Shown piece after piece: positions 1 through 64,000 of a stretch of DNA of 64,000 nt (its first letter is position 1; each line of letters begins with the position of its first letter). A program made the position numbers and the translations under genes. The notes below the pieces were generated by a model, which did no database searches, was not told the origin of the DNA, and saw nothing but the letters and a program-made list of their open reading frames with translations. The stretch spans positions 1 to 64,000 of the forward strand of contig NZ_MJAT01000002.1 of NCBI RefSeq assembly GCF_001742305.1, written 5' to 3'. Source of the stretch: Desulfuribacillus stibiiarsenatis. GTDB lineage: Bacteria > Bacillota > Bacilli > Desulfuribacillales > Desulfuribacillaceae.

Positions 1-2
1 CG

Positions 3-179
3 ATTACACATGTGGATCAAAAACCAGTGGAGTTTGCAAAACTATCATTCGACACAAGACCCACGCAAACACTAGGCTTCATCACCATTCATTTTCCGAT
101 TGCAACAGTAGAAGTAAAAGAAGGTACTTCTAAAGAAACACTTGAAACTGTTTTGCTAGCTTTAAAATCTATATGCTAG
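3..179 (+). CDS. tnpA: IS66 TnpA-like protein, C-terminal part (truncated by window start)
   Basis: The frame is open from the first bases of the window and ends with TAG at 177-179. The visible tail contains FPIATVEVKEG followed by a helical end, as in the small first protein of IS66 elements. Its last codons overlap the tnpB start codon at 173, the usual translational coupling in this family. The start is outside the window. Confidence 0.6.
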   Translation: MTHVDQKPVEFAKLSFDTRPTQTLGFITIHFPIATVEVKEGTSKETLETVLLALKSIC

Positions 180-529
180 GCGACATCACAGTAGCAAAGG
201 AAATCTACTTTGCCTGTGGCTATACAGATATGCGCAAATCGATAGACGGGCTTGCTACCCTTGTTCAAGAAACCTTCGGAATGGATCCTTTTACCCCTAG
301 ACTCTATCTGTTCTGTGGCAGAAGACGTGATCGCCTCAAAGCACTGCTTTGGGAAGGCGATGGATTCATCCTCTTGTATAAACGTCTTGAAAACGGAAGC
401 TTCCAATGGCCCCGATCGACAGAGCAAATCAAATCTCTTACCTGGCAGGAATTGAAATGGTTATTAGATGGCTTAGCAATTGAACAACCAAAGGCGATTA
501 AACCAGTAAAACCAGGCGCAATTTGTTGA
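173..529 (+). CDS. tnpB: IS66 TnpB accessory protein
   Basis: A complete 118-residue protein of the IS66 Orf2 (TnpB) family, needed alongside TnpC for transposition of IS66 elements although its biochemical role is unclear. Recognisable family features are the DMRKSIDGLA motif near residue 20, the FCGRRRDRLKALLWEGDGF block near residues 48-66, and the FQWPR and LLDGL motifs towards the end. Length is normal for the family. It overlaps the end of tnpA, and the tnpC region follows at once. No defect is visible in this gene. Confidence 0.9.
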   Translation: MLGDITVAKEIYFACGYTDMRKSIDGLATLVQETFGMDPFTPRLYLFCGRRRDRLKALLWEGDGFILLYKRLENGSFQWPRSTEQIKSLTWQELKWLLDGLAIEQPKAIKPVKPGAIC

Positions 530-594
530 ATAAAAAGTTGCTACAAACCGCGCCAATACTGGTTTTTTGCCTGTTTTCATGGTATAATTTAACC

Positions 595-2151
595 ATGAAA
601 ATGATGGGAGACAAGCCGTTCATGGATGCTAAGGATACCTATATTCAACAACTAGAAAACACCATAAAGAACTTAGAACAACAACTCCAGAACCTTACCG
701 AGATGGTCATTAACCTCCGTAAAGGTAAGTTCGGTAGCTCCAGCGAAAAGACACATCGTGAAGAGATCAGTGCCCAACTCAACCTGTTTAATGAGGCGGA
801 ACTAGAAGCAAATCCTCATATTCCTGAACCCATCGTAAAAAACGTACACGGCTATACGAGACGTGATCCAAAAACCAAACGCGAGATACTACTAAAGGAT
901 CTTCCTGTAAAAGAAATCCTATGCGATATTTACAAAGATGATCAGTACTGCGGGAACTGTGCCACCACCCTTAATCCGATTGGTAAAGAGTTTGTGCGTG
1001 AGGAACTCGAATACATACCTGCCAAATTACAAATCATCCGTTATGTCCGCATGTCCTATGAATGTTCAAAGTGTAAACATACGGATACACCGTATATAGA
1101 AAAGGCGTTAACACCGTCTTCCTTAATGAATCATTCTTTAGCATCTCCTAGTACAGTCGCTCATGTCATGTACCAGAAGTATGTGAATGCCGTACCACTC
1201 TATCGTCAAGAAAAGGACTGGGAGCAACTGGGTTTTGCCCTATCCAGAGCAACAATGGCGAACTGGATGATTCGCTGTTCGCAGGATTATCTGTATCCTG
1301 TCATCGATTACCTACGGCAACAGCTCCTAAAGCGGGATGTCCTTCATTGTGATGAGACTCCGGTCTAGGTATTAAAGGAAGAAGGCAGAAAGCCGCAGTC
1401 CACCTCTTACATGTGGCTGTATCGTTCAGGAAATGATGGGAAACAACCAATCATCTTGTTCGATTACAAAACCACCCGTAGTGGTGAAAACGCTTCCGAA
1501 TATCTGAAGGGATTTAAAGGATTCCTACACTGTGACGGATACTCTGGGTATAACAAACTTAAAGATGTCATCCGCTGTGGTTGCTGGGCTCACCTACGTC
1601 GCAAATTTGTCGAGGCAATCCCCGACAACCAGGCAAAAGATGCTCCACTCACAAATGCAGAAATCGGTCGGGACTACTGTAACCAGCTTTTCAAAATAGA
1701 GGAAGAGCTGTCTCAGTTTACACCCGAAAAAAGATACATAAAGCATCTGGAAAAAGCAAAACCAATTCTAGATGCCTTTTGGAGTTGGCTACATTCTGTT
1801 CATGCACTAAAGAATTCTACTCTCGGCAAAGCAGTAACATATGCAATGAACCAGAAACCATTTATGGAAAATTATCTACTTGACGGTAGATGTGCCATAT
1901 CCAATAACGCTGCTCGTCCCTTTGCAGTAGGGAGAACGAATTGGCTATTTGCAGCTACTCCTAAAGGAGCAACTGCAAGTGCGGCAATATACAGCATCAT
2001 CGAGACAGCAAAAGCAAATGGACTGAACATATACAGCTACCTGAACTATCTTCTCTTATACATGCCGGATACTGATTACCGGAATAGGCCAGAAGATTTA
2101 GAAGATTTAATGCCTTGGTCTCCGCGTATACTAGCTGAATGCAAGAACTAG
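595..2151 (+). pseudogene. tnpC: IS66 TnpC transposase, interrupted by an amber codon
   Basis: DDE-type IS66 transposase. The N-terminal coiled coil (QQLENTIKNLEQQLQNL), a zinc-binding section (CGNCATTL, CSKCKHTD) and the first catalytic Asp in HCDETPV are followed directly by TAG at 1366-1368. The same frame then continues without a break (VLKEEGRKP, then HCDGYSGYN, the CWAHLRRKF block, and GRTNWLF) to 2151. IS66 relatives usually have Gln after DETPV, so one CAG-to-TAG change explains the stop. The start at 595 is preferred over 523 because the earlier residues do not resemble the family; 622, behind GGGAG, is another possibility. Confidence 0.85.
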
Positions 2152-2232
2152 TGCCACATGGTATTAGTTCTTTTTTGGCACCCTGTTATTGAGCGGTTAC
2201 AAAAAAATTGCTTTTATCACTTATCTTACCTC

Positions 2233-2273
2233 ATAAAAAGAAAGTCCACAAAGTGGTTTGCACTTTGTGGACT
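2233..2273 (-). terminator. Intrinsic terminator after the kinase operon
   Basis: Perfect 13-bp stem AGTCCACAAAGTG / CACTTTGTGGACT with a five-base loop. On the minus strand it is followed by a T-rich run, just after the histidine kinase stop at 2289. Confidence 0.85.
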
Positions 2274-2288
2274 GCTTTGTCATACAGT

Positions 2289-3617
2289 TTAAATCGCTCT
2301 TTTCAAAGTTAATTGTATAATCTTCTCTTCCGAATCATCGCTTTTGTTTATAATATTGAACTTCCCATCTTGATATAACATCAGCTTGCTACACGCTAAT
2401 AGCCCTATTCCAAATCCGTCTTGTTTTTTTGACTCAAATATCTTAAAGATATCTGTCTCAAAGTTGTAATCAAGGGTTCCATTGCTATCTATTATCTTGA
2501 TGTCAGCGTTGTTGTCATCTGTATCAATATCAAAGTTGATAACGCATGGTATATTCAGTTTTCGAGACTCTTCTGATGCGTTTTTTATGATATTAAACAA
2601 CACTTGCTTTAGAAAAGTTACATTTGCGATTACGCTTGCATTGCCGTTTATATTTATCTTAATATCATCGCTGTAATAAAACTGAGTATAAACCTTTTGT
2701 ATGATGTTCGTCATATCACATGATTCAAGTTTCAGGGTGCCATGCTTTATAAATTCGCCATATTGCGTGATAAGAAGATTGATATTTCCTATAGCAGTAT
2801 TTATCTGATTTGTAAATTTTTGCGTCCTTGCGTCATTATTTTCTAGCATGATGATATCATTAAAACCTTTCACTACTGTTGCGTTGTTTCTTATCTCATG
2901 TATTAAGTCGGATGAAAAAACATTCAGTGATTTATCCATGATGATTTTTTCAATCAATCGTTTGTGCTTATTCAGTGTTATGTTGTAAGTATATAAAAGG
3001 GTCGAGATTAAGGAAATAATCATAATATAATTCCCAATAACTCCAGGTATTAGTCCGTGAGTTCCCACTACATTTAAGCTCGTGATAGTGCTACCTGTCA
3101 ACATCGCTATCATTGTAACTTTGACAAATGTTCGCAAATTGATGTTGTGTAATAAATTGACATATCTAAGGACTAGTAGAGGAAATAATAGAGTGAATAA
3201 AACGTAAACCTTGTAAACAGTCGCTAATGTTCCGTATTGTGGGAAGTAATAGTCATCAACAATATTGAGTTGAAGAATCCCTAGACTAGTAAAATTTATT
3301 ACAATTACCATCAATGAACAAGCCATGGATATGAGTAATATAAACGTAGTGAATCTATTTTGAATAATCGTGTATAAAATGGCGGCTAAAGCTGGTAAAA
3401 GGAGCAATTGGCCAACTCTAAACACACGAAATAACCATAGAGCTGTGTCTGGACTAAGTTGTATCATAAATAATATGGCAAGGCTGAACTGCCATAAAGA
3501 TATTGCTACGAGTAGCGCATATACCGAATTTGTAGTTTTATTGTTACCGTATATCTTTCTCAAAAAAGCTATTAGAACAATTGTATAGAGTGAAATTAGT
3601 ATAGTTAATATAGACAT
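2289..3617 (-). CDS. Membrane sensor histidine kinase with 7-TM-like N-terminus
   Basis: 442 residues. The first ~220 form about seven hydrophobic segments, like the 7TM sensor regions of Bacillota kinases (FRVGQLLLLP is typical). The kinase core has the phosphoacceptor box LIHEIRNN, an N box (NIIKNASEESRK) and a glycine-rich lid (GFGIGLLACSKLM). The G1 motif is weakly conserved as DSNG. The start has GGGAAA upstream and lies 13 bp inside the end of the ketosynthase gene, so the two are probably translationally coupled. The partner is presumably the response regulator two genes upstream. The sensed signal is unknown. Confidence 0.8.
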   Translation of the reverse strand: MSILTILISLYTIVLIAFLRKIYGNNKTTNSVYALLVAISLWQFSLAILFMIQLSPDTALWLFRVFRVGQLLLLPALAAILYTIIQNRFTTFILLISMACSLMVIVINFTSLGILQLNIVDDYYFPQYGTLATVYKVYVLFTLLFPLLVLRYVNLLHNINLRTFVKVTMIAMLTGSTITSLNVVGTHGLIPGVIGNYIMIISLISTLLYTYNITLNKHKRLIEKIIMDKSLNVFSSDLIHEIRNNATVVKGFNDIIMLENNDARTQKFTNQINTAIGNINLLITQYGEFIKHGTLKLESCDMTNIIQKVYTQFYYSDDIKININGNASVIANVTFLKQVLFNIIKNASEESRKLNIPCVINFDIDTDDNNADIKIIDSNGTLDYNFETDIFKIFESKKQDGFGIGLLACSKLMLYQDGKFNIINKSDDSEEKIIQLTLKRAI

Positions 3618-4795
3618 TTGTATTTCCCTACCCTCACAACGCCATTGGTGCCGCCGTATCCATGTGATGTAATGATGAAATCATCTACATTGGTGTGTTT
3701 TTTCTCAAATAAGATACCATCATGATATGTGTAATTGCCCTTGCGATATGTTTTAGGAATAAATCCTTCCTTCATTCCAACTAGCGAGGCTATAATTTGA
3801 CAACCGGCGCTTGCCGCATATGAATGCCCGTACACCCCTTTGATAGACGTGATAGGAATCTCTTTGTTTGTTAGCTCATAGTAATTCTGTAACTCTATTG
3901 TATCATTTTCACAGAGACCTAAGGCCTGACTATTTATGTATGATGGTAATCTGTTCCCAATACTCTTAACTAGGATACTTTTTAATTGAGTCCCCTTGGG
4001 ATCACTTTGAAAGATATTCACTGCATCATTATTAATATAAACGTTCTCTATAGCTCCGTAACATAAATTGCCATTTCTTTTCATAAAGCGTTCTTCTGTC
4101 TCCAGTATGAGTAAAGAGCTACCTTCAGAAGGGGTAAATCCGTTACTCGAAAAATCAAATGGGCTTCCTACATCATCAGATGTCTTGCCAATTCCAACGA
4201 ATTTCATTTTTGCATTCAGTGGGATTGTTCGGTCGCAAATGTTTGCATCTGTTCCACCAACAATTGCTATATCAGCAAATCCAGCTTCCATCAATAATTT
4301 TGCATAAAAGATAGCATCTACTCCTGTGGAACAAGAGTTAGTAAGGGTAGATGTAATATTAGTAGTACCGACATATGATGACACGGATAGAGCAATACTA
4401 TTGTTATTGGCTCTAGCACAATCAAACATCGAGGGATTATCGCTGTATGTTATATCTATAATGTCAGTCATGGTCGTTAAAGTTGATCCGATTAGAACAA
4501 CTGCATTGCCGAAATCTTCTCGTTTCAAATCGCACGTAGTTAATGCTTGTTTGAAAGCATTCAAAGCTAAGATGCTAGTCCTAGGATACTTTCTGTAAAT
4601 GCCCGTGGTAAATTCAGAATCTAATTTAGCATTGTCCAATCTACCAGCATATGTTTTTCTACCTTTTTTATCACCGAAATCTACTTCTTCAAAACTCTTA
4701 ATACTAGAGTCCATGTTTTTTATGAATATATCGTTGTTCTCTCCGTTAAATGAACAAACGCCATAACCAGTGATTAGAATATTTATAAACTTCAC
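3605..4795 (-). CDS. Divergent beta-ketoacyl synthase-like protein
   Basis: 396 residues with the thiolase/KAS fold pattern of FabF-type condensing enzymes. The nucleophile Cys is present in NSCSTGVDA (C155) and the C-terminal active-site His in VYGHSYAASAG (H324), with the closing HGYGGTN motif. The region matching NAHGTST, which holds the other catalytic His in FabF, reads NSQALGL, so that His appears replaced by Gln (Q290). Chain condensation may therefore be altered, or the protein may act as a chain-length factor, initiator or sensor. It sits between a response regulator and a kinase rather than with fab genes. The GTG start follows AAAGGGGA closely, so the exact start is uncertain. Confidence 0.75.
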   Translation of the reverse strand: MKFINILITGYGVCSFNGENNDIFIKNMDSSIKSFEEVDFGDKKGRKTYAGRLDNAKLDSEFTTGIYRKYPRTSILALNAFKQALTTCDLKREDFGNAVVLIGSTLTTMTDIIDITYSDNPSMFDCARANNNSIALSVSSYVGTTNITSTLTNSCSTGVDAIFYAKLLMEAGFADIAIVGGTDANICDRTIPLNAKMKFVGIGKTSDDVGSPFDFSSNGFTPSEGSSLLILETEERFMKRNGNLCYGAIENVYINNDAVNIFQSDPKGTQLKSILVKSIGNRLPSYINSQALGLCENDTIELQNYYELTNKEIPITSIKGVYGHSYAASAGCQIIASLVGMKEGFIPKTYRKGNYTYHDGILFEKKHTNVDDFIITSHGYGGTNGVVRVGKYKCLY

Positions 4796-4825
4796 TCCCC
4801 TTTGCTCTATAGCGAATGATTATTT

Positions 4826-5212
4826 TCAATTAGAGTTGCATTTTGTATCCGAGGCTGAATGCTCAATAATTTCTTTCACTACGTCCTGCAAATTATGAAT
4901 GTCAAATGGCTTCGAAATAAATGCATAAATACCATATACTTTTAGAGTATCAATATTATCTTCACTTATATAGGAAGAACTGATTATAATTTTCGCCTCT
5001 GTATTTACTTCACGTATTGCTTTGCAAATATCATACCCTAATAATTGACTTCCAAAAAACAAGTCAACAATATAGATGTCTGCCTTTCTCTCCTTTAAAT
5101 CTTTGTAAAATTCATTAGGATTTGAAAAGCAATCAATCTCAACTATATCTTCAAAAATTGTTGTGTAAATCATGTTAATCTGTTCATTGTCTTCTACTGG
5201 TATTAGTAACAC
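4826..5212 (-). CDS. Single-domain response regulator (CheY-like)
   Basis: Receiver domain only, 128 residues from the GTG start preferred here. The open frame extends to 5275, but AGGAGG lies nine bases before GTG at 5212 and the protein then begins VLLIPVEDN, the usual first strand plus acidic pocket. The phosphorylation site is the Asp in YIVDLFFGS; the conserved Ser/Thr and Lys follow in IIISSS and ISKPFD. There is no DNA-binding output domain, so it probably acts by protein contact. It is first in an operon with the ketosynthase and the membrane kinase. Confidence 0.8.
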   Translation of the reverse strand: MLLIPVEDNEQINMIYTTIFEDIVEIDCFSNPNEFYKDLKERKADIYIVDLFFGSQLLGYDICKAIREVNTEAKIIISSSYISEDNIDTLKVYGIYAFISKPFDIHNLQDVVKEIIEHSASDTKCNSN

Positions 5213-5321
5213 CTGTTTATTCCTCCTATAAAGGGGTTCGCTTTTTATATTACAATCTTTTAACTTTTTCGACAATTTCTTGTAAAATCCTTTAAATTCT
5301 ATTTAAATTAAACTACGACAT

Positions 5322-5365
5322 ATCCAACAAAAAATAATGACCTTCTGAACGAAGGCCATTTCAAA
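5322..5365 (-). terminator. Terminator after the spoVR 3' segment
   Basis: Stem ATGACCTTC / GAAGGCCAT with one mismatch and loop TGAAC. On the minus strand it is followed by a T-rich run, eight bases beyond the spoVR stop codon. Confidence 0.75.
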
Positions 5366-5372
5366 AGAACTT

Positions 5373-5960
5373 TTAAATAAATCTCCTATGGGTCCGTTTA
5401 CCATCGTATGTGAATACGACATTGCGAGTCTCGACTACTGTCTTTAAGTGGACGTTTCTTCCCCATAAGTAATGTAAATGAGGGATCGTCTTCTCTAGAT
5501 ACTTAATATCAAGTTCAATACCTTCGTACTGGTGCTCTATGAATAGTTCACCGTTAGACATATAGTCCCCGTCTTTTACAAGCAGAACTGGGAACCCACC
5601 ATTGGTTTTCGAATTTGCTAGAGTATCACGAATGTTCTCCCATCCTTTGTCTACAACCTTCCACTGAAGACCGACTTTTCCGAACAAATATAAGTCTAGC
5701 TTTTCCACTAGGTCTTTCGTTAAATAATTGCGTAAGAAAGACTGGTCAGAGTCAACTTCACGAATCTCAAACATAGCATCTCTACCATGTTTACCTTCAA
5801 TATCTTCGAACATCTTAAGGCCTAAATAGTAGGGATTGATACTAGTCTTGGATGGTTGAATCACCTGTGCATTTAACTTCGCATAATCAATTGATTCCTG
5901 ACCTGTAAGTGGCAGCTCACGCAGTATTCGCATATGCCAATAGGAAGCCCAGCCTTCGTT
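5373..5960 (-). CDS. spoVR: spoVR, 3' segment (C-terminal half of split gene)
   Basis: About 195 codons matching the C-terminal half of SpoVR (stage V sporulation protein R, involved in spore cortex formation in Bacillus subtilis). Motifs include [41 protein letters not shown] and LVEKLDLY. Reading from the core at 5960, the frame gives [13 protein letters not shown]. The matching N-terminal half ends in NEGWAS at 22110-22128, and no ribosome binding site precedes any start here. The piece is therefore not an independent gene; it becomes functional only if the 16.2-kb insert is removed, which restores one open frame of about 430 codons. Confidence 0.9.
5942..5960 (-). repeat. att core copy at the spoVR 3' side
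   Basis: 19-bp sequence AACGAAGGCTGGGCTTCCT (minus strand) identical to 22110-22128. It encodes NEGWAS within spoVR. The inner arm TAAGGTGCT lies at 5965-5973, four bases inside the element. Confidence 0.9.
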
Positions 5961-5992
5961 ATTCTAAGGTGCTTATATTCTTTTAATCAATA

Positions 5993-6967
5993 TTATATAG
6001 GTATGCTCATATCATCATGAATTACAATCTTTGCAAATTCTACACTATTCATACCTAACCAATAATGCAAATGAAAGGTATAGTCAATATCTCGTCTCCA
6101 AGCCTTGTCTTCACCCCTCTTCTTCTGAGGATCTTCGGGCCCTTTGCCAGTTCTTAACGCATGTGTATCTACCATATTTTCTTGAAAAATTTTCACTGAT
6201 AAGATAAATTTTTTACCAAAATCCCATTTAGAAATTGCTTCAATTGAATTATTTAGTCCAGACTCTATATTCCGTTGGTATATATATATTAACAACGCCA
6301 TTTTATATTGTTCATCACTTTTAGACGTTTTCCACATCTTAATGGGGTCGATTGATTTATATAATCCAAGCATATTTTTACTACATTTAAAATTATAGTC
6401 TATATCATATGGAAAGTGTGGTATTTTTTTACTAAAGTTATTTTGATTACATTTTAAAATCTTCGCTGATATATTTAATTCTTTAAACTCAAAATTCAAA
6501 ATTCTGTTAATGTATATTTGTTCGGTCTCGCTACTATTTATATAATAGTCTACTAAAGCCATCTGTACCATTAGATTAAGGCTAGATATCCTGTACTCTT
6601 CAGGCAGGCTTTGAATTAATTCGAGTGGATTACAAGTACAGTCCTGATAAATTATATCCTCATTTTTTAAATAATGCTCAACTGTTGTAGTTTTTAATAA
6701 CCCTTCTACTACATCGATTATATCTTTCGCTTGTATTTCAACCAATCCATACGATAAAATTGATGATTTAATATTATCCCACAATGGATAATCACCTGTA
6801 TCAAATAGTATTTCCATTGTTCTTTCAGTGATTAATATATTAGCCCAATCCGTATTTTTAAAATCATTCCATAAAAGTAGGTTATTTACGTAATCCTCAA
6901 ATTGTTGCATATTTCCATCCTGTTGAGGGCATGCAAAGTTAAACGGGTCAATATAAATATTAATCAT
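5993..6967 (-). CDS. Unknown partner protein of the DUF3696 ATPase
   Basis: 324 residues, soluble, with no family I can name. The first residues (MINIYIDPFNF) and the stretch WANILITERTMEIL are compact and beta/alpha-like. The C-terminal part has a polar region (GKGPEDPQKKRGEDKAWRR) followed by DIDYTFHLHYWLGMNS, a His- and Trp-rich block that could be a catalytic or binding site. It overlaps the upstream ATPase gene by eight bases (ATGATTAA), so the two are almost certainly co-translated and act together. It is the first gene inside the left end of the spoVR element. Function unknown; a defence effector is one possibility. Confidence 0.65.
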   Translation of the reverse strand: MINIYIDPFNFACPQQDGNMQQFEDYVNNLLLWNDFKNTDWANILITERTMEILFDTGDYPLWDNIKSSILSYGLVEIQAKDIIDVVEGLLKTTTVEHYLKNEDIIYQDCTCNPLELIQSLPEEYRISSLNLMVQMALVDYYINSSETEQIYINRILNFEFKELNISAKILKCNQNNFSKKIPHFPYDIDYNFKCSKNMLGLYKSIDPIKMWKTSKSDEQYKMALLIYIYQRNIESGLNNSIEAISKWDFGKKFILSVKIFQENMVDTHALRTGKGPEDPQKKRGEDKAWRRDIDYTFHLHYWLGMNSVEFAKIVIHDDMSIPI

Positions 6968-8834
6968 ACTGACTCTCCCTTTTACGCTTTATCATGCCTG
7001 CTCTTAATATCGCTGCAGCATTATCTTCATTTTCATCAAAGAAACCTTTTGGCCATTTCTCAATTACTCCATACTTGTTTATTTTAACTGGTCTATATAG
7101 AGATTGTCCTCCCTCTTTCTCCACAAAGTATATAATTATCTCTTTAGATAAATTATCTTTTTCTGAAATTGCAGAATGAAATCTTAACCTATTTATGAAA
7201 TATTCGCTATGCGTTTCTATGATACATTGTTTTTTTAGTTTTATCATTGATACAAAAAAATCAGCTAGTCTATTTTGAACTCGTGGATGAAGATGTAGTT
7301 CAGGTTGTTCAAACACGAGCGTTGAACCAGTATCTGCCAATAAAGACTGTACTAATATTGGTAATACCTGACTCACGCCTACACCTACGTGGGTTAAATC
7401 ATGTAATGTCTCTGCTCCAGGAGCTGAAACCTTTAATTCATGTCCTAATTTTCCTTTATCGGCAGTTTTTACACCGCTTGCAACTCCCATGTATTTTAGC
7501 CAATCTAATACTGCTTCTGACAAAGGAACTTGTTCTTCATATGTCTCTATAATATTATTAAAACAACTACTTGGTATATACTTTATCAACATGTTTCTAT
7601 GAATCTCTAGTACAGCAGCAGTGTTTTCTCCTCTAAATCCAATATCCATTGAATCAGTACCTCCAGAAAAAGGATATACTGGTTTCGGATCATCTCTTAG
7701 TGGTCCTAAATATTTCACTTTTCTTCCAAAATACATTTTTATGTAGTCAACAGCTGCATTTGATATATCTGGCAATGGAACAGATGTTAAAGAATATTCT
7801 GATCTATTACCTAGCATAATCTTTTTTAAATCAGTTGATATTTTAGCTAAATGTTGTTCAAGTAATCTACGTTCATACTTTTGGGGTAATGACCTTAAAC
7901 ATTTTTTAAAGTTTTCAATATTAAAGTTATTTTCTAATTTATTTTTTGATTTGTTAAACCTATTTTTTATAGTGTCACTATCAATAATTTTATCAAATAT
8001 GTTAAGCTCTTTTAGGAATACTTCTTTTAGTGAGTCATTAGAGCTTAGAATCTCGTTAAAAGTTTTTATATTCTCAGAATCTAAATATTCATAATCGGAA
8101 ATTAGATATTGTATTATTCGCTCAACTTTTTCTTCGATAACATCATATATATATGTGATTCTGCCAGGTAAAAAATGCATTAACGATGCCCCAACTAATT
8201 TGCTGTTGCTTAAAAAACGTCTCCCATAAAGATTTTTCCCTAAGTTATTGACCTTAACTACTTCATAGTCATTAAAGTGTGCATTTAATGAATCTCTAAT
8301 TTTGTAATTCTTTAATCTATTCTCTATTCCTTTCTCGCTACGTTTTAAGTGTATTTCTGAATCATGATCAGCAAAAACTGACCTAACCCTTAGCTGCGAA
8401 CTCTCCAATCTTGGTTGGAGCTGGTGAATATCTTTTTCATCGTAAGCCCCTTTTGCAGAGAATATATAACGACAATCTATCTCTTTAATGTCTTCGCTAT
8501 TATGACTAAATTCTATATAGTAATTCCTGTGAGATGGAATCATTTTACTTTCTTTATTTAAAGGTGATAGATTAAAGCCAATAAGTATTTCATCCTCAAC
8601 TGCATTGTTTGATATCACATCATCAAATGCCCCTAGTCGTATAATGTGACCATTTAATATCACTGCCTTAGAATTTACTGGATTTTGAAGAGTTTGTGTA
8701 GTTAATAATATGCTTTGAATAATAGTGCTTTTACCAGAACTATTAGCACCTGCAAAAATCGTAAGGGGTGCAAATTCTAAAGTAGTTTCTTTATAGATGG
8801 ATTTAAAATTCCTTAAGGTCCAGTTTTTAATCAT
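6960..8834 (-). CDS. AAA/SMC-like ATPase with DUF3696 C-terminus
   Basis: 624 residues. The N-terminus has NFKSI and the Walker A motif GANSSGKST near residue 29. After a long variable coiled middle come an ABC-signature-like GVGVSQVLPILVQ, Walker B in LVFEQPELHLHP, and the switch His in IIETHSEYFINRLR. The tail GFFDENEDN is typical of DUF3696 proteins. No TOPRIM nuclease domain follows, unlike OLD proteins. Such ATPases often pair with an effector in phage-defence operons; here the partner is the overlapping downstream gene. The defence role is inference from family, pairing and location in an integrative element. Confidence 0.8.
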   Translation of the reverse strand: MIKNWTLRNFKSIYKETTLEFAPLTIFAGANSSGKSTIIQSILLTTQTLQNPVNSKAVILNGHIIRLGAFDDVISNNAVEDEILIGFNLSPLNKESKMIPSHRNYYIEFSHNSEDIKEIDCRYIFSAKGAYDEKDIHQLQPRLESSQLRVRSVFADHDSEIHLKRSEKGIENRLKNYKIRDSLNAHFNDYEVVKVNNLGKNLYGRRFLSNSKLVGASLMHFLPGRITYIYDVIEEKVERIIQYLISDYEYLDSENIKTFNEILSSNDSLKEVFLKELNIFDKIIDSDTIKNRFNKSKNKLENNFNIENFKKCLRSLPQKYERRLLEQHLAKISTDLKKIMLGNRSEYSLTSVPLPDISNAAVDYIKMYFGRKVKYLGPLRDDPKPVYPFSGGTDSMDIGFRGENTAAVLEIHRNMLIKYIPSSCFNNIIETYEEQVPLSEAVLDWLKYMGVASGVKTADKGKLGHELKVSAPGAETLHDLTHVGVGVSQVLPILVQSLLADTGSTLVFEQPELHLHPRVQNRLADFFVSMIKLKKQCIIETHSEYFINRLRFHSAISEKDNLSKEIIIYFVEKEGGQSLYRPVKINKYGVIEKWPKGFFDENEDNAAAILRAGMIKRKRESQYD

Positions 8835-9280
8835 AGTCGTATACCCTCACTTTCATATTTTTCATTCATAAATTTTTTAGATTTTACAGCATGTCTTATT
8901 TGATTACTACACTATACTATCATTTCACAAAAGTTTTGTATTATCTTCTACATTAAACATGTTTCACCTTTGTTGCAATTTGTCGCATATTGTCGAATCG
9001 AAATATTTTTTATCATTTCTTTCCAAACACCGATAGACATCTTCTATCTTTACTGTTATTTCTTTCCTAATAACCGAATCAGTGTTTATAACCTTGTCCA
9101 TCTGTCTATAATGATGAACATGGACAAGCGAGGACAACCTATACAGGGTAGGACAAGCTATCAAAATGTTGCTATATCAACTCGGTAATTGGCAGCGTTC
9201 GGGATGCCAAACATGCTTAATCCCCGAACATCCCCAAACTTGTCCCACTTTCATTCTTGCCTAATTACCGAAATTGCTCA
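8835..9280. other. Non-coding region upstream of the ATPase
   Basis: No convincing gene: short open frames on both strands lack family resemblance and ribosome binding sites. At about 9197-9233 an inverted repeat GTTCGGG / CCCCGAAC occurs beside the phrases CGGTAATTGGC and CTAATTACCG, which may be an old recombination site or regulatory palindrome. The promoter of the ATPase pair should lie near 8840-8950. Confidence 0.4.
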
Positions 9281-9310
9281 TAAAAAGAGCTTGCCCGAAG
9301 GACAAGCCAG
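9281..9310 (-). terminator. Terminator after the broken recombinase
   Basis: Hairpin GCTTGCCC / GGACAAGC with one mismatch and a short loop. On the minus strand it is followed by CTCTTTTTATG, directly after the recombinase stop at 9313. Confidence 0.75.
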
Positions 9311-9312
9311 TT

Positions 9313-10913
9313 TTATGTAATATCAGAGAAGTTAATTTGATCTCTTTTTAACTCTAGCATTTGGTTATAGGTAAACTTTGAAGATGCTAGTTCATATTTT
9401 AAATTTATTTCAATTTCGTACTTATCTTTTCTTAGAGCCTTGACAACAATCGAATCTACTATATCCGTGACAAGCATTCTCCACTCTCGGTCGGTAACAT
9501 CGCTGCGATGCTTACCTAAACTGCTTAATATAGGAATCCAATGCTCTTTATGGGTAAATACTTCCTTGATTTTCTCTATATTATCTAAAATATCGTTAAT
9601 TCGATTTTGTATGTTTATCTTTTGCTGAACCAAGTGGTTTCGATATAGTGTGAAGCTTTCGAGAATATCACTATTATCTTGATTGTATACTCTTCTAGAC
9701 AGACGGCTTAATTTAAATTCGACTACTGTTATCTTATTGTTGTAACTATCGATATCATCAGAAATAGCGGCTTTTTCTTGTCGCATTTGCTTGATGTCAT
9801 TTTCTAAGCTTTCTTTAATTTTATTAATAATTTTCTCATTGTCTGTATTAATGATTAACTCTAATCGCAGACGATTTTGGATATTTAAATCAAGGCGTTA
9901 GGACACTAATCTGACTTTTTTACAAGAACGGTTCGTACACAAATATAGCCTACTCCCAGATCTACCACTATTTGTTTCTTGATTCACGACTTTCAGTTTA
10001 TTATTGCAATGCCCACAATATATCAAATCTCTAACAAGATAAGGTGTTTCATAAAATTTCGGATCTATTTCTTTCTGGCTTTTCTTATGCATTAAGAAGT
10101 AGCATCGGTCCCAGGTTGCTTGAGATATTATTGGCTCTATATTTTCTAGTTTGGCTAGTATTGGATCTTTGTCAATATTATCGTCATGATTTGCCCTTAA
10201 ACCCCATCTCTGTAAACCGATATATTTGGGATTTTTCAGAATGTACTCAACCTTTTGCCTAATCCATTTTTTATCATTAGTAAGCTCATAAATATATTTG
10301 GCAACTTATTGCAACTTTGGCCTTCTGCATATAATTCGAAAATCTTTTTTACGGTATTAGCTTCGGAGGGTATCTGCTCAAAGGATTTTTCCGTAGGATT
10401 ATATTGATATCCATAAGGGATTCTACCACCTAATGGTTTACCTTCTTTAGCACTAGCTTCCGCTTTACTTCGAGTTCTATCTCTGTTTTGATCGACCTCG
10501 TATTTTGCAATTGCACTTTTTAGAAAACCAAAGATATCTTCTGGTTCATCATCAACACTGGGTGGTGAGTCTGAAAGTATAACAATAGGTTTATTAGCAG
10601 CTGCAAAAACTGAGCGTATCTCACTAGTTTCAAGAGGGTCTCTACTAATGCGATCAATTTTGTACACTGCTACATAATCGAATATGTCATCAGTCAGATC
10701 ATTGATCAATTCATTTAGCTGCTTGCGTTGGGATTTTGCTTTCTTAGTTGCTGATACACCTTGGTCTGTGTACCATTTTACTATTTCTATTTCATATTGC
10801 TTCGCAAATGTATTCATTGCATCAATCTGTAAATCTAAGTCTTGCTTGTTTGTAGAAACTCGCCCGTAGAAAGCACATCTTTTGCCTAATTGAAATACGT
10901 CATTAAGATTCAA
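9313..10913 (-). pseudogene. Large serine recombinase, frameshifted and nonsense-interrupted
   Basis: The N-terminal resolvase domain has the catalytic Ser in YGRVSTNKQD, followed by KIDRISRDP and the recombinase domain (GRIPYGYQYNP). The frame shifts near 10300: the continuation KYIYELTNDKKW to RWGLRANHD is in another frame. A TAA at 9898-9900 then interrupts the protein after the zinc ribbon (CGHCNNKL, CTNRSCKK), while the coiled-coil C-terminus continues in frame to 9313. The gene begins with TTG behind GGAGGAGGT and overlaps the end of the preceding recombinase remnant, like the coupled recombinase pairs of some integrative elements. Two lesions make it non-functional as a full protein. 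Confidence 0.85.
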
Positions 10914-12295
10914 TATTACCTCCTCCAGTCATATTATTAAGAGGATGTTTAAACTCAATGTCAACAGAAGTTCCTTCAACGTAAATATGATTGATTATGT
11001 CTTGTAAAATCTCTGGTGATCCCAGTTCTATAGAATCTATTGCAAGCTCAACTGTTCTAAATGATTTGTTTTTCTAATTCGTATATTTCTTTAGTGAAAT
11101 GTTCTATCTCATTGCGCTTCGTTCTATATTCAGTATAGATATTACGTATTTCAGTATTATCTATTTCGCCTACATTCAATGTCGACTCAATTGCATGAAA
11201 GAGCATATCCTTTAGTTTCTCAATTTCTTTGATATTATCACTTATTTTCTTCTCAATAGATACAACGTGACGTTTGCAATATCTAGAAATAAGTTCATTG
11301 TAGTCTGACGTAAAGATAGTGGAAATATATTCGGTAGTATCTTGTAAAACTAAGCTTTCAAGATCATCTTTCTTTAGATGTGTTTTGCTTTTCGTGCAAT
11401 GATATATGGGTTTAGATTTTCTACCTTTTAATGGATTATAACAACGCTTGCATATTACGATTCCGATTAGGAAGTAATTAAGGTTTAGTGGTTCCTTTGC
11501 TTTTTTATGTTTTTTTGTAGATTCAAGAATGTCATAGACAACCTGCCATTTCTCTTCATCTATAATTTTTAACATTTTATATTCTTGAATCATTGGTTCA
11601 GCGTTAGGAACCTTAAAGATTCTAATTCCTTTATATGTGGAGTTCTGTAATAGTTCTCGAATGTATGTTGGGGTCCATTTTCGTTCAGTGCTATGTGATT
11701 TAGCAAAGTCAGCCAATTCATTTAAGGTATGGCCGTTATAGAGCATTTCATAAAGTTCCTTTACTAAAGAAAGCTTTTGCTCGTTTCTTTCTATGGAATT
11801 ATCAAAAGTATCGTAGCCAAATGGAAGGGGACCTTTATAGTTTCCTGAACGAAAGGCAGCTACATTTTTGGCCCTGATGCGCTCATGAATCTGTTTACCT
11901 TCCAATTGAACCATATAGCCAACGAATATCTCATAAAACTCTCCATTTGCTGAATATTTCATCTCCTGTTCATCATCAGCAGTAAAGAAGACGTTAACAT
12001 TATATTTTTTGAAAATACGGTAGAGTTTGATGTGTTGAATGACATTCCTTGCTAATCGATCTCTTTTATAGACGAGTACATTTTTCACTTTACCTTCTCT
12101 TATATAACTTAGTAGTACCTTTAATTGTTCTCTTTCGTCGATGTTCGTTTTTCTCGCCGATATGGCATCGTCAATTAGTTCTTTATCGATGATAAGATGA
12201 TTAGCTGCTGCTTTTTCAAACGCTTTATACCGCTGCATTTGAATAGAATGCTGTTGCATTGTAGTAGAACGTCTATAGTATGCAATAGTTTCCAT
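10903..12295 (-). pseudogene. Large serine recombinase with a C-terminal frameshift
   Basis: 412 residues are intact: catalytic Ser in YYRRSTT, KRDRLARN in the resolvase domain, GPLPFGYDTF in the recombinase domain, a zinc ribbon (CKRCYNPLKG, YHCTKSK) and a coiled coil. At a run of five A near 11070 the frame breaks. The lost tail (SFRTVELAID to FKHPLNNMTGG) is readable one frame over to TAA at 10903-10905, overlapping the start of the next recombinase. Only the extreme C-terminus is altered, so residual activity cannot be excluded. The start ATG follows AAGGGGTG. Confidence 0.75.
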
Positions 12296-12342
12296 AGGGT
12301 CACCCCTTGCTTTTTATTAAATCCTATGCAGAAAAAATGGGA

Positions 12343-12510
12343 TTAGCCCTTTTTGTCCGACTTTTGCTCGACATAGTTAATTAGCTCTTTTTTCGCAATA
12401 CTAACCCGTATTTCAAACCATTTTTCATTAGAGGTCTCATAATATACAACTGTCCTTTTCGTAATGTGCAATGATTCTTTCTCTCGCTTTTTCGTTATAT
12501 AAATCACCAC
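12343..12510 (-). CDS. Possible small protein, unknown
   Basis: A 55-codon open frame starting GTG GTG and ending TAA, between a divergent regulator and the recombinase pair. It encodes a charged peptide with alternating hydrophobic residues (VVYYETSNEKWFEIRVSIAKK), which looks like real coding sequence, and it lies in operon-like spacing before the 12295 recombinase. The ribosome binding site is weak and the start is uncertain. It resembles the small hypothetical proteins often found beside phage-type regulators. Confidence 0.35.
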   Translation of the reverse strand: MVIYITKKREKESLHITKRTVVYYETSNEKWFEIRVSIAKKELINYVEQKSDKKG

Positions 12511-12534
12511 TTTCAAGATTGGAGGTATTAACTA

Positions 12535-12894
12535 ATGAATTATTTTGGCCCTAAGTTGCGTTTAATTCGAATGCAAAAAGGTATTGGCTTAAACCAATTA
12601 GCAAATAAGCTTGATATTTCTTCAGGGTATTTAAGTAATTTGGAACGAGGGAAAACAGATACCATTCCTCTTACCTTACTCAATAGACTAGAACAGGAAT
12701 TGAGCTTGTCCGTTTCTGAATTAATTGGTGGAAGACATGATAACCACGCCCAAGGCCAACCCTTTGACGAATACGACTATCGTTTGAAAATCTGCTTCAA
12801 CGAGTTAGCTGAACTTCAGAAAAAAGACATCGGTTTTGCTGACTATCTAATCACTATTGTTGAAAAAGGGTTGGAACTTTCTAAAAAGCAATGA
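12535..12894 (+). CDS. XRE-family transcriptional regulator
   Basis: 119 residues. The first ~65 form a Cro/cI-type helix-turn-helix (LRLIRMQKGIGLNQLANKL, then SGYLSNLERGK, the recognition-helix region). The remainder is a helical tail ending in KGLELSKKQ, perhaps for dimerisation. It has an excellent GGAGG site and is transcribed away from the broken recombinase genes, so it is a plausible regulator of the element's mobility or cargo. Target unknown. Confidence 0.85.
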   Translation: MNYFGPKLRLIRMQKGIGLNQLANKLDISSGYLSNLERGKTDTIPLTLLNRLEQELSLSVSELIGGRHDNHAQGQPFDEYDYRLKICFNELAELQKKDIGFADYLITIVEKGLELSKKQ

Positions 12895-12987
12895 GGTAAA
12901 TCTAAGCGCTTTAGCTATAAGTTGCTCAAAGAAATATAAAAATATTCATTATGTGAGCACTGTTTTTATCTATGAATAGAAGCTAAC

Positions 12988-13022
12988 AAAAAAACAAAGC
13001 CTAATCCGAAATGGATAGGCTT
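12988..13022. terminator. Bidirectional terminator
   Basis: Stem AGCCTAATCC / GGATAGGCT with loop GAAAT, preceded by A7 and followed by TTATTTTTG. It lies between the converging XRE gene and the small 13248 gene and serves both. Confidence 0.75.
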
Positions 13023-13248
13023 ATTTTTGTTTGTCTGAGAAAGTAACATTAAATTTTTTAGCTTGCTCCAGACCTAATTGCTGTTGCAATACTTGTTCAG
13101 CAGCAGCTTTTCTCACCTTGCGTGACCAACGTTCGATTTTATCTATGATTTCTCTTTTTACGGCTTGGTTTGAAACATCATCAATAGATGAAAACGTTTG
13201 ATCACCATATTCGCTTTGGTATATAAATGTAATCTTTACTTCGGACAT
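13021..13248 (-). CDS. Small hypothetical protein
   Basis: 75 residues, charged, with a central amphipathic helix (IERWSRKVRKAAAEQVLQQQ) after a beta-like start (VKITFIYQSEYGDQTF). It has a good GGGGAGA ribosome binding site. Not recognised. It is divergent from the intact recombinase and convergent with the XRE gene. Its size and composition suggest a regulatory or phage-type accessory protein, but nothing in the sequence proves this. Confidence 0.55.
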   Translation of the reverse strand: MSEVKITFIYQSEYGDQTFSSIDDVSNQAVKREIIDKIERWSRKVRKAAAEQVLQQQLGLEQAKKFNVTFSDKQK

Positions 13249-13314
13249 AAAATCTCCCCCTGATAAAGCCTATGAAGAGACTAGGGAGGGACAACCCATT
13301 TATTTTTGCTTGTT

Positions 13315-13342
13315 CATCATTAAATTTACTTAGGCATATATA
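13315..13342 (+). promoter_or_regulatory. Candidate sigma-E-type promoter of the intact recombinase
   Basis: CATCATT, 13 bases, then CATATATA, ending 27 bases before the start codon. The prkA upstream region has CAACATT-N13-CATACACA, and yhbH has AAACATT-N12-CATACATA. Bacillus sigma-E promoters have a CATACANT-like -10 element. The similarity is direct; use by sigma-E is inference. Confidence 0.45.
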
Positions 13343-13369
13343 TAAGACAAACGGCAAGGAGGGATATAC

Positions 13370-14836
13370 ATGGCTAATAACATAGAAAAGAATGTAGATC
13401 GATCAATAGCTATTTATTGCCGTGTATCCACCGATGAGCAAGCTCGTGAAGGTGTATCTCTTGATGAACAACAAGTCCGTTTAAAAGCTTATTGTCGCGC
13501 TATGGGCTGGGACCTTACCCCACTTGTATTTGTGGATGACGGGTATTCTGCAAAGTCAACTGACCGTCCACAATTGAATAAATTGCTGGCGAAAGTTAAA
13601 GCTGGTGAGCTATCCAAAATCATGGTCACTAAGCTTGACCGCATGAGCCGAAGATTATTGGATTTACTTAAAATGATTGATTTATTTCAAGAGCACGATG
13701 TATCTTTCATCTCAATTAGTGAGTCCTTTGATACAAATACACCTTCTGGAAGACTGACATTACAGGTGTTAGGGGCCGTGGCAGAGTTTGAACGCGAGCG
13801 TATTCGTGAGCGTGTTTTTGAAAATATGATCCATGCTGCTAAAGGTGGCAAATGGCTCACGCAAAGCCCTTATGGTTATAGATTATTTGATAAAGAATTA
13901 GTCATTCATGAAGAAGAGGCTAAAATTGTTAAAAGAGTTTATGAGGCCTATCTTGATAAAGGAATGGGTTGTTTTGCTGTTGCTAAAATGCTAAATAAAG
14001 AAGGTATCCCCTCCCGATTTAATAAAGAATGGTCGTTACGATCAGTAAAGTTGATGCTTACCAATCCAGCTTACAAAGGAACTTTAGTATGGAATCGCGT
14101 TGATTCAAGCAAAAAGAATCGTAAAGTAAAAGACGAAAGTGAATGGGTATCTTTGGACGAATGCCTACCAGTCATTATTGATGAGGATAAGTGGGAGGAA
14201 GTGCAGAAGCGTGTAAATGGCAATCAAATTGCTCCCCGTGCTGTATCTAGTCCTCATTTACTTGGTGGTCTTCTTAAATGTGGGAATTGTGGATCTGGCA
14301 TGAGTATCGGTTGGTCAGGGTCAAAAAATAATCGTTATCGAGTTTACCGTTGCTCCGCAAATAAGAATAAAGGGACATGTACAAGTAAACAGTATCGGGC
14401 AGATGATGTAGAGCAGTGGTTCAAGGAAGGATTAAAAAGATTAGTTGATTCACTCGATGAAACTTTAGTGCCTATGATTATTGAACAACAAATGGAAAAG
14501 GACCTAAGTTATATACAAAATAGAATTGAAGTAGCTAGAAAGCGTTATGGACGAAAGGTCGAAGCTTATTCAGCAGACCTGATTACTATTGAAGATCTGA
14601 AATTGGAGAAAGATCGGATGGAGCAGGATATTGAGTTGCTAAATGGACTTAAGTTGATACAGGAAGATCAATTTGATATTGAAAAAATTAAAAAAGAAAT
14701 ACAAAAAAAGACATCCAAAGTTTTGGAGTCTTTGGATGTTCTTACAATTGAAGATGCTAAATCGCTTATTTATACATTTGTTGATAATACTAAGGTACTA
14801 GATTATGGGTCTATTGTAATAACTATAAAAGTTTAA
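13370..14836 (+). CDS. Large serine recombinase / integrase (intact)
   Basis: 488 residues with the complete large-serine-integrase layout. The resolvase domain has the catalytic Ser20 in IYCRVSTDEQ, and KLDRMSRR and GAVAEFERERIRER form the rest of the active site and helix E. The recombinase domain has SPYGYRLF and NPAYKGTLVWNR. A zinc ribbon (CGNCGSGM, YRCSANKNKGTC) and a C-terminal coiled coil follow. It has a strong AAGGAGG site and no lesions. It is the only complete recombinase in the spoVR insert and so the best candidate for its integration and excision. Unusually it lies mid-element rather than next to an attachment site. Confidence 0.92.
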   Translation: MANNIEKNVDRSIAIYCRVSTDEQAREGVSLDEQQVRLKAYCRAMGWDLTPLVFVDDGYSAKSTDRPQLNKLLAKVKAGELSKIMVTKLDRMSRRLLDLLKMIDLFQEHDVSFISISESFDTNTPSGRLTLQVLGAVAEFERERIRERVFENMIHAAKGGKWLTQSPYGYRLFDKELVIHEEEAKIVKRVYEAYLDKGMGCFAVAKMLNKEGIPSRFNKEWSLRSVKLMLTNPAYKGTLVWNRVDSSKKNRKVKDESEWVSLDECLPVIIDEDKWEEVQKRVNGNQIAPRAVSSPHLLGGLLKCGNCGSGMSIGWSGSKNNRYRVYRCSANKNKGTCTSKQYRADDVEQWFKEGLKRLVDSLDETLVPMIIEQQMEKDLSYIQNRIEVARKRYGRKVEAYSADLITIEDLKLEKDRMEQDIELLNGLKLIQEDQFDIEKIKKEIQKKTSKVLESLDVLTIEDAKSLIYTFVDNTKVLDYGSIVITIKV

Positions 14837-14945
14837 GATTAGTGTAATAGTCAAAGATTCAACCATGCTTTAATATTACAACATTATGTATTTTACATCT
14901 GTGTTTATAAATTGTATTTAGTTTTTAAACTGTTTATTGCTGCCA

Positions 14946-15172
14946 TTACTTTGTCAAAATCAGTTGTCCATCTTTATTTTCATCAGTCATTATGTGTGGA
15001 GAAATACTATAAGAAATTTTCCCATTGTACTCCATTAAAACATAAATTGCTGGCCTCAAATTGCAATCTTTATTCCAGTCCACAAATCATAGCAAACCAA
15101 GTAGTTAATATCTTTGCCATGACTTGAAGCTACTTTTATTATTTCAGCATGTGTATATACGGGGTTTTTCAA
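14946..15172 (-). pseudogene. Frameshifted remnant of a small gene
   Basis: After AAGGAGTG and a TTG start the frame reads KNPVYTHAEIIKVASSHGKD and on to YLVCYDL, then hits TGA. One frame over, protein-like sequence continues (DWNKDCNLRPAIYVLMEYNG to DENKDGQLILTK) to a stop at 14946-14948. One indel near 15080 explains this. The original product was about 75 residues and is unrecognised. The rest of the 14837-15281 gap shows no gene. Confidence 0.5.
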
Positions 15173-15281
15173 AATATCACTCCTTAAGGATTTTTCTCTA
15201 AAAGTGTATAACCATACCAGTTCATATCTAAAAACAACTTATAAGCCTTATTGCAATTTAAACCTTTTATTTTACCAAAGA

Positions 15282-16217
15282 TCAAATCTTAACATCAACT
15301 GATCGCCATTTACCTTCTTCTTCAACAAAATATATGATTATTTCTTTTTCAGTTTCGCTAGTATTGCGCTCCAGTAAATACGTCAATCGCAATGCAAAAA
15401 CATCCGTAAAGTTCTTATATGTACCAATATAAAATGGTCGGTGATAGTTGATACTACTATTCTTATTATCTTTAATAGATTTTAACAAATGTTGGGTATC
15501 TTCATCGTAAACCAAATCATTAAGGTCTTTCTTGATATTAATGAAATAATCTCTAAACGCAGCATAGAAGCTAAATATTCTATCAGTGGCTTCTGGTTTT
15601 CTATCAAAGAAGCTGTATTTTCGGGTCTGAATCATAACATCTGTGAGATTAAGCTCATATTGCTTCTCTTTGTCCCAGTACCAGATAAGCTTTTGAGGGC
15701 GTATATTAGGATCAAACTTATCATCTCTCTTTTCATAAAGAATCATATTTGAGTTATCATCGTTTCTTCTTGAACCTTCACTTAAATACAAAGGAACACC
15801 ATTTTCATCTACAAGGTATAAATCCATACCCATCCACCGGTCTGTTTGACTCTTATTATCACTTTTCAATGCTATACCTGAAATGATAATGGTCCAGCCA
15901 TGAGGACTCTCTACTAATCGTTTATCATAAAATAACATTAGCCTCATAGCAATGTTCTGGAGTTTAATAGGAAGCTTACTAGCAAAATCAAACTTCCTCG
16001 CTATCTTATCAAAATCATCTGGTGCAGCTGTTTTGTTTACAAGTAAAATCTCTTTCCATTGAATGACTTGTTCATTTCCTTCTTCTAGCTCCCAGCCGCT
16101 GATTTTAATAGACTTCGTTGTGACTGTATGCTGCTGATAGAAATATATAGTAACGGCGGCCCACGCTATGAAAGCTACGACTATAACACCTAATAAAATC
16201 TTGTACTTTTTTCTCAT
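15282..16217 (-). CDS. Hypothetical membrane-anchored protein
   Basis: 311 residues with one N-terminal membrane segment (ILLGVIVVAFIAWAAVTIYF) and a large extracytoplasmic region rich in aromatic and charged residues. No catalytic motif is recognised. It starts behind AGAGGTG. It follows a second membrane-anchored unknown (16840) by 38 bases on the same strand, so they probably form an operon. Its C-terminal stretch EKEIIIYFVEEEGKWRSVDV resembles the style of secreted or lipoprotein-like unknowns in Bacillota. Element cargo of unknown role. Confidence 0.6.
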   Translation of the reverse strand: MRKKYKILLGVIVVAFIAWAAVTIYFYQQHTVTTKSIKISGWELEEGNEQVIQWKEILLVNKTAAPDDFDKIARKFDFASKLPIKLQNIAMRLMLFYDKRLVESPHGWTIIISGIALKSDNKSQTDRWMGMDLYLVDENGVPLYLSEGSRRNDDNSNMILYEKRDDKFDPNIRPQKLIWYWDKEKQYELNLTDVMIQTRKYSFFDRKPEATDRIFSFYAAFRDYFINIKKDLNDLVYDEDTQHLLKSIKDNKNSSINYHRPFYIGTYKNFTDVFALRLTYLLERNTSETEKEIIIYFVEEEGKWRSVDVKI

Positions 16218-16255
16218 CTCGCACCTCTTATCTATAACTTTTGCAAATACTGATT

Positions 16256-16840
16256 TTAAAAGCCTTTGATTACTTCTATGGTATTTGTATAGTGTTCATC
16301 GATAATCATCATTTGCTCTGAAAGTAAATCAATAAATGATACTGGCGAATTCGATTCACTTTTATACTCATCTCGTATTGTTTCATATACCTTTATTACA
16401 GATTCTAACTGTTGTCTTTCCTCACTCGTAATTGAATAATCACCGTTTCTTAGAAACTTTAAGTTCATACTATGTAAAAACATATCTACTCTTAATAAGC
16501 TATATTGAAATAAAATCCATTTCGGAACGTTTTGGTCCATTTCATATGGTCTAATTCGATTTAAACATCCATTTATACTTCTGCTTGCTCCAATAACAAC
16601 TCTCCAAGAGTTATATAAATCTATTTCCATGTGTTGGTTCAAATCACCATTAGAATGGTCAAGGAAAATATGCAACGAATTAGCGAGGCTTTCTCCATAA
16701 ACTGATATCTCCCATAAACTATTTTGGTTTATGCTCTGGTTTTGAGTGATTTTGTGATTGTATATATGATAAACGTAAATATTAAATATAATGGATACTA
16801 TTAAGGATAATACAAGAATATTTGATGATTTAGGTTTCAT
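16256..16840 (-). CDS. Hypothetical membrane-anchored protein
   Basis: 194 residues from the ATG at 16840, which is six bases after GAGG; the frame is open from 16885 but lacks a site there. One N-terminal membrane segment (NILVLSLIVSIIFNIYVYHI) precedes a helical, probably extracytoplasmic domain containing SINGCLNRIRPYEM. Not recognised. Upstream sequence (16905-16985) resembles that upstream of the 21645 membrane-protein gene, suggesting a shared promoter segment from duplication. Confidence 0.6.
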   Translation of the reverse strand: MKPKSSNILVLSLIVSIIFNIYVYHIYNHKITQNQSINQNSLWEISVYGESLANSLHIFLDHSNGDLNQHMEIDLYNSWRVVIGASRSINGCLNRIRPYEMDQNVPKWILFQYSLLRVDMFLHSMNLKFLRNGDYSITSEERQQLESVIKVYETIRDEYKSESNSPVSFIDLLSEQMMIIDEHYTNTIEVIKGF

Positions 16841-16904
16841 CTGCAACCTCATTTCTAGCAAATTTAAGGCATTTTGGTATAACATATGTATATTTTTATT
16901 CGCT

Positions 16905-16985
16905 TTGTTTCCTTAAATTTCCTTCTTTTCTAAAATAATTATGTATATAACGCTTTATTGAATAAAAAAAGACAGTTATCTGATG
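16905..16985. repeat. Diverged repeat shared with 21648-21731
   Basis: Both segments contain a T/C-rich start (TTTCCTT..TTTTC), AAAATAATTA, and end in AAAAAAAGACAGTTAT. Each lies upstream of a minus-strand membrane-protein gene in the insert. This suggests an old duplication within the element. Confidence 0.5.
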
Positions 16986-16998
16986 ACAACTGTCAGTA
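16966..16998 (-). terminator. Terminator after the fic remnant
   Basis: Stem GACAGTT / AACTGTC with a ten-base loop. On the minus strand it is followed by CTTTTTTTATTC, about 40 bases beyond the stop codon of the fic fragment. Confidence 0.65.
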
Positions 16999-17037
16999 TC
17001 TATACATTCATACCCATTACGACCATAACAAAAATTA

Positions 17038-17165
17038 TTATTTAATCAGATGCATTAAAGAGCCTAAACTTTGTTCTAAAGCCTCGGATACAAGCTGATA
17101 GAAGTCGTTTTAATGCTCAATCGTATGCGCTAACATTATACTTAATTTGTAGCGTTCTGTACAAA
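17038..17165 (-). pseudogene. 3' remnant of a second fic gene
   Basis: The decayed frame reads AHTIEH, stop, then NDFYQLVSEALEQSLGSL and LIK at its end. The C-terminus of the intact Fic protein at 18343-19071 reads AHTTEDYNDFYQLVSEALVRSLDVYLKLIK over its last 30 residues. The DNA upstream to about 17165 also aligns loosely. Only the tail survives. Confidence 0.7.
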
Positions 17166-17269
17166 ATCTTTTTTTATACTATAGGCAGCTATAAAAAGCC
17201 ATTCAATGCAATATTAAAATATTACCACGTTTGCTAGCAACATCATATTGATGATAATGCGTTTAATGA

Positions 17270-18093
17270 TACAGTAAGTATGCAAACACTAGAGCAATTG
17301 ACCTAGCTACTGGCATGAAAAAATGGAGTGTACGTTTTTCTGATAATTCTAACGTTAGTTTCCACACAGGAATATATCACTCCGATTCAGCTGTTCGAAA
17401 TGGTGTTGTTTACGTAGGAAGCCGCAAGCGATTTTATGCCATTCGTGACAAAGGAAATACCTATGAAATTTTGTGGTCAGTTCCTTTAAGGGGTTGGATA
17501 ATACTGCTCCAATTATTACGGATAAAACAATATATATTAGTCAGTTTAGGAGTGATTTAATTGCACTTGACCTTAAGACAGGCGAAGTTCTGTTAGACGT
17601 CCCTCCCATCATCATTGATAATACTACAATGATGCCCATTCGCTTTATCAGTGATATCTTGGACTTTGATGTTCGGTGGGATGAGCAAACCCGTTCAGTA
17701 TACATCATTAAATCTTATAGGGATTATGGTATAGGGACCTTGATAATAGATGGCCAAGTCTTTCCTCAAGGTATAGGTATTAAAAAAAGCATAGGTTTGA
17801 TGGTTAATCCAAAAATTTTATTCCGACATATTGGGGCAGAATATTCTGTGCTTTATCCCGCATCACCTGAAGCATATGCTATTTTAGATAATCAGAAAAA
17901 TATTTTTAGTATCCCTCCTAATTTTAAAGAGCATGTTGCTTTTTACAATGGAAAGGAAATTCCCGTTGCGTCAATTTTTGGTCCAGGCGAGATATTGTAT
18001 GTGCAACTAAGCTTCTTCGAACAGGCTTTTGGTTGGAAGTACACTTTAGATATATTTACTAATACTTTAGAAATAATAACTGATCAGCATTAA
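17270..18093 (+). pseudogene. PQQ-repeat / copper-amine-oxidase-N-like surface protein, truncated and frameshifted
   Basis: The frame is open from 17270 without a start and reads a PQQ-type beta-propeller repeat (AIDLATGMKKWSVRF, NGVVYVGSRKRFYAI). A one-base slip in a G run near 17490 moves it to a second frame: APIITDKTIYISQF, then DLKTGEVL. Two stalk domains of the copper-amine-oxidase N-terminal type follow (MMPIRFISDILDFDVRWDE; LYVQLSFFEQAFGWKYTLD). These modules occur in secreted proteins of Bacillota. The 5' end is missing, so this is a remnant. Confidence 0.65.
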
Positions 18094-18115
18094 TCTCCAA
18101 AAGAAATGTACAGAA

Positions 18116-18168
18116 AAGCCCCCTTATCGAACAGTGAAATAGAAATTGTTCTACATGGGGGCTTTAAT
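18116..18168. terminator. Hairpin terminator
   Basis: AAAGCCCCC / GGGGGCTTT arms with an inner GAACA / TGTTC pair. T residues flank both sides. It follows the PQQ remnant. Confidence 0.6.
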
Positions 18169-18303
18169 AAATTATTATCCAAATATCTAAATTAAAAGCT
18201 GCATTTATATGACCTTACTCTTCTATACGCTTATATATCGAGATACCCTTAGAAGAAGGAAGCCCAAGCGCAATAGTTGATACTAGAGAGATGATATTAC
18301 AAT

Positions 18304-18338
18304 AAAAATGGCCATCCCATGATGGCCATTTTTATACA
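18304..18338. terminator. Bidirectional terminator after fic
   Basis: Stem AAAAATGGCCATC / GATGGCCATTTTT with loop CCAT, located at the end of the fic gene; usable on both strands. Confidence 0.8.
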
Positions 18339-18342
18339 AACC

Positions 18343-19071
18343 CTACTTTATTAATTTCAAATACACATCCAAACTACGTACTAGCGCCTCGGATACTAGC
18401 TGGTAGAAATCATTATAATCCTCAGTGGTATGCGCTTTATCTAGTGCATTATAATACTGCAAACGTTCTTCTTTCTTAATAATCAATGGAGGATATCCAT
18501 GCTTCATTAACTCTAAATTTAATAGCATTCTTGCAGTTCTGCCATTGCCATCAACAAAAGGGTGTATCTTCACGAATACAATATGCAATATAGCTGCACG
18601 TTGAATTACGTGTAAGCTTTGCCCTTCTTCATGATACCACTTAAGCAATTTCCCCATCTGATCAGGAACGAGCATAAAATCTGGTGGTATATGCATTGCA
18701 CCACTGATTAGAACGTTTTCCTTTCTATATATTCCAGCATTTTGTTCATCGATTCCTTTTAAAATTATCTGGTGAATATTCTTAATCTGCCACTCCGAGA
18801 AAGTTTCCTTATTATGAACAATATCTTCAACATACAGAATCGCTTCCTTATGGTTAGTAGCCTCCAAATGCTCTTTCATCGTCTTGCCGCCAACCGTAAT
18901 ACCTTCTAAAACTACCTTAGTTTCTGATAGGGTAAGGGTATTACCTTCGATAGCATTGGAGTTATAGGTCCACTCAAGTAGTATGCTTTCTCTTATGCTC
19001 TTTACCGTATGTACTGGGAGTGGCCTTTTTTGATCTAATAGATTTTTCTTTTGTTCAATTCTCTCAAACAT
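18343..19071 (-). CDS. fic: Fic/DOC family protein (putative AMP-transferase)
   Basis: 242 residues from ATG 19071, which has GGATGA before it; the frame is open from 19122. The Fic active-site motif HPFVDGNGRTAR is complete, with the catalytic His. Near the N-terminus SNAIEGN matches the auto-inhibitory (S/T)xxxE(G/N) helix, as in class II Fic proteins, so the enzyme is probably self-restrained. Fic enzymes usually transfer AMP from ATP to Ser, Thr or Tyr of target proteins. No antitoxin gene adjoins. A decayed tail of a related fic gene lies at 17038-17165. Confidence 0.88.
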   Translation of the reverse strand: MFERIEQKKNLLDQKRPLPVHTVKSIRESILLEWTYNSNAIEGNTLTLSETKVVLEGITVGGKTMKEHLEATNHKEAILYVEDIVHNKETFSEWQIKNIHQIILKGIDEQNAGIYRKENVLISGAMHIPPDFMLVPDQMGKLLKWYHEEGQSLHVIQRAAILHIVFVKIHPFVDGNGRTARMLLNLELMKHGYPPLIIKKEERLQYYNALDKAHTTEDYNDFYQLVSEALVRSLDVYLKLIK

Positions 19072-19283
19072 AATTATCATCCGTTCACTATGTAATAACC
19101 ATATTATACTTGCTTCCGTCAAACTTTACAAACAAGCTAAACTGTTCTCGTTCCTATATCTACAATCTATAAACAAACAATAATACCATGGGAATTAATT
19201 ACACTATTTCCTTAGCAGTCGATAAAGTATACTTACTTAAATAACAATGACTTTGTATCTTATATCTAGGGGTTGCATAATGA

Positions 19284-19559
19284 ATGGCTTACAATAAACC
19301 TAAGCTAATTTTATTCACTATTATTTTTCTAATTCTATTTACCTTCATCATATTAGTTTCCATCTATGATGAAAACCCAGCAGCAGAAATTAAGTCGAGC
19401 CTCATTATGACTCATGCTATTTCTTTTCTATTATTAACTTTGAATATCTACCTCAGGATGAAGTATGAAAAAAGAGCTAGTATTACTGCTATTTGTGCAT
19501 TTTCTATAATCCATTTATTTACTTTTTATCGATGGGATACTCCAAGTCTTGTACGTTAA
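19284..19559 (+). CDS. Small hypothetical membrane protein
   Basis: 91 residues with two or three hydrophobic segments (ILFTIIFLILFTFIILVSI; AISFLLLTLNIYL) and a basic linker. The ribosome site AGGGG is 12 bases upstream, rather far. Its end overlaps the converging 19519 gene by 41 bases. It is probably real because of the membrane pattern, but unrecognised. Confidence 0.45.
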   Translation: MAYNKPKLILFTIIFLILFTFIILVSIYDENPAAEIKSSLIMTHAISFLLLTLNIYLRMKYEKRASITAICAFSIIHLFTFYRWDTPSLVR

Positions 19560-20271
19560 GATTAGAGAGATGCACGATATTTGCTCCTCCGGAAGCCATT
19601 CCTTGTGCAAACTTTGGAAAAGTGACCTCTCCACTTTCATTATAAGGAATCCATGCATACTCGAGACTGTATGGCTGCATAAAGTTATAAAAATGCCGTC
19701 TTGGTTGCTTTGATTTTTCTACTTTTTCGTATGAATCAAGAAACGCGATCCATTCATTCGGAATAGGAACTACAGCGTACGATTTCTCTTCTTTCTCATA
19801 GAGAACAGTGGTATGAAGTTGGATCCTAGGTGTATACCGATGCACACTATCACTTACATAATACCCTCTACGACCAATTAAATAAAAATCTATCGTAGCT
19901 ATGTCATTATCCGGACTTATGTTCCAGATTAAAGCATAGCTAGAAGGAGCTTTCGGATTCGTCTTCCATAAAAATGGTAGTTGGCTGGTGTCAATTCCTT
20001 CTATTCTCCAGCTCCGATTCTTCCATGTCCAGCAGCTAGTTGCATATCCATTTTCAGTAATGAAAGGTACTAATACATGCTTCTCATCTAAGAAAACAAC
20101 ATCTTGAATTTCCATTGCTTTGGGATTAAAATAATATCGGTTTAATGCTTCTATTGCTTGATCATCGTTTAAAAAATCTGTTGGTCCTGAAAAATAGTAA
20201 TAATAAACTCCCACTGTTATTATTAGAAAGGCCGCAATACTTGTTTGAATCCAGATTTTATTCTGTTTCAT
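19519..20271 (-). CDS. Hypothetical membrane-anchored protein
   Basis: 250 residues: an N-terminal membrane segment (TSIAAFLIITVGVYYYYF) then an extracytoplasmic domain with many aromatics, including CWTWKNRSWRIEG. Not recognised. Its ATG overlaps the stop of the upstream membrane protein by four bases (ATGA), a strong sign that the two function together. Element cargo of unknown role. Confidence 0.65.
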   Translation of the reverse strand: MKQNKIWIQTSIAAFLIITVGVYYYYFSGPTDFLNDDQAIEALNRYYFNPKAMEIQDVVFLDEKHVLVPFITENGYATSCWTWKNRSWRIEGIDTSQLPFLWKTNPKAPSSYALIWNISPDNDIATIDFYLIGRRGYYVSDSVHRYTPRIQLHTTVLYEKEEKSYAVVPIPNEWIAFLDSYEKVEKSKQPRRHFYNFMQPYSLEYAWIPYNESGEVTFPKFAQGMASGGANIVHLSNLNVQDLEYPIDKK

Positions 20272-20993
20272 TCCTTATCACCACCTTTCAAGAATGATTC
20301 ATTACTACGAAAATATCGTTGTTTATCCTTCGAGTCTATTAAAATACCTTTCCCATCCCTTTCTACATATATCAACGTAAATAATCCGCTACCCCACTTA
20401 GATGATGTACCACTTAGTGAATAGGGGTATTTCTCAATTCTTTTATCTGGCTCCACATTAATAACGGTTTGTGTATACCAATCAATACTCATTAATTGTT
20501 CTTCCTCAAATAGAGGAAGGAACTGCTCGAAGCGTTCTTTATCAAATGTTACATTTTCAGCAGTAGGATGGATGGGAATAATTACTGCCTCGTCATACTG
20601 GGAAATATACGTTGAGAGATTTCCTTTAGGATAAACTACTGAATTTAAGAAAACTGCTATGATTGTCATTGCAATGAAGATAAAATTAGCAAAGAATCCT
20701 AGCCATGCAAAACGACGATAACGATTCCATGCCCCTTTTCGCGAAGAAGCATACCCATAGAGAATCCAAACTCCTAATGGCAAGATCGGAATTTTTATCA
20801 TTGTTTGTAAGTTTGCATAGTTTAGGTCAAATGTAATTATGCCTACAAAAGTGGCGACATAAGCCTTCCAAAGTTTTGGCTTCACTTCTTGTTTTTGATA
20901 ATAATAGTAAATCAAATAGATGATAAAGCTCCATGATAAAATAGAAAACACTACTTCTATAATATTATTAGGACCATTCCAGGTGACGTGCAT
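20268..20993 (-). CDS. Hypothetical multi-pass membrane protein
   Basis: 241 residues with about four membrane segments in the first ~125 (for example VVFSILSWSFIIYLIYYYY and FANFIFIAMTIIAVFL), then a soluble C-terminal domain. It starts behind AAGGAG. It is translationally coupled to the following membrane-anchored protein. The pair probably forms a complex at the cell surface; no known family is recognised. Confidence 0.65.
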   Translation of the reverse strand: MHVTWNGPNNIIEVVFSILSWSFIIYLIYYYYQKQEVKPKLWKAYVATFVGIITFDLNYANLQTMIKIPILPLGVWILYGYASSRKGAWNRYRRFAWLGFFANFIFIAMTIIAVFLNSVVYPKGNLSTYISQYDEAVIIPIHPTAENVTFDKERFEQFLPLFEEEQLMSIDWYTQTVINVEPDKRIEKYPYSLSGTSSKWGSGLFTLIYVERDGKGILIDSKDKQRYFRSNESFLKGGDKE

Positions 20994-21036
20994 TTTGTAA
21001 TCTCCTTATTCCTTTTTACTCTTTCAAAAAGCAAAT

Positions 21037-21645
21037 CTACGTGCCAATTTCCCTTAGCTTTTTTACTAGTTTTTTAATTGAATTAGCCTGTAGTAGCAAG
21101 AGAAGTCCAAGCATAATTTTTATTGCTTCTACCACTATACTGGAGTAAATTGGCCAGTGTATCTGTGGTATATTCATAAACTCTTTATCCATCATGGCAA
21201 TTTGGGAAATATATCGAATCTGTTCTGGTATACTAAAAACTAATAATAATACACCTAAAATCGAATACGCGATTGGTTCAATTTTCTCTATATCTATATT
21301 TGTTGGTTCTTCTTTCGCCTCTTTCAATACCAGATAGCTTGATATTCTTTCTGCAAAAATCCATAGAATTATACCGAAAACAAATACTACGATTACTGGT
21401 ATAGATAATGAGGCTAATATTCTATTAAAGTTTGGATCGTACATACCCATAAAACTCGGAAGAGAAATAGTTACGACATTACCAAGATACCTAAACCCAA
21501 GAACTATAAAACAAATGGACAGGACCCTTATAACCATAAATGCAATTGACTTCATTGATACGATCAACTTCCTCTCTATTTCTTTTCTATTAGCTATTTG
21601 TTTGCTCTTACCTGCATTTGCATAAATAACGTTTCTACATACCAT
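21037..21645 (-). CDS. Hypothetical four-TM membrane protein
   Basis: 202 residues with four hydrophobic segments (VLSICFIVLGF, VIVVFVFGIILWIFA, YSILGVLLLVFSI, IMLGLLLLLQA). The start is uncertain: 21645 is used here, but ATG at 21555, 12 bases after GAGAGGAAG, gives a more usual N-terminus. Probably in one operon with 20993 and 20271, 43 bases downstream. Unrecognised. Confidence 0.55.
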   Translation of the reverse strand: MVCRNVIYANAGKSKQIANRKEIERKLIVSMKSIAFMVIRVLSICFIVLGFRYLGNVVTISLPSFMGMYDPNFNRILASLSIPVIVVFVFGIILWIFAERISSYLVLKEAKEEPTNIDIEKIEPIAYSILGVLLLVFSIPEQIRYISQIAMMDKEFMNIPQIHWPIYSSIVVEAIKIMLGLLLLLQANSIKKLVKKLREIGT

Positions 21646-21647
21646 TC

Positions 21648-21731
21648 GCTATTTGCCTTTAATTTCCTTTTTTCAAAATAATTAGGTCTAATAAAGCTTG
21701 TTTTAAATACAAAAAAAGACAGTTATTCTAT
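21648..21731. repeat. Diverged repeat shared with 16905-16985
   Basis: Second copy of the segment described at 16905: T/C-rich start, AAAATAATTA, and AAAAAAAGACAGTTAT at the end. Confidence 0.5.
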
Positions 21732-21733
21732 TA

Positions 21734-21757
21734 AAAAAGACCTCCATAGAGGTCATT
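21734..21757 (-). terminator. Terminator after the truncated boundary gene
   Basis: Stem GACCTC / GAGGTC with loop CATA. On the minus strand it is followed by TTTTTT, immediately after the stop at 21757. Confidence 0.65.
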
Positions 21758-22101
21758 TAGCTTGTAAATATCTTATTGAAATGTTGCTTTTTATCAAACA
21801 TAACTAATCTCTTTTTCTCGACTTCTTTTATTAACTTTTGTTCTTCCTCTAGCTGTTGTTGTGTTACCTTTTCTTTTATTCTCTTTTCTAGGTTTAAAAT
21901 TGTATTAGCGATAACTATACACCAATTACCTTCTTCAATCCACTCAATATCTTTAGAACCACATTTGCTCGGAATATAATCCATTTCCCAATCCATTTCT
22001 ATGTTCCCAATATCAACTACATCTAATGATTCGTTGTTATCAATATCTACTAGTATAATTACTAAATTCCAAGACCGATTTGTGCTCTCATCACGAGCAC
22101 C
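21757..22101 (-). CDS. Hypothetical protein, probably 5'-truncated at the element end
   Basis: An in-frame ATG at 21996 gives 79 residues, but the frame is open and protein-like back to 22101 (STNRSWNLVIILVDIDNNES) with no start codon and no ribosome site. It stops only at the TAA that ends the spoVR 5' segment and is in the same frame as spoVR. It therefore looks like a gene cut at the element boundary. The C-terminal part is a charged helix (EKRIKEKVTQQQLEEEQKLI). Unrecognised. Confidence 0.45.
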   Translation of the reverse strand, partial: GARDESTNRSWNLVIILVDIDNNESLDVVDIGNIEMDWEMDYIPSKCGSKDIEWIEEGNWCIVIANTILNLEKRIKEKVTQQQLEEEQKLIKEVEKKRLVMFDKKQHFNKIFTS

Positions 22102-22128
22102 TTATGAGAAGGAAGCCCAGCCTTCGTT
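22096..22128 (-). repeat. att core copy at the spoVR 5' side, with inner arm
   Basis: The 19-bp core at 22110-22128 is identical to 5942-5960. The inner arm AGCACCTTA at 22096-22104 is the exact reverse complement of TAAGGTGCT at 5965-5973. In the excised circle these arms would flank the core symmetrically. Confidence 0.88.
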
Positions 22129-22833
22129 GATTGAGATAATATCGCGCTGCCATGACTCAAGAATTTTACTATTTTCCATAATAAAATAGAGTAGGTCCTT
22201 TTCAGATATCTCGCAGCTGTATCTACTCTTTAGATTATCAAAGCTATTTCTCTCCTCTTCATCCGTGGCATCAAGGCCCCAAAGATCATCGTATGCAGTT
22301 TCTTTCCTGGAAGCTTTTAGCTGATCTCTTTTCTTTACATCAGCATTTGACGTGAATAGATCTTCCTGTCCTTTTCTCTCAAATAATGACGGATCTATAT
22401 GCTCTTGAATCGCAATTACTGAATCTAAGAAGTCTTCCACTGCTTGAATCCCGTATTCGGATTCGTACTGCCGTATTCTCTCAGCCGCTACGGACATGCT
22501 TTCTACCATATATCGCGAAGTATTTCGGAAACGATTGTTATTCTTGAAAAAGTCACTATGACCTAACACGTGTGCCGAAACAAGCTTATTCTGTATGAGA
22601 TTATTCCCTTCTAGTAAAAACGCGTAGCATGGATTTGAATTAATGACGAGTTCATAGATTCTATTTAGATTAAAGTCATATTGCATTTTCATTCGGTGAA
22701 ACGACTTACCAAAGCTCCAGTGGGAGAACCTTGTCGGCATTCCATACGCTGCAATGGTGTAAATGATATCTGCCGGACACACCTCATAATGCATGGGAAA
22801 ATAATCTAAGCCAAAGCTGTCTGCAATTGCCAT
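22102..22833 (-). CDS. spoVR: spoVR, 5' segment (N-terminal half of split gene)
   Basis: 243 residues of Spo[60 protein letters not shown] and [13 protein letters not shown] are family hallmarks. SpoVR is a cytoplasmic mother-cell protein needed for a normal spore cortex in Bacillus. The protein ends INEGWASFS, where the last codons come from the insert; the true continuation YWHMRIL is at 5941 and below. The start ATG follows AGGAGGG and lies inside the end of yhbH (50-bp overlap), so translation is probably coupled. Confidence 0.92.
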
Positions 22834-23989
22834 GATATCCCTCCTGCTTTACGAACATCGTTTTCAGTGCCTTATGCACATCTGCCCGTTCACGAATCAC
22901 AGCCTTACGGAATTTCGGATGCTCAAGATGATTATAGACAGACATTAAGCTAGAATGGCGGTTGTACTGGTTTACCTCGCCATAGCCAAGCATATTACTG
23001 AGGTCCATAAGCTCTTTAATTAATTTGACACAACGATTATTATCCGATGTTAAATTGTCTCCGTCAGAGAAATGAATCGGATAAATATTATGTTTGGATG
23101 GGCTGTACTGCTGATGAATGAGTTCAATGGCTAAACGATAGGCAGAAGAACATATGGTTCCTCCACTTTCCCCTTTTGTGAAGAATTCTTCCTCGGTAAC
23201 AACCTTTGCTTCGGTATGATGGGAAATGAACACAATATCAACCTTCTCGTATCGAGTGCGCAGGAAGCGAATCATCCAGAAAAAAAAACTCCGCGCAATG
23301 TACTTCTCAAATTGTCCCATCGATCCACTGGTATCCATCATCGCTAGTATGACTGCATTGGAGTGTGGAACCATGATCTCTTCCCACGTCTTATAGCGCA
23401 AATCGTCTGTCGAAATGTTGTGAATGCCTGGGCTGCCATCTCGCGCATTCCGCTTGAGATTCTCCAAGATTGTACGTTTCTTATCAATATTTCCTGTTAG
23501 CCCTTTTTTCCGAATATCATTAAAGCGTATTTCGTCAATGGTGATTTGTTCGTTTTCCTTCTTCTCTAAGTTCGGTAATTCAAGATCCTTGAAGATCATT
23601 TCTTCTAACTCATCAACAGATACTTCTGCTTCGTAATAGTCAACACCCGGTTGTTCCCCAGCTCCAGAATCTTGCCCATCACCTGGTGCTGGTCGTCCCG
23701 CTTGTTGATCCTTAGCGATTACGTCCCCAACCTGGCTATCGCCATCTCCTTGTCCTCCATGTTTTTGCTTGTTAAAATTGTATCGAAAGCGATATTCATC
23801 TAGAGAGCGAATAGGAACTTTTACAACGTCCTTACCCCTAGACATAATAATCGATTCCTCGGTAATCAAATCCGGTATATTCTTCTTAATGGCTTCTTTA
23901 ATTTTCTCTTGATGGCGAACCTGATCGAGATGCCCCTTACGATGAAGAGACCAGTCATCCTTCGATAAGATAAATAATCGGTCATTCAT
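22784..23989 (-). CDS. yhbH: YhbH / DUF444 sporulation protein
   Basis: About 400 residues of the YhbH/YeaH family. Evidence includes the N-terminal [26 protein letters not shown] and [11 protein letters not shown], and a von Willebrand-like section [20 protein letters not shown] with the metal-binding DTSGS pattern. PrkA, YhbH and SpoVR are linked across bacteria, and in B. subtilis all are made in the mother cell under sigma-E. The start at 23989 is preferred; the frame extends to 24007. The C-terminus runs into spoVR by 50 bases, and spoVR's ribosome site lies inside this gene. Confidence 0.92.
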
Positions 23990-24023
23990 GTTGACATTCA
24001 CCCCCATAAAACCTCTACTACTA

Positions 24024-24050
24024 TATGTATGCGTAAGATTGGGAATGTTT
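24024..24050 (-). promoter_or_regulatory. Candidate sigma-E promoter of yhbH-spoVR
   Basis: On the minus strand AAACATT, 12 bases, CATACATA, then TAGTAGTAG. The prkA promoter region has nearly the same layout (CAACATT-N13-CATACACATAGTAGTA). The -10 agrees with CATACANT of Bacillus sigma-E promoters. Confidence 0.6.
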
Positions 24051-24057
24051 CAATATA

Positions 24058-24114
24058 AAAATACTCCCCAAAGGCTAGTATAGATTCGTTACATCTATGT
24101 CCTGTAGGGAGTAC
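24058..24114 (-). terminator. Terminator after the thioredoxin-like gene
   Basis: Outer stem TACTCCC / GGGAGTA and inner TAGAT / ATCTA. On the minus strand it is followed by ATTTTTATATTG. Confidence 0.65.
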
Positions 24115-24166
24115 TCTATTTAATGATTTTAGTTTATGTGATTTGTTTAGCTTAGTAAGTTGTTAG

Positions 24167-24658
24167 TTATTTGATTGCATCTAACTTTTCGCGGAAAGCC
24201 TTTTCATCGAGTGGTCCAATATAGTTCCACACTTCTTCGCCACTAGCATTATACGTGTACAACGTTGGTACATAACGGACTTGGTACTGTGTTAAGAATT
24301 CTTCATTCGAGCTACGGTTTGCATCAACTTTTATAAAAGCAATATTACTATACTCTTCTTCTGCTACTAACTTGTTAAATACGACATCCAGTCGCACACA
24401 AGACGGTCAGGTGTCTGTATAAAAATACAGGAAAATTGGTTGACCATTCTCTAAAGCTGTGTGAAAGCGATTGACTGCATCGCCGCGGTCTTTATAGTCA
24501 CCAGTTTCGTTTCCATTCTGGTTAGTAGGCGGAAGTTGATCTACGCCCTTTTTCTCATCATCCTGATTACCACAGCCCGCTAATATTGTTATTGCTAGTA
24601 ATGCTATTAGCATGACGAGAGCATATCTTTGGATAGCTTTTAGATTTACAAATGCCAT
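24167..24658 (-). CDS. Thioredoxin-like lipoprotein, probable selenoprotein (UPSC motif)
   Basis: 163 residues if the in-frame TGA at 24407-24409 is read as selenocysteine. Residues 14-29 are a lipoprotein signal with lipobox LAGC (C29). A linker and a thioredoxin fold follow: PIFLYFYTDT, then U84-P-S-C, which replaces the CxxC redox motif, AFIKVDANRS, and the cis-Pro loop RYVPTLYTY. Both sides of the TGA are in the same frame and both belong to one thioredoxin fold. A hairpin after the TGA fits a bacterial SECIS. It would be a membrane-anchored thiol/selenol oxidoreductase outside the cell. If the TGA were a plain stop the product would end at the active site. Confidence 0.82.
24380..24409 (-). 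promoter_or_regulatory. Candidate bacterial SECIS element (with UGA)
   Basis: UGA followed by a stem TGCGAC / GTCGTA (plus a G-T pair) with apical loop TGGAT. The loop G residues are 18 and 19 bases after the UGA, inside the window used by bacterial SECIS elements (G in the first two loop positions). Confidence 0.65.
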
Positions 24659-24725
24659 TGGAATTCCCCATTTCTTTTTTATAATTTATCACAAAGATTC
24701 AATACAGTCGATAAGCAAGCTTTTC

Positions 24726-26195
24726 CTAACGAAACCACTGGATATATTTCTTCGCAAGCTTTGGTAGAAAGCCAGAGAATAATTTCTTGCGCCAATATTG
24801 GTCAGCGGCCCTTTGGAGAATTGCCCCATGGGTTGGGTACGGGTGTATTACCTTGGAAACGTTTCCGATTGGGTGCTTATATTGCTTGGCATAGACGAGC
24901 TCTTGCATCCAAGTACTTGCGCCTTTCCCGACGGCATGTGCACCGAGAATGAAACCCTTTTTATCTGTAATCACTTTAAGGATACCGACCGATTGACGAT
25001 CCGTGACAAAACGATCCACATCATCTACGTTCACCTTGTAGACTTCAAGATTATCTACGTGTTTACAACGCGCTTCATCTTCCGTTAAGCCCAAGTGATA
25101 AATTTCCGGGTCCGTATACGTAACCCATGGCAGCGAATCATATTGCGCTTTATTCCGTAAGCCAAACACGGCATTCGCAATCACGGCCTTCCCTTCCATC
25201 CCCGCAGCGTGGGTGAATAAGTATTTCCCAATTATATCTCCCACGGCAAAAATATTAGAAACAGAAGTTTGCAGAGTGTCTTTAACAAGTACATGTCCAT
25301 TCTGCGTCTCGACACCAATCTTCTCTAAACCTAAAGATTCAATATTGCTTGTTCTACCGGCAGCGATTAGTAGCTGGTCTACTTCTAATGTTGTTTCTCG
25401 TTTCACTATATTCTTATCGTCAGTAGCAAGGTACTGAATGTGCAATCGGATACTACCCGAAGGATGAATTGGTTCAACCTTAGTAACCTGCGATTGGAAG
25501 TGGAATATCATTTCTTTTTCTAATTCTTGTAATGCGACCGGGATAAGCTCTTTATCTTCCTTAGCTAAGATTGTATTCGACCGAACGAATACATTGACTT
25601 CAGATCCTAGTCTCGAAAATGCTTGGGCCATTTCAAGTCCGATGGGCCCACCCCCGATTACTGCTAAACGCTTTGGCGCCGCATCTAAATCAAAAATCGT
25701 TTCATTCGTGATATATTCTACAGTTTCTAACCCTTCGATTGCTGGAATGGATGGCCTTGATCCAGTCGCTATTACGATTCTCTTGCCCCATATCTTCATT
25801 GTTTCTTGGTGCTGGCTCGCAATTTGGATTTCATTGCGTGTAATAAAAGAGCCTTCTCCATGATACACATCGACACCCATGTTCTCGAATCGCTCGACAC
25901 TATCATGTTTTTCAATAATCTTCTGCGCATCTATTACACGCTTTTTCGCCACTCCGAAATCTATGTCTCCTGATAAATGCAGTCCGAATTCTTTGGCCGC
26001 CTTTCTAGCATTGTAGACTTCCTTTGCCGCTTGTAACAGTGCTTTCGATGGTACACAACCATAATGCAGGCAGTCGCCACCAGGCTGCTTTTCTTTTTCT
26101 ATTAACGCTACCGATGCTCCTAAGCCAGCAGCTCCTGCTGCCACTGTAAGACCTCCGGCACCGCCACCGATGACAACGATGTCGTATTTTTTCAT
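24726..26195 (-). CDS. FAD-dependent pyridine nucleotide-disulfide oxidoreductase (MerA/Lpd-like)
   Basis: 489 residues. The FAD-binding GGGAGGLTVAAGA is at the N-terminus and the redox-active pair in GGDCLHYGCVPSK. The NAD(P) motif is IGGGPIGLEMAQAF, the second FAD motif FAVGDI, and the dimerisation domain holds HPYPTHGAIL. Lipoamide dehydrogenases have a His-Pro-Thr followed by Glu there; the Glu is absent, so this is not a standard Lpd. The N-terminal heavy-metal domain of MerA is also missing. It is divergent from a TVP38-type membrane protein, an association seen in other genomes. Substrate unknown; cytoplasmic thiol redox is likely. Confidence 0.85.
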   Translation of the reverse strand: MKKYDIVVIGGGAGGLTVAAGAAGLGASVALIEKEKQPGGDCLHYGCVPSKALLQAAKEVYNARKAAKEFGLHLSGDIDFGVAKKRVIDAQKIIEKHDSVERFENMGVDVYHGEGSFITRNEIQIASQHQETMKIWGKRIVIATGSRPSIPAIEGLETVEYITNETIFDLDAAPKRLAVIGGGPIGLEMAQAFSRLGSEVNVFVRSNTILAKEDKELIPVALQELEKEMIFHFQSQVTKVEPIHPSGSIRLHIQYLATDDKNIVKRETTLEVDQLLIAAGRTSNIESLGLEKIGVETQNGHVLVKDTLQTSVSNIFAVGDIIGKYLFTHAAGMEGKAVIANAVFGLRNKAQYDSLPWVTYTDPEIYHLGLTEDEARCKHVDNLEVYKVNVDDVDRFVTDRQSVGILKVITDKKGFILGAHAVGKGASTWMQELVYAKQYKHPIGNVSKVIHPYPTHGAILQRAADQYWRKKLFSGFLPKLAKKYIQWFR

Positions 26196-26312
26196 AACAG
26201 CATGAACTCCTTCTAATCGTTTCGAGCTTATACTTGTACTATACCATTTTCCAAAAGCTTATGTTAGAATTCTATGTGATTATAGACGAGAGTTTGCAAA
26301 TCGGAGGAACGT

Positions 26313-26861
26313 ATGACAGAACAACTATTAGATTTACTTCACGAATATAGAAGCTGGGCAATGGTAATTAGCATAATGCTAGGAGTTGTCATAGCGATTA
26401 TGGGTGTCTTACCTAGTTATTTCTTAACTGCCGCTAATTTGGTTTTCTTCGGATTTTGGACTGGGACCTTGATTTCTTTCATTGGGGAAGTTCTCGGGGC
26501 AATTCTTGCGTTTATCTTATATCGAATGGGATTCCGTAACTTTTTGCAAAAACAATTAGAAAAATACCCGAAAGCACAAAGGCTCATTAATGCAGAAGGC
26601 AAGGATGCATTTATGCTTGTCCTCACCCTGCGATTATTGCCTTTTATGCCATCGGGTCTTGTAACCTTCGGAGGTGCTATTGGAAAGATTTCATTGCTTT
26701 CTTTCGCCATAGCAAGCTCCATCGGAAAACTACCGGCATTATTATTCGAAGCATTCTCTGTGTATCAGGTGACGCAATTCAATTGGTTAGGGAAGGTAAT
26801 ACTATTCTTAGCTTTACTATATTTCGTATATCTACTATTTAAATCCCGGAATTCTATATAA
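26313..26861 (+). CDS. TVP38/TMEM64 (DedA-like) membrane protein
   Basis: 182 residues with about five membrane segments and the family block FFGFWTGTLISFIGEVLGA, followed by FILYRMGFRNF and LRLLPFMPSGLVTFGGAIG. These are hallmarks of TVP38/SNARE-associated proteins, thought to act on membrane lipids. It starts behind CGGAGG. It is divergent from the disulfide oxidoreductase, with about 115 bases between for both promoters. Confidence 0.88.
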   Translation: MTEQLLDLLHEYRSWAMVISIMLGVVIAIMGVLPSYFLTAANLVFFGFWTGTLISFIGEVLGAILAFILYRMGFRNFLQKQLEKYPKAQRLINAEGKDAFMLVLTLRLLPFMPSGLVTFGGAIGKISLLSFAIASSIGKLPALLFEAFSVYQVTQFNWLGKVILFLALLYFVYLLFKSRNSI

Positions 26862-26898
26862 GTAATTTCTTTTCTTATTACTCTACAGATCACTAAAA

Positions 26899-27609
26899 CT
26901 ATACGAATTTATATCCGACTCCCCACACGGTTTTCAGGATTTCGTCGACAGGCACACCCTTACTTCTTAGCTTCTCGCGCAGATTCTTCACATGAGAGTC
27001 GACGGTTCGTAAATCACCGAGATAATCATAGCCCCAGATAAGCTCTAGTAGTTTCTCTCTAGAAAAAACTTTCCCAGGATTTACAAGGAATGTCTGTAAG
27101 AGTTGAAATTCCTTTGGCGTTAATTCAATTTCTAGCCCTTGATAGAACACCTGATAAGATTCCACATTGATTCTCAAACCCTTGTGTTCAAGGGTTTGAT
27201 TCGTGTCATCTGGCTGGTCTTTTACTTCCGTAGTTCTTTTGGCTGTTCGTCGAAGAATTGCTTCTATCCTCGCTAATAACTCCATTTCCTCAAATGGCTT
27301 GACTATATAATCGTCAGCGCCAATCGTTAAACCTTTTACCTTATCCATGACTTGATCTCTTGCTGTCAGCATGATAATAGGAACATCACTAAAGCTTCGG
27401 ATCTTTTGGCAAGTCTCCCATCCGTTTAGTTTCGGCATCATCACATCCAATAGCACTAAATCAAATGTAAATGCTTTTAACATTTCGATTGCTATTTCTC
27501 CTGAATCTGTGGTTTCTATCTCGTAGCCGTTTTTCGTCAAGTAAATCTCAATTAAGCGCTGCATTGGTGCCTCATCATCGACTACCAGTATTCTAGTCTT
27601 ATGTTCCAA
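26899..27609 (-). CDS. OmpR/PhoB-family response regulator
   Basis: 236 residues: a receiver domain (ILVVDDEAPM, phosphorylation Asp in LVLLDVMMP, Thr in IIMLTARD, Lys in VKPFEEMEL), then a winged helix (LTPKEFQLLQTF, FSREKLLELIWGYDY, VDSHVKNLREKL, VWGVGYKFV). It resembles ResD/PhoP-type regulators. The TTG start is seven bases after GGAGG. It lies 41 bases after the kinase gene and is surely its partner. The divergent His-rich operon starting at 29238 is a plausible target. Confidence 0.92.
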   Translation of the reverse strand: MEHKTRILVVDDEAPMQRLIEIYLTKNGYEIETTDSGEIAIEMLKAFTFDLVLLDVMMPKLNGWETCQKIRSFSDVPIIMLTARDQVMDKVKGLTIGADDYIVKPFEEMELLARIEAILRRTAKRTTEVKDQPDDTNQTLEHKGLRINVESYQVFYQGLEIELTPKEFQLLQTFLVNPGKVFSREKLLELIWGYDYLGDLRTVDSHVKNLREKLRSKGVPVDEILKTVWGVGYKFV

Positions 27610-27650
27610 CGGACGTCCTCCTTTTTTTTGTAAAAGTAACCGAAAAATAT

Positions 27651-29030
27651 TTATTCATTCGGTAGTTGAATCTCGAATGTAGTCCCTTGACCTTCCTTGC
27701 TTGAAACGCTTATTTCCCCTTTATGTAATTCTATAATCTTTTTTACAATCGCTAGTCCAAGTCCTGAACCACCAGTATCCCGAGAGCGAGATTTCTCAGC
27801 GCGGTATAGTCTCTGCCATATAAACGGTATGTCATCCTCGCGAATGCCGCTCCCTGAATCGGAAACTGTTACTGTAGTATGTGTCATTGATTGTTTCAAT
27901 GCAATTTGCACAAAACCACCAGGGGCTGTGTAACGTAATGCATTATCCAAGAGATTTACAATCACTTGTGACATCCTCTCACCGTCAAGGTTGATATTGC
28001 ACTTTTCCTCTTCATGTTGAAAACACAAGGTGACTTCTTTCTCTGCATAAATCGGTGCTAGCTTCCCATACACACTATTGATAAGTTCTACTAAATCAAT
28101 CCTGTATTTCACAATATTAAAAGATGGTTCATCCATTTTGCTTAGTGTTAGTAAGTCCTGCACTAAACGTTGCACCCTCTTCGATTCATCATAAATAATT
28201 TGATGAAATTGCTGAATCTCTTCTTGGTCTTTTACTTCATTTTTTACTAGTAGCTCCGAGTAACCTTTTAAATACGTTAGCGGTGTACGCAATTCGTGGG
28301 CTATATCTGATAAGAATTCATGGCGGCTTGTCTCATAATGATTCAGGTTTTTCGCCATTGCATTAATTGCTTGGCCTAGCTCCGCTAATTCGTCCCCACC
28401 TTTAGGCTTGATTTCAATGTCAAAGCTTCCTTTTGAAATACTTTCCGTTGCGTTTTTCATTTCTAGTAAGGGCCTCGTAATGACTCGTGACAATAGATAG
28501 ATTAAAAGTACCCCTATTAGACCACTAATTAACCAAACCGCAACGACGATTTTAAATTGGAACGTTACAGCATCTCGTATGGGTTTCGTAGGTGTAAACA
28601 TATATACAGCGCCAAACAGTTCGTTATTTTTAATAATTGGAGAACGAGTGACAATATAAGGCTTGTTTCGCCAGTCTATCTCGATGGCCTCCTGATGATG
28701 AATTCGTGCATGACCAAGTGGTTGTACGTATATATACTGGTCTTCCGTGACCGCTTCCGAGGCAATTAGAACCCTGCCATTCTTATCAACGACAATTACG
28801 TCAGTAATTGCATCTCTTTCCATAGAAGCTACATGCTCAAGTGTATGTATATTATAGTGCTCTGCTAATACTTCTGCATGTCCATGTCCCCGGTGCATTA
28901 ACTCATCTGTTACGTATTCAATGAAAAACGTGTTAAATAGACTATGGGTTATGAAGACAACACCAGTTACGATTATCAGCAAAAGGATAGAAAAAATAAT
29001 ACTCAATTTCACCGATATGCGGTGTAACAT
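27651..29030 (-). CDS. Sensor histidine kinase (HAMP, HisKA, HATPase)
   Basis: About 459 residues; ATG at 29030 is preferred because GGGGG sits six bases before it. It has an N-terminal membrane segment, an extracytoplasmic sensor of ~130 residues (including AEHYNIHTLEHVASM), a second membrane segment, HAMP (LLEMKNATESISKG), the H-box FLSDIAHELRTPLTYLKGY, an N-box (VIVNLLDNALRYTAPGG) and ATP lids (DSGSGIREDDI, GGSGLGLAIVKKI). The sensor includes several His residues. The signal is unknown; a metal ion or envelope stress would fit its neighbours. Confidence 0.92.
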   Translation of the reverse strand: MLHRISVKLSIIFSILLLIIVTGVVFITHSLFNTFFIEYVTDELMHRGHGHAEVLAEHYNIHTLEHVASMERDAITDVIVVDKNGRVLIASEAVTEDQYIYVQPLGHARIHHQEAIEIDWRNKPYIVTRSPIIKNNELFGAVYMFTPTKPIRDAVTFQFKIVVAVWLISGLIGVLLIYLLSRVITRPLLEMKNATESISKGSFDIEIKPKGGDELAELGQAINAMAKNLNHYETSRHEFLSDIAHELRTPLTYLKGYSELLVKNEVKDQEEIQQFHQIIYDESKRVQRLVQDLLTLSKMDEPSFNIVKYRIDLVELINSVYGKLAPIYAEKEVTLCFQHEEEKCNINLDGERMSQVIVNLLDNALRYTAPGGFVQIALKQSMTHTTVTVSDSGSGIREDDIPFIWQRLYRAEKSRSRDTGGSGLGLAIVKKIIELHKGEISVSSKEGQGTTFEIQLPNE

Positions 29031-29237
29031 ATTCAACCCCCTTATCTATTCCAACGATAACTCTTCACTGATTCTACAAATATTTTGACTAAAAAGCAAA
29101 GATTTTCATCTCCATAAAAAAACCATAAATGCTACAAAGATTCAGCAAACTTCTCTGTTACAGTATGTTTATACAGAAATTATTGCTTTTATCAAAATAA
29201 TTGATAGCACGAGTATAAGTTAGGAGGCCTTTTATTT

Positions 29238-29558
29238 ATGAACCGATTACTAATTCTTGTTTTCGTATTTTTCATGATTATTGTCAATGGTATCGCGTTT
29301 AATGTATTTGACCCTAGTAATCATGCCCATGGAGATGAAACATCTTCCCATGGCAATTCATCAGAACATAGTGAGCAAGACAACCATGAACCTGAAAACA
29401 ACTCTAATGAGATGATGAACGACCATGAAATGGATAGCATCGATCATGATATGGGGAATGAAAATCATGATATGGAAAATCAAAACCATGACACAAAAAA
29501 TGAAAACACTGAAGTAACAAAAAAAGAAGAAAAAAAGAAATCCCATTCGGGGCATTAG
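29238..29558 (+). CDS. His-rich secreted or membrane-anchored protein
   Basis: 106 residues: a hydrophobic N-terminal segment (LLILVFVFFMIIVNGIAF), then a low-complexity tail of His, Asp, Asn, Glu and Met with repeats such as HDMGNENHDMENQNHD, ending KSHSGH. Such tails bind transition metals, and the Met/His mix suggests copper. It is the first gene of a four-gene operon (29238-32299) behind TTAGGAGG and is divergent from the two-component system. It has no enzymatic domain; it is probably a metal scavenger or sensor at the outer face of the membrane. Confidence 0.7.
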   Translation: MNRLLILVFVFFMIIVNGIAFNVFDPSNHAHGDETSSHGNSSEHSEQDNHEPENNSNEMMNDHEMDSIDHDMGNENHDMENQNHDTKNENTEVTKKEEKKKSHSGH

Positions 29559-29573
29559 AAGGGAGAAACATTC

Positions 29574-30359
29574 ATGAGCATTACTGCTGAACAGACTCAA
29601 CAACTAATTAGTATCAATACATCCCGTTCCTTTATAGATAGAACAGTCGATTATGTCTTATATTTTGCAACATTTGGTGGAATTGCGTTTATTGCGGGAG
29701 CGCTAGTTCATGCTTTAACGTTTTCAGTATATAACATGATTCTCCTAGGTATTGGATTGATATTAACTCCATGGAGTATTATTGCTCGAGAAAAAAGGCA
29801 GAAGCAAGCGAATCTAACGAAAGCGGATTACGAACGCGTCATTGTTACAATTGCCGTATCGGTAAGTGCAGGATGTATCAGTGGAGGAATCCTTCATTGG
29901 CAGGAAAATCCTGCGTTTGGCTTATTTATTGTTATTTCCGGATTTGTCTTTGCTTCGATTGCAACCATGCTTTATGCGACAAAACCACTAAAAGAGACAG
30001 TGATTAACTTTTTACTGAGCATTTCTATCTTTTCTGGGATTAGCTTTGTATCTGGAAGTGTAGTACACGCTATGAACGATTGGTTTACAAATTCTTCACT
30101 TATTTTTGTAGGTATCATTATGACACCAGTAGCCCTTTTGATTAAAGGGAAATTGTCTGCTCAAGCTAGTAAAACTTCCTTAAAAGATTTTCTGATCCTA
30201 CTGTTCTTATCATTAGGAATTGGAGCAATTACTGGTGGAGTTATCCATTATGAGATAGATCCTCATTTCTCTAGCATGCTAATTATTGGTGGTTTTCTTT
30301 TATCCTATATTTCATCGTTATTTAAAGATAAAGGATCTCTTGTTGACTTGAGATCATAA
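29574..30359 (+). CDS. Eight-TM membrane protein with internal duplication
   Basis: 261 residues and about eight membrane segments in two similar halves. GGIAFIAGALVHALTF matches SGISFVSGSVVHAMNDW, and AGCISGGILHWQENPAFG matches GAITGGVIHYEIDPHF. Each half keeps His residues in the same places, which could bind a metal or heme. No known family is recognised. It starts behind GGGAG, 15 bases after the His-rich gene, and lies in one operon with the secreted YtkA-like protein and the polyferredoxin. Confidence 0.65.
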   Translation: MSITAEQTQQLISINTSRSFIDRTVDYVLYFATFGGIAFIAGALVHALTFSVYNMILLGIGLILTPWSIIAREKRQKQANLTKADYERVIVTIAVSVSAGCISGGILHWQENPAFGLFIVISGFVFASIATMLYATKPLKETVINFLLSISIFSGISFVSGSVVHAMNDWFTNSSLIFVGIIMTPVALLIKGKLSAQASKTSLKDFLILLFLSLGIGAITGGVIHYEIDPHFSSMLIIGGFLLSYISSLFKDKGSLVDLRS

Positions 30360-30372
30360 GGAGCTGAATCGA

Positions 30373-30963
30373 ATGAAATACAAAAAGTTATCTCAACGTA
30401 TGGTTATTGCCATGCTGATTATACTAGTTATCCCTATGCAAGTGTTTGCAGACGCATCTCATGTCAAAAAAGATCCTATCCTCATCAACGATAATGGTTA
30501 TGAAATTGAATTATATGTTAATCCTGACCCACTCAAAACGGGAAAAACAAAATTTGAACTGGTCGTTAGGAAAGATCAGGTATTGGTCACTTCTGACCTT
30601 CAATTAGAATATGAAATGGATGAAAGTGAACATCAAAAGGACGCTCACGGTGGCCATGGGGATACAGCGGGTCATGATGGACCAATTCATATAGATCTTC
30701 CTTATCTTGCGGAACATGAAATGCATTCTGCTGTTGTTGAAATAGACTCAAAAGGTTTATGGAATTTCAATTTATTGGTTGCGCATGGCGATACACATGA
30801 TACCAATCATACAGCCGATTACGATGAAGTACATTTTCAGTTAGATGTACTCGATGCTGGACCGAATTTAATCTTCCTTGCTATGCTTGGAAATATAATG
30901 GCGATAGCGATGGTCTCTTCCACTATGATACAGAAGAAAAAGGAGGCGACTTCACATGAATAA
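30373..30963 (+). CDS. YtkA-like envelope protein with His-rich loop
   Basis: 196 residues: a signal peptide (MVIAMLIILVIPMQVFA), an immunoglobulin-like domain of the YtkA/FixH type (YEIELYVNPDPLKTGKTKFEL; WNFNLLVAHGD) with an inserted His-rich loop (DAHGGHGDTAGHDG), and a C-terminal membrane anchor (LIFLAMLGNIMAIAMV). It resembles proteins of copper handling and oxidase assembly. Its end overlaps the polyferredoxin gene by eight bases. Probably binds metal at the outer membrane face; exact role unknown. Confidence 0.65.
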   Translation: MKYKKLSQRMVIAMLIILVIPMQVFADASHVKKDPILINDNGYEIELYVNPDPLKTGKTKFELVVRKDQVLVTSDLQLEYEMDESEHQKDAHGGHGDTAGHDGPIHIDLPYLAEHEMHSAVVEIDSKGLWNFNLLVAHGDTHDTNHTADYDEVHFQLDVLDAGPNLIFLAMLGNIMAIAMVSSTMIQKKKEATSHE

Positions 30964-32299
30964 AAATCGTGACCTATTAAAAGGCTGGATTGGTACCTTC
31001 ATGCGTAGCAAATGGTACCCTGGTGTATTTACCTGGCCAGCAATGATTATCTTCGGAGTCATAATATATCAGACTTTATGGGGCCCGAATTCTGCCCATG
31101 ATAACTTCGGTTCTGCAATGACTTGGGTTTTATGGTGGCCAATTATCCCTATAGTGTTTATTCTCTTAGGACGTTTCTGGTGTGCCGTATGCCCGTTTGC
31201 CACAATTAGTGATTTTGTGCAAAAATATTTCGGTGCAAATTTACCTGTTCCAAGGTTTTTACGAAAATACGGAATTTGGATTATTGATGCACTGTTTATC
31301 TTGATTACTTGGGCGGACCATGTGTATGGAATCGTTGGTTCACCTAGAGGTTCTGGATATCTCTTAATGCTATTATTCACCGGGGTAGTCGTTACTGGTA
31401 TATTCTTTGAGCGCAGAGCTTGGTGCCGTCACTTATGTTTCCTTGGAGGTTTGTCCGGTAACTATTCTCGTGCTGGGATGCTTGAACTGAGAGCAACTCC
31501 TGATAAGTGTAAGACCTGTACCACTCAAAGCTGTTACAAGGGTGGAGAACAAGCGCCAGGTTGTCCAATGTTTGAATTCCCTAAGACGATGGATACGAGC
31601 GCACAATGTAATCTTTGCGGATATTGTGTGAAAAATTGTCCGAATGATAGCATTACATTAAAAACGAGAAAACCAACCAAAGAATTATGGAATATTCGTA
31701 AGCCACACTTACAAGAAGCGTTCCTTGCGATTATCATTATGGGTATCGTATTCGTACAGAATATTACAATGTTAGATATCTGGCCGACGATGCTTACAGC
31801 GCTAGAGGGATTCACAGGTACTACGAGCTACTACGTCAACTTTACAATTGCTTTTATGATAGCCATGTCTTTACCTGTGCTGATTATGCTAATTCCAGCG
31901 GCCATCGCCTCTAAAGCGGTTCAAGAAGGGATTTGGAAGAACCTAGCACGCTTTGGATATGCGATTATCCCATTAGATTTAGCGGGTCATATAGCTCATA
32001 ACTTGTTCCACTTATTAGCAGAAGGTTTAGCGATTGTCTATACAGGGTTAGCAATGTTCGGAATTGAGATTGAAGGATCACCCGCTATATTAGATACTGC
32101 TGTCATTCAAGTGATGCAATATGGCTTAGTAGTCCTTGGAACAGTAGCTTCTATTTATGCAGTATACCGTATTGCGAAATCTAGCTACCCAGAAGGAACT
32201 TCTACGAATAAGCTTGTTATCCCTTATGCAGTCATCATGGTGTTCTTAGGAATCATTAACTTTGTCTTATTCTATCTGCCAATGGCTCATAGAATGTAA
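30956..32299 (+). CDS. NosR/NapH-like membrane polyferredoxin
   Basis: 447 residues with multiple membrane segments. The conserved cysteine pairs of the NapH/NosR/CcoG group are present (FWCAVCPFAT; RRAWCRHLCFLGG). A ferredoxin domain holds CKTCTTQSC, GCPMFEFP and CNLCGYCVKNCPNDS, enough ligands for two 4Fe-4S clusters. Such proteins pass electrons from the quinol pool across the membrane to an outer acceptor or assist metal-centre maturation. The N-terminal flavin domain of NosR is absent. It is the last gene of the His-rich operon. Confidence 0.82.
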   Translation: MNKNRDLLKGWIGTFMRSKWYPGVFTWPAMIIFGVIIYQTLWGPNSAHDNFGSAMTWVLWWPIIPIVFILLGRFWCAVCPFATISDFVQKYFGANLPVPRFLRKYGIWIIDALFILITWADHVYGIVGSPRGSGYLLMLLFTGVVVTGIFFERRAWCRHLCFLGGLSGNYSRAGMLELRATPDKCKTCTTQSCYKGGEQAPGCPMFEFPKTMDTSAQCNLCGYCVKNCPNDSITLKTRKPTKELWNIRKPHLQEAFLAIIIMGIVFVQNITMLDIWPTMLTALEGFTGTTSYYVNFTIAFMIAMSLPVLIMLIPAAIASKAVQEGIWKNLARFGYAIIPLDLAGHIAHNLFHLLAEGLAIVYTGLAMFGIEIEGSPAILDTAVIQVMQYGLVVLGTVASIYAVYRIAKSSYPEGTSTNKLVIPYAVIMVFLGIINFVLFYLPMAHRM

Positions 32300-32328
32300 T
32301 GACTTACGATTAGTATTCATAAAATAAA

Positions 32329-32400
32329 ACAAACTCCCTACACTGAGAAGTGGATTTCTCCCCTGGTAGACAGGGGGAGTTCAAATATCAGATAGGGAGT
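32329..32400. terminator. Large bidirectional terminator
   Basis: Outer arms AACTCCCTA / TAGGGAGTT enclose an inner hairpin CTCCCCTG / CAGGGGGAG. It lies between the converging polyferredoxin and prkA genes, with A and T runs outside. Confidence 0.75.
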
Positions 32401-32414
32401 TTTGCTATTTTTCT

Positions 32415-34313
32415 TTAACGATTCAACAGACTTCCTGTATATCGCAGCAGTTCATTCGCACAAGTGGAGCAATATCCATAATCATCAATTAAGCGCTTTA
32501 CGACTTCGTTAACTTTTTTAAGCTGTAGTTCATCTGGTGTTTTCGAAGATGTGGTAATCTTCACTACGTCCTTTAAATCTGCAAATAGTTTTTTCTCAAT
32601 GGCTTCCCTTAGTCGTTCGTGGGAATCGTAGTGAAAGCGTTTTCCTTTGCGAGCGTATGTGGAGATACGAATCATAATCTCTTCCCGGAAGGCACGTTTG
32701 GCATTCTCTGATATTCCGATTTGCTCCTCGATCGAACGCATTAACTTCTCATCAGGATCTATTTCTTCACCAGTAATCGGATCGGTAATCTTATGTGTAT
32801 TGCAATATGCTTCTACATTGTCTAGGTAGTTCTCCATAAGTGTCTTAGCAGACTCTTCGTAGGAATAGACGAACGCCTTCTGTACTTCCTTCTTGGCTAA
32901 CTCATCGTACTCCTTACGGGCAACGGAGATAAAGTTCAGATAACGATCGCGTTCTTCCTTAGAGATGCTCGGGTGCTGATCTAATCCATCCTTCAAAGCT
33001 CGTAGTACATCTAACGCATTAATACACTCCGTGTCACGTTTTATCAAGGCGCTTGAGATGCGATTGATGATGTATCGCGGATCGATACCAGTCATTCCTT
33101 CATCAAGCCATTCATTCTGCAATTCCTTGAGGTCCTTATCCTTAAATCCTTCTACGTCTTCTCCATCATAGAGGCGCATTTTCTTGAGTAGATCCATTCC
33201 TTGCTTCTTAGACTCCTTAAGACGAGTAAGAATTGTAAAGATTCCAGCAGCTTTTAACGCATGCGGTGCAATATGGATATGGTTGAGGTCACTTTGCTGA
33301 ATTAACTTCTCATAAATTTTGACTTCATCCGATACTTTTAAATTATAAGGGATTGGCATGACGATCATACGAGACTGTAATGCTTCATTTTTCTTATTGC
33401 TGATAAAAGAGCGATATTCCGCTTCATTGGTGTGAGCGATAATCAGTTCATCAGCTGAGATCAGCGCAAATCTTCCTGCTTTGAAATTTCCTTCTTGGGT
33501 TAAGCTTAATAAGTGCCAGAGAAACTTCTCGTCGCATTTCAGCATTTCTTGGAACTCCATGAGACCCCGATTTGCCTTATTTAACTCTCCATCAAACCGA
33601 TACGCCCGAGGATCTGATTCAGAACCATATTCCGATATGGTAGAAAAATCGATGCTCCCTGTTAGGTCAGCAATATCTTGTGACTTCGGATCTGACGGAC
33701 TAAATGTTCCAACACCTACGCGATTATCTTCAGAGAATACTATTCGTTCCACCGTCATCTTCTCAACATCTCCATCATATTCATCTTGGAGACGAACGCG
33801 ACAAACAGGGCATAAATTGCCCTCAACCTTAATCCCGTATTCCTTCTCAAAATCTGCACGCAATTCATTCGGTATTAAATGTAGTGGCTCTTCATGCATC
33901 GGGCAACCTTTTATCGCATACACAGCACCTTCATCCGTTTTCGTGTATTGTTCAAGTCCTTTTTTCAGCATGGTCACAATTGTCGACTTACCACCACTTA
34001 CAGGACCCATCAGTAACAATATTCGCTTTCTAACGTCTAAGCGCTTCGCTGCTGAGTGAAAATACTCCTCTACTAAGCGTTCGATAGCTTGTTCAAGGCC
34101 AAACATTTCTTTGCTAAAAAATTTGTATTCACTAGTATTAGAGCCTACGTTCATACCTGCATCTGAAATCATATTATATATTCTTGTATGAGCAGTATCT
34201 GCCACGTGTGGATTATCCTTTAGAATTTCAAGATACTCTGGGAAAGTGCCCTCCCATTTGAGCTTAGACTCCTGATCACGATAAGATGCAATCTTTTGTA
34301 AGATGTTCAACAA
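32415..34313 (-). CDS. prkA: PrkA serine protein kinase / AAA ATPase
   Basis: 632 residues, standard length. The N-terminal AAA domain has Walker A GPVSGGKSTIV and long family blocks (SKEMFGLEQAIERLVEYF-like region, CPMHEEPLHLIP, CPVCRVRL, VERIVFSEDNRVG). The C-terminal kinase-like PrkA domain ends GYCSTCANELLRYTGSLL. In B. subtilis PrkA is a mother-cell protein under sigma-E that affects sporulation. The TTG start follows AGGAGGGG. In many genomes it sits directly before yhbH-spoVR; here those lie 8.4 kb away on the same strand but share the promoter pattern. Confidence 0.95.
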   Translation of the reverse strand: MLNILQKIASYRDQESKLKWEGTFPEYLEILKDNPHVADTAHTRIYNMISDAGMNVGSNTSEYKFFSKEMFGLEQAIERLVEEYFHSAAKRLDVRKRILLLMGPVSGGKSTIVTMLKKGLEQYTKTDEGAVYAIKGCPMHEEPLHLIPNELRADFEKEYGIKVEGNLCPVCRVRLQDEYDGDVEKMTVERIVFSEDNRVGVGTFSPSDPKSQDIADLTGSIDFSTISEYGSESDPRAYRFDGELNKANRGLMEFQEMLKCDEKFLWHLLSLTQEGNFKAGRFALISADELIIAHTNEAEYRSFISNKKNEALQSRMIVMPIPYNLKVSDEVKIYEKLIQQSDLNHIHIAPHALKAAGIFTILTRLKESKKQGMDLLKKMRLYDGEDVEGFKDKDLKELQNEWLDEGMTGIDPRYIINRISSALIKRDTECINALDVLRALKDGLDQHPSISKEERDRYLNFISVARKEYDELAKKEVQKAFVYSYEESAKTLMENYLDNVEAYCNTHKITDPITGEEIDPDEKLMRSIEEQIGISENAKRAFREEIMIRISTYARKGKRFHYDSHERLREAIEKKLFADLKDVVKITTSSKTPDELQLKKVNEVVKRLIDDYGYCSTCANELLRYTGSLLNR

Positions 34314-34361
34314 GCACCCCTCCTAAAAATTATAAGTTGCCTAGCTTATAATGTACTACTA

Positions 34362-34389
34362 TGTGTATGCGGCTTATAGGGGAATGTTG
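34362..34389 (-). promoter_or_regulatory. Candidate sigma-E promoter of prkA
   Basis: CAACATT, 13 bases, CATACACA, then TAGTAGTA, about 50 bases before the prkA start. It closely matches the region upstream of yhbH. Confidence 0.6.
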
Positions 34390-34432
34390 CTGATTGTCTG
34401 ATAATATCCAAGCTTAAAATATTTGTAAGCGC

Positions 34433-34466
34433 AAAAAAACTGCCGAGAATTATTTCTCGACAGTTT
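34433..34466 (-). terminator. Terminator of the feo operon
   Basis: Stem AAACTGCCGAGAA / TTCTCGACAGTTT with loop TTAT and a T run on the minus strand, located after the small Cys-rich gene. Confidence 0.8.
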
Positions 34467-34521
34467 GAACTAACTGAAAAATATTTAGATTATAATGTAC
34501 TGCTTTTCAATCATTACGTTA

Positions 34522-34674
34522 CTAATGATTGTCACAACCGCAATTGTGTTTACTGCTAGCTCCACCACTTGGGCAGCCAATGCATTTGGCGCCTTTTTTC
34601 TTTTCAATGACAATCTTTGCGATTGCGGCGCCAACGATTGCTACTATAACAAGAATTACAATTGCATCTGTCAT
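34522..34674 (-). CDS. FeoB-associated Cys-rich membrane protein
   Basis: 50 residues: one membrane helix (AIVILVIVAIVGAAIAKIV), a basic stretch (EKKKGAK), then a cysteine cluster CIGCP and NCGCDNH. This is the pattern of the small FeoB-associated family that often takes the place of FeoC in Bacillota. It starts with ATG behind AGGAGGG, nine bases after the feoB stop. It probably helps FeoB assembly or senses iron or redox state. Confidence 0.85.
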   Translation of the reverse strand: MTDAIVILVIVAIVGAAIAKIVIEKKKGAKCIGCPSGGASSKHNCGCDNH

Positions 34675-34683
34675 AATACCCTC

Positions 34684-36726
34684 CTAAGCACTTATGCCTA
34701 TTGATTGATCTGCCTTTTCGTTACCTTTTATCATAAGATATACAACAGTACCGATGATTCCTCCTACAGCAATTAAGCCTGGTAAGAAGCCAACACCTAA
34801 AGCACCTGTTGTTACCAAAGTTCCTAGCTGATACGTCATGAACGCTACGACATAACCCATACCGAATTGGAACGCAACGCCACCCCATAACCACTTTCTA
34901 TTCTCCATCTCAGAGTTCATAGCACCAATAGCGGCAAAGCACGGTGGTGTAAACAAGTTAAACATTAAGTACGCAAGTGCTGCTACTGAAGTTAATCCCA
35001 TAACACTCGCAACACTTTCTCCACCAGATAATAGAACGAATTCTTCAGTATCAATAAAGTTCGTGATTCCGTATACTACTGCTAATGTACCAACTACGTT
35101 TTCTTTTGCAATAAAGCCAGTAATCGCTGCTGCAGCTAATTGCCATACTCCAAAACCTAATGGTATTAATAAAATAGCAAATGGTGATGCAATACTTGCT
35201 AGAATGCTTGAGCTTTCTACACCTTCACTGACAACTTCAAATTGCCAGTTGAACGTTTGCATTAGATGCACTACTGCATTCGTTAGAAGGATGATTGTAC
35301 CAGCCTTGATAATAAAGGCTTTACCTCTTGAAAGCATCGTGATTACAGCTCTTTTAAGACTTGGTATTCTATATTCTGGTAATTCCATAATAAAGAATGA
35401 TTTCACATGCGTTTCACCAGTGATTCTAACTACTATGAGAGCCCCTAGAATAATAATAGCAATCCCCAAGAAGTACATACTCGTTCCTACCCACGCAGCA
35501 TCTTCGAAGAATACTGCTGCAAATAGTGCGATTACAGGTAGCTTTGCACCACATGGCATAAAAGGTGTTAACATTGCAGTTGTTCTTCTTTGTCTTTCAT
35601 TTTTAATTGTTCTCGTTGCCATAATGCCTGGAATACCACAACCAGTACCAATAATCATAGGGATAATTGATCTACCTGATAGTCCCACTTTTTTGAAGAA
35701 ACGATCCATAACAACAGCAACACGAGCCATATAACCGCAATCTTCTAATAATGCTAATAAGAAAAATAATACCATGATAAGTGGTAAGAAGCCAAGAACA
35801 GCTCCAACACCGCCAATAATACCATCTAATAAGATTGCAGTAAGTACCGGTGATACATCTTCACCAAGCATTCCTTCTGCCCAAGCATATACTTCATCAA
35901 TCCAACCAACAAGCGTATCTGCAAAAAGTGGTCCTAGATGCGTCTGTGAAATTGAGAAGACTGCATAGATTACTAATGCAAAGATTGGAATGCCCAGCCA
36001 TTTATGGGCTAATATTCTATCAGCAACATCCTGCTTCGTTTGAACATTACTAATTACTTTTCGATCCTCTACTTTTGCAACAATGCCTTTGACAAAGTCA
36101 TAACGTTTTTTATCAAATTCATCCACAGATTTTTTGTCTGACATATTCACACCTTTGCTATTAAAAGGCGCCGTTTGAGTCTGACCTTTTACCTCTACTA
36201 CTTTAGATATAAGTGTTTCTAAACCATTGTCAGTTCCATTGGTTGATACAGTTTCAATAACAGGACAACCCAATAATTCAGATAACTGATTTACATCTAT
36301 AGCAGTTTGCCTCTTCTTCGTTAAGTCACTCTTATTTAATGCGACAACAACTGGTATTCCTAATTCAAGAAGTTGAGTGGTGAAAAATAAGCTTCTACTT
36401 AAATTGGTAGAATCCACAATATTAATAATAGCATCTGGATTCTCATTTTTCACGAAACTACTAGTAATGCTTTCCTCAGAAGTGAACGGAGACATTGAAT
36501 ATGCCCCTGGAAGGTCTACTGCTGTAATCTGGACATTGGAAGTATTAAGATTTTTCTTAATCTCGCCTTCTTTTTTATCAACTGTTACACCAGCCCAGTT
36601 CCCTACTTGTTCTGCTTTCCCTGTTAGTGCATTGAATAACGTTGTTTTACCGCTATTCGGGTTTCCTGCTAACGCTACTTTCATGTTTTTCTCCATATCT
36701 TCAATACCTACCTCCAAATCTTTCAT
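34684..36726 (-). CDS. feoB: Ferrous iron transporter FeoB
   Basis: 680 residues. The N-terminal GTPase domain has G1 GNPNSGKTT, G2 region GNWAGVTVDKKEG, G3 DLPGAYSM and G4 NKSD. The membrane channel domain has two gate regions (GCGIPGIMATRTI; PPCFAAIGAM with Cys). It imports Fe2+ under anoxic conditions. The frame opens at 36726; ATG at 36684, six bases after GGAG, gives the usual MKVALAGNP start and may be the true one. A DtxR-like palindrome lies just upstream. Confidence 0.95.
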   Translation of the reverse strand: MKDLEVGIEDMEKNMKVALAGNPNSGKTTLFNALTGKAEQVGNWAGVTVDKKEGEIKKNLNTSNVQITAVDLPGAYSMSPFTSEESITSSFVKNENPDAIINIVDSTNLSRSLFFTTQLLELGIPVVVALNKSDLTKKRQTAIDVNQLSELLGCPVIETVSTNGTDNGLETLISKVVEVKGQTQTAPFNSKGVNMSDKKSVDEFDKKRYDFVKGIVAKVEDRKVISNVQTKQDVADRILAHKWLGIPIFALVIYAVFSISQTHLGPLFADTLVGWIDEVYAWAEGMLGEDVSPVLTAILLDGIIGGVGAVLGFLPLIMVLFFLLALLEDCGYMARVAVVMDRFFKKVGLSGRSIIPMIIGTGCGIPGIMATRTIKNERQRRTTAMLTPFMPCGAKLPVIALFAAVFFEDAAWVGTSMYFLGIAIIILGALIVVRITGETHVKSFFIMELPEYRIPSLKRAVITMLSRGKAFIIKAGTIILLTNAVVHLMQTFNWQFEVVSEGVESSSILASIASPFAILLIPLGFGVWQLAAAAITGFIAKENVVGTLAVVYGITNFIDTEEFVLLSGGESVASVMGLTSVAALAYLMFNLFTPPCFAAIGAMNSEMENRKWLWGGVAFQFGMGYVVAFMTYQLGTLVTTGALGVGFLPGLIAVGGIIGTVVYLMIKGNEKADQSIGISA

Positions 36727-36728
36727 TT

Positions 36729-36746
36729 AGTTAGCCACGGCTAACT
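36729..36746. promoter_or_regulatory. DtxR/IdeR-like operator before feoB
   Basis: Palindrome AGTTAGCC-AC-GGCTAACT, resembling the TTAGGTTAGSCTAACCTAA box of DtxR/IdeR-type regulators. It lies directly upstream of feoB, and a DtxR-family gene heads the operon. Confidence 0.6.
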
Positions 36747-36790
36747 TCTCCTCGAATAAAGATACTCGAATTTGTAAAACTCTATACAAT

Positions 36791-36806
36791 GTTAACCATA
36801 GTTAAC
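36791..36806. promoter_or_regulatory. Second operator-like repeat between feoA and feoB
   Basis: GTTAAC-CATA-GTTAAC. It shares the GTTA/TAAC half-site style with the palindrome at 36729 and suggests an internal regulated promoter. Confidence 0.45.
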
Positions 36807-36824
36807 TTTGTTTCAAAAAAAATA

Positions 36825-37109
36825 TTAAATAATAATAGCTTCAGCCAAATCTCTATCAATACTATATCTTGCATCCTTTATTGAAATGACATAATTCTCA
36901 GAAAGAATAGAGATTATAGTTACTGGTTCTCCTTCGTAACATCCAAGCGTAAACAAGAAACTCTTAAGCTCTTCATCATGTGTCTTAATCCCTTTAATAA
37001 TATATTCTGTGTTAAGCCTTCCCTGCTCAAGATTCATTACAGGACCACATGGTTGTTCTGTTTTCTCTATAGTTCTAGTCACAGTTCTATCGCTAATAAT
37101 ATTCTCCAT
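36825..37109 (-). CDS. feoA: FeoA-family protein
   Basis: 94 residues from ATG 37109, which follows GGGAGGG; the frame extends to 37124. The C-terminal SH3-like FeoA domain covers residues ~30-94 (LFTLGCYEGEPVTIIS, NYVISIKDARYSIDRDLAEAI). A longer N-terminal extension precedes it, with CGPVMNLEQG. FeoA is a cytoplasmic partner that binds FeoB. It lies 28 bases after the DtxR-type regulator. Confidence 0.88.
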   Translation of the reverse strand: MENIISDRTVTRTIEKTEQPCGPVMNLEQGRLNTEYIIKGIKTHDEELKSFLFTLGCYEGEPVTIISILSENYVISIKDARYSIDRDLAEAIII

Positions 37110-37136
37110 TGTTATCCCTCCCAAGTTAGTTATCTA

Positions 37137-37517
37137 TCAATCTTTTATATTGTTTTTTCGTAAGTATCCTTTGATAGCTTCTAGCATCTCATCACTTAAC
37201 ACATGCTCTATTCTACATGCGTTCTCATCCGCTTCTTGCGCTGTTAGCTCAAGAGAATGTTCAAAAAAAAGTGATAACAATCGATGATTCGTATATATTT
37301 TCTCGGAGAGCTGTTTACCCTTTTTTGTTAATGTGATCGTTCCGTAGGCTTCCTTATTGACTAATCCTTTGTCTTTAAGAGAATTCATCGCCTTTGTTAC
37401 ACTCGGCTTTGACACACCTAGACGCTCTGCAATTTCTACACTTCGGGCATGACCGTAGTTTTTTTCTAGTAAATGAATGGTTTCTAAATACATTTCCATA
37501 GATTCACTGTTACTCAT
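37137..37517 (-). CDS. DtxR/MntR-family metalloregulator
   Basis: 126 residues. A winged helix (MEMYLETIHLLEKNYG, RSVEIAERLGVSKPSVTKAM, then KKGKQLSEKI) is followed by the metal-binding and dimer domain (ENACRIEHVLSDEMLEAI, with the Cys/His/Glu ligands of the family). There is no C-terminal SH3 domain; the FeoA domain next door is related to that fold. It probably represses feo when Fe2+ is plentiful, through the palindromes at 36729 and 36791. Confidence 0.9.
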   Translation of the reverse strand: MSNSESMEMYLETIHLLEKNYGHARSVEIAERLGVSKPSVTKAMNSLKDKGLVNKEAYGTITLTKKGKQLSEKIYTNHRLLSLFFEHSLELTAQEADENACRIEHVLSDEMLEAIKGYLRKNNIKD

Positions 37518-37594
37518 TGTATCACTCCGTTTAACGTCACTTCCACTATAATGGCCTTGTTAAACATTGATCCATTGAATCGTTTCGTTTATTC

Positions 37595-37613
37595 GATAAC
37601 GATTCTCAATATA
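37595..37613. promoter_or_regulatory. Fur-box-like sequence upstream of the feo operon
   Basis: GATAACGATTCTCAATATA shares most positions with the first part of the Fur box GATAATGATTATCATTATC. It lies about 80 bases before the regulator gene. Fur control is inference. Confidence 0.45.
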
Positions 37614-37732
37614 TATCATAATATACCATAAATCCGTTTCTAATACAATATATTTTAATAAATTGTTGCACATTAAACGACATTTAGGATATATGTCCTT
37701 TTTAAGGATTCACCGAATCCATCTATTTAGCC

Positions 37733-37942
37733 TCAACCAAAGTTCGAAGAGCCTGGACAGGTGGAACAACCTGTATCTTTAATACCACTGGAACTTACAG
37801 GTCCTTTAACATTTGCCTTGAACACAGGAGCCTTCTTCTCACTCCCACATGCTGGACATTTTGCGTTCTGTCTTTCTTCGTAGGAAGCACGAACTTGATA
37901 CTCATGCTTACAATCTTTACACTGTAAATCAAAAATCGGCAT
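37733..37942 (-). CDS. FmdB-family zinc ribbon protein
   Basis: 69 residues: a zinc ribbon with CKDC and CPAC pairs in the FmdB layout (MPIFDLQCKDCKHEYQV), then a Gly/Ser-rich tail ending GCSTCPGSSNFG. Small putative regulators of this type are common near metabolic genes, and their function is not settled. A perfect palindrome GGATTC-ACC-GAATCC lies just after the stop at 37707-37721 and may end transcription. Confidence 0.85.
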   Translation of the reverse strand: MPIFDLQCKDCKHEYQVRASYEERQNAKCPACGSEKKAPVFKANVKGPVSSSGIKDTGCSTCPGSSNFG

Positions 37943-37970
37943 TTCAATTCCACCTTTATCTTCTTTTCTC

Positions 37971-38032
37971 TAATTCATTTTTCTCTGATTCAATTTTTGA
38001 TTCAATTTTTGATTCATTTTTCTCTGATTTCA
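37971..38032. repeat. Short T-rich direct repeats
   Basis: Interleaved copies of TTTTTCTCTGATT and GATTCAATTTTT. Low complexity, probably slippage-derived; not a CRISPR. Confidence 0.6.
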
Positions 38033-38162
38033 TTATATCTCATTACAATATTATAGAAAAATTAAATCAAAAAACCAATCGAAATATTATTTAGGAATCA
38101 TGGCATACTAATTCTAAATTCATTTACGTATAAGACTGACGTGTATTAGGAGAGTGTATTCT

Positions 38163-38585
38163 ATGGATTGGTTACCGTGGTCACTTGAACGTACAATTGC
38201 TCTATTTCTTAGCTTAACGTTTCTATTAATAGGCATACAGGTCACACTGTTTCATTACCGGCAAAACTTCCATCGCTGGGTGATGTGGGGCCCTGTCATA
38301 TTCGCACCGATTATGTTTGTAGTAGCTGGAGCCTACGCATTAAAACCACAAGAATGGCTATTCTGGCTTTATGTCGGATTATTGGTAATCGGCTTAGCTG
38401 ATGGACTCATGGGATTCTACTATCATGTGAAAGGCATCGGAAGCCGTGTAGAAGGGTATAAGCTGCGGAATTTCATGATTGGTCCACCGATTATTCTTCC
38501 GCTTTTATTTGTCGCTCTATCGACTCTTGGCTTGTTAACAATCTACGAGCAAGTAGTCAATCATTTTCAGCTTATGATTCCATAA
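38163..38585 (+). CDS. Four-TM membrane protein of the GMC dehydrogenase operon
   Basis: 140 residues from ATG 38163, nine bases after AGGAGA; the frame opens at 38154. Four hydrophobic segments (LFLSLTFLLIGIQVTLF, VIFAPIMFVVAGAYAL, LYVGLLVIGLADGLMGF, PPIILPLLFVALSTLGLL). It is followed after 12 bases by the gluconate-dehydrogenase subunit-3-like gene and then the GMC flavoprotein. Probably the membrane anchor or electron conduit of this complex. Confidence 0.75.
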   Translation: MDWLPWSLERTIALFLSLTFLLIGIQVTLFHYRQNFHRWVMWGPVIFAPIMFVVAGAYALKPQEWLFWLYVGLLVIGLADGLMGFYYHVKGIGSRVEGYKLRNFMIGPPIILPLLFVALSTLGLLTIYEQVVNHFQLMIP

Positions 38586-38597
38586 CGGAGGTGGAGT

Positions 38598-39221
38598 ATG
38601 TCTACAGAAACACGGAAAAAATCGCACTATTCTACATATCACGTGATGGAACATCAGGAGTTCTGGGACCCGCATACTCAGGAAATTGTTAAGGGTCGAA
38701 TAGAGTTCAACTATACCGCCAAGGCCTTAAGTACTTTACAAATGGAAAAATTAAAAAAAATATGTCGTCTCCTAGTAGATGACAATAACGATGAAGTAAT
38801 GGAGTATGTACTCCAACATATAGATCATACCCTCGCGTCAGAATGTCCAGAAGCACAAAGGGAAGACGGAATTCCTACTATTAAAACGTTACTACTCGAT
38901 GGCTTAGATCATCTCGATGCCATATCACAGCAATATAATTATCTAGAATTTCTGCAATCCAATGAAGCATCCCAACATGCTACCTTACAAGAAGTCAGTA
39001 ACGGTACAGGACCTTTACAGGAACAATGGCCAGCCAAAGTTCGGAAAGCCTTCTTCAAAAAACTACTGAGTTTGACAGTCGATGCCTATTACTCTCACCC
39101 AAACATTTGGTCTGAAATTGGTTACGGTGGTCCTGCGTATCCACGTGGATATTATCGGACGAATAAAGGGCAACTCGATCCATGGGAACCAAAGCCAGAC
39201 ATCATTATTCCTAAATCATAG
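38598..39221 (+). CDS. Gluconate 2-dehydrogenase subunit 3-like protein
   Basis: 207 residues with the family pattern of the small subunit of membrane GMC dehydrogenases: LSTLQMEKLKKICRLLV, TVDAYYSHPNIWSEIGYGGP and AYPRGYY near the end. It carries no visible signal peptide. The small subunit assists folding and export or electron transfer of the flavoprotein. It has a GGAGGTGG site and is followed after 39 bases by the GMC gene. Confidence 0.82.
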   Translation: MSTETRKKSHYSTYHVMEHQEFWDPHTQEIVKGRIEFNYTAKALSTLQMEKLKKICRLLVDDNNDEVMEYVLQHIDHTLASECPEAQREDGIPTIKTLLLDGLDHLDAISQQYNYLEFLQSNEASQHATLQEVSNGTGPLQEQWPAKVRKAFFKKLLSLTVDAYYSHPNIWSEIGYGGPAYPRGYYRTNKGQLDPWEPKPDIIIPKS

Positions 39222-39260
39222 TATTCTATCCTGATTTCTATCGATTGAGAGGAGGTATAC

Positions 39261-40826
39261 ATGTTGCAATGGAAATATCAAAACCAAGAAGCTGATATTG
39301 TAATAGTTGGTGCCGGAGCTGCAGGTGGTGTGCTAGCAAAGGAACTAGCAGAAGCTAACTTTACAGTCGTTGTCATAGAAGCTGGACCAACTAGAGATCC
39401 TCAGCACGATTTTGCTTCCGATGAGCTATCGATGCAGCAATTAGCATGGAACGATACACGCATTGTCGCTGGCAACAACCCCTTAACTATGGGACATAAT
39501 AACTCTGGACGTGGTGTCGGCGGTGGAACCGTACATTTTACTGGCGTTTTCTTGCGTTTTCATGACACGGATTTTCGGATGAAATCACTACATGGCGTTG
39601 GAGAAGATTGGCCAATAAGCTATGAAGACTTAGAACCATTTTACGCAAAAGTCGAGAAAGATATTGCCGTGTCAGGTCCTAAGTATTTCCCTTGGGGCAA
39701 TTTCAACGGTCCATATCCATATCCAGAAAGGGACCCCTTAAGCCCGAATACATATATGTTTATGGATGGCTGTAAGACCTTAGGGATTGTAGCAAGCGTG
39801 GCTCCCCTGGCAATTCTGTCTGCCCCTTTTGAAGGCAGACCCCCTTGTATAAACCGTGGGTTCTGTAATCAGGGCTGTATGCCGAATGCAAAATTCAGTA
39901 CTCTAATTCAACATATACCAAAGGCAATTCTTGCGGGAGCGGTGGTGATAGACGACGCGACTGTCACTGAAGTGATGTCGAATGCAACAGGAAAAGTGAC
40001 CGGTGTCCGATTCACCCATAACGGTATAGAATATATACAGCGTGCTAAAATCGTTATTTTGTCTGCCTATGCCGTGGAGACACCGCGACTGCTGTTACAC
40101 TCCGCTACACCACAGCACCCTAATGGGTTAGCCAATAGTAGTGGTTGGGTTGGCAAGGCAATCATGCCGCACAGTAGTCATGATGTATATGCGAAATTCA
40201 AGGAAGAGATTCGACTATATAAAGGCACCCCAGTGCTAGCGACTACTCAAGATTTCTACGAAACGAATATTCATCGCGGCTTTATTAGCGGATATTCGCT
40301 ACACGCTCACGGTGCTAGACCATTAGGAATTGCTGGCGAATTAGCATCACGAGCAAATATTTGGGGTAAACAGCTCCGTGATACGATGCTTGATTATAAT
40401 CATTATGGTCGTGTTACTATGGTAGGCAACGTCATGCCCGAATACTGTAATGACGTGACTCTATCGGATGAGAAAGATCATCTTGGAGTGCCACGTGCAA
40501 AGATCACCTTCAGCTATGGAGAAAACGACTTACGCCTCATTGATCATGCAGTTGAGATGATGAGCAACATCTTAGAGGCTGCAGGTGGAAAGGTTGAATA
40601 TGTAGTTCCTGATACTGCCCACCTTATGGGTGGATGTCGTATGGGTAGTAATCCATCGAAATCTGTAGTGAATTCTTATTGCCAAAGCCATGACGTGAAT
40701 AATTTATTTATATGTGACGCTAGCGTGTTCGTCACTTCCACTGGCGCCAACCCGACTGCTACGGTAATGGCTATTGCAGAAAGAACGGCTGAATACATCA
40801 AGAATCATGCATCAGATTGCTTGTAA
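39261..40826 (+). CDS. GMC-family oxidoreductase (sugar or alcohol dehydrogenase)
   Basis: 521 residues. The FAD-binding IVGAGAAGGVLAKELAE is at the N-terminus, GRGVGGGTVHFTG is the second flavin motif, and a Cys-rich segment CINRGFCNQGCMPNAK is typical of the gluconate 2-dehydrogenase large-subunit branch. The C-terminus has HLMGGCRMG and GANPTATVMAIAERTAEY. It oxidises a polyol, sugar or sugar acid and probably delivers electrons to the quinone pool through its partners. The substrate cannot be told from sequence alone. Confidence 0.88.
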   Translation: MLQWKYQNQEADIVIVGAGAAGGVLAKELAEANFTVVVIEAGPTRDPQHDFASDELSMQQLAWNDTRIVAGNNPLTMGHNNSGRGVGGGTVHFTGVFLRFHDTDFRMKSLHGVGEDWPISYEDLEPFYAKVEKDIAVSGPKYFPWGNFNGPYPYPERDPLSPNTYMFMDGCKTLGIVASVAPLAILSAPFEGRPPCINRGFCNQGCMPNAKFSTLIQHIPKAILAGAVVIDDATVTEVMSNATGKVTGVRFTHNGIEYIQRAKIVILSAYAVETPRLLLHSATPQHPNGLANSSGWVGKAIMPHSSHDVYAKFKEEIRLYKGTPVLATTQDFYETNIHRGFISGYSLHAHGARPLGIAGELASRANIWGKQLRDTMLDYNHYGRVTMVGNVMPEYCNDVTLSDEKDHLGVPRAKITFSYGENDLRLIDHAVEMMSNILEAAGGKVEYVVPDTAHLMGGCRMGSNPSKSVVNSYCQSHDVNNLFICDASVFVTSTGANPTATVMAIAERTAEYIKNHASDCL

Positions 40827-40888
40827 CAAAATCGCTGCATAGATATAATAGTTTACAAATAGAATAAGTAGGTAAAGGAGTTGATTTT

Positions 40889-41383
40889 GTGTCCATGAAA
40901 GAATTAGAAATTATTAAAAAAGCTGTTTTAATCGAAAAAGAAGGTTACGAGTTCTACAAAATGGCTGCAGAAAAAGCGACTGAAGAAGATGTGAAGGATG
41001 CATTTATGTTCTTAGCGAATGAAGAAAAGGCCCATCTAGATTGGTTAATGTCTTTATATGAGGATATTAAAGCAGATAGAAACATTACACTCGATATTGA
41101 AAACTTGAAAGAACCTGATCAACCTAAACGTATATTCACTTGGAAAAACGTATCTCCAGAAAGTGGCTCATTAGCTGTCTCTGTCTTTGGCATCGGTGCT
41201 AACATGGAGAAGAACGCCATCGACTTCTATCGAAAAGCAGCCAAAGAATCAGAGATTCCTGAAGCAAAGGCATTATTCGAGAAGCTAGTAGACTGGGAAG
41301 CAGAGCATATGGATGAATTCCAGAAGAACTATGATCAACTAAAAGAAGAGTGGTGGGATAAGCAAGGTTTCTCCACTTCGTGA
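40889..41383 (+). CDS. Ferritin-like (rubrerythrin-type) diiron protein
   Basis: 164 residues, a four-helix ferritin-like fold with two ExxH metal motifs (ANEEKAHLDW; DWEAEHMDEF) and the paired Glu residues in IEKEGYEFY and MEKNAIDFY. The rubredoxin domain of full rubrerythrin is missing. Probably an iron or peroxide-handling protein in an anaerobe. The GTG start is eight bases after AAGGAG. A strong terminator follows, so it is transcribed alone or with the GMC operon. Confidence 0.85.
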   Translation: MSMKELEIIKKAVLIEKEGYEFYKMAAEKATEEDVKDAFMFLANEEKAHLDWLMSLYEDIKADRNITLDIENLKEPDQPKRIFTWKNVSPESGSLAVSVFGIGANMEKNAIDFYRKAAKESEIPEAKALFEKLVDWEAEHMDEFQKNYDQLKEEWWDKQGFSTS

Positions 41384-41404
41384 TACAACCAAATTAACTA
41401 AACA

Positions 41405-41456
41405 AGAGAACTTGGCATCCATTGTATGTATTGCGGATGCCAAGTTCTCTTGTTTT
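41405..41456 (+). terminator. Strong intrinsic terminator
   Basis: Perfect 14-bp stem AGAACTTGGCATCC / GGATGCCAAGTTCT followed by CTTGTTTTT. Confidence 0.9.
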
Positions 41457-41498
41457 TAAGCTAATAATTTTATAAAGAAAATACTCTATTTTTGATTT

Positions 41499-42251
41499 TT
41501 AAAATGTAAATTTCTGAATTTCTGAATTTCTAAGCTCTAATAAGTTGCTCTCTATAAGCACTTTAATATCTTCCAACAGGTTCTCTCTCTGCTCTTCCGA
41601 TAGCTGATCCATTACAATTGGAGGACTGATTTTCACCTTTACGTCAGCAGCTTGAATTCTGACAGGTTGATTCCCTTCTAACATCTTGTAGGTACCATTG
41701 ATTGTGATAGGCACAATCGGAACGCCACTTTTTTCAGCGAGACGTAGACTACCTTTTTTAAAGACCCCAAGTCCAGAACCTTTACTTCTAGTGCCTTCTG
41801 GAAATATGACTAACGAGCTACCCGCTTGTAAAGTTTTTACTGCATCCGCAAGAGCTTTCACAGACTGCCGATTATTACTGCGGTCAATGAATATGCATTC
41901 AAAACGTCTCATCCATACGGATAGAAGCGGAATATTCTCTAATTCTTTTTTTGCGATGAAACCTATTGGTTTCTCTAAGCTACTAATTAATAATGGAATA
42001 TCGAAGTTGCTTTGATGATTACTGATGATTAGACACGGCCCATCTGGAACATGTTCTAACCCTTCCACCTGCACTCTACTACCCGTTGTATGGATTAAGT
42101 ATTTCGCCCAGCTTCGCGCTACATAACTGAGATATTCCTTCTGCTCTTGGGTCTTCCCTGCTTTTCCTAACCGTTCATAGCGAATCGATTGAAAGAAGGT
42201 ATACACCATATACAAACTCACTTTTATTGCGTAGGCAATCGTACGAAACAT
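41499..42251 (-). CDS. plsC: 1-acyl-sn-glycerol-3-phosphate acyltransferase
   Basis: 250 residues. The HxxxxD motif is NHQSNFD and the second substrate motif FPEGTRSKG, with ECIFIDRSN between: all hallmarks of PlsC-type acyltransferases that make phosphatidic acid at the membrane. The N-terminus has an amphipathic or membrane helix (YAIKVSLYMVYTFFQ). The TAGGAGG site is ideal. It lies ten bases after the UbiD-type decarboxylase gene and is probably co-transcribed with it. Confidence 0.92.
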   Translation of the reverse strand: MFRTIAYAIKVSLYMVYTFFQSIRYERLGKAGKTQEQKEYLSYVARSWAKYLIHTTGSRVQVEGLEHVPDGPCLIISNHQSNFDIPLLISSLEKPIGFIAKKELENIPLLSVWMRRFECIFIDRSNNRQSVKALADAVKTLQAGSSLVIFPEGTRSKGSGLGVFKKGSLRLAEKSGVPIVPITINGTYKMLEGNQPVRIQAADVKVKISPPIVMDQLSEEQRENLLEDIKVLIESNLLELRNSEIQKFTF

Positions 42252-42260
42252 GATATCCTC

Positions 42261-44015
42261 CTAAATTCCGTATTCCTTCCAACGGTCTGATACTAGCTTC
42301 ACAATATCTTCCCTTGGGGTCACTTCTTTAGGATACACTGGTTTCATGCGCGCATCAACAATAATTGGTCCACTATATTTAATTTTGTTATGTTGTACCA
42401 CTGAGTTCGCAAAAATATCACTGGCAGGATTGAAGCGTGTAAAAGTTGTCCATAAGAACGATGTCTGATCCTTTACCACTTCCGTTGCGTCATCCACGAT
42501 AAATACAGTTACCCAATTTCCTAACTTTTCTTGCTCTTTCACGAGTATCGCTGGCAGGTCTGGGTTCTTCTCAAAGGATTCTCCTGAGACAACAAGACAT
42601 CCTCGACAGTAAACCTTCACATCATGAATGCCTGGTAGTGTTCCGCCATTGTATTCACGAGCTAACTGACGATGTGGCTGTCCAATTCCCATCATAATTG
42701 CCTTGCTACCCTTATTAATTTCTTCTCTACCTGTATAGTCTAAAGTATCCATTGAAGAGTCATTAATAATTAATAAGTCTCTCTCTGGATGGAAACGCTC
42801 CAGAACCGCTTCAAATAGTTCCTTGAAGTTTGCTAAATTCACGTTGGCATCTGTCACGACTAAGAATTTCGTTAATGTAAGCTGTCCTTCACCCATGATA
42901 CGGAATGCATGTCCTAGGGCTTCTTTATAATAGCTTTCTCTCACTACCGCACCAGCCAAGGCATGGAATCCAGCTTCACCGTATGTCCATAACTGACGGA
43001 CGCCTGACATGACGACTGGGAACATTGGTGACAGTAGGCTTTGTAGATAATCGCCAATGTAGTAATCTTCTTGACGTGGTTTACCAACGATTGTAGCTGG
43101 GAAAATTGCATCTTTTCTATGCCATACACGTTCAATATTAAATACTGGGAAATCATGTTGTAATGAGTAATACCCATAATGGTCGCCAAATGGACCCTCA
43201 GGTCTGCGAACGTGCGGCGGAACAACTCCACTAAAAGCAAACTCGGCCTCTGCTACTAAGCGATGGTACGAATCATTAGGTTTCGTTAAGTCTAATTTCT
43301 CGCCCATTAAGAAAGATGTAAATAATAATTCAGGTACGTTCTCCGGCAGTGGCGCAATCGCGGAGATAATCAGCGCTGGTGGCCCGCCAAGGAACAGTGT
43401 TACTGGTAATGCTTGATTCCGAACTTCTGCTTCGTGATGGTGAAATCCACCACCCTTATGTATTTGCCAGTGCATACCGACTTGTTTCGCCTCGTGAATT
43501 TGTACACGATACATGCCTAGATTATGTTCTTTCGTTTCTGGATGTTCTGTATATACTAACGGTAACGTAATAAACGGTCCGCCATCCTCTTGCCATCCCG
43601 TTAATGCAGGTAATGTCGTCATATCGAAGTTCTCATGGTATGTCTCAAGCACTGATCCTGATGGTTTGACCTTGGAACCGACTTTTGCTAAATCCATGAA
43701 TAACTCGCGTTCGCCCCATAATGCCTTTACCGTTGGTGGCATAAGCTTCTCTATAGCGCCAATTAAATTCTTTACGATTTGTTCTGGCTTTGGTCCAAAA
43801 GCCAACTCTACTCGTCTTACTGTACCGAATAAATTTGTTACAACAGGAAAGTTACTTCCTTTTACGTTTTTGAACAGCAATACTGGGCCGCCATCCTCAA
43901 TGACGCGTCGATGAATCTCTGGGATTTCAAGATATGGATCGACTAATGCATCAATTTCAACAACATCCTGCTCTTTCTTTAACACGTCTAAAAACGTTCG
44001 TAAATTTCTATGCAC
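42261..44015 (-). CDS. UbiD-family decarboxylase (candidate menaquinone-pathway enzyme)
   Basis: 584 residues of the UbiD fold, which uses prenylated FMN to decarboxylate aromatic or unsaturated acids. Family blocks include GMYRVQIHEAKQVGMHWQIH, RPEGPFGDHYGYY (catalytic Glu region) and YREYNGGT-like REYNGGTLPGIHD. The length is near that of the UbiD-like decarboxylase proposed in the futalosine menaquinone route rather than the ~490 residues of classic UbiD, so a quinone role for this respiring anaerobe is plausible but unproven. GTG start behind GAGGTG. No UbiX gene is in the window. Confidence 0.85.
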   Translation of the reverse strand: MHRNLRTFLDVLKKEQDVVEIDALVDPYLEIPEIHRRVIEDGGPVLLFKNVKGSNFPVVTNLFGTVRRVELAFGPKPEQIVKNLIGAIEKLMPPTVKALWGERELFMDLAKVGSKVKPSGSVLETYHENFDMTTLPALTGWQEDGGPFITLPLVYTEHPETKEHNLGMYRVQIHEAKQVGMHWQIHKGGGFHHHEAEVRNQALPVTLFLGGPPALIISAIAPLPENVPELLFTSFLMGEKLDLTKPNDSYHRLVAEAEFAFSGVVPPHVRRPEGPFGDHYGYYSLQHDFPVFNIERVWHRKDAIFPATIVGKPRQEDYYIGDYLQSLLSPMFPVVMSGVRQLWTYGEAGFHALAGAVVRESYYKEALGHAFRIMGEGQLTLTKFLVVTDANVNLANFKELFEAVLERFHPERDLLIINDSSMDTLDYTGREEINKGSKAIMMGIGQPHRQLAREYNGGTLPGIHDVKVYCRGCLVVSGESFEKNPDLPAILVKEQEKLGNWVTVFIVDDATEVVKDQTSFLWTTFTRFNPASDIFANSVVQHNKIKYSGPIIVDARMKPVYPKEVTPREDIVKLVSDRWKEYGI

Positions 44016-44146
44016 AATATCACCTCTATATATGTATCATTCGTTACTTCTAACTTGTCTAAAAATTACACCAGCCTATTATATCATAAAAACCCTACTC
44101 TTGTTCAATACGCACTTGAAGGACCTCATCTATGCTATAGTAAGAT

Positions 44147-44186
44147 TAAAAAAGTAGCAGACTATCGCTATCGATAAATCTGCTAC
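44147..44186 (-). terminator. Terminator after mgtE
   Basis: Stem AAAGTAGCAGA / TCTGCTACTTT. On the minus strand it is followed by a T6 run. Confidence 0.85.
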
Positions 44187-44235
44187 TTTATATTTTCATA
44201 TATTGAAAGATGCTGTTTTCATGGAAAATGACGTT

Positions 44236-45600
44236 TTATTGGATATATTGTAATAGCGATGTTGCAATTGTAAAGTAAATCATCAGACCAATGATATCAT
44301 TAAATGTTGTGATAAACGGGCCAGATGCAACCGCCGGATCAATATTAAATCGCTCAATAAATAGAGGAATAATCGCTCCTACAATCGTTGCAACACTTAA
44401 GGTGCAAAACAGTGAAAAAGCTACAATAAATGCTACAATTAGATTGCCATAAACAATTGGAATAATCACTAACAACGTAACGCCACAAATAGCCCCTAAA
44501 ATAACACCAGTGCCAAATTCACGCTGTATCAGCTGTCGTAAGCCTGCGCGGTTGACTTCCCCAATTGCTATACTACGAACCATTACAGCAAGGGCTTGTG
44601 TACCGGTGTTCCCTGCGGAACCCATAATCATTGGCATAAATCCAGCTAACACGACAGCTTTTTCAATTGTCGCCTCAAATTGACCAATGATTCCCGCAGT
44701 AATTAGGCCAAGGAACATCAGCATCAAAATCCAAGGAGCTCGTAATTTCGCCGCTTGTAACGAAGTGATATTCGCATCTACGGAACCCTTGGTTGCAGTA
44801 ATCTCCCCGAAGTCCTCTGCAATTTCTTCTTCAATAACGTCCATGACGTCGTCTACTGTTACAATCCCGACTAATCTACCATCCTCTTTGACCACTGGAA
44901 TCGCGATAAAGTCGTATTTTCTTATGATTCTTGCAACTTCCTCTTGGTCAGTCTCAACATTCACAGATACAACGCGCGTACCCATGATGTCTTCAATTCT
45001 TTGATTCAACTTTGAGAATATTAAGTCACGTAAGGATAAAACCCCTACTAATTGGTTTAATTCATTCACAACATATAAGTAGTAAATTGTCTCTGCATCA
45101 GGTTCGTGCTCGCGCAAATATTCCATCACTTTATCGACTGTATCGGTGGTAAACAACGACACATACTCAGTCGTCATAATTGCCCCTGCAGTATCGGGCT
45201 TATATGTCATTAATTCTTGAATTTCCTGCATGTCTTCCGTATCAAGATGATCTATAATATCTTGAGCTTCTTGATCTTCTAATTCTCCAAGGAAGGAAGC
45301 AAGATCGTCCGCATACATATTCGTTAATGTTTCTGCGATATACTCTTGGTCTAGCTCTTTCACGATATCCTTTTGCTGATTCAGTTCCATCCCTTGGAAA
45401 ATCTCAGCAAATTCTTCAGGTGTCAGGTACTCATACACCAAAGTTCTCTGGCTTTCGTGGAAATTATTAAAAATATCGATTTGGTCAGTCGGATGCAATT
45501 CTAGGAATAGCTCACGAAACTTTTCTTGATTATGCGCATCGATAGCCTGGATTATGAGACGTGTGTATTCTTCACTTGTTTGTTGATCTAGTTTTACCAT
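44236..45600 (-). CDS. mgtE: Magnesium transporter MgtE
   Basis: 454 residues: an MgtE N domain (acidic helices, FLELHPTDQIDIFNNF), two CBS domains (AGAIMTTEYVSLFTTDTVDKV; DIMGTRVVSVNVETDQEEVA), a plug helix, and five membrane segments with the pore motif GSAGNTGTQALAVMVRSIA. It is a Mg2+-gated Mg2+ channel of the cytoplasmic membrane. GGGAGG site. It is preceded by a ~300-base leader with a terminator-like hairpin but no M-box that I can recognise. Confidence 0.95.
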   Translation of the reverse strand: MVKLDQQTSEEYTRLIIQAIDAHNQEKFRELFLELHPTDQIDIFNNFHESQRTLVYEYLTPEEFAEIFQGMELNQQKDIVKELDQEYIAETLTNMYADDLASFLGELEDQEAQDIIDHLDTEDMQEIQELMTYKPDTAGAIMTTEYVSLFTTDTVDKVMEYLREHEPDAETIYYLYVVNELNQLVGVLSLRDLIFSKLNQRIEDIMGTRVVSVNVETDQEEVARIIRKYDFIAIPVVKEDGRLVGIVTVDDVMDVIEEEIAEDFGEITATKGSVDANITSLQAAKLRAPWILMLMFLGLITAGIIGQFEATIEKAVVLAGFMPMIMGSAGNTGTQALAVMVRSIAIGEVNRAGLRQLIQREFGTGVILGAICGVTLLVIIPIVYGNLIVAFIVAFSLFCTLSVATIVGAIIPLFIERFNIDPAVASGPFITTFNDIIGLMIYFTIATSLLQYIQ

Positions 45601-45930
45601 GACGATTTCCTCCCTTAGGCAAGGAAACCCATTTCATTAAATACACATTGAAAATTAATTTTAGCAGATAATAACCATTCATTATCAGACATTAATCGTC
45701 AACTATATTATAGAGAAACTGGTGTAGAAATGGATTTTCTGCTTATTAGTGTTCCCACAACATGATTGATATGATTCCTATAACTAGGCGAACCACTGTC
45801 CACTTCTAATCACCCTTTCTTTTTAATATAATAAATGAGAAAAAACACCCTCAACGAAGGTGTTTAGTCGAGGTTGTTTATAGCCACATCTCAGTTTATA
45901 TGACATGACAAGCTATGTCAATATGTGGGT
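45601..45930 (-). promoter_or_regulatory. Long leader of mgtE with possible attenuator
   Basis: On the minus strand TTGACA at about 45918 and a TATAAA/TAAACT -10 are followed by a hairpin AAACACC / GGTGTTT with a T6 run (45838-45868) and then ~240 bases before mgtE. A terminator inside a transcribed leader suggests attenuation. The conserved core of the M-box riboswitch was not found. A short peptide frame (GTG near 45805) could also be read. Confidence 0.4.
45838..45868 (-). terminator. Terminator or attenuator hairpin in the mgtE leader
   Basis: Stem AAACACC / GGTGTTT with loop CTCAACGAA. The T run is on the minus strand. Confidence 0.6.
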
Positions 45931-46046
45931 TGGGTGATATAATTAATAAATTTTTAAGTGATTATACATGGAGTTACATGGTATCATAGGTTTGAGTTTT
46001 CTTGATATCATGCTATATTCTATGAAGTTACATAAGGAGTGTTATT

Positions 46047-46853
46047 GTGAATTGGATTGAAGCAGTAATTTTAGGGATTGTGCAGGGGATTACAGAGTTT
46101 TTGCCAATTTCAAGTTCGGCCCATCTAGTAATCGCACAGGATATGTTCGGTTTATCTGTCCCTGGATTGGCATTTGAAGTTTTCTTACATATTGGTTCTC
46201 TTTTAGCTGTTATGATTTATTTTCGCAAAGATATTATACGCTTGCTAAGTGAATTCTTCCAGTTTATTAGAACTAGAGATTGCCGATATCAAGCTTCTTT
46301 TATGTTCAGTATCTATATTATCATTGCGACATTTCTCACGGGAGTATTAGGTATCATATTAGAAAAACAAATGGGTGATGCACTTAAGTCGATGACGACA
46401 GTTTCTGTTTCTCTATTCATGACAGGTGCATTTCTAGTTTTGATTGAACGTGTAATCAAATACGGGAACCGCAAGGAAGGCAATATGAATTTCTATGATG
46501 CGTTCTGGGTCGGTCTTGCCCAAACAGTTGCCATTATTCCAGGCATATCACGCTCAGGGAGTACTCTAGTTGCAGCTTTATGGTGTGGCCTAGAAAAAGA
46601 AACTGCCGTACGTTTTTCTTTCCTTCTATCAATTCCTGTGACCCTAGGTTCGATTGTGTTAATGCTACCTGATATGAGTAGTGAGAACTTTAATGCAGGG
46701 CTATTCGAATTGACTGCCGCCTTTGTCGCGTCGTTTGTTTTTGCAATCATCGGAATTAAGTGGTTAATCGCGTTTTTACAGAGAAGTAAACTTATCTACT
46801 TCGCGTATTATTGCTTTTTAGCAAGTGGATTTGTATTTTTCTTTTTAAGATAA
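46047..46853 (+). CDS. uppP: Undecaprenyl-diphosphatase UppP
   Basis: 268 residues with eight or so membrane segments and both catalytic regions of the BacA/UppP family: QGITEFLPISSSAHL near the N-terminus and PGISRSGSTLVAAL in the middle. It recycles the undecaprenyl-phosphate carrier for wall synthesis and gives bacitracin tolerance. GTG start behind AAGGAGTG. The 45931-46046 upstream region should hold its promoter. Confidence 0.95.
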   Translation: MNWIEAVILGIVQGITEFLPISSSAHLVIAQDMFGLSVPGLAFEVFLHIGSLLAVMIYFRKDIIRLLSEFFQFIRTRDCRYQASFMFSIYIIIATFLTGVLGIILEKQMGDALKSMTTVSVSLFMTGAFLVLIERVIKYGNRKEGNMNFYDAFWVGLAQTVAIIPGISRSGSTLVAALWCGLEKETAVRFSFLLSIPVTLGSIVLMLPDMSSENFNAGLFELTAAFVASFVFAIIGIKWLIAFLQRSKLIYFAYYCFLASGFVFFFLR

Positions 46854-46887
46854 CTTTTCAATCAATATTATATATTTCAATATGCAT

Positions 46888-46958
46888 ACCCCTATACGTA
46901 TATAGACTTCTGTAGTATGATGTACTACAAAGGACTACTACGGATAGGGGTGTTTTAT
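46888..46958 (+). promoter_or_regulatory. Structured leader sequestering the transporter ribosome site
   Basis: ACCCCTATACG near 46889 can pair with CGGATAGGGGT near 46940-46950, which holds the AGGGG ribosome site of the next gene. A second hairpin TGTAGTA / TACTACA lies inside. This is the layout of a translational switch. No known riboswitch class recognised. Confidence 0.45.
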
Positions 46959-47957
46959 TTGGTCTCTGCAACACAATCTTGGATTAAAACGTTATTTATG
47001 CTACCGAATCGCAAAATCGTCTTTACAATACCTATAACAATCATCCTTGGAATTCTTGTCGGATCCCAATATGACACGAAATTTTTGAAAGATTATGTTC
47101 TAATTGTCTCGATATTAATGGTCTATCCATTGATGATTGGACTTAAGGTAAGTGAAGTGTTTAATTTGAAATACATGAAGTTGCTTAAATTAGCACTGGT
47201 GATTAACTTTACTTTTATCCCGTTAGTCGCCTATCTCCTTGGCTGCACGTTTTTGCAGACAGAACCGGACTTATTCGCGGGACTTGCCATAGTAGCGCTT
47301 CTCCCAACTGGCAACATGACGATTGCTTTTACAATGCTCGCCAAAGGGAATGTCCCGGCCTCGATTCAATTAACAGTCGTTGGTTTGTTAAGCGGGGCCC
47401 TATTAGCGCCTTGGTATTTGCTAGCCATGGTCGGCAAATATGTGCCAGTTGATATTGTCATAATCATGCAGACCATCCTTCTAGTCGTATTCGTACCATT
47501 ACTAGCAGGGTTAATAACCTATCAACTAATAATGAAAAAGGTCACGGAACAAACCTTCAAAGAAAAAATAAAACCTATACTACCTGGGTTTACAGCGTAC
47601 GGTATGATTTACATTATATTTACGAGTATTAGTATCAATGCAAACCGCATTTTAGCAGACTGGCATTTATTAGTCGTTGCTATAGGGGTGCTGCTTGCGT
47701 TCTATATAATAAATTTCAGTTTCTCCTTATGGTTAGGATATCGGACATTTCCGCGGGAAAATGGCATAACCCTTGTCTATGGCACAGCTCTTCGTAATCT
47801 ATCGATTGGACTTGGTATTGCTGTTACAGCCTTCGGCGCAAATGCCGCTTTAATGGTCGCTTTATGTTTCTTGTTCCAGCAGCAGTTTGCAATTCTATTG
47901 GCGAAGTATCATGGGAAACTGTACGAAGAAAAAGCCAGCAAAACGAATGCAGAATAA
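46959..47957 (+). CDS. BASS/ACR3-like transporter
   Basis: About 332 residues from TTG 46959, roughly nine bases after AGGGG; the frame is open from 46917 but ATG there has no site. Ten hydrophobic segments of the bile-acid:sodium symporter superfamily, with LLPTGNMTIAFTMLAKGN and YGTALRNLSIGLGIAV at the places where the ACR3/BASS crossover regions lie. The ACR3 membrane Cys motif (PCTAMVFVW in the other transporter of this window) is not present, so an arsenite substrate is doubtful. Confidence 0.75.
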   Translation: MVSATQSWIKTLFMLPNRKIVFTIPITIILGILVGSQYDTKFLKDYVLIVSILMVYPLMIGLKVSEVFNLKYMKLLKLALVINFTFIPLVAYLLGCTFLQTEPDLFAGLAIVALLPTGNMTIAFTMLAKGNVPASIQLTVVGLLSGALLAPWYLLAMVGKYVPVDIVIIMQTILLVVFVPLLAGLITYQLIMKKVTEQTFKEKIKPILPGFTAYGMIYIIFTSISINANRILADWHLLVVAIGVLLAFYIINFSFSLWLGYRTFPRENGITLVYGTALRNLSIGLGIAVTAFGANAALMVALCFLFQQQFAILLAKYHGKLYEEKASKTNAE

Positions 47958-48084
47958 AGTGAAGATGAAATTCATATGAAAATTAAATGAATTTATATGA
48001 AAATTAAGATAAGGTAATATAAAAGCAAGATGAACGCGAAGATGAAAATGAAGTCGATGAAAATGAAATATTTTTATAAAGAAA

Positions 48085-48113
48085 AAAAGAGGGACTATCG
48101 CAGTCCCTCGAAA
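48085..48113 (-). terminator. Terminator overlapping the trmL stop codon
   Basis: Stem GAGGGACT / AGTCCCTC with loop ATCGC and a T7 run on the minus strand. The last four codons and the TAG of trmL form part of the hairpin. Confidence 0.85.
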
Positions 48114-48562
48114 TTCATTTGTCGTAACGCCTCATAAGTAACAATCGCCACTGCATTGGATAGATTCAAACTGCGTGATTCTTCTCCCATGGGAATTCGG
48201 ATATTGCGTTCTGGATTCTGAAAGATAAATTCCTCTGGCAAACCCTTCGTCTCTTTCCCGAATAGAATCATATCTCCCGCCTGATATTCTACTTGAGCAT
48301 AATGATCTTTAGCTTTTGTTGTCGAATAGAACATGCGACGTTGCCCTTCATACTTCTCCATAAAAGCTTGTAAGCTGAGATGTTCCTCGATTTCAACTAG
48401 ATGCCAATAATCAAGTCCAGCTCTCTTCACCTGTTTCTCATCAATAGAGAATCCCATTGGATGAACTAAATGTAATTTTATATTCGTTGCCGCACAAGTA
48501 CGCACGATATTCCCTGTATTCTGTGGGATTTCTGGTTCTACTAAGACGATTTCTATAGACAA
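48095..48562 (-). CDS. trmL: tRNA (cytidine/uridine-34 2'-O)-methyltransferase TrmL
   Basis: 155 residues, a SPOUT methyltransferase with the trefoil-knot motifs: VLVEPEIPQNTGNIVRTCAA at the start, LFGKETKGLPEE in motif 2 and IPMGEESRSLNLSNAVAIV in motif 3. It methylates the wobble ribose of certain tRNA-Leu species. Length is standard. Monocistronic, with a terminator whose stem includes its stop codon. Confidence 0.95.
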   Translation of the reverse strand: MSIEIVLVEPEIPQNTGNIVRTCAATNIKLHLVHPMGFSIDEKQVKRAGLDYWHLVEIEEHLSLQAFMEKYEGQRRMFYSTTKAKDHYAQVEYQAGDMILFGKETKGLPEEFIFQNPERNIRIPMGEESRSLNLSNAVAIVTYEALRQMNFEGLR

Positions 48563-48767
48563 GATAACTCCTCCAAATTTAATTATAAACGAACAGTGAG
48601 CATTTCTTTTGTAATTTTGTTCTTATCTAGGGCAATTACTGTTCTAATATTGTAACACATGTTGCAAGCGAATTTTAACATGTAAAAAGTACTTTTCCAA
48701 TAGAAATCGATTATGCTATAATACAAAATAAAACTAAGTTGCACTTAATGAAACTTGAGGTGAGAAA

Positions 48768-49571
48768 ATGCCTACCTCCGAAAATCTAAATGCCGATAAA
48801 ATGACCGTCCGTTCTGTAGAACGAGCACTAGATATTTTATCATCCTTTATCGGTCATGAAAAAAGCCTAACTCTAACGGATATCTCTAACAAAGTGAATC
48901 TGCATAAGAGCACTGTGCATCGATTGTTAAATTCCTTAGAGCATCGAGGATTTATCGAGAAAGTGCCTGACCAAGATCGATATCGCTTGGGTATGAAAAT
49001 CATCGAATTATCTAGCTACGCCGCTCGTTCCAGTGATTTAATTCAAACAGCGATTCCAGAAATGAAAAAGCTCAGGGATGAAATGGGCGAAACCGTCAGC
49101 TTATATGTGCGTGATCACGGCGAACGCGTTCGTTTGCACGCCATCGAAAGCACGCAGACTGTTCGTAGAATAGCAATCATCGGTCAACGCATGCCTTTGT
49201 ATGTGGGTGCCGCAAGTAAAATCCTGATTTCTTATAAGCCTGTCGAGGAACAAGAGAATATCTTCAATAGTTCTTACTGGCCGAAGAAATTCGACATGAA
49301 AACCTACCGTGAAAATCTTCAAATTATACGCAATCAAGGGTATGCCACTAGCTTTGAAGAACGCGAAAGTGGTGTCGCAGCTGTTGCCGCTCCCGTATTC
49401 TATGAAACTGGGAAAATCGCTGCTGCATTAGCCTTATCTGGACCAATTGATCGGTTCCCAAATGAGCTTTTATCAAACATTGCAAATAAGGTGAAACTAT
49501 CGGCAAACCATATATCCAATATGCTTGCCTATAACCAAATAACTAGTCACGACACGCGCTTTAGGAATTAG
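48768..49571 (+). CDS. IclR-family transcriptional regulator
   Basis: 267 residues. The N-terminal winged helix has VERALDILSSFIGHEKSLTL and HKSTVHRLLNSLEHRGFI. The C-terminal effector domain has MPLYVGAASKILISY, GYATSFEERESGVAAVAAPVF and ALALSGP, all typical. IclR proteins sense small carboxylic acids or aromatics. It lies 71 bases before an aconitase gene in the same direction, so citrate-cycle control is plausible. GAGGTGAG site. Confidence 0.92.
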   Translation: MPTSENLNADKMTVRSVERALDILSSFIGHEKSLTLTDISNKVNLHKSTVHRLLNSLEHRGFIEKVPDQDRYRLGMKIIELSSYAARSSDLIQTAIPEMKKLRDEMGETVSLYVRDHGERVRLHAIESTQTVRRIAIIGQRMPLYVGAASKILISYKPVEEQENIFNSSYWPKKFDMKTYRENLQIIRNQGYATSFEERESGVAAVAAPVFYETGKIAAALALSGPIDRFPNELLSNIANKVKLSANHISNMLAYNQITSHDTRFRN

Positions 49572-49642
49572 ATGTATTAAGGAATTCGATCAATAAACAA
49601 TAAAATCTTTAGATTAAATAGATTCAATAGAGGAGTGTACTC

Positions 49643-51577
49643 ATGGGACAAAATTTAGCAAGAAAAATTTTAAATGAACACCTCATGGAAGGTGAAATGA
49701 CCGTTGGCAAAGAAATCGGTATCCGTATTGATCAAACATTAACGCAAGACGCAACTGGTACGATGGCGTACTTACAATTTGAAGCAATGGGCCTACCAAA
49801 GGTTATGACAGATCTATCTGTGAGTTATGTAGACCATAACACATTGCAAACAGGCTTTGAAAATGCAGACGACCATCGCTATCTACAAACAGTTGCATCA
49901 AAGCACGGAGTATACTTCTCTCGCCCTGGTAACGGAATTAGTCACCAGGTACATGTAGAGCGTTTTGGTATCCCTGGTAAAACCCTACTTGGTTCTGATA
50001 GCCATACCCCAACTGGTGGCGGTATTGGTATGATTGCCATCGGTGCAGGTGGTCTGGACGTTGCCGTTGCAATGGGTGGCGGAGCATTCTTCACACCAAT
50101 GCCAAAAATTCTAAATGTGAAATTAACAGGCAAACTACAGCCTTGGGTTTCTGCTAAGGACGTGATTTTAGAAGTATTACGTCGCTTATCTGTAAAGGGT
50201 GGCGTTGGTAGAATCCTAGAATATACAGGTGAAGGTATTAAATCATTAACAGTACCTGAGCGTGCCATTATAACAAACATGGGAGCTGAGCTTGGCGCTA
50301 CGACTTCCCTATTCCCGAGTGATGAGATTACACTAGAGTTCTTAAAGGCACAAAACCGTGCACAGGATTGGGTGGAACTACTTCCTGATGCTGACGCAAC
50401 GTATGACGAAGAAATCGAAATCAACTTAAGTGAACTTGTCCCTATGACTGCTAAGCCTCATATGCCAGACAACGTGGATACTATTAAAAATATTGGTCCT
50501 ATTACTGTCAACCAGGTTGCTATCGGCAGCTGTACAAACGGTTCCTACATGGATTTAATGCGCGTAGCAGCAATCCTGAAAGGTAAGAATGTACACCCTG
50601 ATGTAAGTCTAGTCGTTGCACCAGGATCGAAGCAAGTATTCGAAATGATTGCAGCTAACGGCGCTTTAGCAGATTTAATCAAAGCAGGTGCGCGTATTCT
50701 TGAAGCAGCTTGTGGACCTTGTATCGGTATGGGTCAAGCTCCTCAGACGGATGCTGTGTCTGTCCGAACATTTAACCGTAACTTCGAAGGCCGTAGCGGT
50801 ACGAAGTCCGCACAAATCTATCTAGCGAGCCCTGAAGTTGCTGCTGCTGCTGCTCTAACAGGTAAGCTAATTGATCCTAGAGAACTTGGCGATTATCCAA
50901 TCGTTACGATTCCACCAGAGTTCATTATTGATGATAGTATGGTATTAGCTCCTGCAGTTGATTCAAGTACGGTCGAAGTGTTACGTGGACCTAATATCAA
51001 GCCAGTACCATTAAATGACGCAATGCCTGAGACAATCGCTGCAGCAGTTGTGTTAAAAGTAGAAGATAACATTACAACAGACCATATCATGCCTGCTGGT
51101 GCAAAGATTCTACCATTACGATCAAACATCCCAGCAATATCTGAATACGTATATTGCCAAGTAGATGAAACATACCCTAGTCGTGCAAAGGCTGCTGGTA
51201 TGTCATTCATCGTTGGTGGACACAATTATGGTCAAGGCTCTAGCCGTGAGCATGCTGCCCTTGCTCCAATGTACTTAGGAGTAAAAGCGGTAATTACGAA
51301 ATCGTTCGCTCGTATTCATAAAGCAAACTTAGTGAACTTTGGAATTGTGCCATTCACATTCAAAAACGAAGCAGACTACGAAACGATAGATCAGATGGAT
51401 GAGTTAGAGATTCCAAATATTCGTGAGCAGATGCAAAACGGAACGGAAATTACTGTGAAGAACGTAACGAAAGGAACAGAATTCACGGTCGAGTACGATT
51501 TATCTGAACGACAAATCAGTATCCTTCTTGCAGGCGGACAGTTAAACTACACGAAGATGCAAGCCGAAGCGAAGTAG
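49643..51577 (+). CDS. acn: Aconitate hydratase (short form)
   Basis: 644 residues, the compact aconitase seen in anaerobic Bacillota and archaea. Iron-sulfur ligands are in GSCTNGS and CGPCIGMG. Substrate motifs include LGSDSHTPTGGGIGM and, in the swivel domain, GHNYGQGSSREHAALAPMYLG and KSFARIHKANLVNFG. It interconverts citrate and isocitrate in the cytoplasm. GAGGAG site. A homoaconitase activity cannot be fully excluded. Preceded by an IclR regulator. Confidence 0.92.
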   Translation: MGQNLARKILNEHLMEGEMTVGKEIGIRIDQTLTQDATGTMAYLQFEAMGLPKVMTDLSVSYVDHNTLQTGFENADDHRYLQTVASKHGVYFSRPGNGISHQVHVERFGIPGKTLLGSDSHTPTGGGIGMIAIGAGGLDVAVAMGGGAFFTPMPKILNVKLTGKLQPWVSAKDVILEVLRRLSVKGGVGRILEYTGEGIKSLTVPERAIITNMGAELGATTSLFPSDEITLEFLKAQNRAQDWVELLPDADATYDEEIEINLSELVPMTAKPHMPDNVDTIKNIGPITVNQVAIGSCTNGSYMDLMRVAAILKGKNVHPDVSLVVAPGSKQVFEMIAANGALADLIKAGARILEAACGPCIGMGQAPQTDAVSVRTFNRNFEGRSGTKSAQIYLASPEVAAAAALTGKLIDPRELGDYPIVTIPPEFIIDDSMVLAPAVDSSTVEVLRGPNIKPVPLNDAMPETIAAAVVLKVEDNITTDHIMPAGAKILPLRSNIPAISEYVYCQVDETYPSRAKAAGMSFIVGGHNYGQGSSREHAALAPMYLGVKAVITKSFARIHKANLVNFGIVPFTFKNEADYETIDQMDELEIPNIREQMQNGTEITVKNVTKGTEFTVEYDLSERQISILLAGGQLNYTKMQAEAK

Positions 51578-51616
51578 TATTATCTTTGAGCAATTTAAAT
51601 AAAAATGCACATACAA

Positions 51617-51652
51617 AAAGAGCCGCCATAGGACATGGTGGCTCTTTTTCTA
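51617..51652. terminator. Bidirectional terminator
   Basis: Stem AAAAAGAGCCGCCAT / ATGGTGGCTCTTTTT between the converging aconitase and 51654 genes. Confidence 0.9.
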
Positions 51653-51653
51653 T

Positions 51654-52184
51654 TTATATTAAGTCCCAGCGATGCTGCCATGCATTCCATTCTTCGCGTA
51701 GTGGATGTTTCCCATCGTTCATAATAAGTACGCGCACCTGTTTTATCAGTGTCTGAAAGGACGTAAAGGCAATCATCTGATTCGCTAATGTTGTATACAC
51801 ACATAAGAAGTATGGCCCTTCGTGCTTACTAGTCAGAAAATCGACAGCAGTATCGATGGGTGTATACTTCTTTCTTTTGCCTTCCCATTGATCGATAGTC
51901 ACAAGTCCCGTTGCCCCTGCTTCTTCGATGAGGTCTTTCAGTTGGTCAATCCTTTTGTAATAGGGTGTTTCTTCTTTAATTCCTAAACGTTTCAACGTCT
52001 GCTCATTTTGCGGATAAAGCACTAGCTTGTTGAATCTTCTTTCGTCTGCTATCGCAACTAATTTCTGCATCCCCTGCAATGTCATTCCTTCAAAAGAATC
52101 CATCACAAATACTATCCCTTTAAAATCACTATCGTCTGGTGCTTCAAATCCAAATGGAACTTGTATGTTTCTCCTTGCCGCCAT
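51654..52184 (-). CDS. Hypothetical protein
   Basis: 176 residues, soluble, alpha/beta in character (FKGIVFVMDSFEGMTLQGM; FNKLVLYPQNEQTLKRLGI; GPYFLCVYTTLANQ). No family recognised. AAAGGAAG site. Isolated between the aconitase terminator and a stretch leading to the ars operon. The 52185-52530 gap downstream of arsD holds a structured repeat and the ars terminator but no gene. Confidence 0.6.
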   Translation of the reverse strand: MAARRNIQVPFGFEAPDDSDFKGIVFVMDSFEGMTLQGMQKLVAIADERRFNKLVLYPQNEQTLKRLGIKEETPYYKRIDQLKDLIEEAGATGLVTIDQWEGKRKKYTPIDTAVDFLTSKHEGPYFLCVYTTLANQMIAFTSFQTLIKQVRVLIMNDGKHPLREEWNAWQHRWDLI

Positions 52185-52328
52185 AATACAGCACTTCCTT
52201 TCATGCTACTATTCCTACCTAATATCCTTGCCACTATTTTATATCTACTACTCTATATCTACTATCCTCTACTTTTAAAACATTTTTATTCTGGCATGCA
52301 ACAAGTCCTTAAAACGCAGGTGAATTCT

Positions 52329-52430
52329 TTAGTTGCCGTGACGCATAGACACAATAATTTATTACTGATGTGTTGCTAATGCACAGCTACTTATAAAATT
52401 CTGGTATACAAAAAACTGCTATTTCAAAGA
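52329..52430. repeat. Structured repeat, copy 1 (downstream of ars operon)
   Basis: TTAGTTGCCGTGACGCATAG, an inner hairpin around ATAATTTATTAC, then TGATGTGTTGCTAATGCACA and GCTA. It is about 80% identical to 56406-56466. Similarity continues through TATAAAATTCTG and AAAAAACTG. In both copies GCAT / ATGC and ACACA / TGTGT can pair, so the fold is kept although the inner stem sequence differs. Confidence 0.7.
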
Positions 52431-52450
52431 TTAAACTTTAAAATAGCAGC
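52410..52450 (-). terminator. Terminator of the ars operon
   Basis: Stem CTGCTATTT / AAATAGCAG. On the minus strand it is followed by T6. Confidence 0.8.
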
Positions 52451-52530
52451 TTAGAGGACTTCATTAGTTTATGGATGAATAACTTATTAGATATACGAAC
52501 TACTTATTATGCGACCTACTTAATATACGA

Positions 52531-52845
52531 CTACTTGATATAACTCATGATTTCTTCTTTCGTAGGATACCCCTTTTGAGAAATCAAATTTCCATCTACA
52601 AAAACTAGTGGGAGTTGATCTGCACCTTCGTTTTGAAGAATCTCTGCAACCTTCGTGTTATTCATGAATTCAAACGGCTGAGCACTAATCATGAAGCGTT
52701 GGACTTCGACCTTATCTGCATAGTTCTTGCTTAATTCTAGAATCGTTTCTTGGAGCCTTAATAGCTTTTCATCAACACTTGGGCCACATACCCCGCTACT
52801 ACAGCACATTGCTGGGTCATAAATTTGAATCTTGACTTTAGACAT
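52531..52845 (-). CDS. arsD: Arsenic metallochaperone ArsD
   Basis: 104 residues, thioredoxin-like. The arsenite-binding Cys set is present in DPAMCCSSGVCGPSVD (C14, C15, C20). The rest of the fold is normal (FVDGNLISQKGYPTKEEI). ArsD carries As(III) or Sb(III) to ArsA and raises its ATPase activity. The C-terminal Cys pairs of some ArsD proteins are absent. It follows the probable selenoprotein gene by ten bases, in one operon with arsA and acr3. Confidence 0.93.
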   Translation of the reverse strand: MSKVKIQIYDPAMCCSSGVCGPSVDEKLLRLQETILELSKNYADKVEVQRFMISAQPFEFMNNTKVAEILQNEGADQLPLVFVDGNLISQKGYPTKEEIMSYIK

Positions 52846-52855
52846 CCAATCACCC

Positions 52856-53200
52856 CTAATTTATCGTATTGCTTTTCTTCATTTCCTTTAGAACTTCATC
52901 CACACTTAAATCTGCCGCAGACATTCTCAGTTCGCCATTGATAAACAGCGCTGGCATAGGACGACCTTCTGCTTGTAACTTCTTTATGTCATCATAAAAC
53001 GGAACAGCCTCTTGTGAGAACACATTAATAAATTTCACACTGGCATCTGCTGATATTTGTTCCTGCGCTAATACGTTCGTCATTTCTGCAACTTCTTCTG
53101 GTCCTTGCACCGACGGTGCACACTGTGAGCTAGGGCCTCAACCGCAAGCTGCTGATGATGGGAATCCTATGATAATTGCTTCAATTTTATTGCTACTCAT
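52856..53200 (-). CDS. Thioredoxin-fold protein of the ars operon, probable selenoprotein
   Basis: 114 residues when TGA at 53138-53140 is read as selenocysteine (U21). ATG 53200 follows GGAGGT at the right distance. The frame gives IEAIIIGFPSSAACG, U, GPSSQCAPSV, then a thioredoxin-like body (ASVKFINVFSQEAVPFYDD; GRPMPALFINGELRMS) in the style of ArsD. The metal or redox motif is C19-G-U21 with C27 nearby. A perfect hairpin follows the TGA at bacterial SECIS distance. Located between arsA and arsD, it may bind As(III) or reduce thiol-arsenic adducts. If TGA were a stop, only 20 residues would be made. Confidence 0.85.
53100..53140 (-). promoter_or_regulatory. Candidate bacterial SECIS element (with UGA)
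   Basis: UGA, 17 bases, then a perfect stem TGCACC / GGTGCA with loop GTC. The loop G is base 24 after the UGA. An outer helix GGCCCT / AGGACC with one mismatch closes the structure. This fits the bacterial SECIS rule of G at the start of the apical loop. Confidence 0.78.
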
Positions 53201-53293
53201 TTTAAATACCTCCGTTAGATGTAATGTTTTTACTATCGAATCGCCGTTTCATGTTTCCTGGTAGTAATCTACTTCCTAGGATAACGCGATTAA

Positions 53294-55144
53294 TTAAATC
53301 TCACCATATAAACCTATGGCGGCTTGTTTCAGCATTTCTAGACCTACTACTTCCTTCTCAAACATACTTAATTGCAGTATTTCAGCATCCCCGAAACGTT
53401 GTTTCATCTCTTGTAGGTTGCGTTGCTGCAACTCCCAACGGGAATGTAAGAATGGTGTATTACAGTGCTCTAATGGCAGAACAAGGTTCGCTACCACCAG
53501 GGATGTGCCAATTTCTACTGTACGCAATTCCTCTGAGGCACGTTGCGCCTCCAAAATTGGCGTAGCCTCTGGGTATACGACAAAAGACATAGAGGTCTGG
53601 TTCTGATCGCGCATTTTTGTTAACGCAGTTTCAAATCTCGCTCGAATGACTGCATCCTTATCGGCGATATTCCCCTTTTCCTTGGCATCCATCTTTTTGT
53701 TCCAATTGATTGGTAACTCAAGTAAACGCAAAGTATGTCCTGTAGGTGCTGTATCAAAAACGACTACCTCGTATTGATCCTCAAAGCCAACCATATATTG
53801 AATGAATTTGTGGAAAGATGCCATCTCTTCTGTACACGGAGAATCCAATTGTTCCGTAAGAACAGCCACCATATCCTCGGAATACTTATCTTTTGCATCT
53901 GCGATAATCTCATCACGATACTCTGCAAGGGCTTTTTTCGGATTGATTCGTGTTGCATGAAGGTTATCAATGTGTTCAACCACTGTAATTTGTTCCTCAA
54001 TTGGCTGCTCGAATACATTGCTTAAGTGAGATGCTGGGTCAGTCGTCACTAGTAGCGTTTTTCTACCTTTTAACGCGGACCATACAGCTGTTGCGCAAGC
54101 AATTGACGTTTTCCCTACTCCGCCTTTACCAGCGAATAACATGACTCGCTGTTTATGCCCTTGGGCAGGTAACACGATATGTGTTGCATCAGGATTACTG
54201 ATAATATGTTTCTTCCCTTGTTCTGTTGTCTCCCCATTTGCTTTTTGGAAAATAGGATCTACATATTGCGCATCATATAGAATTTTGCCCAATCGAAGTA
54301 AAGCGTCTTTGCCGCGAATTTCTACATTTAGCAGTGGAACCTTTTTAATAAGGATATCCAATTCCTTTTCCGTAGCTTCTAAATATCGTTGCTGCATTTC
54401 ACTACGTTTCTTAAAGAATGGGCTACTATGAACTTCTGGTGGCAATATACCGTTAATGATTAACTGGCTCGGAATAATACCAATTCGCTTTAATTCTTCA
54501 CTCGACCGCTTCATTTCATTTAATGGCGTAGCTTCCGGGTGAGCAACGAACACGAAAGTCGTAATATCTTGATCTCGCATCAATGAAATCGCACGTTCAT
54601 ACTTCTCCCGTGCCCCTTGTAATAATTGTACTGGACCCATGCAGGTCTGGCCACTTCCTTGCTCCGCTTCCTTAATATGTTTCGCCCAATCAATAGGCAA
54701 TTCTAGCATTCTCAGTGTATGTCCCGTTGGTGCGGTATCAAAGATAATTACATCAAAATCGGAAGATTCCATAAAATCAATGAATCGATCAAAGGATGCA
54801 ATCTCTTCTGTGCACGGAGAATTCAATTCTTCCTCTACCACATCAAGAATCTGCGGTGGGAGGATTTGACGCATCGGTTCCAATGTGCGATTACGGTACT
54901 CGACTGTCGCCTGTACTGGGTCAATCTCCATTGCTGAAAGGTTCGTAATCTCTGAAATTTCAGTGATTTTATGACCGATAGGTTGCATAAATACATCTGC
55001 TACATTGGACGCTGGGTCAGTCGTTACAAGTAGTGTCTTCTTGCCTAGGTTTGCATAATATACTGCCGTTGCTGAAGCTGTGGATGTCTTCCCTACTCCA
55101 CCTTTACCAGAAAAGAAGAAAAACTTTGTCTTTGGAGCTGTCAT
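53294..55144 (-). CDS. arsA: Arsenite-transporting ATPase ArsA (two-domain)
   Basis: 616 residues in two similar halves. Each has a P-loop (FFSGKGGVGKTS; LFAGKGGVGKTS) and the ArsA signature DTAPTGHTLR. Metal-site cysteines occur in SPCTEE of both halves and in GQTCMGP of the first. It hydrolyses ATP to drive arsenite or antimonite efflux through a membrane partner. The gene sits between acr3 and the selenoprotein/arsD pair. Pairing with Acr3 rather than ArsB is common in Bacillota. GAGGAGG site. Confidence 0.95.
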   Translation of the reverse strand: MTAPKTKFFFFSGKGGVGKTSTASATAVYYANLGKKTLLVTTDPASNVADVFMQPIGHKITEISEITNLSAMEIDPVQATVEYRNRTLEPMRQILPPQILDVVEEELNSPCTEEIASFDRFIDFMESSDFDVIIFDTAPTGHTLRMLELPIDWAKHIKEAEQGSGQTCMGPVQLLQGAREKYERAISLMRDQDITTFVFVAHPEATPLNEMKRSSEELKRIGIIPSQLIINGILPPEVHSSPFFKKRSEMQQRYLEATEKELDILIKKVPLLNVEIRGKDALLRLGKILYDAQYVDPIFQKANGETTEQGKKHIISNPDATHIVLPAQGHKQRVMLFAGKGGVGKTSIACATAVWSALKGRKTLLVTTDPASHLSNVFEQPIEEQITVVEHIDNLHATRINPKKALAEYRDEIIADAKDKYSEDMVAVLTEQLDSPCTEEMASFHKFIQYMVGFEDQYEVVVFDTAPTGHTLRLLELPINWNKKMDAKEKGNIADKDAVIRARFETALTKMRDQNQTSMSFVVYPEATPILEAQRASEELRTVEIGTSLVVANLVLPLEHCNTPFLHSRWELQQRNLQEMKQRFGDAEILQLSMFEKEVVGLEMLKQAAIGLYGEI

Positions 55145-55225
55145 ATATATCCTCCTCAGTGTTTCTTACACTCTATCTTTTGCATATTCTATATTTTTTA
55201 TCTCAAAGACATTATCAAGTCTTCT

Positions 55226-56290
55226 TTATTTAGCTTTAACAATTTCCTGCGGGAACCAGTGGTTTGTGTTATTGGCAAATCGTACAAGTGCAAGCATTAC
55301 TGGAACCTCCACCAATACACCAACAATTGTCGCTAAGGCCACTGGAGACGTTGGTCCAAATAGTGCTATAGCCACAGCTACGGAAAGCTCAAAGAAATTC
55401 GATGCTCCAATCATCCCTGCTGGCGCTGCAATGTTATGTGGTAATTTCATAGCCTTCGCAGCAAAGTATGCAACGAAGAAAATAAAGACCGTTTGAATTG
55501 TTAATGGAATTGCAATTAGTACAATGTGTAATGGGTTTTGTAATATCACATCACCCTGGAAGGAGAATATGATCACAAGTGTTAAAAGTAACCCTAGAAT
55601 CGTAATATTATTAAATTTAGGTATAAAGGTATTCTGAAAATACTCGAGTCCCCTGTTCTTCACTACCAACATTCTCGTAACGATTCCTGCTACTAATGGA
55701 ATCACAACGAAGAGTATCACTGATAACGCTAGTGTCTCCCAAGGTACTTTTACACCACTAACACCTAATAAGAAGGCAACAATCGGTGTAAATGCCACAA
55801 GTATAATCAAATCATTGGTGGCTACTTGAACTACTGTATAGGCAGGATTCCCCTTGGTTAAATGACTCCATACAAACACCATTGCTGTACAAGGTGCCGC
55901 TCCAAGGAGTACAGCCCCCGCTAAATAATCTTTCGCTAAATCAGCAGGAATAATCGATTGAAAAACCACATAAAAGAAAAAAGCAGAAATGCCAAACATC
56001 GTAAATGGCTTTATCAACCAGTTGGTAACCCATGTGACATAGAGGCCCTTTGGACTTTTTCCAATATCCGTTACGCTCTTAAAATCGACCTTCATCATCA
56101 TTGGATAAATCATAATCCATATTAGGATAGCAATCGGTATTGAAACATTCGCATATTCGAACTGTCCTAAGAAATCCGGAATAAAAGCAAAATACTTCCC
56201 AATTAATATTCCTACGACCATACATAAGATAACCCAAATGGTTAAATTCTTCTCAAAAAAGCTAATACCTTGTAATTTTTCTTTTGCCAT
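55226..56290 (-). CDS. acr3: Arsenite efflux permease Acr3
   Basis: 354 residues from ATG 56290 behind TAGGAGA; the frame is open from 56308. Ten membrane segments of the ACR3 family. The key membrane Cys is in GAAPCTAMVFVWSHLTKGN and the second conserved region in GASNFFELSVAVAIALFG. It exports As(III), possibly also Sb(III), and can be energised by ArsA. It is the first gene of the ars operon. No arsR regulator is adjacent within the window. Confidence 0.95.
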   Translation of the reverse strand: MAKEKLQGISFFEKNLTIWVILCMVVGILIGKYFAFIPDFLGQFEYANVSIPIAILIWIMIYPMMMKVDFKSVTDIGKSPKGLYVTWVTNWLIKPFTMFGISAFFFYVVFQSIIPADLAKDYLAGAVLLGAAPCTAMVFVWSHLTKGNPAYTVVQVATNDLIILVAFTPIVAFLLGVSGVKVPWETLALSVILFVVIPLVAGIVTRMLVVKNRGLEYFQNTFIPKFNNITILGLLLTLVIIFSFQGDVILQNPLHIVLIAIPLTIQTVFIFFVAYFAAKAMKLPHNIAAPAGMIGASNFFELSVAVAIALFGPTSPVALATIVGVLVEVPVMLALVRFANNTNHWFPQEIVKAK

Positions 56291-56405
56291 ATCGTATCTC
56301 CTAACCAATAATTTTTTTCTTTCTTTGACACAAATATTACTGATTGACCGTATTAAGACTTAAAGAAAACTTGGCATTCGCAAGCTTTCTGGCGAAGAGA
56401 ATGCC

Positions 56406-56520
56406 TTAGTTGCACTGACGCATAAACACAGCAGTTTACTGCTGATGTGTTGCTAATGCACAGCTATACTATCAACATTAAATTTATAAATTCTGATAGT
56501 GTAAAAAACTGATTTAAAAC
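56406..56520. repeat. Structured repeat, copy 2 (upstream of acr3)
   Basis: TTAGTTGCACTGACGCATAA, an inner hairpin CAGCAG-TTTA-CTGCTG, TGATGTGTTGCTAATGCACA and GCTA, matching 52329-52389. A further palindrome ACTATCA / TGATAGT at about 56467-56500 lies in this copy. The 56309-56654 gap has no gene, so it is probably the leader or promoter region of the ars operon. Confidence 0.7.
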
Positions 56521-56654
56521 GCATTCACTTATTTACAATCACTTGATTGTAATGTATTGAGAGAAACCGTAACTTGTTCATAGCAGTAAACTGAGAAATA
56601 AATATAAGTATATAAGCAAATGATTATATATAGAATTTACCAGAAAAATGCTTA

Positions 56655-57707
56655 TTAGTCAACAGATTTCATTGAAAACTGGTTTAAAATGTTACGGGCT
56701 AATTCTCTCATGTCGGTACGTGGATCTTTCTCAATCATTTCCTGTAGTGCTGGAATTGCCGCCGTTATCTTACGTTTGCCGATTAACAATAATGCATTTC
56801 GTTGCCACGGCTTCTTTCCACGCCACGCACCAGAAGAATGACCATACTTGTGGCGAAACGTTTGATTGGATATATGCAATAATTCGATTAGGTCCGGATA
56901 CTTAATTTCATCTAGCTCATTGAATTCTTGGTGATTGTGGTGTGGCGCTCGTTTGTTGTGCGGACACACACTTTGACAAATATCACAGCCATAGATGTGA
57001 TTATCAAGATTCTCTTGATAATCGTCACCCATTTCACCCTTTGTCAAAGTCAAATAGGCCAAGCATCTCTGACTATTGAGTCGATATGGTTCATATAATG
57101 CACCGGTAGGACAAGCATTGACACATTTGTTACAGGTCATGCACTCTGCCTGTAATTGGGTATCAGTAGGCAGTTGCAATGTTGTCAATAGGCTCCCAAT
57201 CACAATATAAGAACCTAGATGAGGATGTATAATATTGCAATTGTATCCATAAAACCCTATTCCTGCACGAATTGCAACTTCACGATCAACCAGTGGACCT
57301 GTATCTACAAAGGCCAAATTGCTTGCTGTACCATCAATAGAACTATGAATAAATGATTCCAGTTGATGTAGTTTATTAAGTACAACTTTATGATAATCCT
57401 GCCCCCAAGCAATCTTAGCAAGTCGACCTCTCGTAAGTTTTTCCTGATTCGTCCATTGTTCGTTAGTTTCAGGAGCATGATAACTGATGGCGATCACAAT
57501 GATTGTCTTTGCATGAGGCAGGTGTGTGCTTGGGTGTATCCGTTTTTCAATATCAGCTTCTTCCCAGCCTGTATGGTGGTTCAGACTTCTATGCTCTGCC
57601 AGATAGTCACGAATATGCGCAAATTCCGCCACAGATGCAAATCCTATGGCATCAATTTCTATTTCCCGGGAAAAGTCGACAATCTTCCGCCTGCTATCAC
57701 TACCCAT
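56655..57707 (-). CDS. queG: Epoxyqueuosine reductase QueG
   Basis: 350 residues from ATG 57707; GTG starts at 57725 or 57716 are possible. It has the cobalamin-dependent N-terminal domain (FVDTGPLVDREVAIRAGIGF), then two 4Fe-4S motifs (CMTCNKCVNACPTGAL; CDICQSVCPHNKRAP) and HEAT-like C-terminal repeats (GKRKITAAIPALQEMI). It performs the last step of queuosine synthesis in tRNA. No other queuosine gene lies in the window. Confidence 0.95.
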   Translation of the reverse strand: MGSDSRRKIVDFSREIEIDAIGFASVAEFAHIRDYLAEHRSLNHHTGWEEADIEKRIHPSTHLPHAKTIIVIAISYHAPETNEQWTNQEKLTRGRLAKIAWGQDYHKVVLNKLHQLESFIHSSIDGTASNLAFVDTGPLVDREVAIRAGIGFYGYNCNIIHPHLGSYIVIGSLLTTLQLPTDTQLQAECMTCNKCVNACPTGALYEPYRLNSQRCLAYLTLTKGEMGDDYQENLDNHIYGCDICQSVCPHNKRAPHHNHQEFNELDEIKYPDLIELLHISNQTFRHKYGHSSGAWRGKKPWQRNALLLIGKRKITAAIPALQEMIEKDPRTDMRELARNILNQFSMKSVD

Positions 57708-57775
57708 TTTTTTCACACACCCCACTATTCAATGGCGTTACCCAGACTTCATATTCCGAATACAAGTCTTCTTTC

Positions 57776-58216
57776 TTAGCGATATTTCTTGCAAGCCTCA
57801 ACAGCTAATACATCTGCTCGCTCGTTCCATTTATCCCCACTGTGGCCCTTCACCTTATGCCAATGGACATCATGTTGTTCCACTAACTCTAACATCGTTT
57901 CCCATAAATCTTTATTTTCTACAGGCTTCTTCTGACTATTTTTCCATCCGTTCTTTTGCCAATTTACGTACCATTTCTGTTGAAAGCAATTATATATGTA
58001 TGCACTATCGGTATAGATGTGAACTTCACAACGTTCCTTTAGATTTTCTAAACCTTTGATTACGCCAAGCATCTCCATGCGGTTATTGGTTGTGTCTTTT
58101 TCTCCGCCAGATAGTTCCTTAATATGCTCTCCGTACATCAATACTGCTGACCAACCACCTGGGCCAGGATTGCCTGAGCAAGCCCCGTCCGTATATATCA
58201 CAATCTTCTTTACCAT
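57776..58216 (-). CDS. rnhA: Ribonuclease HI
   Basis: 146 residues from ATG 58216, preceded by GGGGGA; the frame extends to 58237. The catalytic carboxylates are in IYTDGACSGNPGPGG, NRMEMLGVI, HIYTDSAYIYNC and, at the end, WNERADVLAVEA. It cuts the RNA strand of RNA-DNA hybrids. It contains the basic, Trp-rich handle (NWQKNGWKNSQKKPVEN) seen in E. coli-type enzymes. It lies just after the arr terminator. Confidence 0.95.
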   Translation of the reverse strand: MVKKIVIYTDGACSGNPGPGGWSAVLMYGEHIKELSGGEKDTTNNRMEMLGVIKGLENLKERCEVHIYTDSAYIYNCFQQKWYVNWQKNGWKNSQKKPVENKDLWETMLELVEQHDVHWHKVKGHSGDKWNERADVLAVEACKKYR

Positions 58217-58235
58217 CGAAAAAAATCCCCCAAAC

Positions 58236-58266
58236 AAAAAGCCTTTGAATCATCATTCAAAAGCTT
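58236..58266 (-). terminator. Terminator of the arr operon
   Basis: Stem AAGCCTTTGAAT / ATTCAAAAGCTT with one mismatch and loop CATC. On the minus strand it is followed by TTTTTGTTTGG. Confidence 0.8.
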
Positions 58267-58353
58267 CTGTAAATTTCTATATTTAATTATACCACTGAAA
58301 TTCAATTGTTAAAGTGTGCGTAATACTTTTCACAGCATCTTACACTACTCTTG

Positions 58354-59040
58354 CTAGAAGTCTCTAATATAAAATATTTTTGGTTTAGTGCCCTTTTCAA
58401 TTAACAGTTGTTTATGAGTATAACGGCTCAACAAATGATTAATTTCACTATCAGGGTCGTCTAAATCTCCAAAAATTCTTGCACGAGCAGGGCATGCAAC
58501 GCAACAATACGGATATTCACCTTTTTTGATTCGATGATCGCAGAAATTACATTTCTCCACGACACCTCTTGGACGTACACCTCCGTAAGTTTCCTCGCGG
58601 TCAGGGTTGTAATAAGGGATAGGAGTATTGGTCTTATCAATCACTTCCTTAGGTGCTGCTGTGACATTCGGAATTAAAGCTTCATCACTTTGCCAACTCT
58701 GATGCGGGACTTTATAATTCACATTGATGACGCCATACGGATCCGCTAATACACAAGTTTTACAGCCAATACATCGTTCAATGCTATGTAATGTAAGGCC
58801 ATTGTCATCTTTATACATCGCCTTTGTAGGACATGCTTTTACACAGGGGGCATCCATACAGTGATTGCATAAGGTCGGCAAGTACTGGAACTTCACATTA
58901 GGGAAAGTTCCTGTAGTACTGACCATATGATTAGACCAATAAAAGTCAGATGGGACGTTATTTTCGTTTTTACATGCAATATCACACGCACCACAACCTA
59001 CGCAGTTTTGCAAGTCGATTACCATCGCATAATTTGGCAT
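58354..59040 (-). CDS. arrB: Arsenate respiratory reductase iron-sulfur subunit ArrB
   Basis: 228 residues, a four-cluster ferredoxin of the DMSO-reductase family. Cys sets: C13/C16/C19/C23; C58/C61/C66/C70; C90/C93/C96; and C164/C167 with C179 or C180 and C183. The third set lacks its fourth Cys: the motif reads CIGCKTCVLADPYG, with Asp at position 100. The codon is plainly GAT. Asp can ligate a 4Fe-4S cluster in some ferredoxins. It passes electrons from the membrane subunit to ArrA outside the cell, moving with ArrA by Tat. It ends the arrCAB operon. Confidence 0.9.
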   Translation of the reverse strand: MPNYAMVIDLQNCVGCGACDIACKNENNVPSDFYWSNHMVSTTGTFPNVKFQYLPTLCNHCMDAPCVKACPTKAMYKDDNGLTLHSIERCIGCKTCVLADPYGVINVNYKVPHQSWQSDEALIPNVTAAPKEVIDKTNTPIPYYNPDREETYGGVRPRGVVEKCNFCDHRIKKGEYPYCCVACPARARIFGDLDDPDSEINHLLSRYTHKQLLIEKGTKPKIFYIRDF

Positions 59041-59059
59041 AGAATATCACCTCACTCAT

Positions 59060-61675
59060 TTAAATTTTCACAATTTTTACTCTAGTTACCCCACCATGAC
59101 GGGCTGTACTACCACTTAATCGATCATAGTCTGCAGGGAGTATCAAATTATTGTTACCACCACGCGGGATACCTTGTTGGAAGTCCTTTGCTGCTAACGC
59201 GCCGTATGCCCAATGGCCTTGTCCATAACACTTTGCAATAGTTCCTGGTCGAATCCCCTCCCAAAGCTTCGCATGGCATGATATTTCACCAACTGGAGAT
59301 ATAATTTTTACTGTATCTCCATTATTTACTCCTATTTTACTGGCATCTATTGGATTAATTTTTACTACATCATCCCAGCGTTCATCCCCAGGATCGACAT
59401 CCTTATGAGCATAGTACCAAGTGAGATTCTGTGATCTTCCTTCACGATTTAAGCGCGACCTATGTTCGAAGAATATAAACGGAAACTCTTCCTCATTCCC
59501 CCACCTATAAGCTTCTTCATAATGAGGGACAAACGCAACTTCACCACGTGCTTGATATTTGGTTGTTTCTAAGACATCATCAATTGTTGTTACGTGTTTT
59601 TCAGCATGTTTTTTTAACGCATCTTTTAATGTTTCGCTATAGAATTCAAACTGACTGGTAGATGTATTGAAATTGCCCCATTTGCTTCGATAAATATAGT
59701 CTGAAGAATTCCACACTCCGACTTCGCGGAAATTTTCCCAACCAGTAAAGAAATCACCTGACCATCTACGTCTTCTTTCCTTTTCATCGATATCCCAAGA
59801 CTCATCTTCGATTGGTGGTTGCTCATCCTTCGTTTTATAGAGAGTAGGATCCCACATCGGTTGTGTTAACATTTTTAAAGAAATTAACGAAAACTCTAAT
59901 CCATTTTTAGGGCGATCCCCGGTTTCCGGATCTATAAACTCTGTACTATAGTATCGGTAAAGGTTATCGAATCCTTTTTCTGCTAGCTTTTCAGCCAACA
60001 TCCACGGAATCTCTGTTTCATCCATTTTAACGTCCCATAGGTTATCTAGTACTGGTTGATTTAGTGTTGCATATGATACACGATTATATTTACTTTTTAC
60101 ATATCCCCACTTCTCAAACATCTGATGACCAGACGGAAGAACGATATCTGCATATTGACTCATTTCCGAAATATTTGTAGTAATATGAGCGAAAAACGGA
60201 ATCTTCTCCATTGCCTGTTCCCATCGTGATGCACCTGAACAAGAAAATGTGAAGTTATTCCAATAACCAATTGCCATCTTGATATCATAAGGGTCATCAG
60301 TAAGTATTGAGTCCGCGACTTGGTTTATAATCGAACCTCCGCCAGACTTCCCGTCTTTTAATGAAGGATAAACTTTCGTCCCACGATGGTCCATTTTCTT
60401 TTTCTTGCCATTGGTAAGCGCAATTTCATCCTGATAATCCGTAAATTTGGGAATTGTATTATCTGGAACTTTCATACCTTGTAGCGTTCCGCCTACATTG
60501 TCCACTGATCCAACGAGTCCATTCAGAGCGTGTGCAGCCATTGCAGTGTATCCGCCTCTTACTTGCATACTAGCCCCGGGAGATACCCACGAAATACTAT
60601 GTGGGGCAGCTGCTGCGAACTCTCTAGCCACATTATATATGGTTTCAGGAGAGATTCCAGTTCGCTCACTAGCCCATTCTGGAGTTTTATCTTTCAGTTC
60701 TATGTTCCACCATTTCACAACACCAAAGGTATAATTTTCTTTAAAAGAAGCCTCATCCACTTCTTTCCCAACATCAAATTGTACCGATTGGTCGATAAAA
60801 TCCCCCACAAACTCTTTATTCCATAACCCTTCCGTTAAGATTACATGGGCAATCGCCACTGCTAATGCTCCATCTTCCCCTGGTATTACAGGAAGCCAAA
60901 TCTTTGCTTTTGCTGCCGTAGCCGATAGACGCGGATCCACAACCGCTACTTTCGCACGATCAAGTACTTGTCCCCAAACATTTATAGCGTGGGGAACTTG
61001 TCGATTTGAAGAAATTGGATCGGCGCCCCAGGCTAATACGTATCGAGTGTTTAGAAGGTCATAATCGCGGTAATCCCAAAACCCTTCTGTATAATAAGAA
61101 CCAAATTTCTCTGCTTCTGCGCAAATCGAACTATGTGAAATGTTGTTCGGAGTGCCATAAATTTTCGGTAATGCTTCATAGATAATATCTCTCATAAACG
61201 AATACCTACCACGAAGAAGCATGAACTTGTGACTTTCGTTCTCATTTCTAAGTTCAATCATCTTTTCAGCAATTGTATCCATTGCTTCGTCCCAGGTAAT
61301 AGGCACAAATTGCGGATCGATGCCCTTTCCCTTTACTGGGTATGTCCTTTTCATTGGGCCTTTCAAGCGATCTGGGTCATACATTTGCTGAAGTGCCATA
61401 TGCCCCCTTGGACAAACGTTCCAACGGTTTGCTCTTGCATTAGTATTTCCCATAACTTTAACAGCCCGCTGATTCACTATATAAACTTGAACTGGACACC
61501 ACGATGTACAGCCTTGGCAAGTACTTGGCTTCCATTCTCCTTGCTGAGTCTCTGGATTGATGTCACCCTGCGCTCTTGCCTTTTCAGAAAAGTATTTTAG
61601 ACTTAGACTACCACTAACAATTGTAGCACTTGAAATCGCTGTCGCTTTTATAAAACTTCTACGATTCATTTCCAT
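59060..61675 (-). CDS. arrA: Arsenate respiratory reductase catalytic subunit ArrA
   Basis: 871 residues, molybdopterin enzyme of the DMSO-reductase family. Tat signal NRRSFIK at the N-terminus. The 4Fe-4S motif C-x2-C-x3-C-x27-C is at residues 53-88. ArrA hallmarks include RGRYS (155-159), YYTEGFWDY (194-202) and WWNIELKDKT, the last two being the regions used for arrA primers. Residues known to me from the Shewanella ArrA structure have counterparts: R157, Y158, H181, S182, K190, Y202, and Cys185 as Mo ligand. It reduces arsenate to arsenite outside the membrane. Antimonate reductases and polysulfide reductases are related, but the motifs favour ArrA. Confidence 0.92.
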   Translation of the reverse strand: MEMNRRSFIKATAISSATIVSGSLSLKYFSEKARAQGDINPETQQGEWKPSTCQGCTSWCPVQVYIVNQRAVKVMGNTNARANRWNVCPRGHMALQQMYDPDRLKGPMKRTYPVKGKGIDPQFVPITWDEAMDTIAEKMIELRNENESHKFMLLRGRYSFMRDIIYEALPKIYGTPNNISHSSICAEAEKFGSYYTEGFWDYRDYDLLNTRYVLAWGADPISSNRQVPHAINVWGQVLDRAKVAVVDPRLSATAAKAKIWLPVIPGEDGALAVAIAHVILTEGLWNKEFVGDFIDQSVQFDVGKEVDEASFKENYTFGVVKWWNIELKDKTPEWASERTGISPETIYNVAREFAAAAPHSISWVSPGASMQVRGGYTAMAAHALNGLVGSVDNVGGTLQGMKVPDNTIPKFTDYQDEIALTNGKKKKMDHRGTKVYPSLKDGKSGGGSIINQVADSILTDDPYDIKMAIGYWNNFTFSCSGASRWEQAMEKIPFFAHITTNISEMSQYADIVLPSGHQMFEKWGYVKSKYNRVSYATLNQPVLDNLWDVKMDETEIPWMLAEKLAEKGFDNLYRYYSTEFIDPETGDRPKNGLEFSLISLKMLTQPMWDPTLYKTKDEQPPIEDESWDIDEKERRRRWSGDFFTGWENFREVGVWNSSDYIYRSKWGNFNTSTSQFEFYSETLKDALKKHAEKHVTTIDDVLETTKYQARGEVAFVPHYEEAYRWGNEEEFPFIFFEHRSRLNREGRSQNLTWYYAHKDVDPGDERWDDVVKINPIDASKIGVNNGDTVKIISPVGEISCHAKLWEGIRPGTIAKCYGQGHWAYGALAAKDFQQGIPRGGNNNLILPADYDRLSGSTARHGGVTRVKIVKI

Positions 61676-61699
61676 TAGAAGACCTCCAATCTATCACAA

Positions 61700-62581
61700 T
61701 TAGAAATTAAAAAATGGTACTAGGGTTTGGCCAATCGTCAAGATAATTTGTTTAGCTGTAAAAACACCTACCAGAATACAAATACTTATTACTCCAGCAG
61801 TACCTGTTGTAAGGGTTCGTTTGTTATACCACTGGACTAGCAATACTATAATAGGTAAAATTGTTCCAATCGCTAAAACTATTGTCCACCAATAGATTGA
61901 ATATCTTTCTAGCATTAAAGCATATACAGTTTCAACCTCAACTCCAGCTCTGCTTGTGAAAAAGTGCCACAGCCCGATAAATATTAATTGCATTACCAAT
62001 AATCCTAATAACCATGGCCTAATCACTGTTAAATCAAAACTCAACTTTTTCTTAGAAGAATAGGCAATCCAGATAATCGTAACGAGTGCAATTCCAGAAG
62101 CTATGGAAGAGACAAAAAAGATTGGTACGATTAGCTCAGACCAAAGTGGTCTTTCAACGGATGCTAATAATAAGCCATGGTAAAGTCCTACTGCAATAGC
62201 AAACGGCACTCCAATTAATTGGATCAGTTTTACTAATTGGTTATTTGTTTGCTGCTGATTGCTATAGAGCATGTAAGCATAACCAAGGGAAATGATTACA
62301 AAGGCAGTTTGCAAATATACTCCTATAGAAAGAACCGACTGAGGATTTACACGAAATAGAGTAGTGATAAATTTCTCTGGTCTACCAAGCTCTGTTACAA
62401 GAAATAACAGACCTAACATCACGGCTACAGGAGCAACATAAGCACTAATTCGTACCAATTGACCACTATTATCTTTCTTCGTTGAACTTAAATACACGGA
62501 TAAAAGAAAAGCCCCTACCCCGACTCCACCGAAAAACAAATCTAATGTAACTCGAATATCCCATGGAAAAATAACAACCAT
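61700..62581 (-). CDS. arrC: Arsenate reductase membrane subunit ArrC (NrfD/PsrC type)
   Basis: 293 residues from ATG 62581, nine bases after AAGGAAGG; the frame extends to 62590. Eight or more membrane helices, beginning VTLDLFFGGVGVGAFLLSVYL, the NrfD/PsrC pattern. It oxidises menaquinol and feeds ArrB and ArrA. The operon order arrC-arrA-arrB is known from Bacillota arsenate respirers. The promoter should lie at 62590-62650, after the tatA terminator. Confidence 0.88.
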   Translation of the reverse strand: MVVIFPWDIRVTLDLFFGGVGVGAFLLSVYLSSTKKDNSGQLVRISAYVAPVAVMLGLLFLVTELGRPEKFITTLFRVNPQSVLSIGVYLQTAFVIISLGYAYMLYSNQQQTNNQLVKLIQLIGVPFAIAVGLYHGLLLASVERPLWSELIVPIFFVSSIASGIALVTIIWIAYSSKKKLSFDLTVIRPWLLGLLVMQLIFIGLWHFFTSRAGVEVETVYALMLERYSIYWWTIVLAIGTILPIIVLLVQWYNKRTLTTGTAGVISICILVGVFTAKQIILTIGQTLVPFFNF

Positions 62582-62649
62582 ACAATCCATCCTTCCTTAT
62601 GTAAAAAATGGTGACATTACTATTTTGCGCATTAGATAAAATTTACATA

Positions 62650-62687
62650 CAAAAAAAGCCTTTGCAATAATGCAAAGGCTTTTTAAT
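62650..62687. terminator. Bidirectional terminator between tatA and arrC
   Basis: Stem AAAAAGCCTTTGCA / TGCAAAGGCTTTTT with loop ATAA. It separates tatA from the arr operon. Confidence 0.88.
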
Positions 62688-62696
62688 ACTATCTAT

Positions 62697-62888
62697 TTAA
62701 ACGTTTTTCTCGCTTCTCTTTGGTTCTGTGTCATCATCAAAATTCGTTAAGTCTCTTGTAGCACCCTTAAATTCTTTTATTGTTCTACCTGCAGCTCTTC
62801 CAAGCTCAGGCAATTTATTCGGTCCAAATACGATTAAAGCAATAACTCCAATTAAAATCATTCCAGGAACACCGATGCTTGATAACAT
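62697..62888 (-). CDS. tatA: Twin-arginine translocase subunit TatA
   Basis: 63 residues: one membrane helix ([21 protein letters not shown]) with the [10 protein letters not shown] hinge, an amphipathic helix ([18 protein letters not shown]) and an acidic/basic tail. It forms the Tat pore. Its place directly before the Tat-exported ArrA system suggests a dedicated copy. GGAGG site. tatC is not in the window. Confidence 0.95.
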
Positions 62889-62982
62889 GTGAACACCTCC
62901 TATATATGCTTGTATACCATTATACCATACCTAATAATAAAAGTCTTTGTTTTGTATTAAATCATAACATCTTACCCTTATA

Positions 62983-63633
62983 TTATTCTCCGACTTTAAT
63001 AATATCATGCTCAAGAGCGTACTTCACAAGGTCGGAACGCTTTTTCGTATTCATTTTCTCCATGATATTGGATTTGTGGCTTTCCACCGTCTTAATACTT
63101 ACAAATAGCTGATCTGCGATTTCTTGTTGTGTATATCCTAAGGCAATCAGTCGCAATACATCTGCTTCACGCTTCGTTAAGGATACTTCTTGAATGGACG
63201 CCTTTTGTTTCTTATTCATCAATTGGTTTGCAACGTTTTCCTTCAATCCCTTGTATAACACAAATTCTCCTCGAGAAACGGCACGAATGGCATCTAATAA
63301 TTCTTTATCTGCTGCGCTCTTTAAAATGTAACCAGCTCCACCAATTTGCAAGACTTTGCCAATGTATTCTGCTTCATCATGCATCGTAAGGAATAAAATC
63401 TTGATATTACCATACACCGAAATGATTTCCGCTGATAAATCCATACCGTTTTTGTCTGGCAAATTGATATCCATCAAAACCACGTCTGGCTGTAATTTCG
63501 CAACTAATGCAGTCGCTTCGAAAGCAGTCCCCGCCTCACCAATGACTTCCATATCATCTTGTGAATTTAATAACATTGCCAACCCACTACGGAGAACCGT
63601 ATGGTCATCGACAACTAGAATTTTAATCGTCAT
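62983..63633 (-). CDS. NarL/LuxR-family response regulator
   Basis: 216 residues: receiver domain (KILVVDDHTVLRSGLAMLL, phosphorylation Asp in VVLMDINLPDKNG, Thr in LFLTMHD, Lys in GYILKSAADKEL) and a LuxR-type helix-turn-helix (LTKREADVLRLIALGYTQQE; VSIKTVESHKSNIMEKM). Its ATG overlaps the stop of the kinase gene (ATGA). A likely controller of tatA and arrCAB in response to an electron acceptor, but the target is inferred from position only. Confidence 0.92.
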   Translation of the reverse strand: MTIKILVVDDHTVLRSGLAMLLNSQDDMEVIGEAGTAFEATALVAKLQPDVVLMDINLPDKNGMDLSAEIISVYGNIKILFLTMHDEAEYIGKVLQIGGAGYILKSAADKELLDAIRAVSRGEFVLYKGLKENVANQLMNKKQKASIQEVSLTKREADVLRLIALGYTQQEIADQLFVSIKTVESHKSNIMEKMNTKKRSDLVKYALEHDIIKVGE

Positions 63634-64000
63634 AGTAGAATTTCCTCCTGGTCTTCAAACACGAGCGGTATCGAAACATAAATCGTTGTTCCTATTCCAA
63701 CTTTTGATTCAATTTCAAAATTACCATTGATAAGTTCAGCCCGTTCACGCATCCCATGAAGCCCTAGATGCGTATCATGTGTATCACTTGAATAGTGCTC
63801 GTTGACATCAAATCCTATGCCATCATCTTCGATAATAATTTGAAGCGCATCCTGTTTAAAATTCATGATAATACTCACGTTTTCTGCTTTTGAATATTTA
63901 AATATATTCGTGAGCGCTTCTTGTAAAATGCGGTAAATCGTTATTTCTAATTCTGCTAAGAGGCGTTTTTCAAAAGTATGACCATGGACGATAAAATCAA
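63630..64000 (-). CDS. Sensor histidine kinase, NarX/LiaS type, C-terminal part (truncated by window end)
   Basis: The frame is open to the end of the window and reads FIVHGHTFEKRLL, then YRILQEALTNIFKYSKAENV (N-box of the HPK7 family), IIIEDDGIGFDVNEH (G1), and LGLHGMRERAELINGNFEI (G2) to the stop. This is the ATPase domain of a NarL-partner kinase. The sensing part lies beyond the window. A GTG at 63878 is internal, not a start. Four-base overlap with the regulator. Confidence 0.9.
   Translation of the reverse strand, partial: DFIVHGHTFEKRLLAELEITIYRILQEALTNIFKYSKAENVSIIMNFKQDALQIIIEDDGIGFDVNEHYSSDTHDTHLGLHGMRERAELINGNFEIESKVGIGTTIYVSIPLVFEDQEEILL

Follow-up and report, generated by a model that had tools for sequence, protein, structure and literature searches.

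A 64,000-nucleotide stretch of the Desulfuribacillus stibiiarsenatis genome (positions 1 to 64,000 of contig NZ_MJAT01000002.1; the window) contains an arsenic resistance operon in which one short gene carries an in-frame TGA, raising the question of whether this gene is broken or encodes a selenoprotein and, if the latter, what a selenol would do beside proteins of arsenite export. The original prediction, made from the sequence by itself, placed a probable new selenoprotein between arsA and arsD. Curated models agree with that placement, as the arsD match is to an NCBIfam equivalog and both flanking genes score over their cut-offs.

52531-52845, minus strand: arsD, arsenite metallochaperone, 104 aa (NF033727, 112.4 bits, cut-off 90; PF06953)
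53294-55144, minus strand: arsA, two-domain arsenical pump ATPase, 616 aa (NF041417, E 4.7e-186; TIGR00345 over cut-off)
55226-56308, minus strand: acr3, arsenite efflux permease (TIGR00832, 373.9 bits, cut-off 282.8)

The genes share one strand throughout, with arsA upstream, acr3 further upstream and arsD downstream of the predicted selenoprotein gene. Since the adjacent gene already supplies a normal ArsD, the predicted selenoprotein is not a replacement for it. On its other side, arsD adjoins a gene for a 176-aa protein with no NCBIfam match (51654-52184, minus strand), and a second, divergent ACR3/BASS-type transporter, far under the acr3 cut-off, is encoded at 46917-47957 on the plus strand. 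Roughly 2 kb from the ars operon, positions 58354-62590 (minus strand) hold genes of an arsenate respiratory reductase: ArrA (NF041714, 1117 bits, cut-off 1600), an ArrB-like protein (NF041715, 325 bits, cut-off 450) and, judged by eye, a probable NrfD-type membrane subunit. Both scores lie under the curated cut-offs, so the enzyme is possibly a divergent relative, and the ArrA/ArrB-type genes suggest an arsenate-respiring, Desulfuribacillus-like bacterium (cf. PMC5105095). An Rfam scan of the window returned no matches.

The frame itself and its signals are as follows.

52856-53200, minus strand: predicted selenoprotein gene, thioredoxin-fold and ArsD-like, motif AACGUGPSSQCAP, 114 codons plus TAG (from the translation with TGA as Sec, and from TGA and Cys homologues)
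53138-53140, minus strand: in-frame UGA, codon 21, predicted to be read as selenocysteine (from conservation in the sister genus locus L019, Cys/Sec alignment in relatives, and dN/dS)
53209-53213, minus strand: ribosome-binding site GGAGG, 8 nt 5' of the ATG (read from the sequence)

Translated with TGA as selenocysteine (U), from its ATG (53198-53200) to its TAG (52856-52858), the gene gives 114 residues: MSSNKIEAIIIGFPSSAACGUGPSSQCAPSVQGPEEVAEMTNVLAQEQISADASVKFINVFSQEAVPFYDDIKKLQAEGRPMPALFINGELRMSAADLSVDEVLKEMKKSNTIN. Codon 21 lies in the context ACG-U-GP, that is, within the predicted C-G-U motif of a minus-strand frame; the good ribosome site and start that had been described are also there, and 93 codons follow the UGA where about 94 had been estimated. 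Standard gene-calling software would read this gene as truncated by a stop codon, and the standard ORF listing gives a GTG-started downstream frame of 84 aa (53110). That listed frame is the point in favor of a true stop, with the locus either a decaying ArsD-like copy or the source of the 84-aa product alone, but we consider this very improbable: the GTG at 53110 has no ribosome site before it and sits within a hairpin described below, and the truncated form would lose the conserved Cys loop.

Comparison with the sole other genome examined from the same taxonomic family, which represents a sister genus (L019), argues further against a stop. There the gene again lies between arsA and arsD in the same order, the UGA is kept, and the protein is about 51% identical across the alignment. 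Between window and sister, dN/dS (Nei-Gojobori) is about 0.24 before the UGA and about 0.31 after it, rough values because synonymous divergence exceeds 1, and both point to purifying selection. The UGA and both of its flanks are thus conserved in another genus.

The selenocysteine machinery is complete in the window's genome, which encodes a tRNA-Sec (61 bits, over the Rfam cut-off; ARAGORN also calls tRNA-Sec, with anticodon TCA), SelA, SelB, and a Sec-type SelD (417 bits against TIGR00476) that has its own in-frame UGA at the known GUGCK position. The gene for this SelD (L052:6563-7618; SSKAGUGCKIGP around the UGA) stands in a row with selA. The prediction was open to the objection that selA, selB, selC or selD might be missing, and this does not apply because the full set is present. 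SelA and SelB are present in all 15 genomes that carry the family; as SelB occurs in 266 of 398 genomes of the phylum (67%), this co-occurrence is only mildly informative. The machinery also bears on the idea that UGA is generally reassigned or suppressed in this organism (for example, to Trp) and that the residue is something other than selenocysteine. Beyond the open frame, nothing favors this, and we regard it as scarcely credible: TGA is the ordinary stop for 5 of the 49 long frames in the window, a tRNA-Sec is present with all its partners, and relatives have Cys at the aligned position.

The window also has a candidate bacterial SECIS (bSECIS) hairpin.

53106-53120, minus strand: hairpin UGCACC-GUC-GGUGCA, candidate bacterial SECIS, 6 perfect pairs with G first in the loop

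Its loop begins 23 nt past the UGA, in keeping with the perfect hairpin, G at the loop start and SECIS distance claimed originally. We applied a constrained bSECIS rule (perfect stem of at least 4 pairs, loop of 3-14 nt starting 16-37 nt past the UGA, G among the first two loop bases) and scored it against dinucleotide shuffles. The window hairpin satisfies the rule with p 0.022; about 2% of shuffles are as good, so alone it is merely suggestive. The sister hairpin, GCGCC-GGA-GGCGC (p 0.040 in the same test), keeps the identical 23-nt spacing and has one compensatory A-U to G-C change. Across 10 TGA members the combined p is 7e-5 (Fisher's method), a value that is somewhat optimistic because the members are related, as against 0.40 for 15 Cys members (TGA vs Cys difference, p 0.004). 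Three TGA members (L021, L025, L027) have a weak hairpin or none under the strict rule. Minimum-free-energy z-scores of the region past the UGA are unremarkable, and only the constrained bSECIS test stands out.

A profile built from two sequences, those of the window and the sister genus, was searched against 398 evenly drawn genomes of the phylum. It matched in 15 of them, a tally that includes the window's genome and one false positive, L033, a lipoprotein that we rejected as a member. The phylum matches plus the sister genus, minus L033, give 17 true loci. Of these, 11 carry a single TGA within their Cys-rich loop, the motif being CGUGP, SGUGC, GGUNC, GGUSC, CMGUP or GGUGP; the other 6 are Cys-only. 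A wider scan of named genomes, using the group nearest to arsD-arsA operons, found 28 further loci, including ones in Desulfosporosinus, Thermosediminibacter, Proteiniclasticum and Oceanirhabdus; 3 of the 28 repeat places from the phylum search, and one extra match, in Chitinophaga, was left out. Selenocysteine occurs in three of these loci (UxC in L054, L055 and L076) and Cys elsewhere (CxC), and CxC/UxC pairs exist within the members of group A. The Cys homologues called for by the original prediction were found, in that L070 (GCGCGPKQ) and L079 (GCGCGPSQ) have CGCGP as direct counterparts of CGUGPSSQ in the window. The tree requires at least 5 switches between Sec and Cys, and well-supported branches force at least 3 of these. 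Given the CGCGP members and these exchanges, the objection that homologues might never carry Cys at this position does not apply, and exchange of Cys and Sec among relatives again speaks against a true stop. With the Sec machinery, a UGA conserved in a second genus, and Cys homologues, the predicted selenoprotein within an ars operon is supported, and it is near certain that 52856-53200 encodes one.

Some relatives show histories of their own. At L038 (5001-6500) a transposase gene lies between arsA and the Sec-containing relative, whose first strand is apparently lost, and this relative is probably a damaged copy. Several Desulfosporosinus genomes (L056, L064 and others) have two Cys-form copies on separate contigs. 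No relatives were found in plasmid or phage collections, nor in viral contigs.

Genome context ties many, and not all, members to arsenic. Both arsD and arsA occur within about 6 kb at 8 of the 16 loci with extended flanks, typically in the order arsR-arsD-arsA1-arsA2-gene; at one more locus the gene is flanked by an ArsR gene and acr3, and at another it comes after genes for ArsR and a small thioredoxin. In the named-genome scan, ArsA, ArsD or Acr3 is nearby at 12 of the 28 loci. About half of the relatives are located away from ars genes, including the Sec-containing L049, L050 and L051. In two lineages (L050 and L051) the relative has miaB and mutS-like genes (named by eye) downstream of it and is not part of an ars operon, which suggests a second role for the family.

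The thioredoxin fold, asserted at the outset, now has support from both profile search and a structure model. Scans of Pfam and NCBIfam found no model that fits the window protein (PF06953, NF033727 and PF13192 give nothing at E up to 1) and none that covers the family, a single-sequence phmmer search of the PDB yielded chance matches only, and BLASTP against the neighboring ArsD gave no alignment, so homology to ArsD is visible only at the profile level. There, the family profile matches the window's own ArsD (E 2e-6), and hhalign against an ArsD profile gives a probability of 96.6% with one Cys loop aligned on the other. Searched against solved structures, the profile picks out two thioredoxins, 1fo5 (E 3e-5) and 1nho, together with the DUF1462-like 1xg8 (E 8e-5), all with E between 3e-5 and 1e-4. 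In an AlphaFold2 model (mean pLDDT 64.6, pTM 0.55) strands and helices follow one another as in a thioredoxin fold, and the Cys/Sec loop, itself at pLDDT below 50, comes after strand 1. The model's best structural match is 1xg8 (Z 8.3); many thioredoxins match as well, and among them stands ArsD (3mwh and 3kgk, Z about 7.5). The family's invariant P83 falls at the cis-proline place of the fold.

Together, profiles and model place the family, as a predicted thioredoxin fold, near ArsD and DUF1462/YuzD. With ArsD (PF06953, NF033727) it shares the fold, the operon, and a Cys-rich loop past the first strand that ends in C-G/A-P, but ArsD has a vicinal CC and a third Cys whereas the window protein has C19-x-U21 and C27, and the two form separate clades in the tree, with no ArsD model matching the window protein. 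DUF1462/YuzD (PF07315, 1xg8) provides the best fold match, a profile relation, and weak Pfam matches in some members; it differs in its CxxC motif, has no Sec among the proteins examined, and is likewise a separate clade. The family profile also detects DUF1462/YuzD-like proteins of the window's class (L084-L101), and their grouping beside ArsD in the tree hints at one ArsD/YuzD superfamily. Two relatives have weak NCBIfam matches to VcpD, an ArsD-related vicinal cysteine protein (NF047871; L027, E 0.006; L032, E 0.04), but these are far under the 90-bit cut-off, and the window protein has none. A recoded gene of an ArsD-superfamily clade is embedded in ars operons. Neither the kinship with ArsD nor the wider ars-linked family was part of the original prediction.

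What the protein may do follows from this placement less firmly. In our proposal, SelA, SelB, SelC and SelD would recode UGA codon 21 to selenocysteine, aided by the hairpin just downstream, and the product would belong to the ArsD/YuzD superfamily as a small thioredoxin-fold protein of the cytoplasm. Three soft ligands, Cys19, Sec21 and Cys27, would sit in the loop that joins its first strand to its first helix, placed where ArsD has its As(III)-binding cysteines. The resemblance of these three residues to the three As(III) ligands of ArsD favors metalloid binding with hand-over or buffering: the most likely activity is the binding of As(III) (or Sb(III)) by thiolate and selenolate, and the bound metalloid may be buffered or passed to ArsD or ArsA of the co-encoded ArsD-ArsA-Acr3 efflux system. 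Whether the selenoprotein handles arsenic by such a mechanism we judge to be evenly balanced.

The same fold, together with the CxU pair and the cis-proline, would also suit a redox role. The main alternative is a selenoprotein oxidoreductase in which CxU serves as a redox couple rather than a metalloid carrier, reducing a substrate from the arsenic pathway such as arsenate, thioarsenate, or the oxidized or arsenic-bound thiols of ArsD, ArsA or ArsR. The invariant cis-Pro position, the two conserved half-cystine positions of C-x-C/U, the members outside ars loci, and the usual role of Sec as a catalytic redox residue (PMC13188914) all speak for it. Yet the third Cys (C27), ArsD-like with its GP and nearly invariant, would be superfluous in a dithiol redox center, the closest profile relatives include ArsD and DUF1462, and no reductase partner gene adjoins. 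We consider the oxidoreductase a serious possibility, though a doubtful one. The best reading, which we favor modestly, is a new ArsD-like selenoprotein family that binds As(III) and works with ArsD-ArsA. More tentatively, and with some doubt, we suggest that in this uncatalogued family, from arsD-arsA operons across several Bacillota families, the selenolate replaces an arsenic ligand of ArsD, so that arsenite efflux would run through an As(III)-selenolate relay.

Of the 119 families of prokaryotic selenoproteins catalogued in a May 2026 review, none is described as ArsD-like or arsDA-linked (PMC13188914). Our literature search found no report joining a selenoprotein and ArsD, within a corpus that mostly excludes subscription papers and in which absence is not proof, and none relevant by title joining selenoproteins and 'ars operon'. 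Nearest by motif are the Brachyspira selenoproteins Sec.1 (CxU) and Sec.2 (UxC), likewise small thioredoxin-fold proteins, but their Sec or Cys lies in a short extension before a Thioredoxin_3 domain (PF13192) and no ars link is reported (PMC5330540); PF13192 matches none of 9 singly scanned members of our family at E up to 1 and 1 of a family set of 27 at E 0.05. Sec-ArsM and a Sec arsenate reductase (PMC13188914) also use selenocysteine in arsenic handling, but their families, of methyltransferases or arsenate reductases, have no relation to the one described here. The gene almost certainly makes a small ArsD-related selenoprotein, and its family, which occurs in ars operons of several unrelated Bacillota, had not been catalogued before.

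The finding contributes a selenoprotein family missing from current catalogues, whose members gene callers would cut short, and links it to the export of arsenite by ArsD-ArsA, a defined pathway. Repeated Sec/Cys exchange supplies natural matched pairs for measuring what selenocysteine adds. Selenium and arsenic bind and antagonize each other strongly, and a selenol where ArsD has an arsenic ligand would make biological As-Se bonding directly testable.
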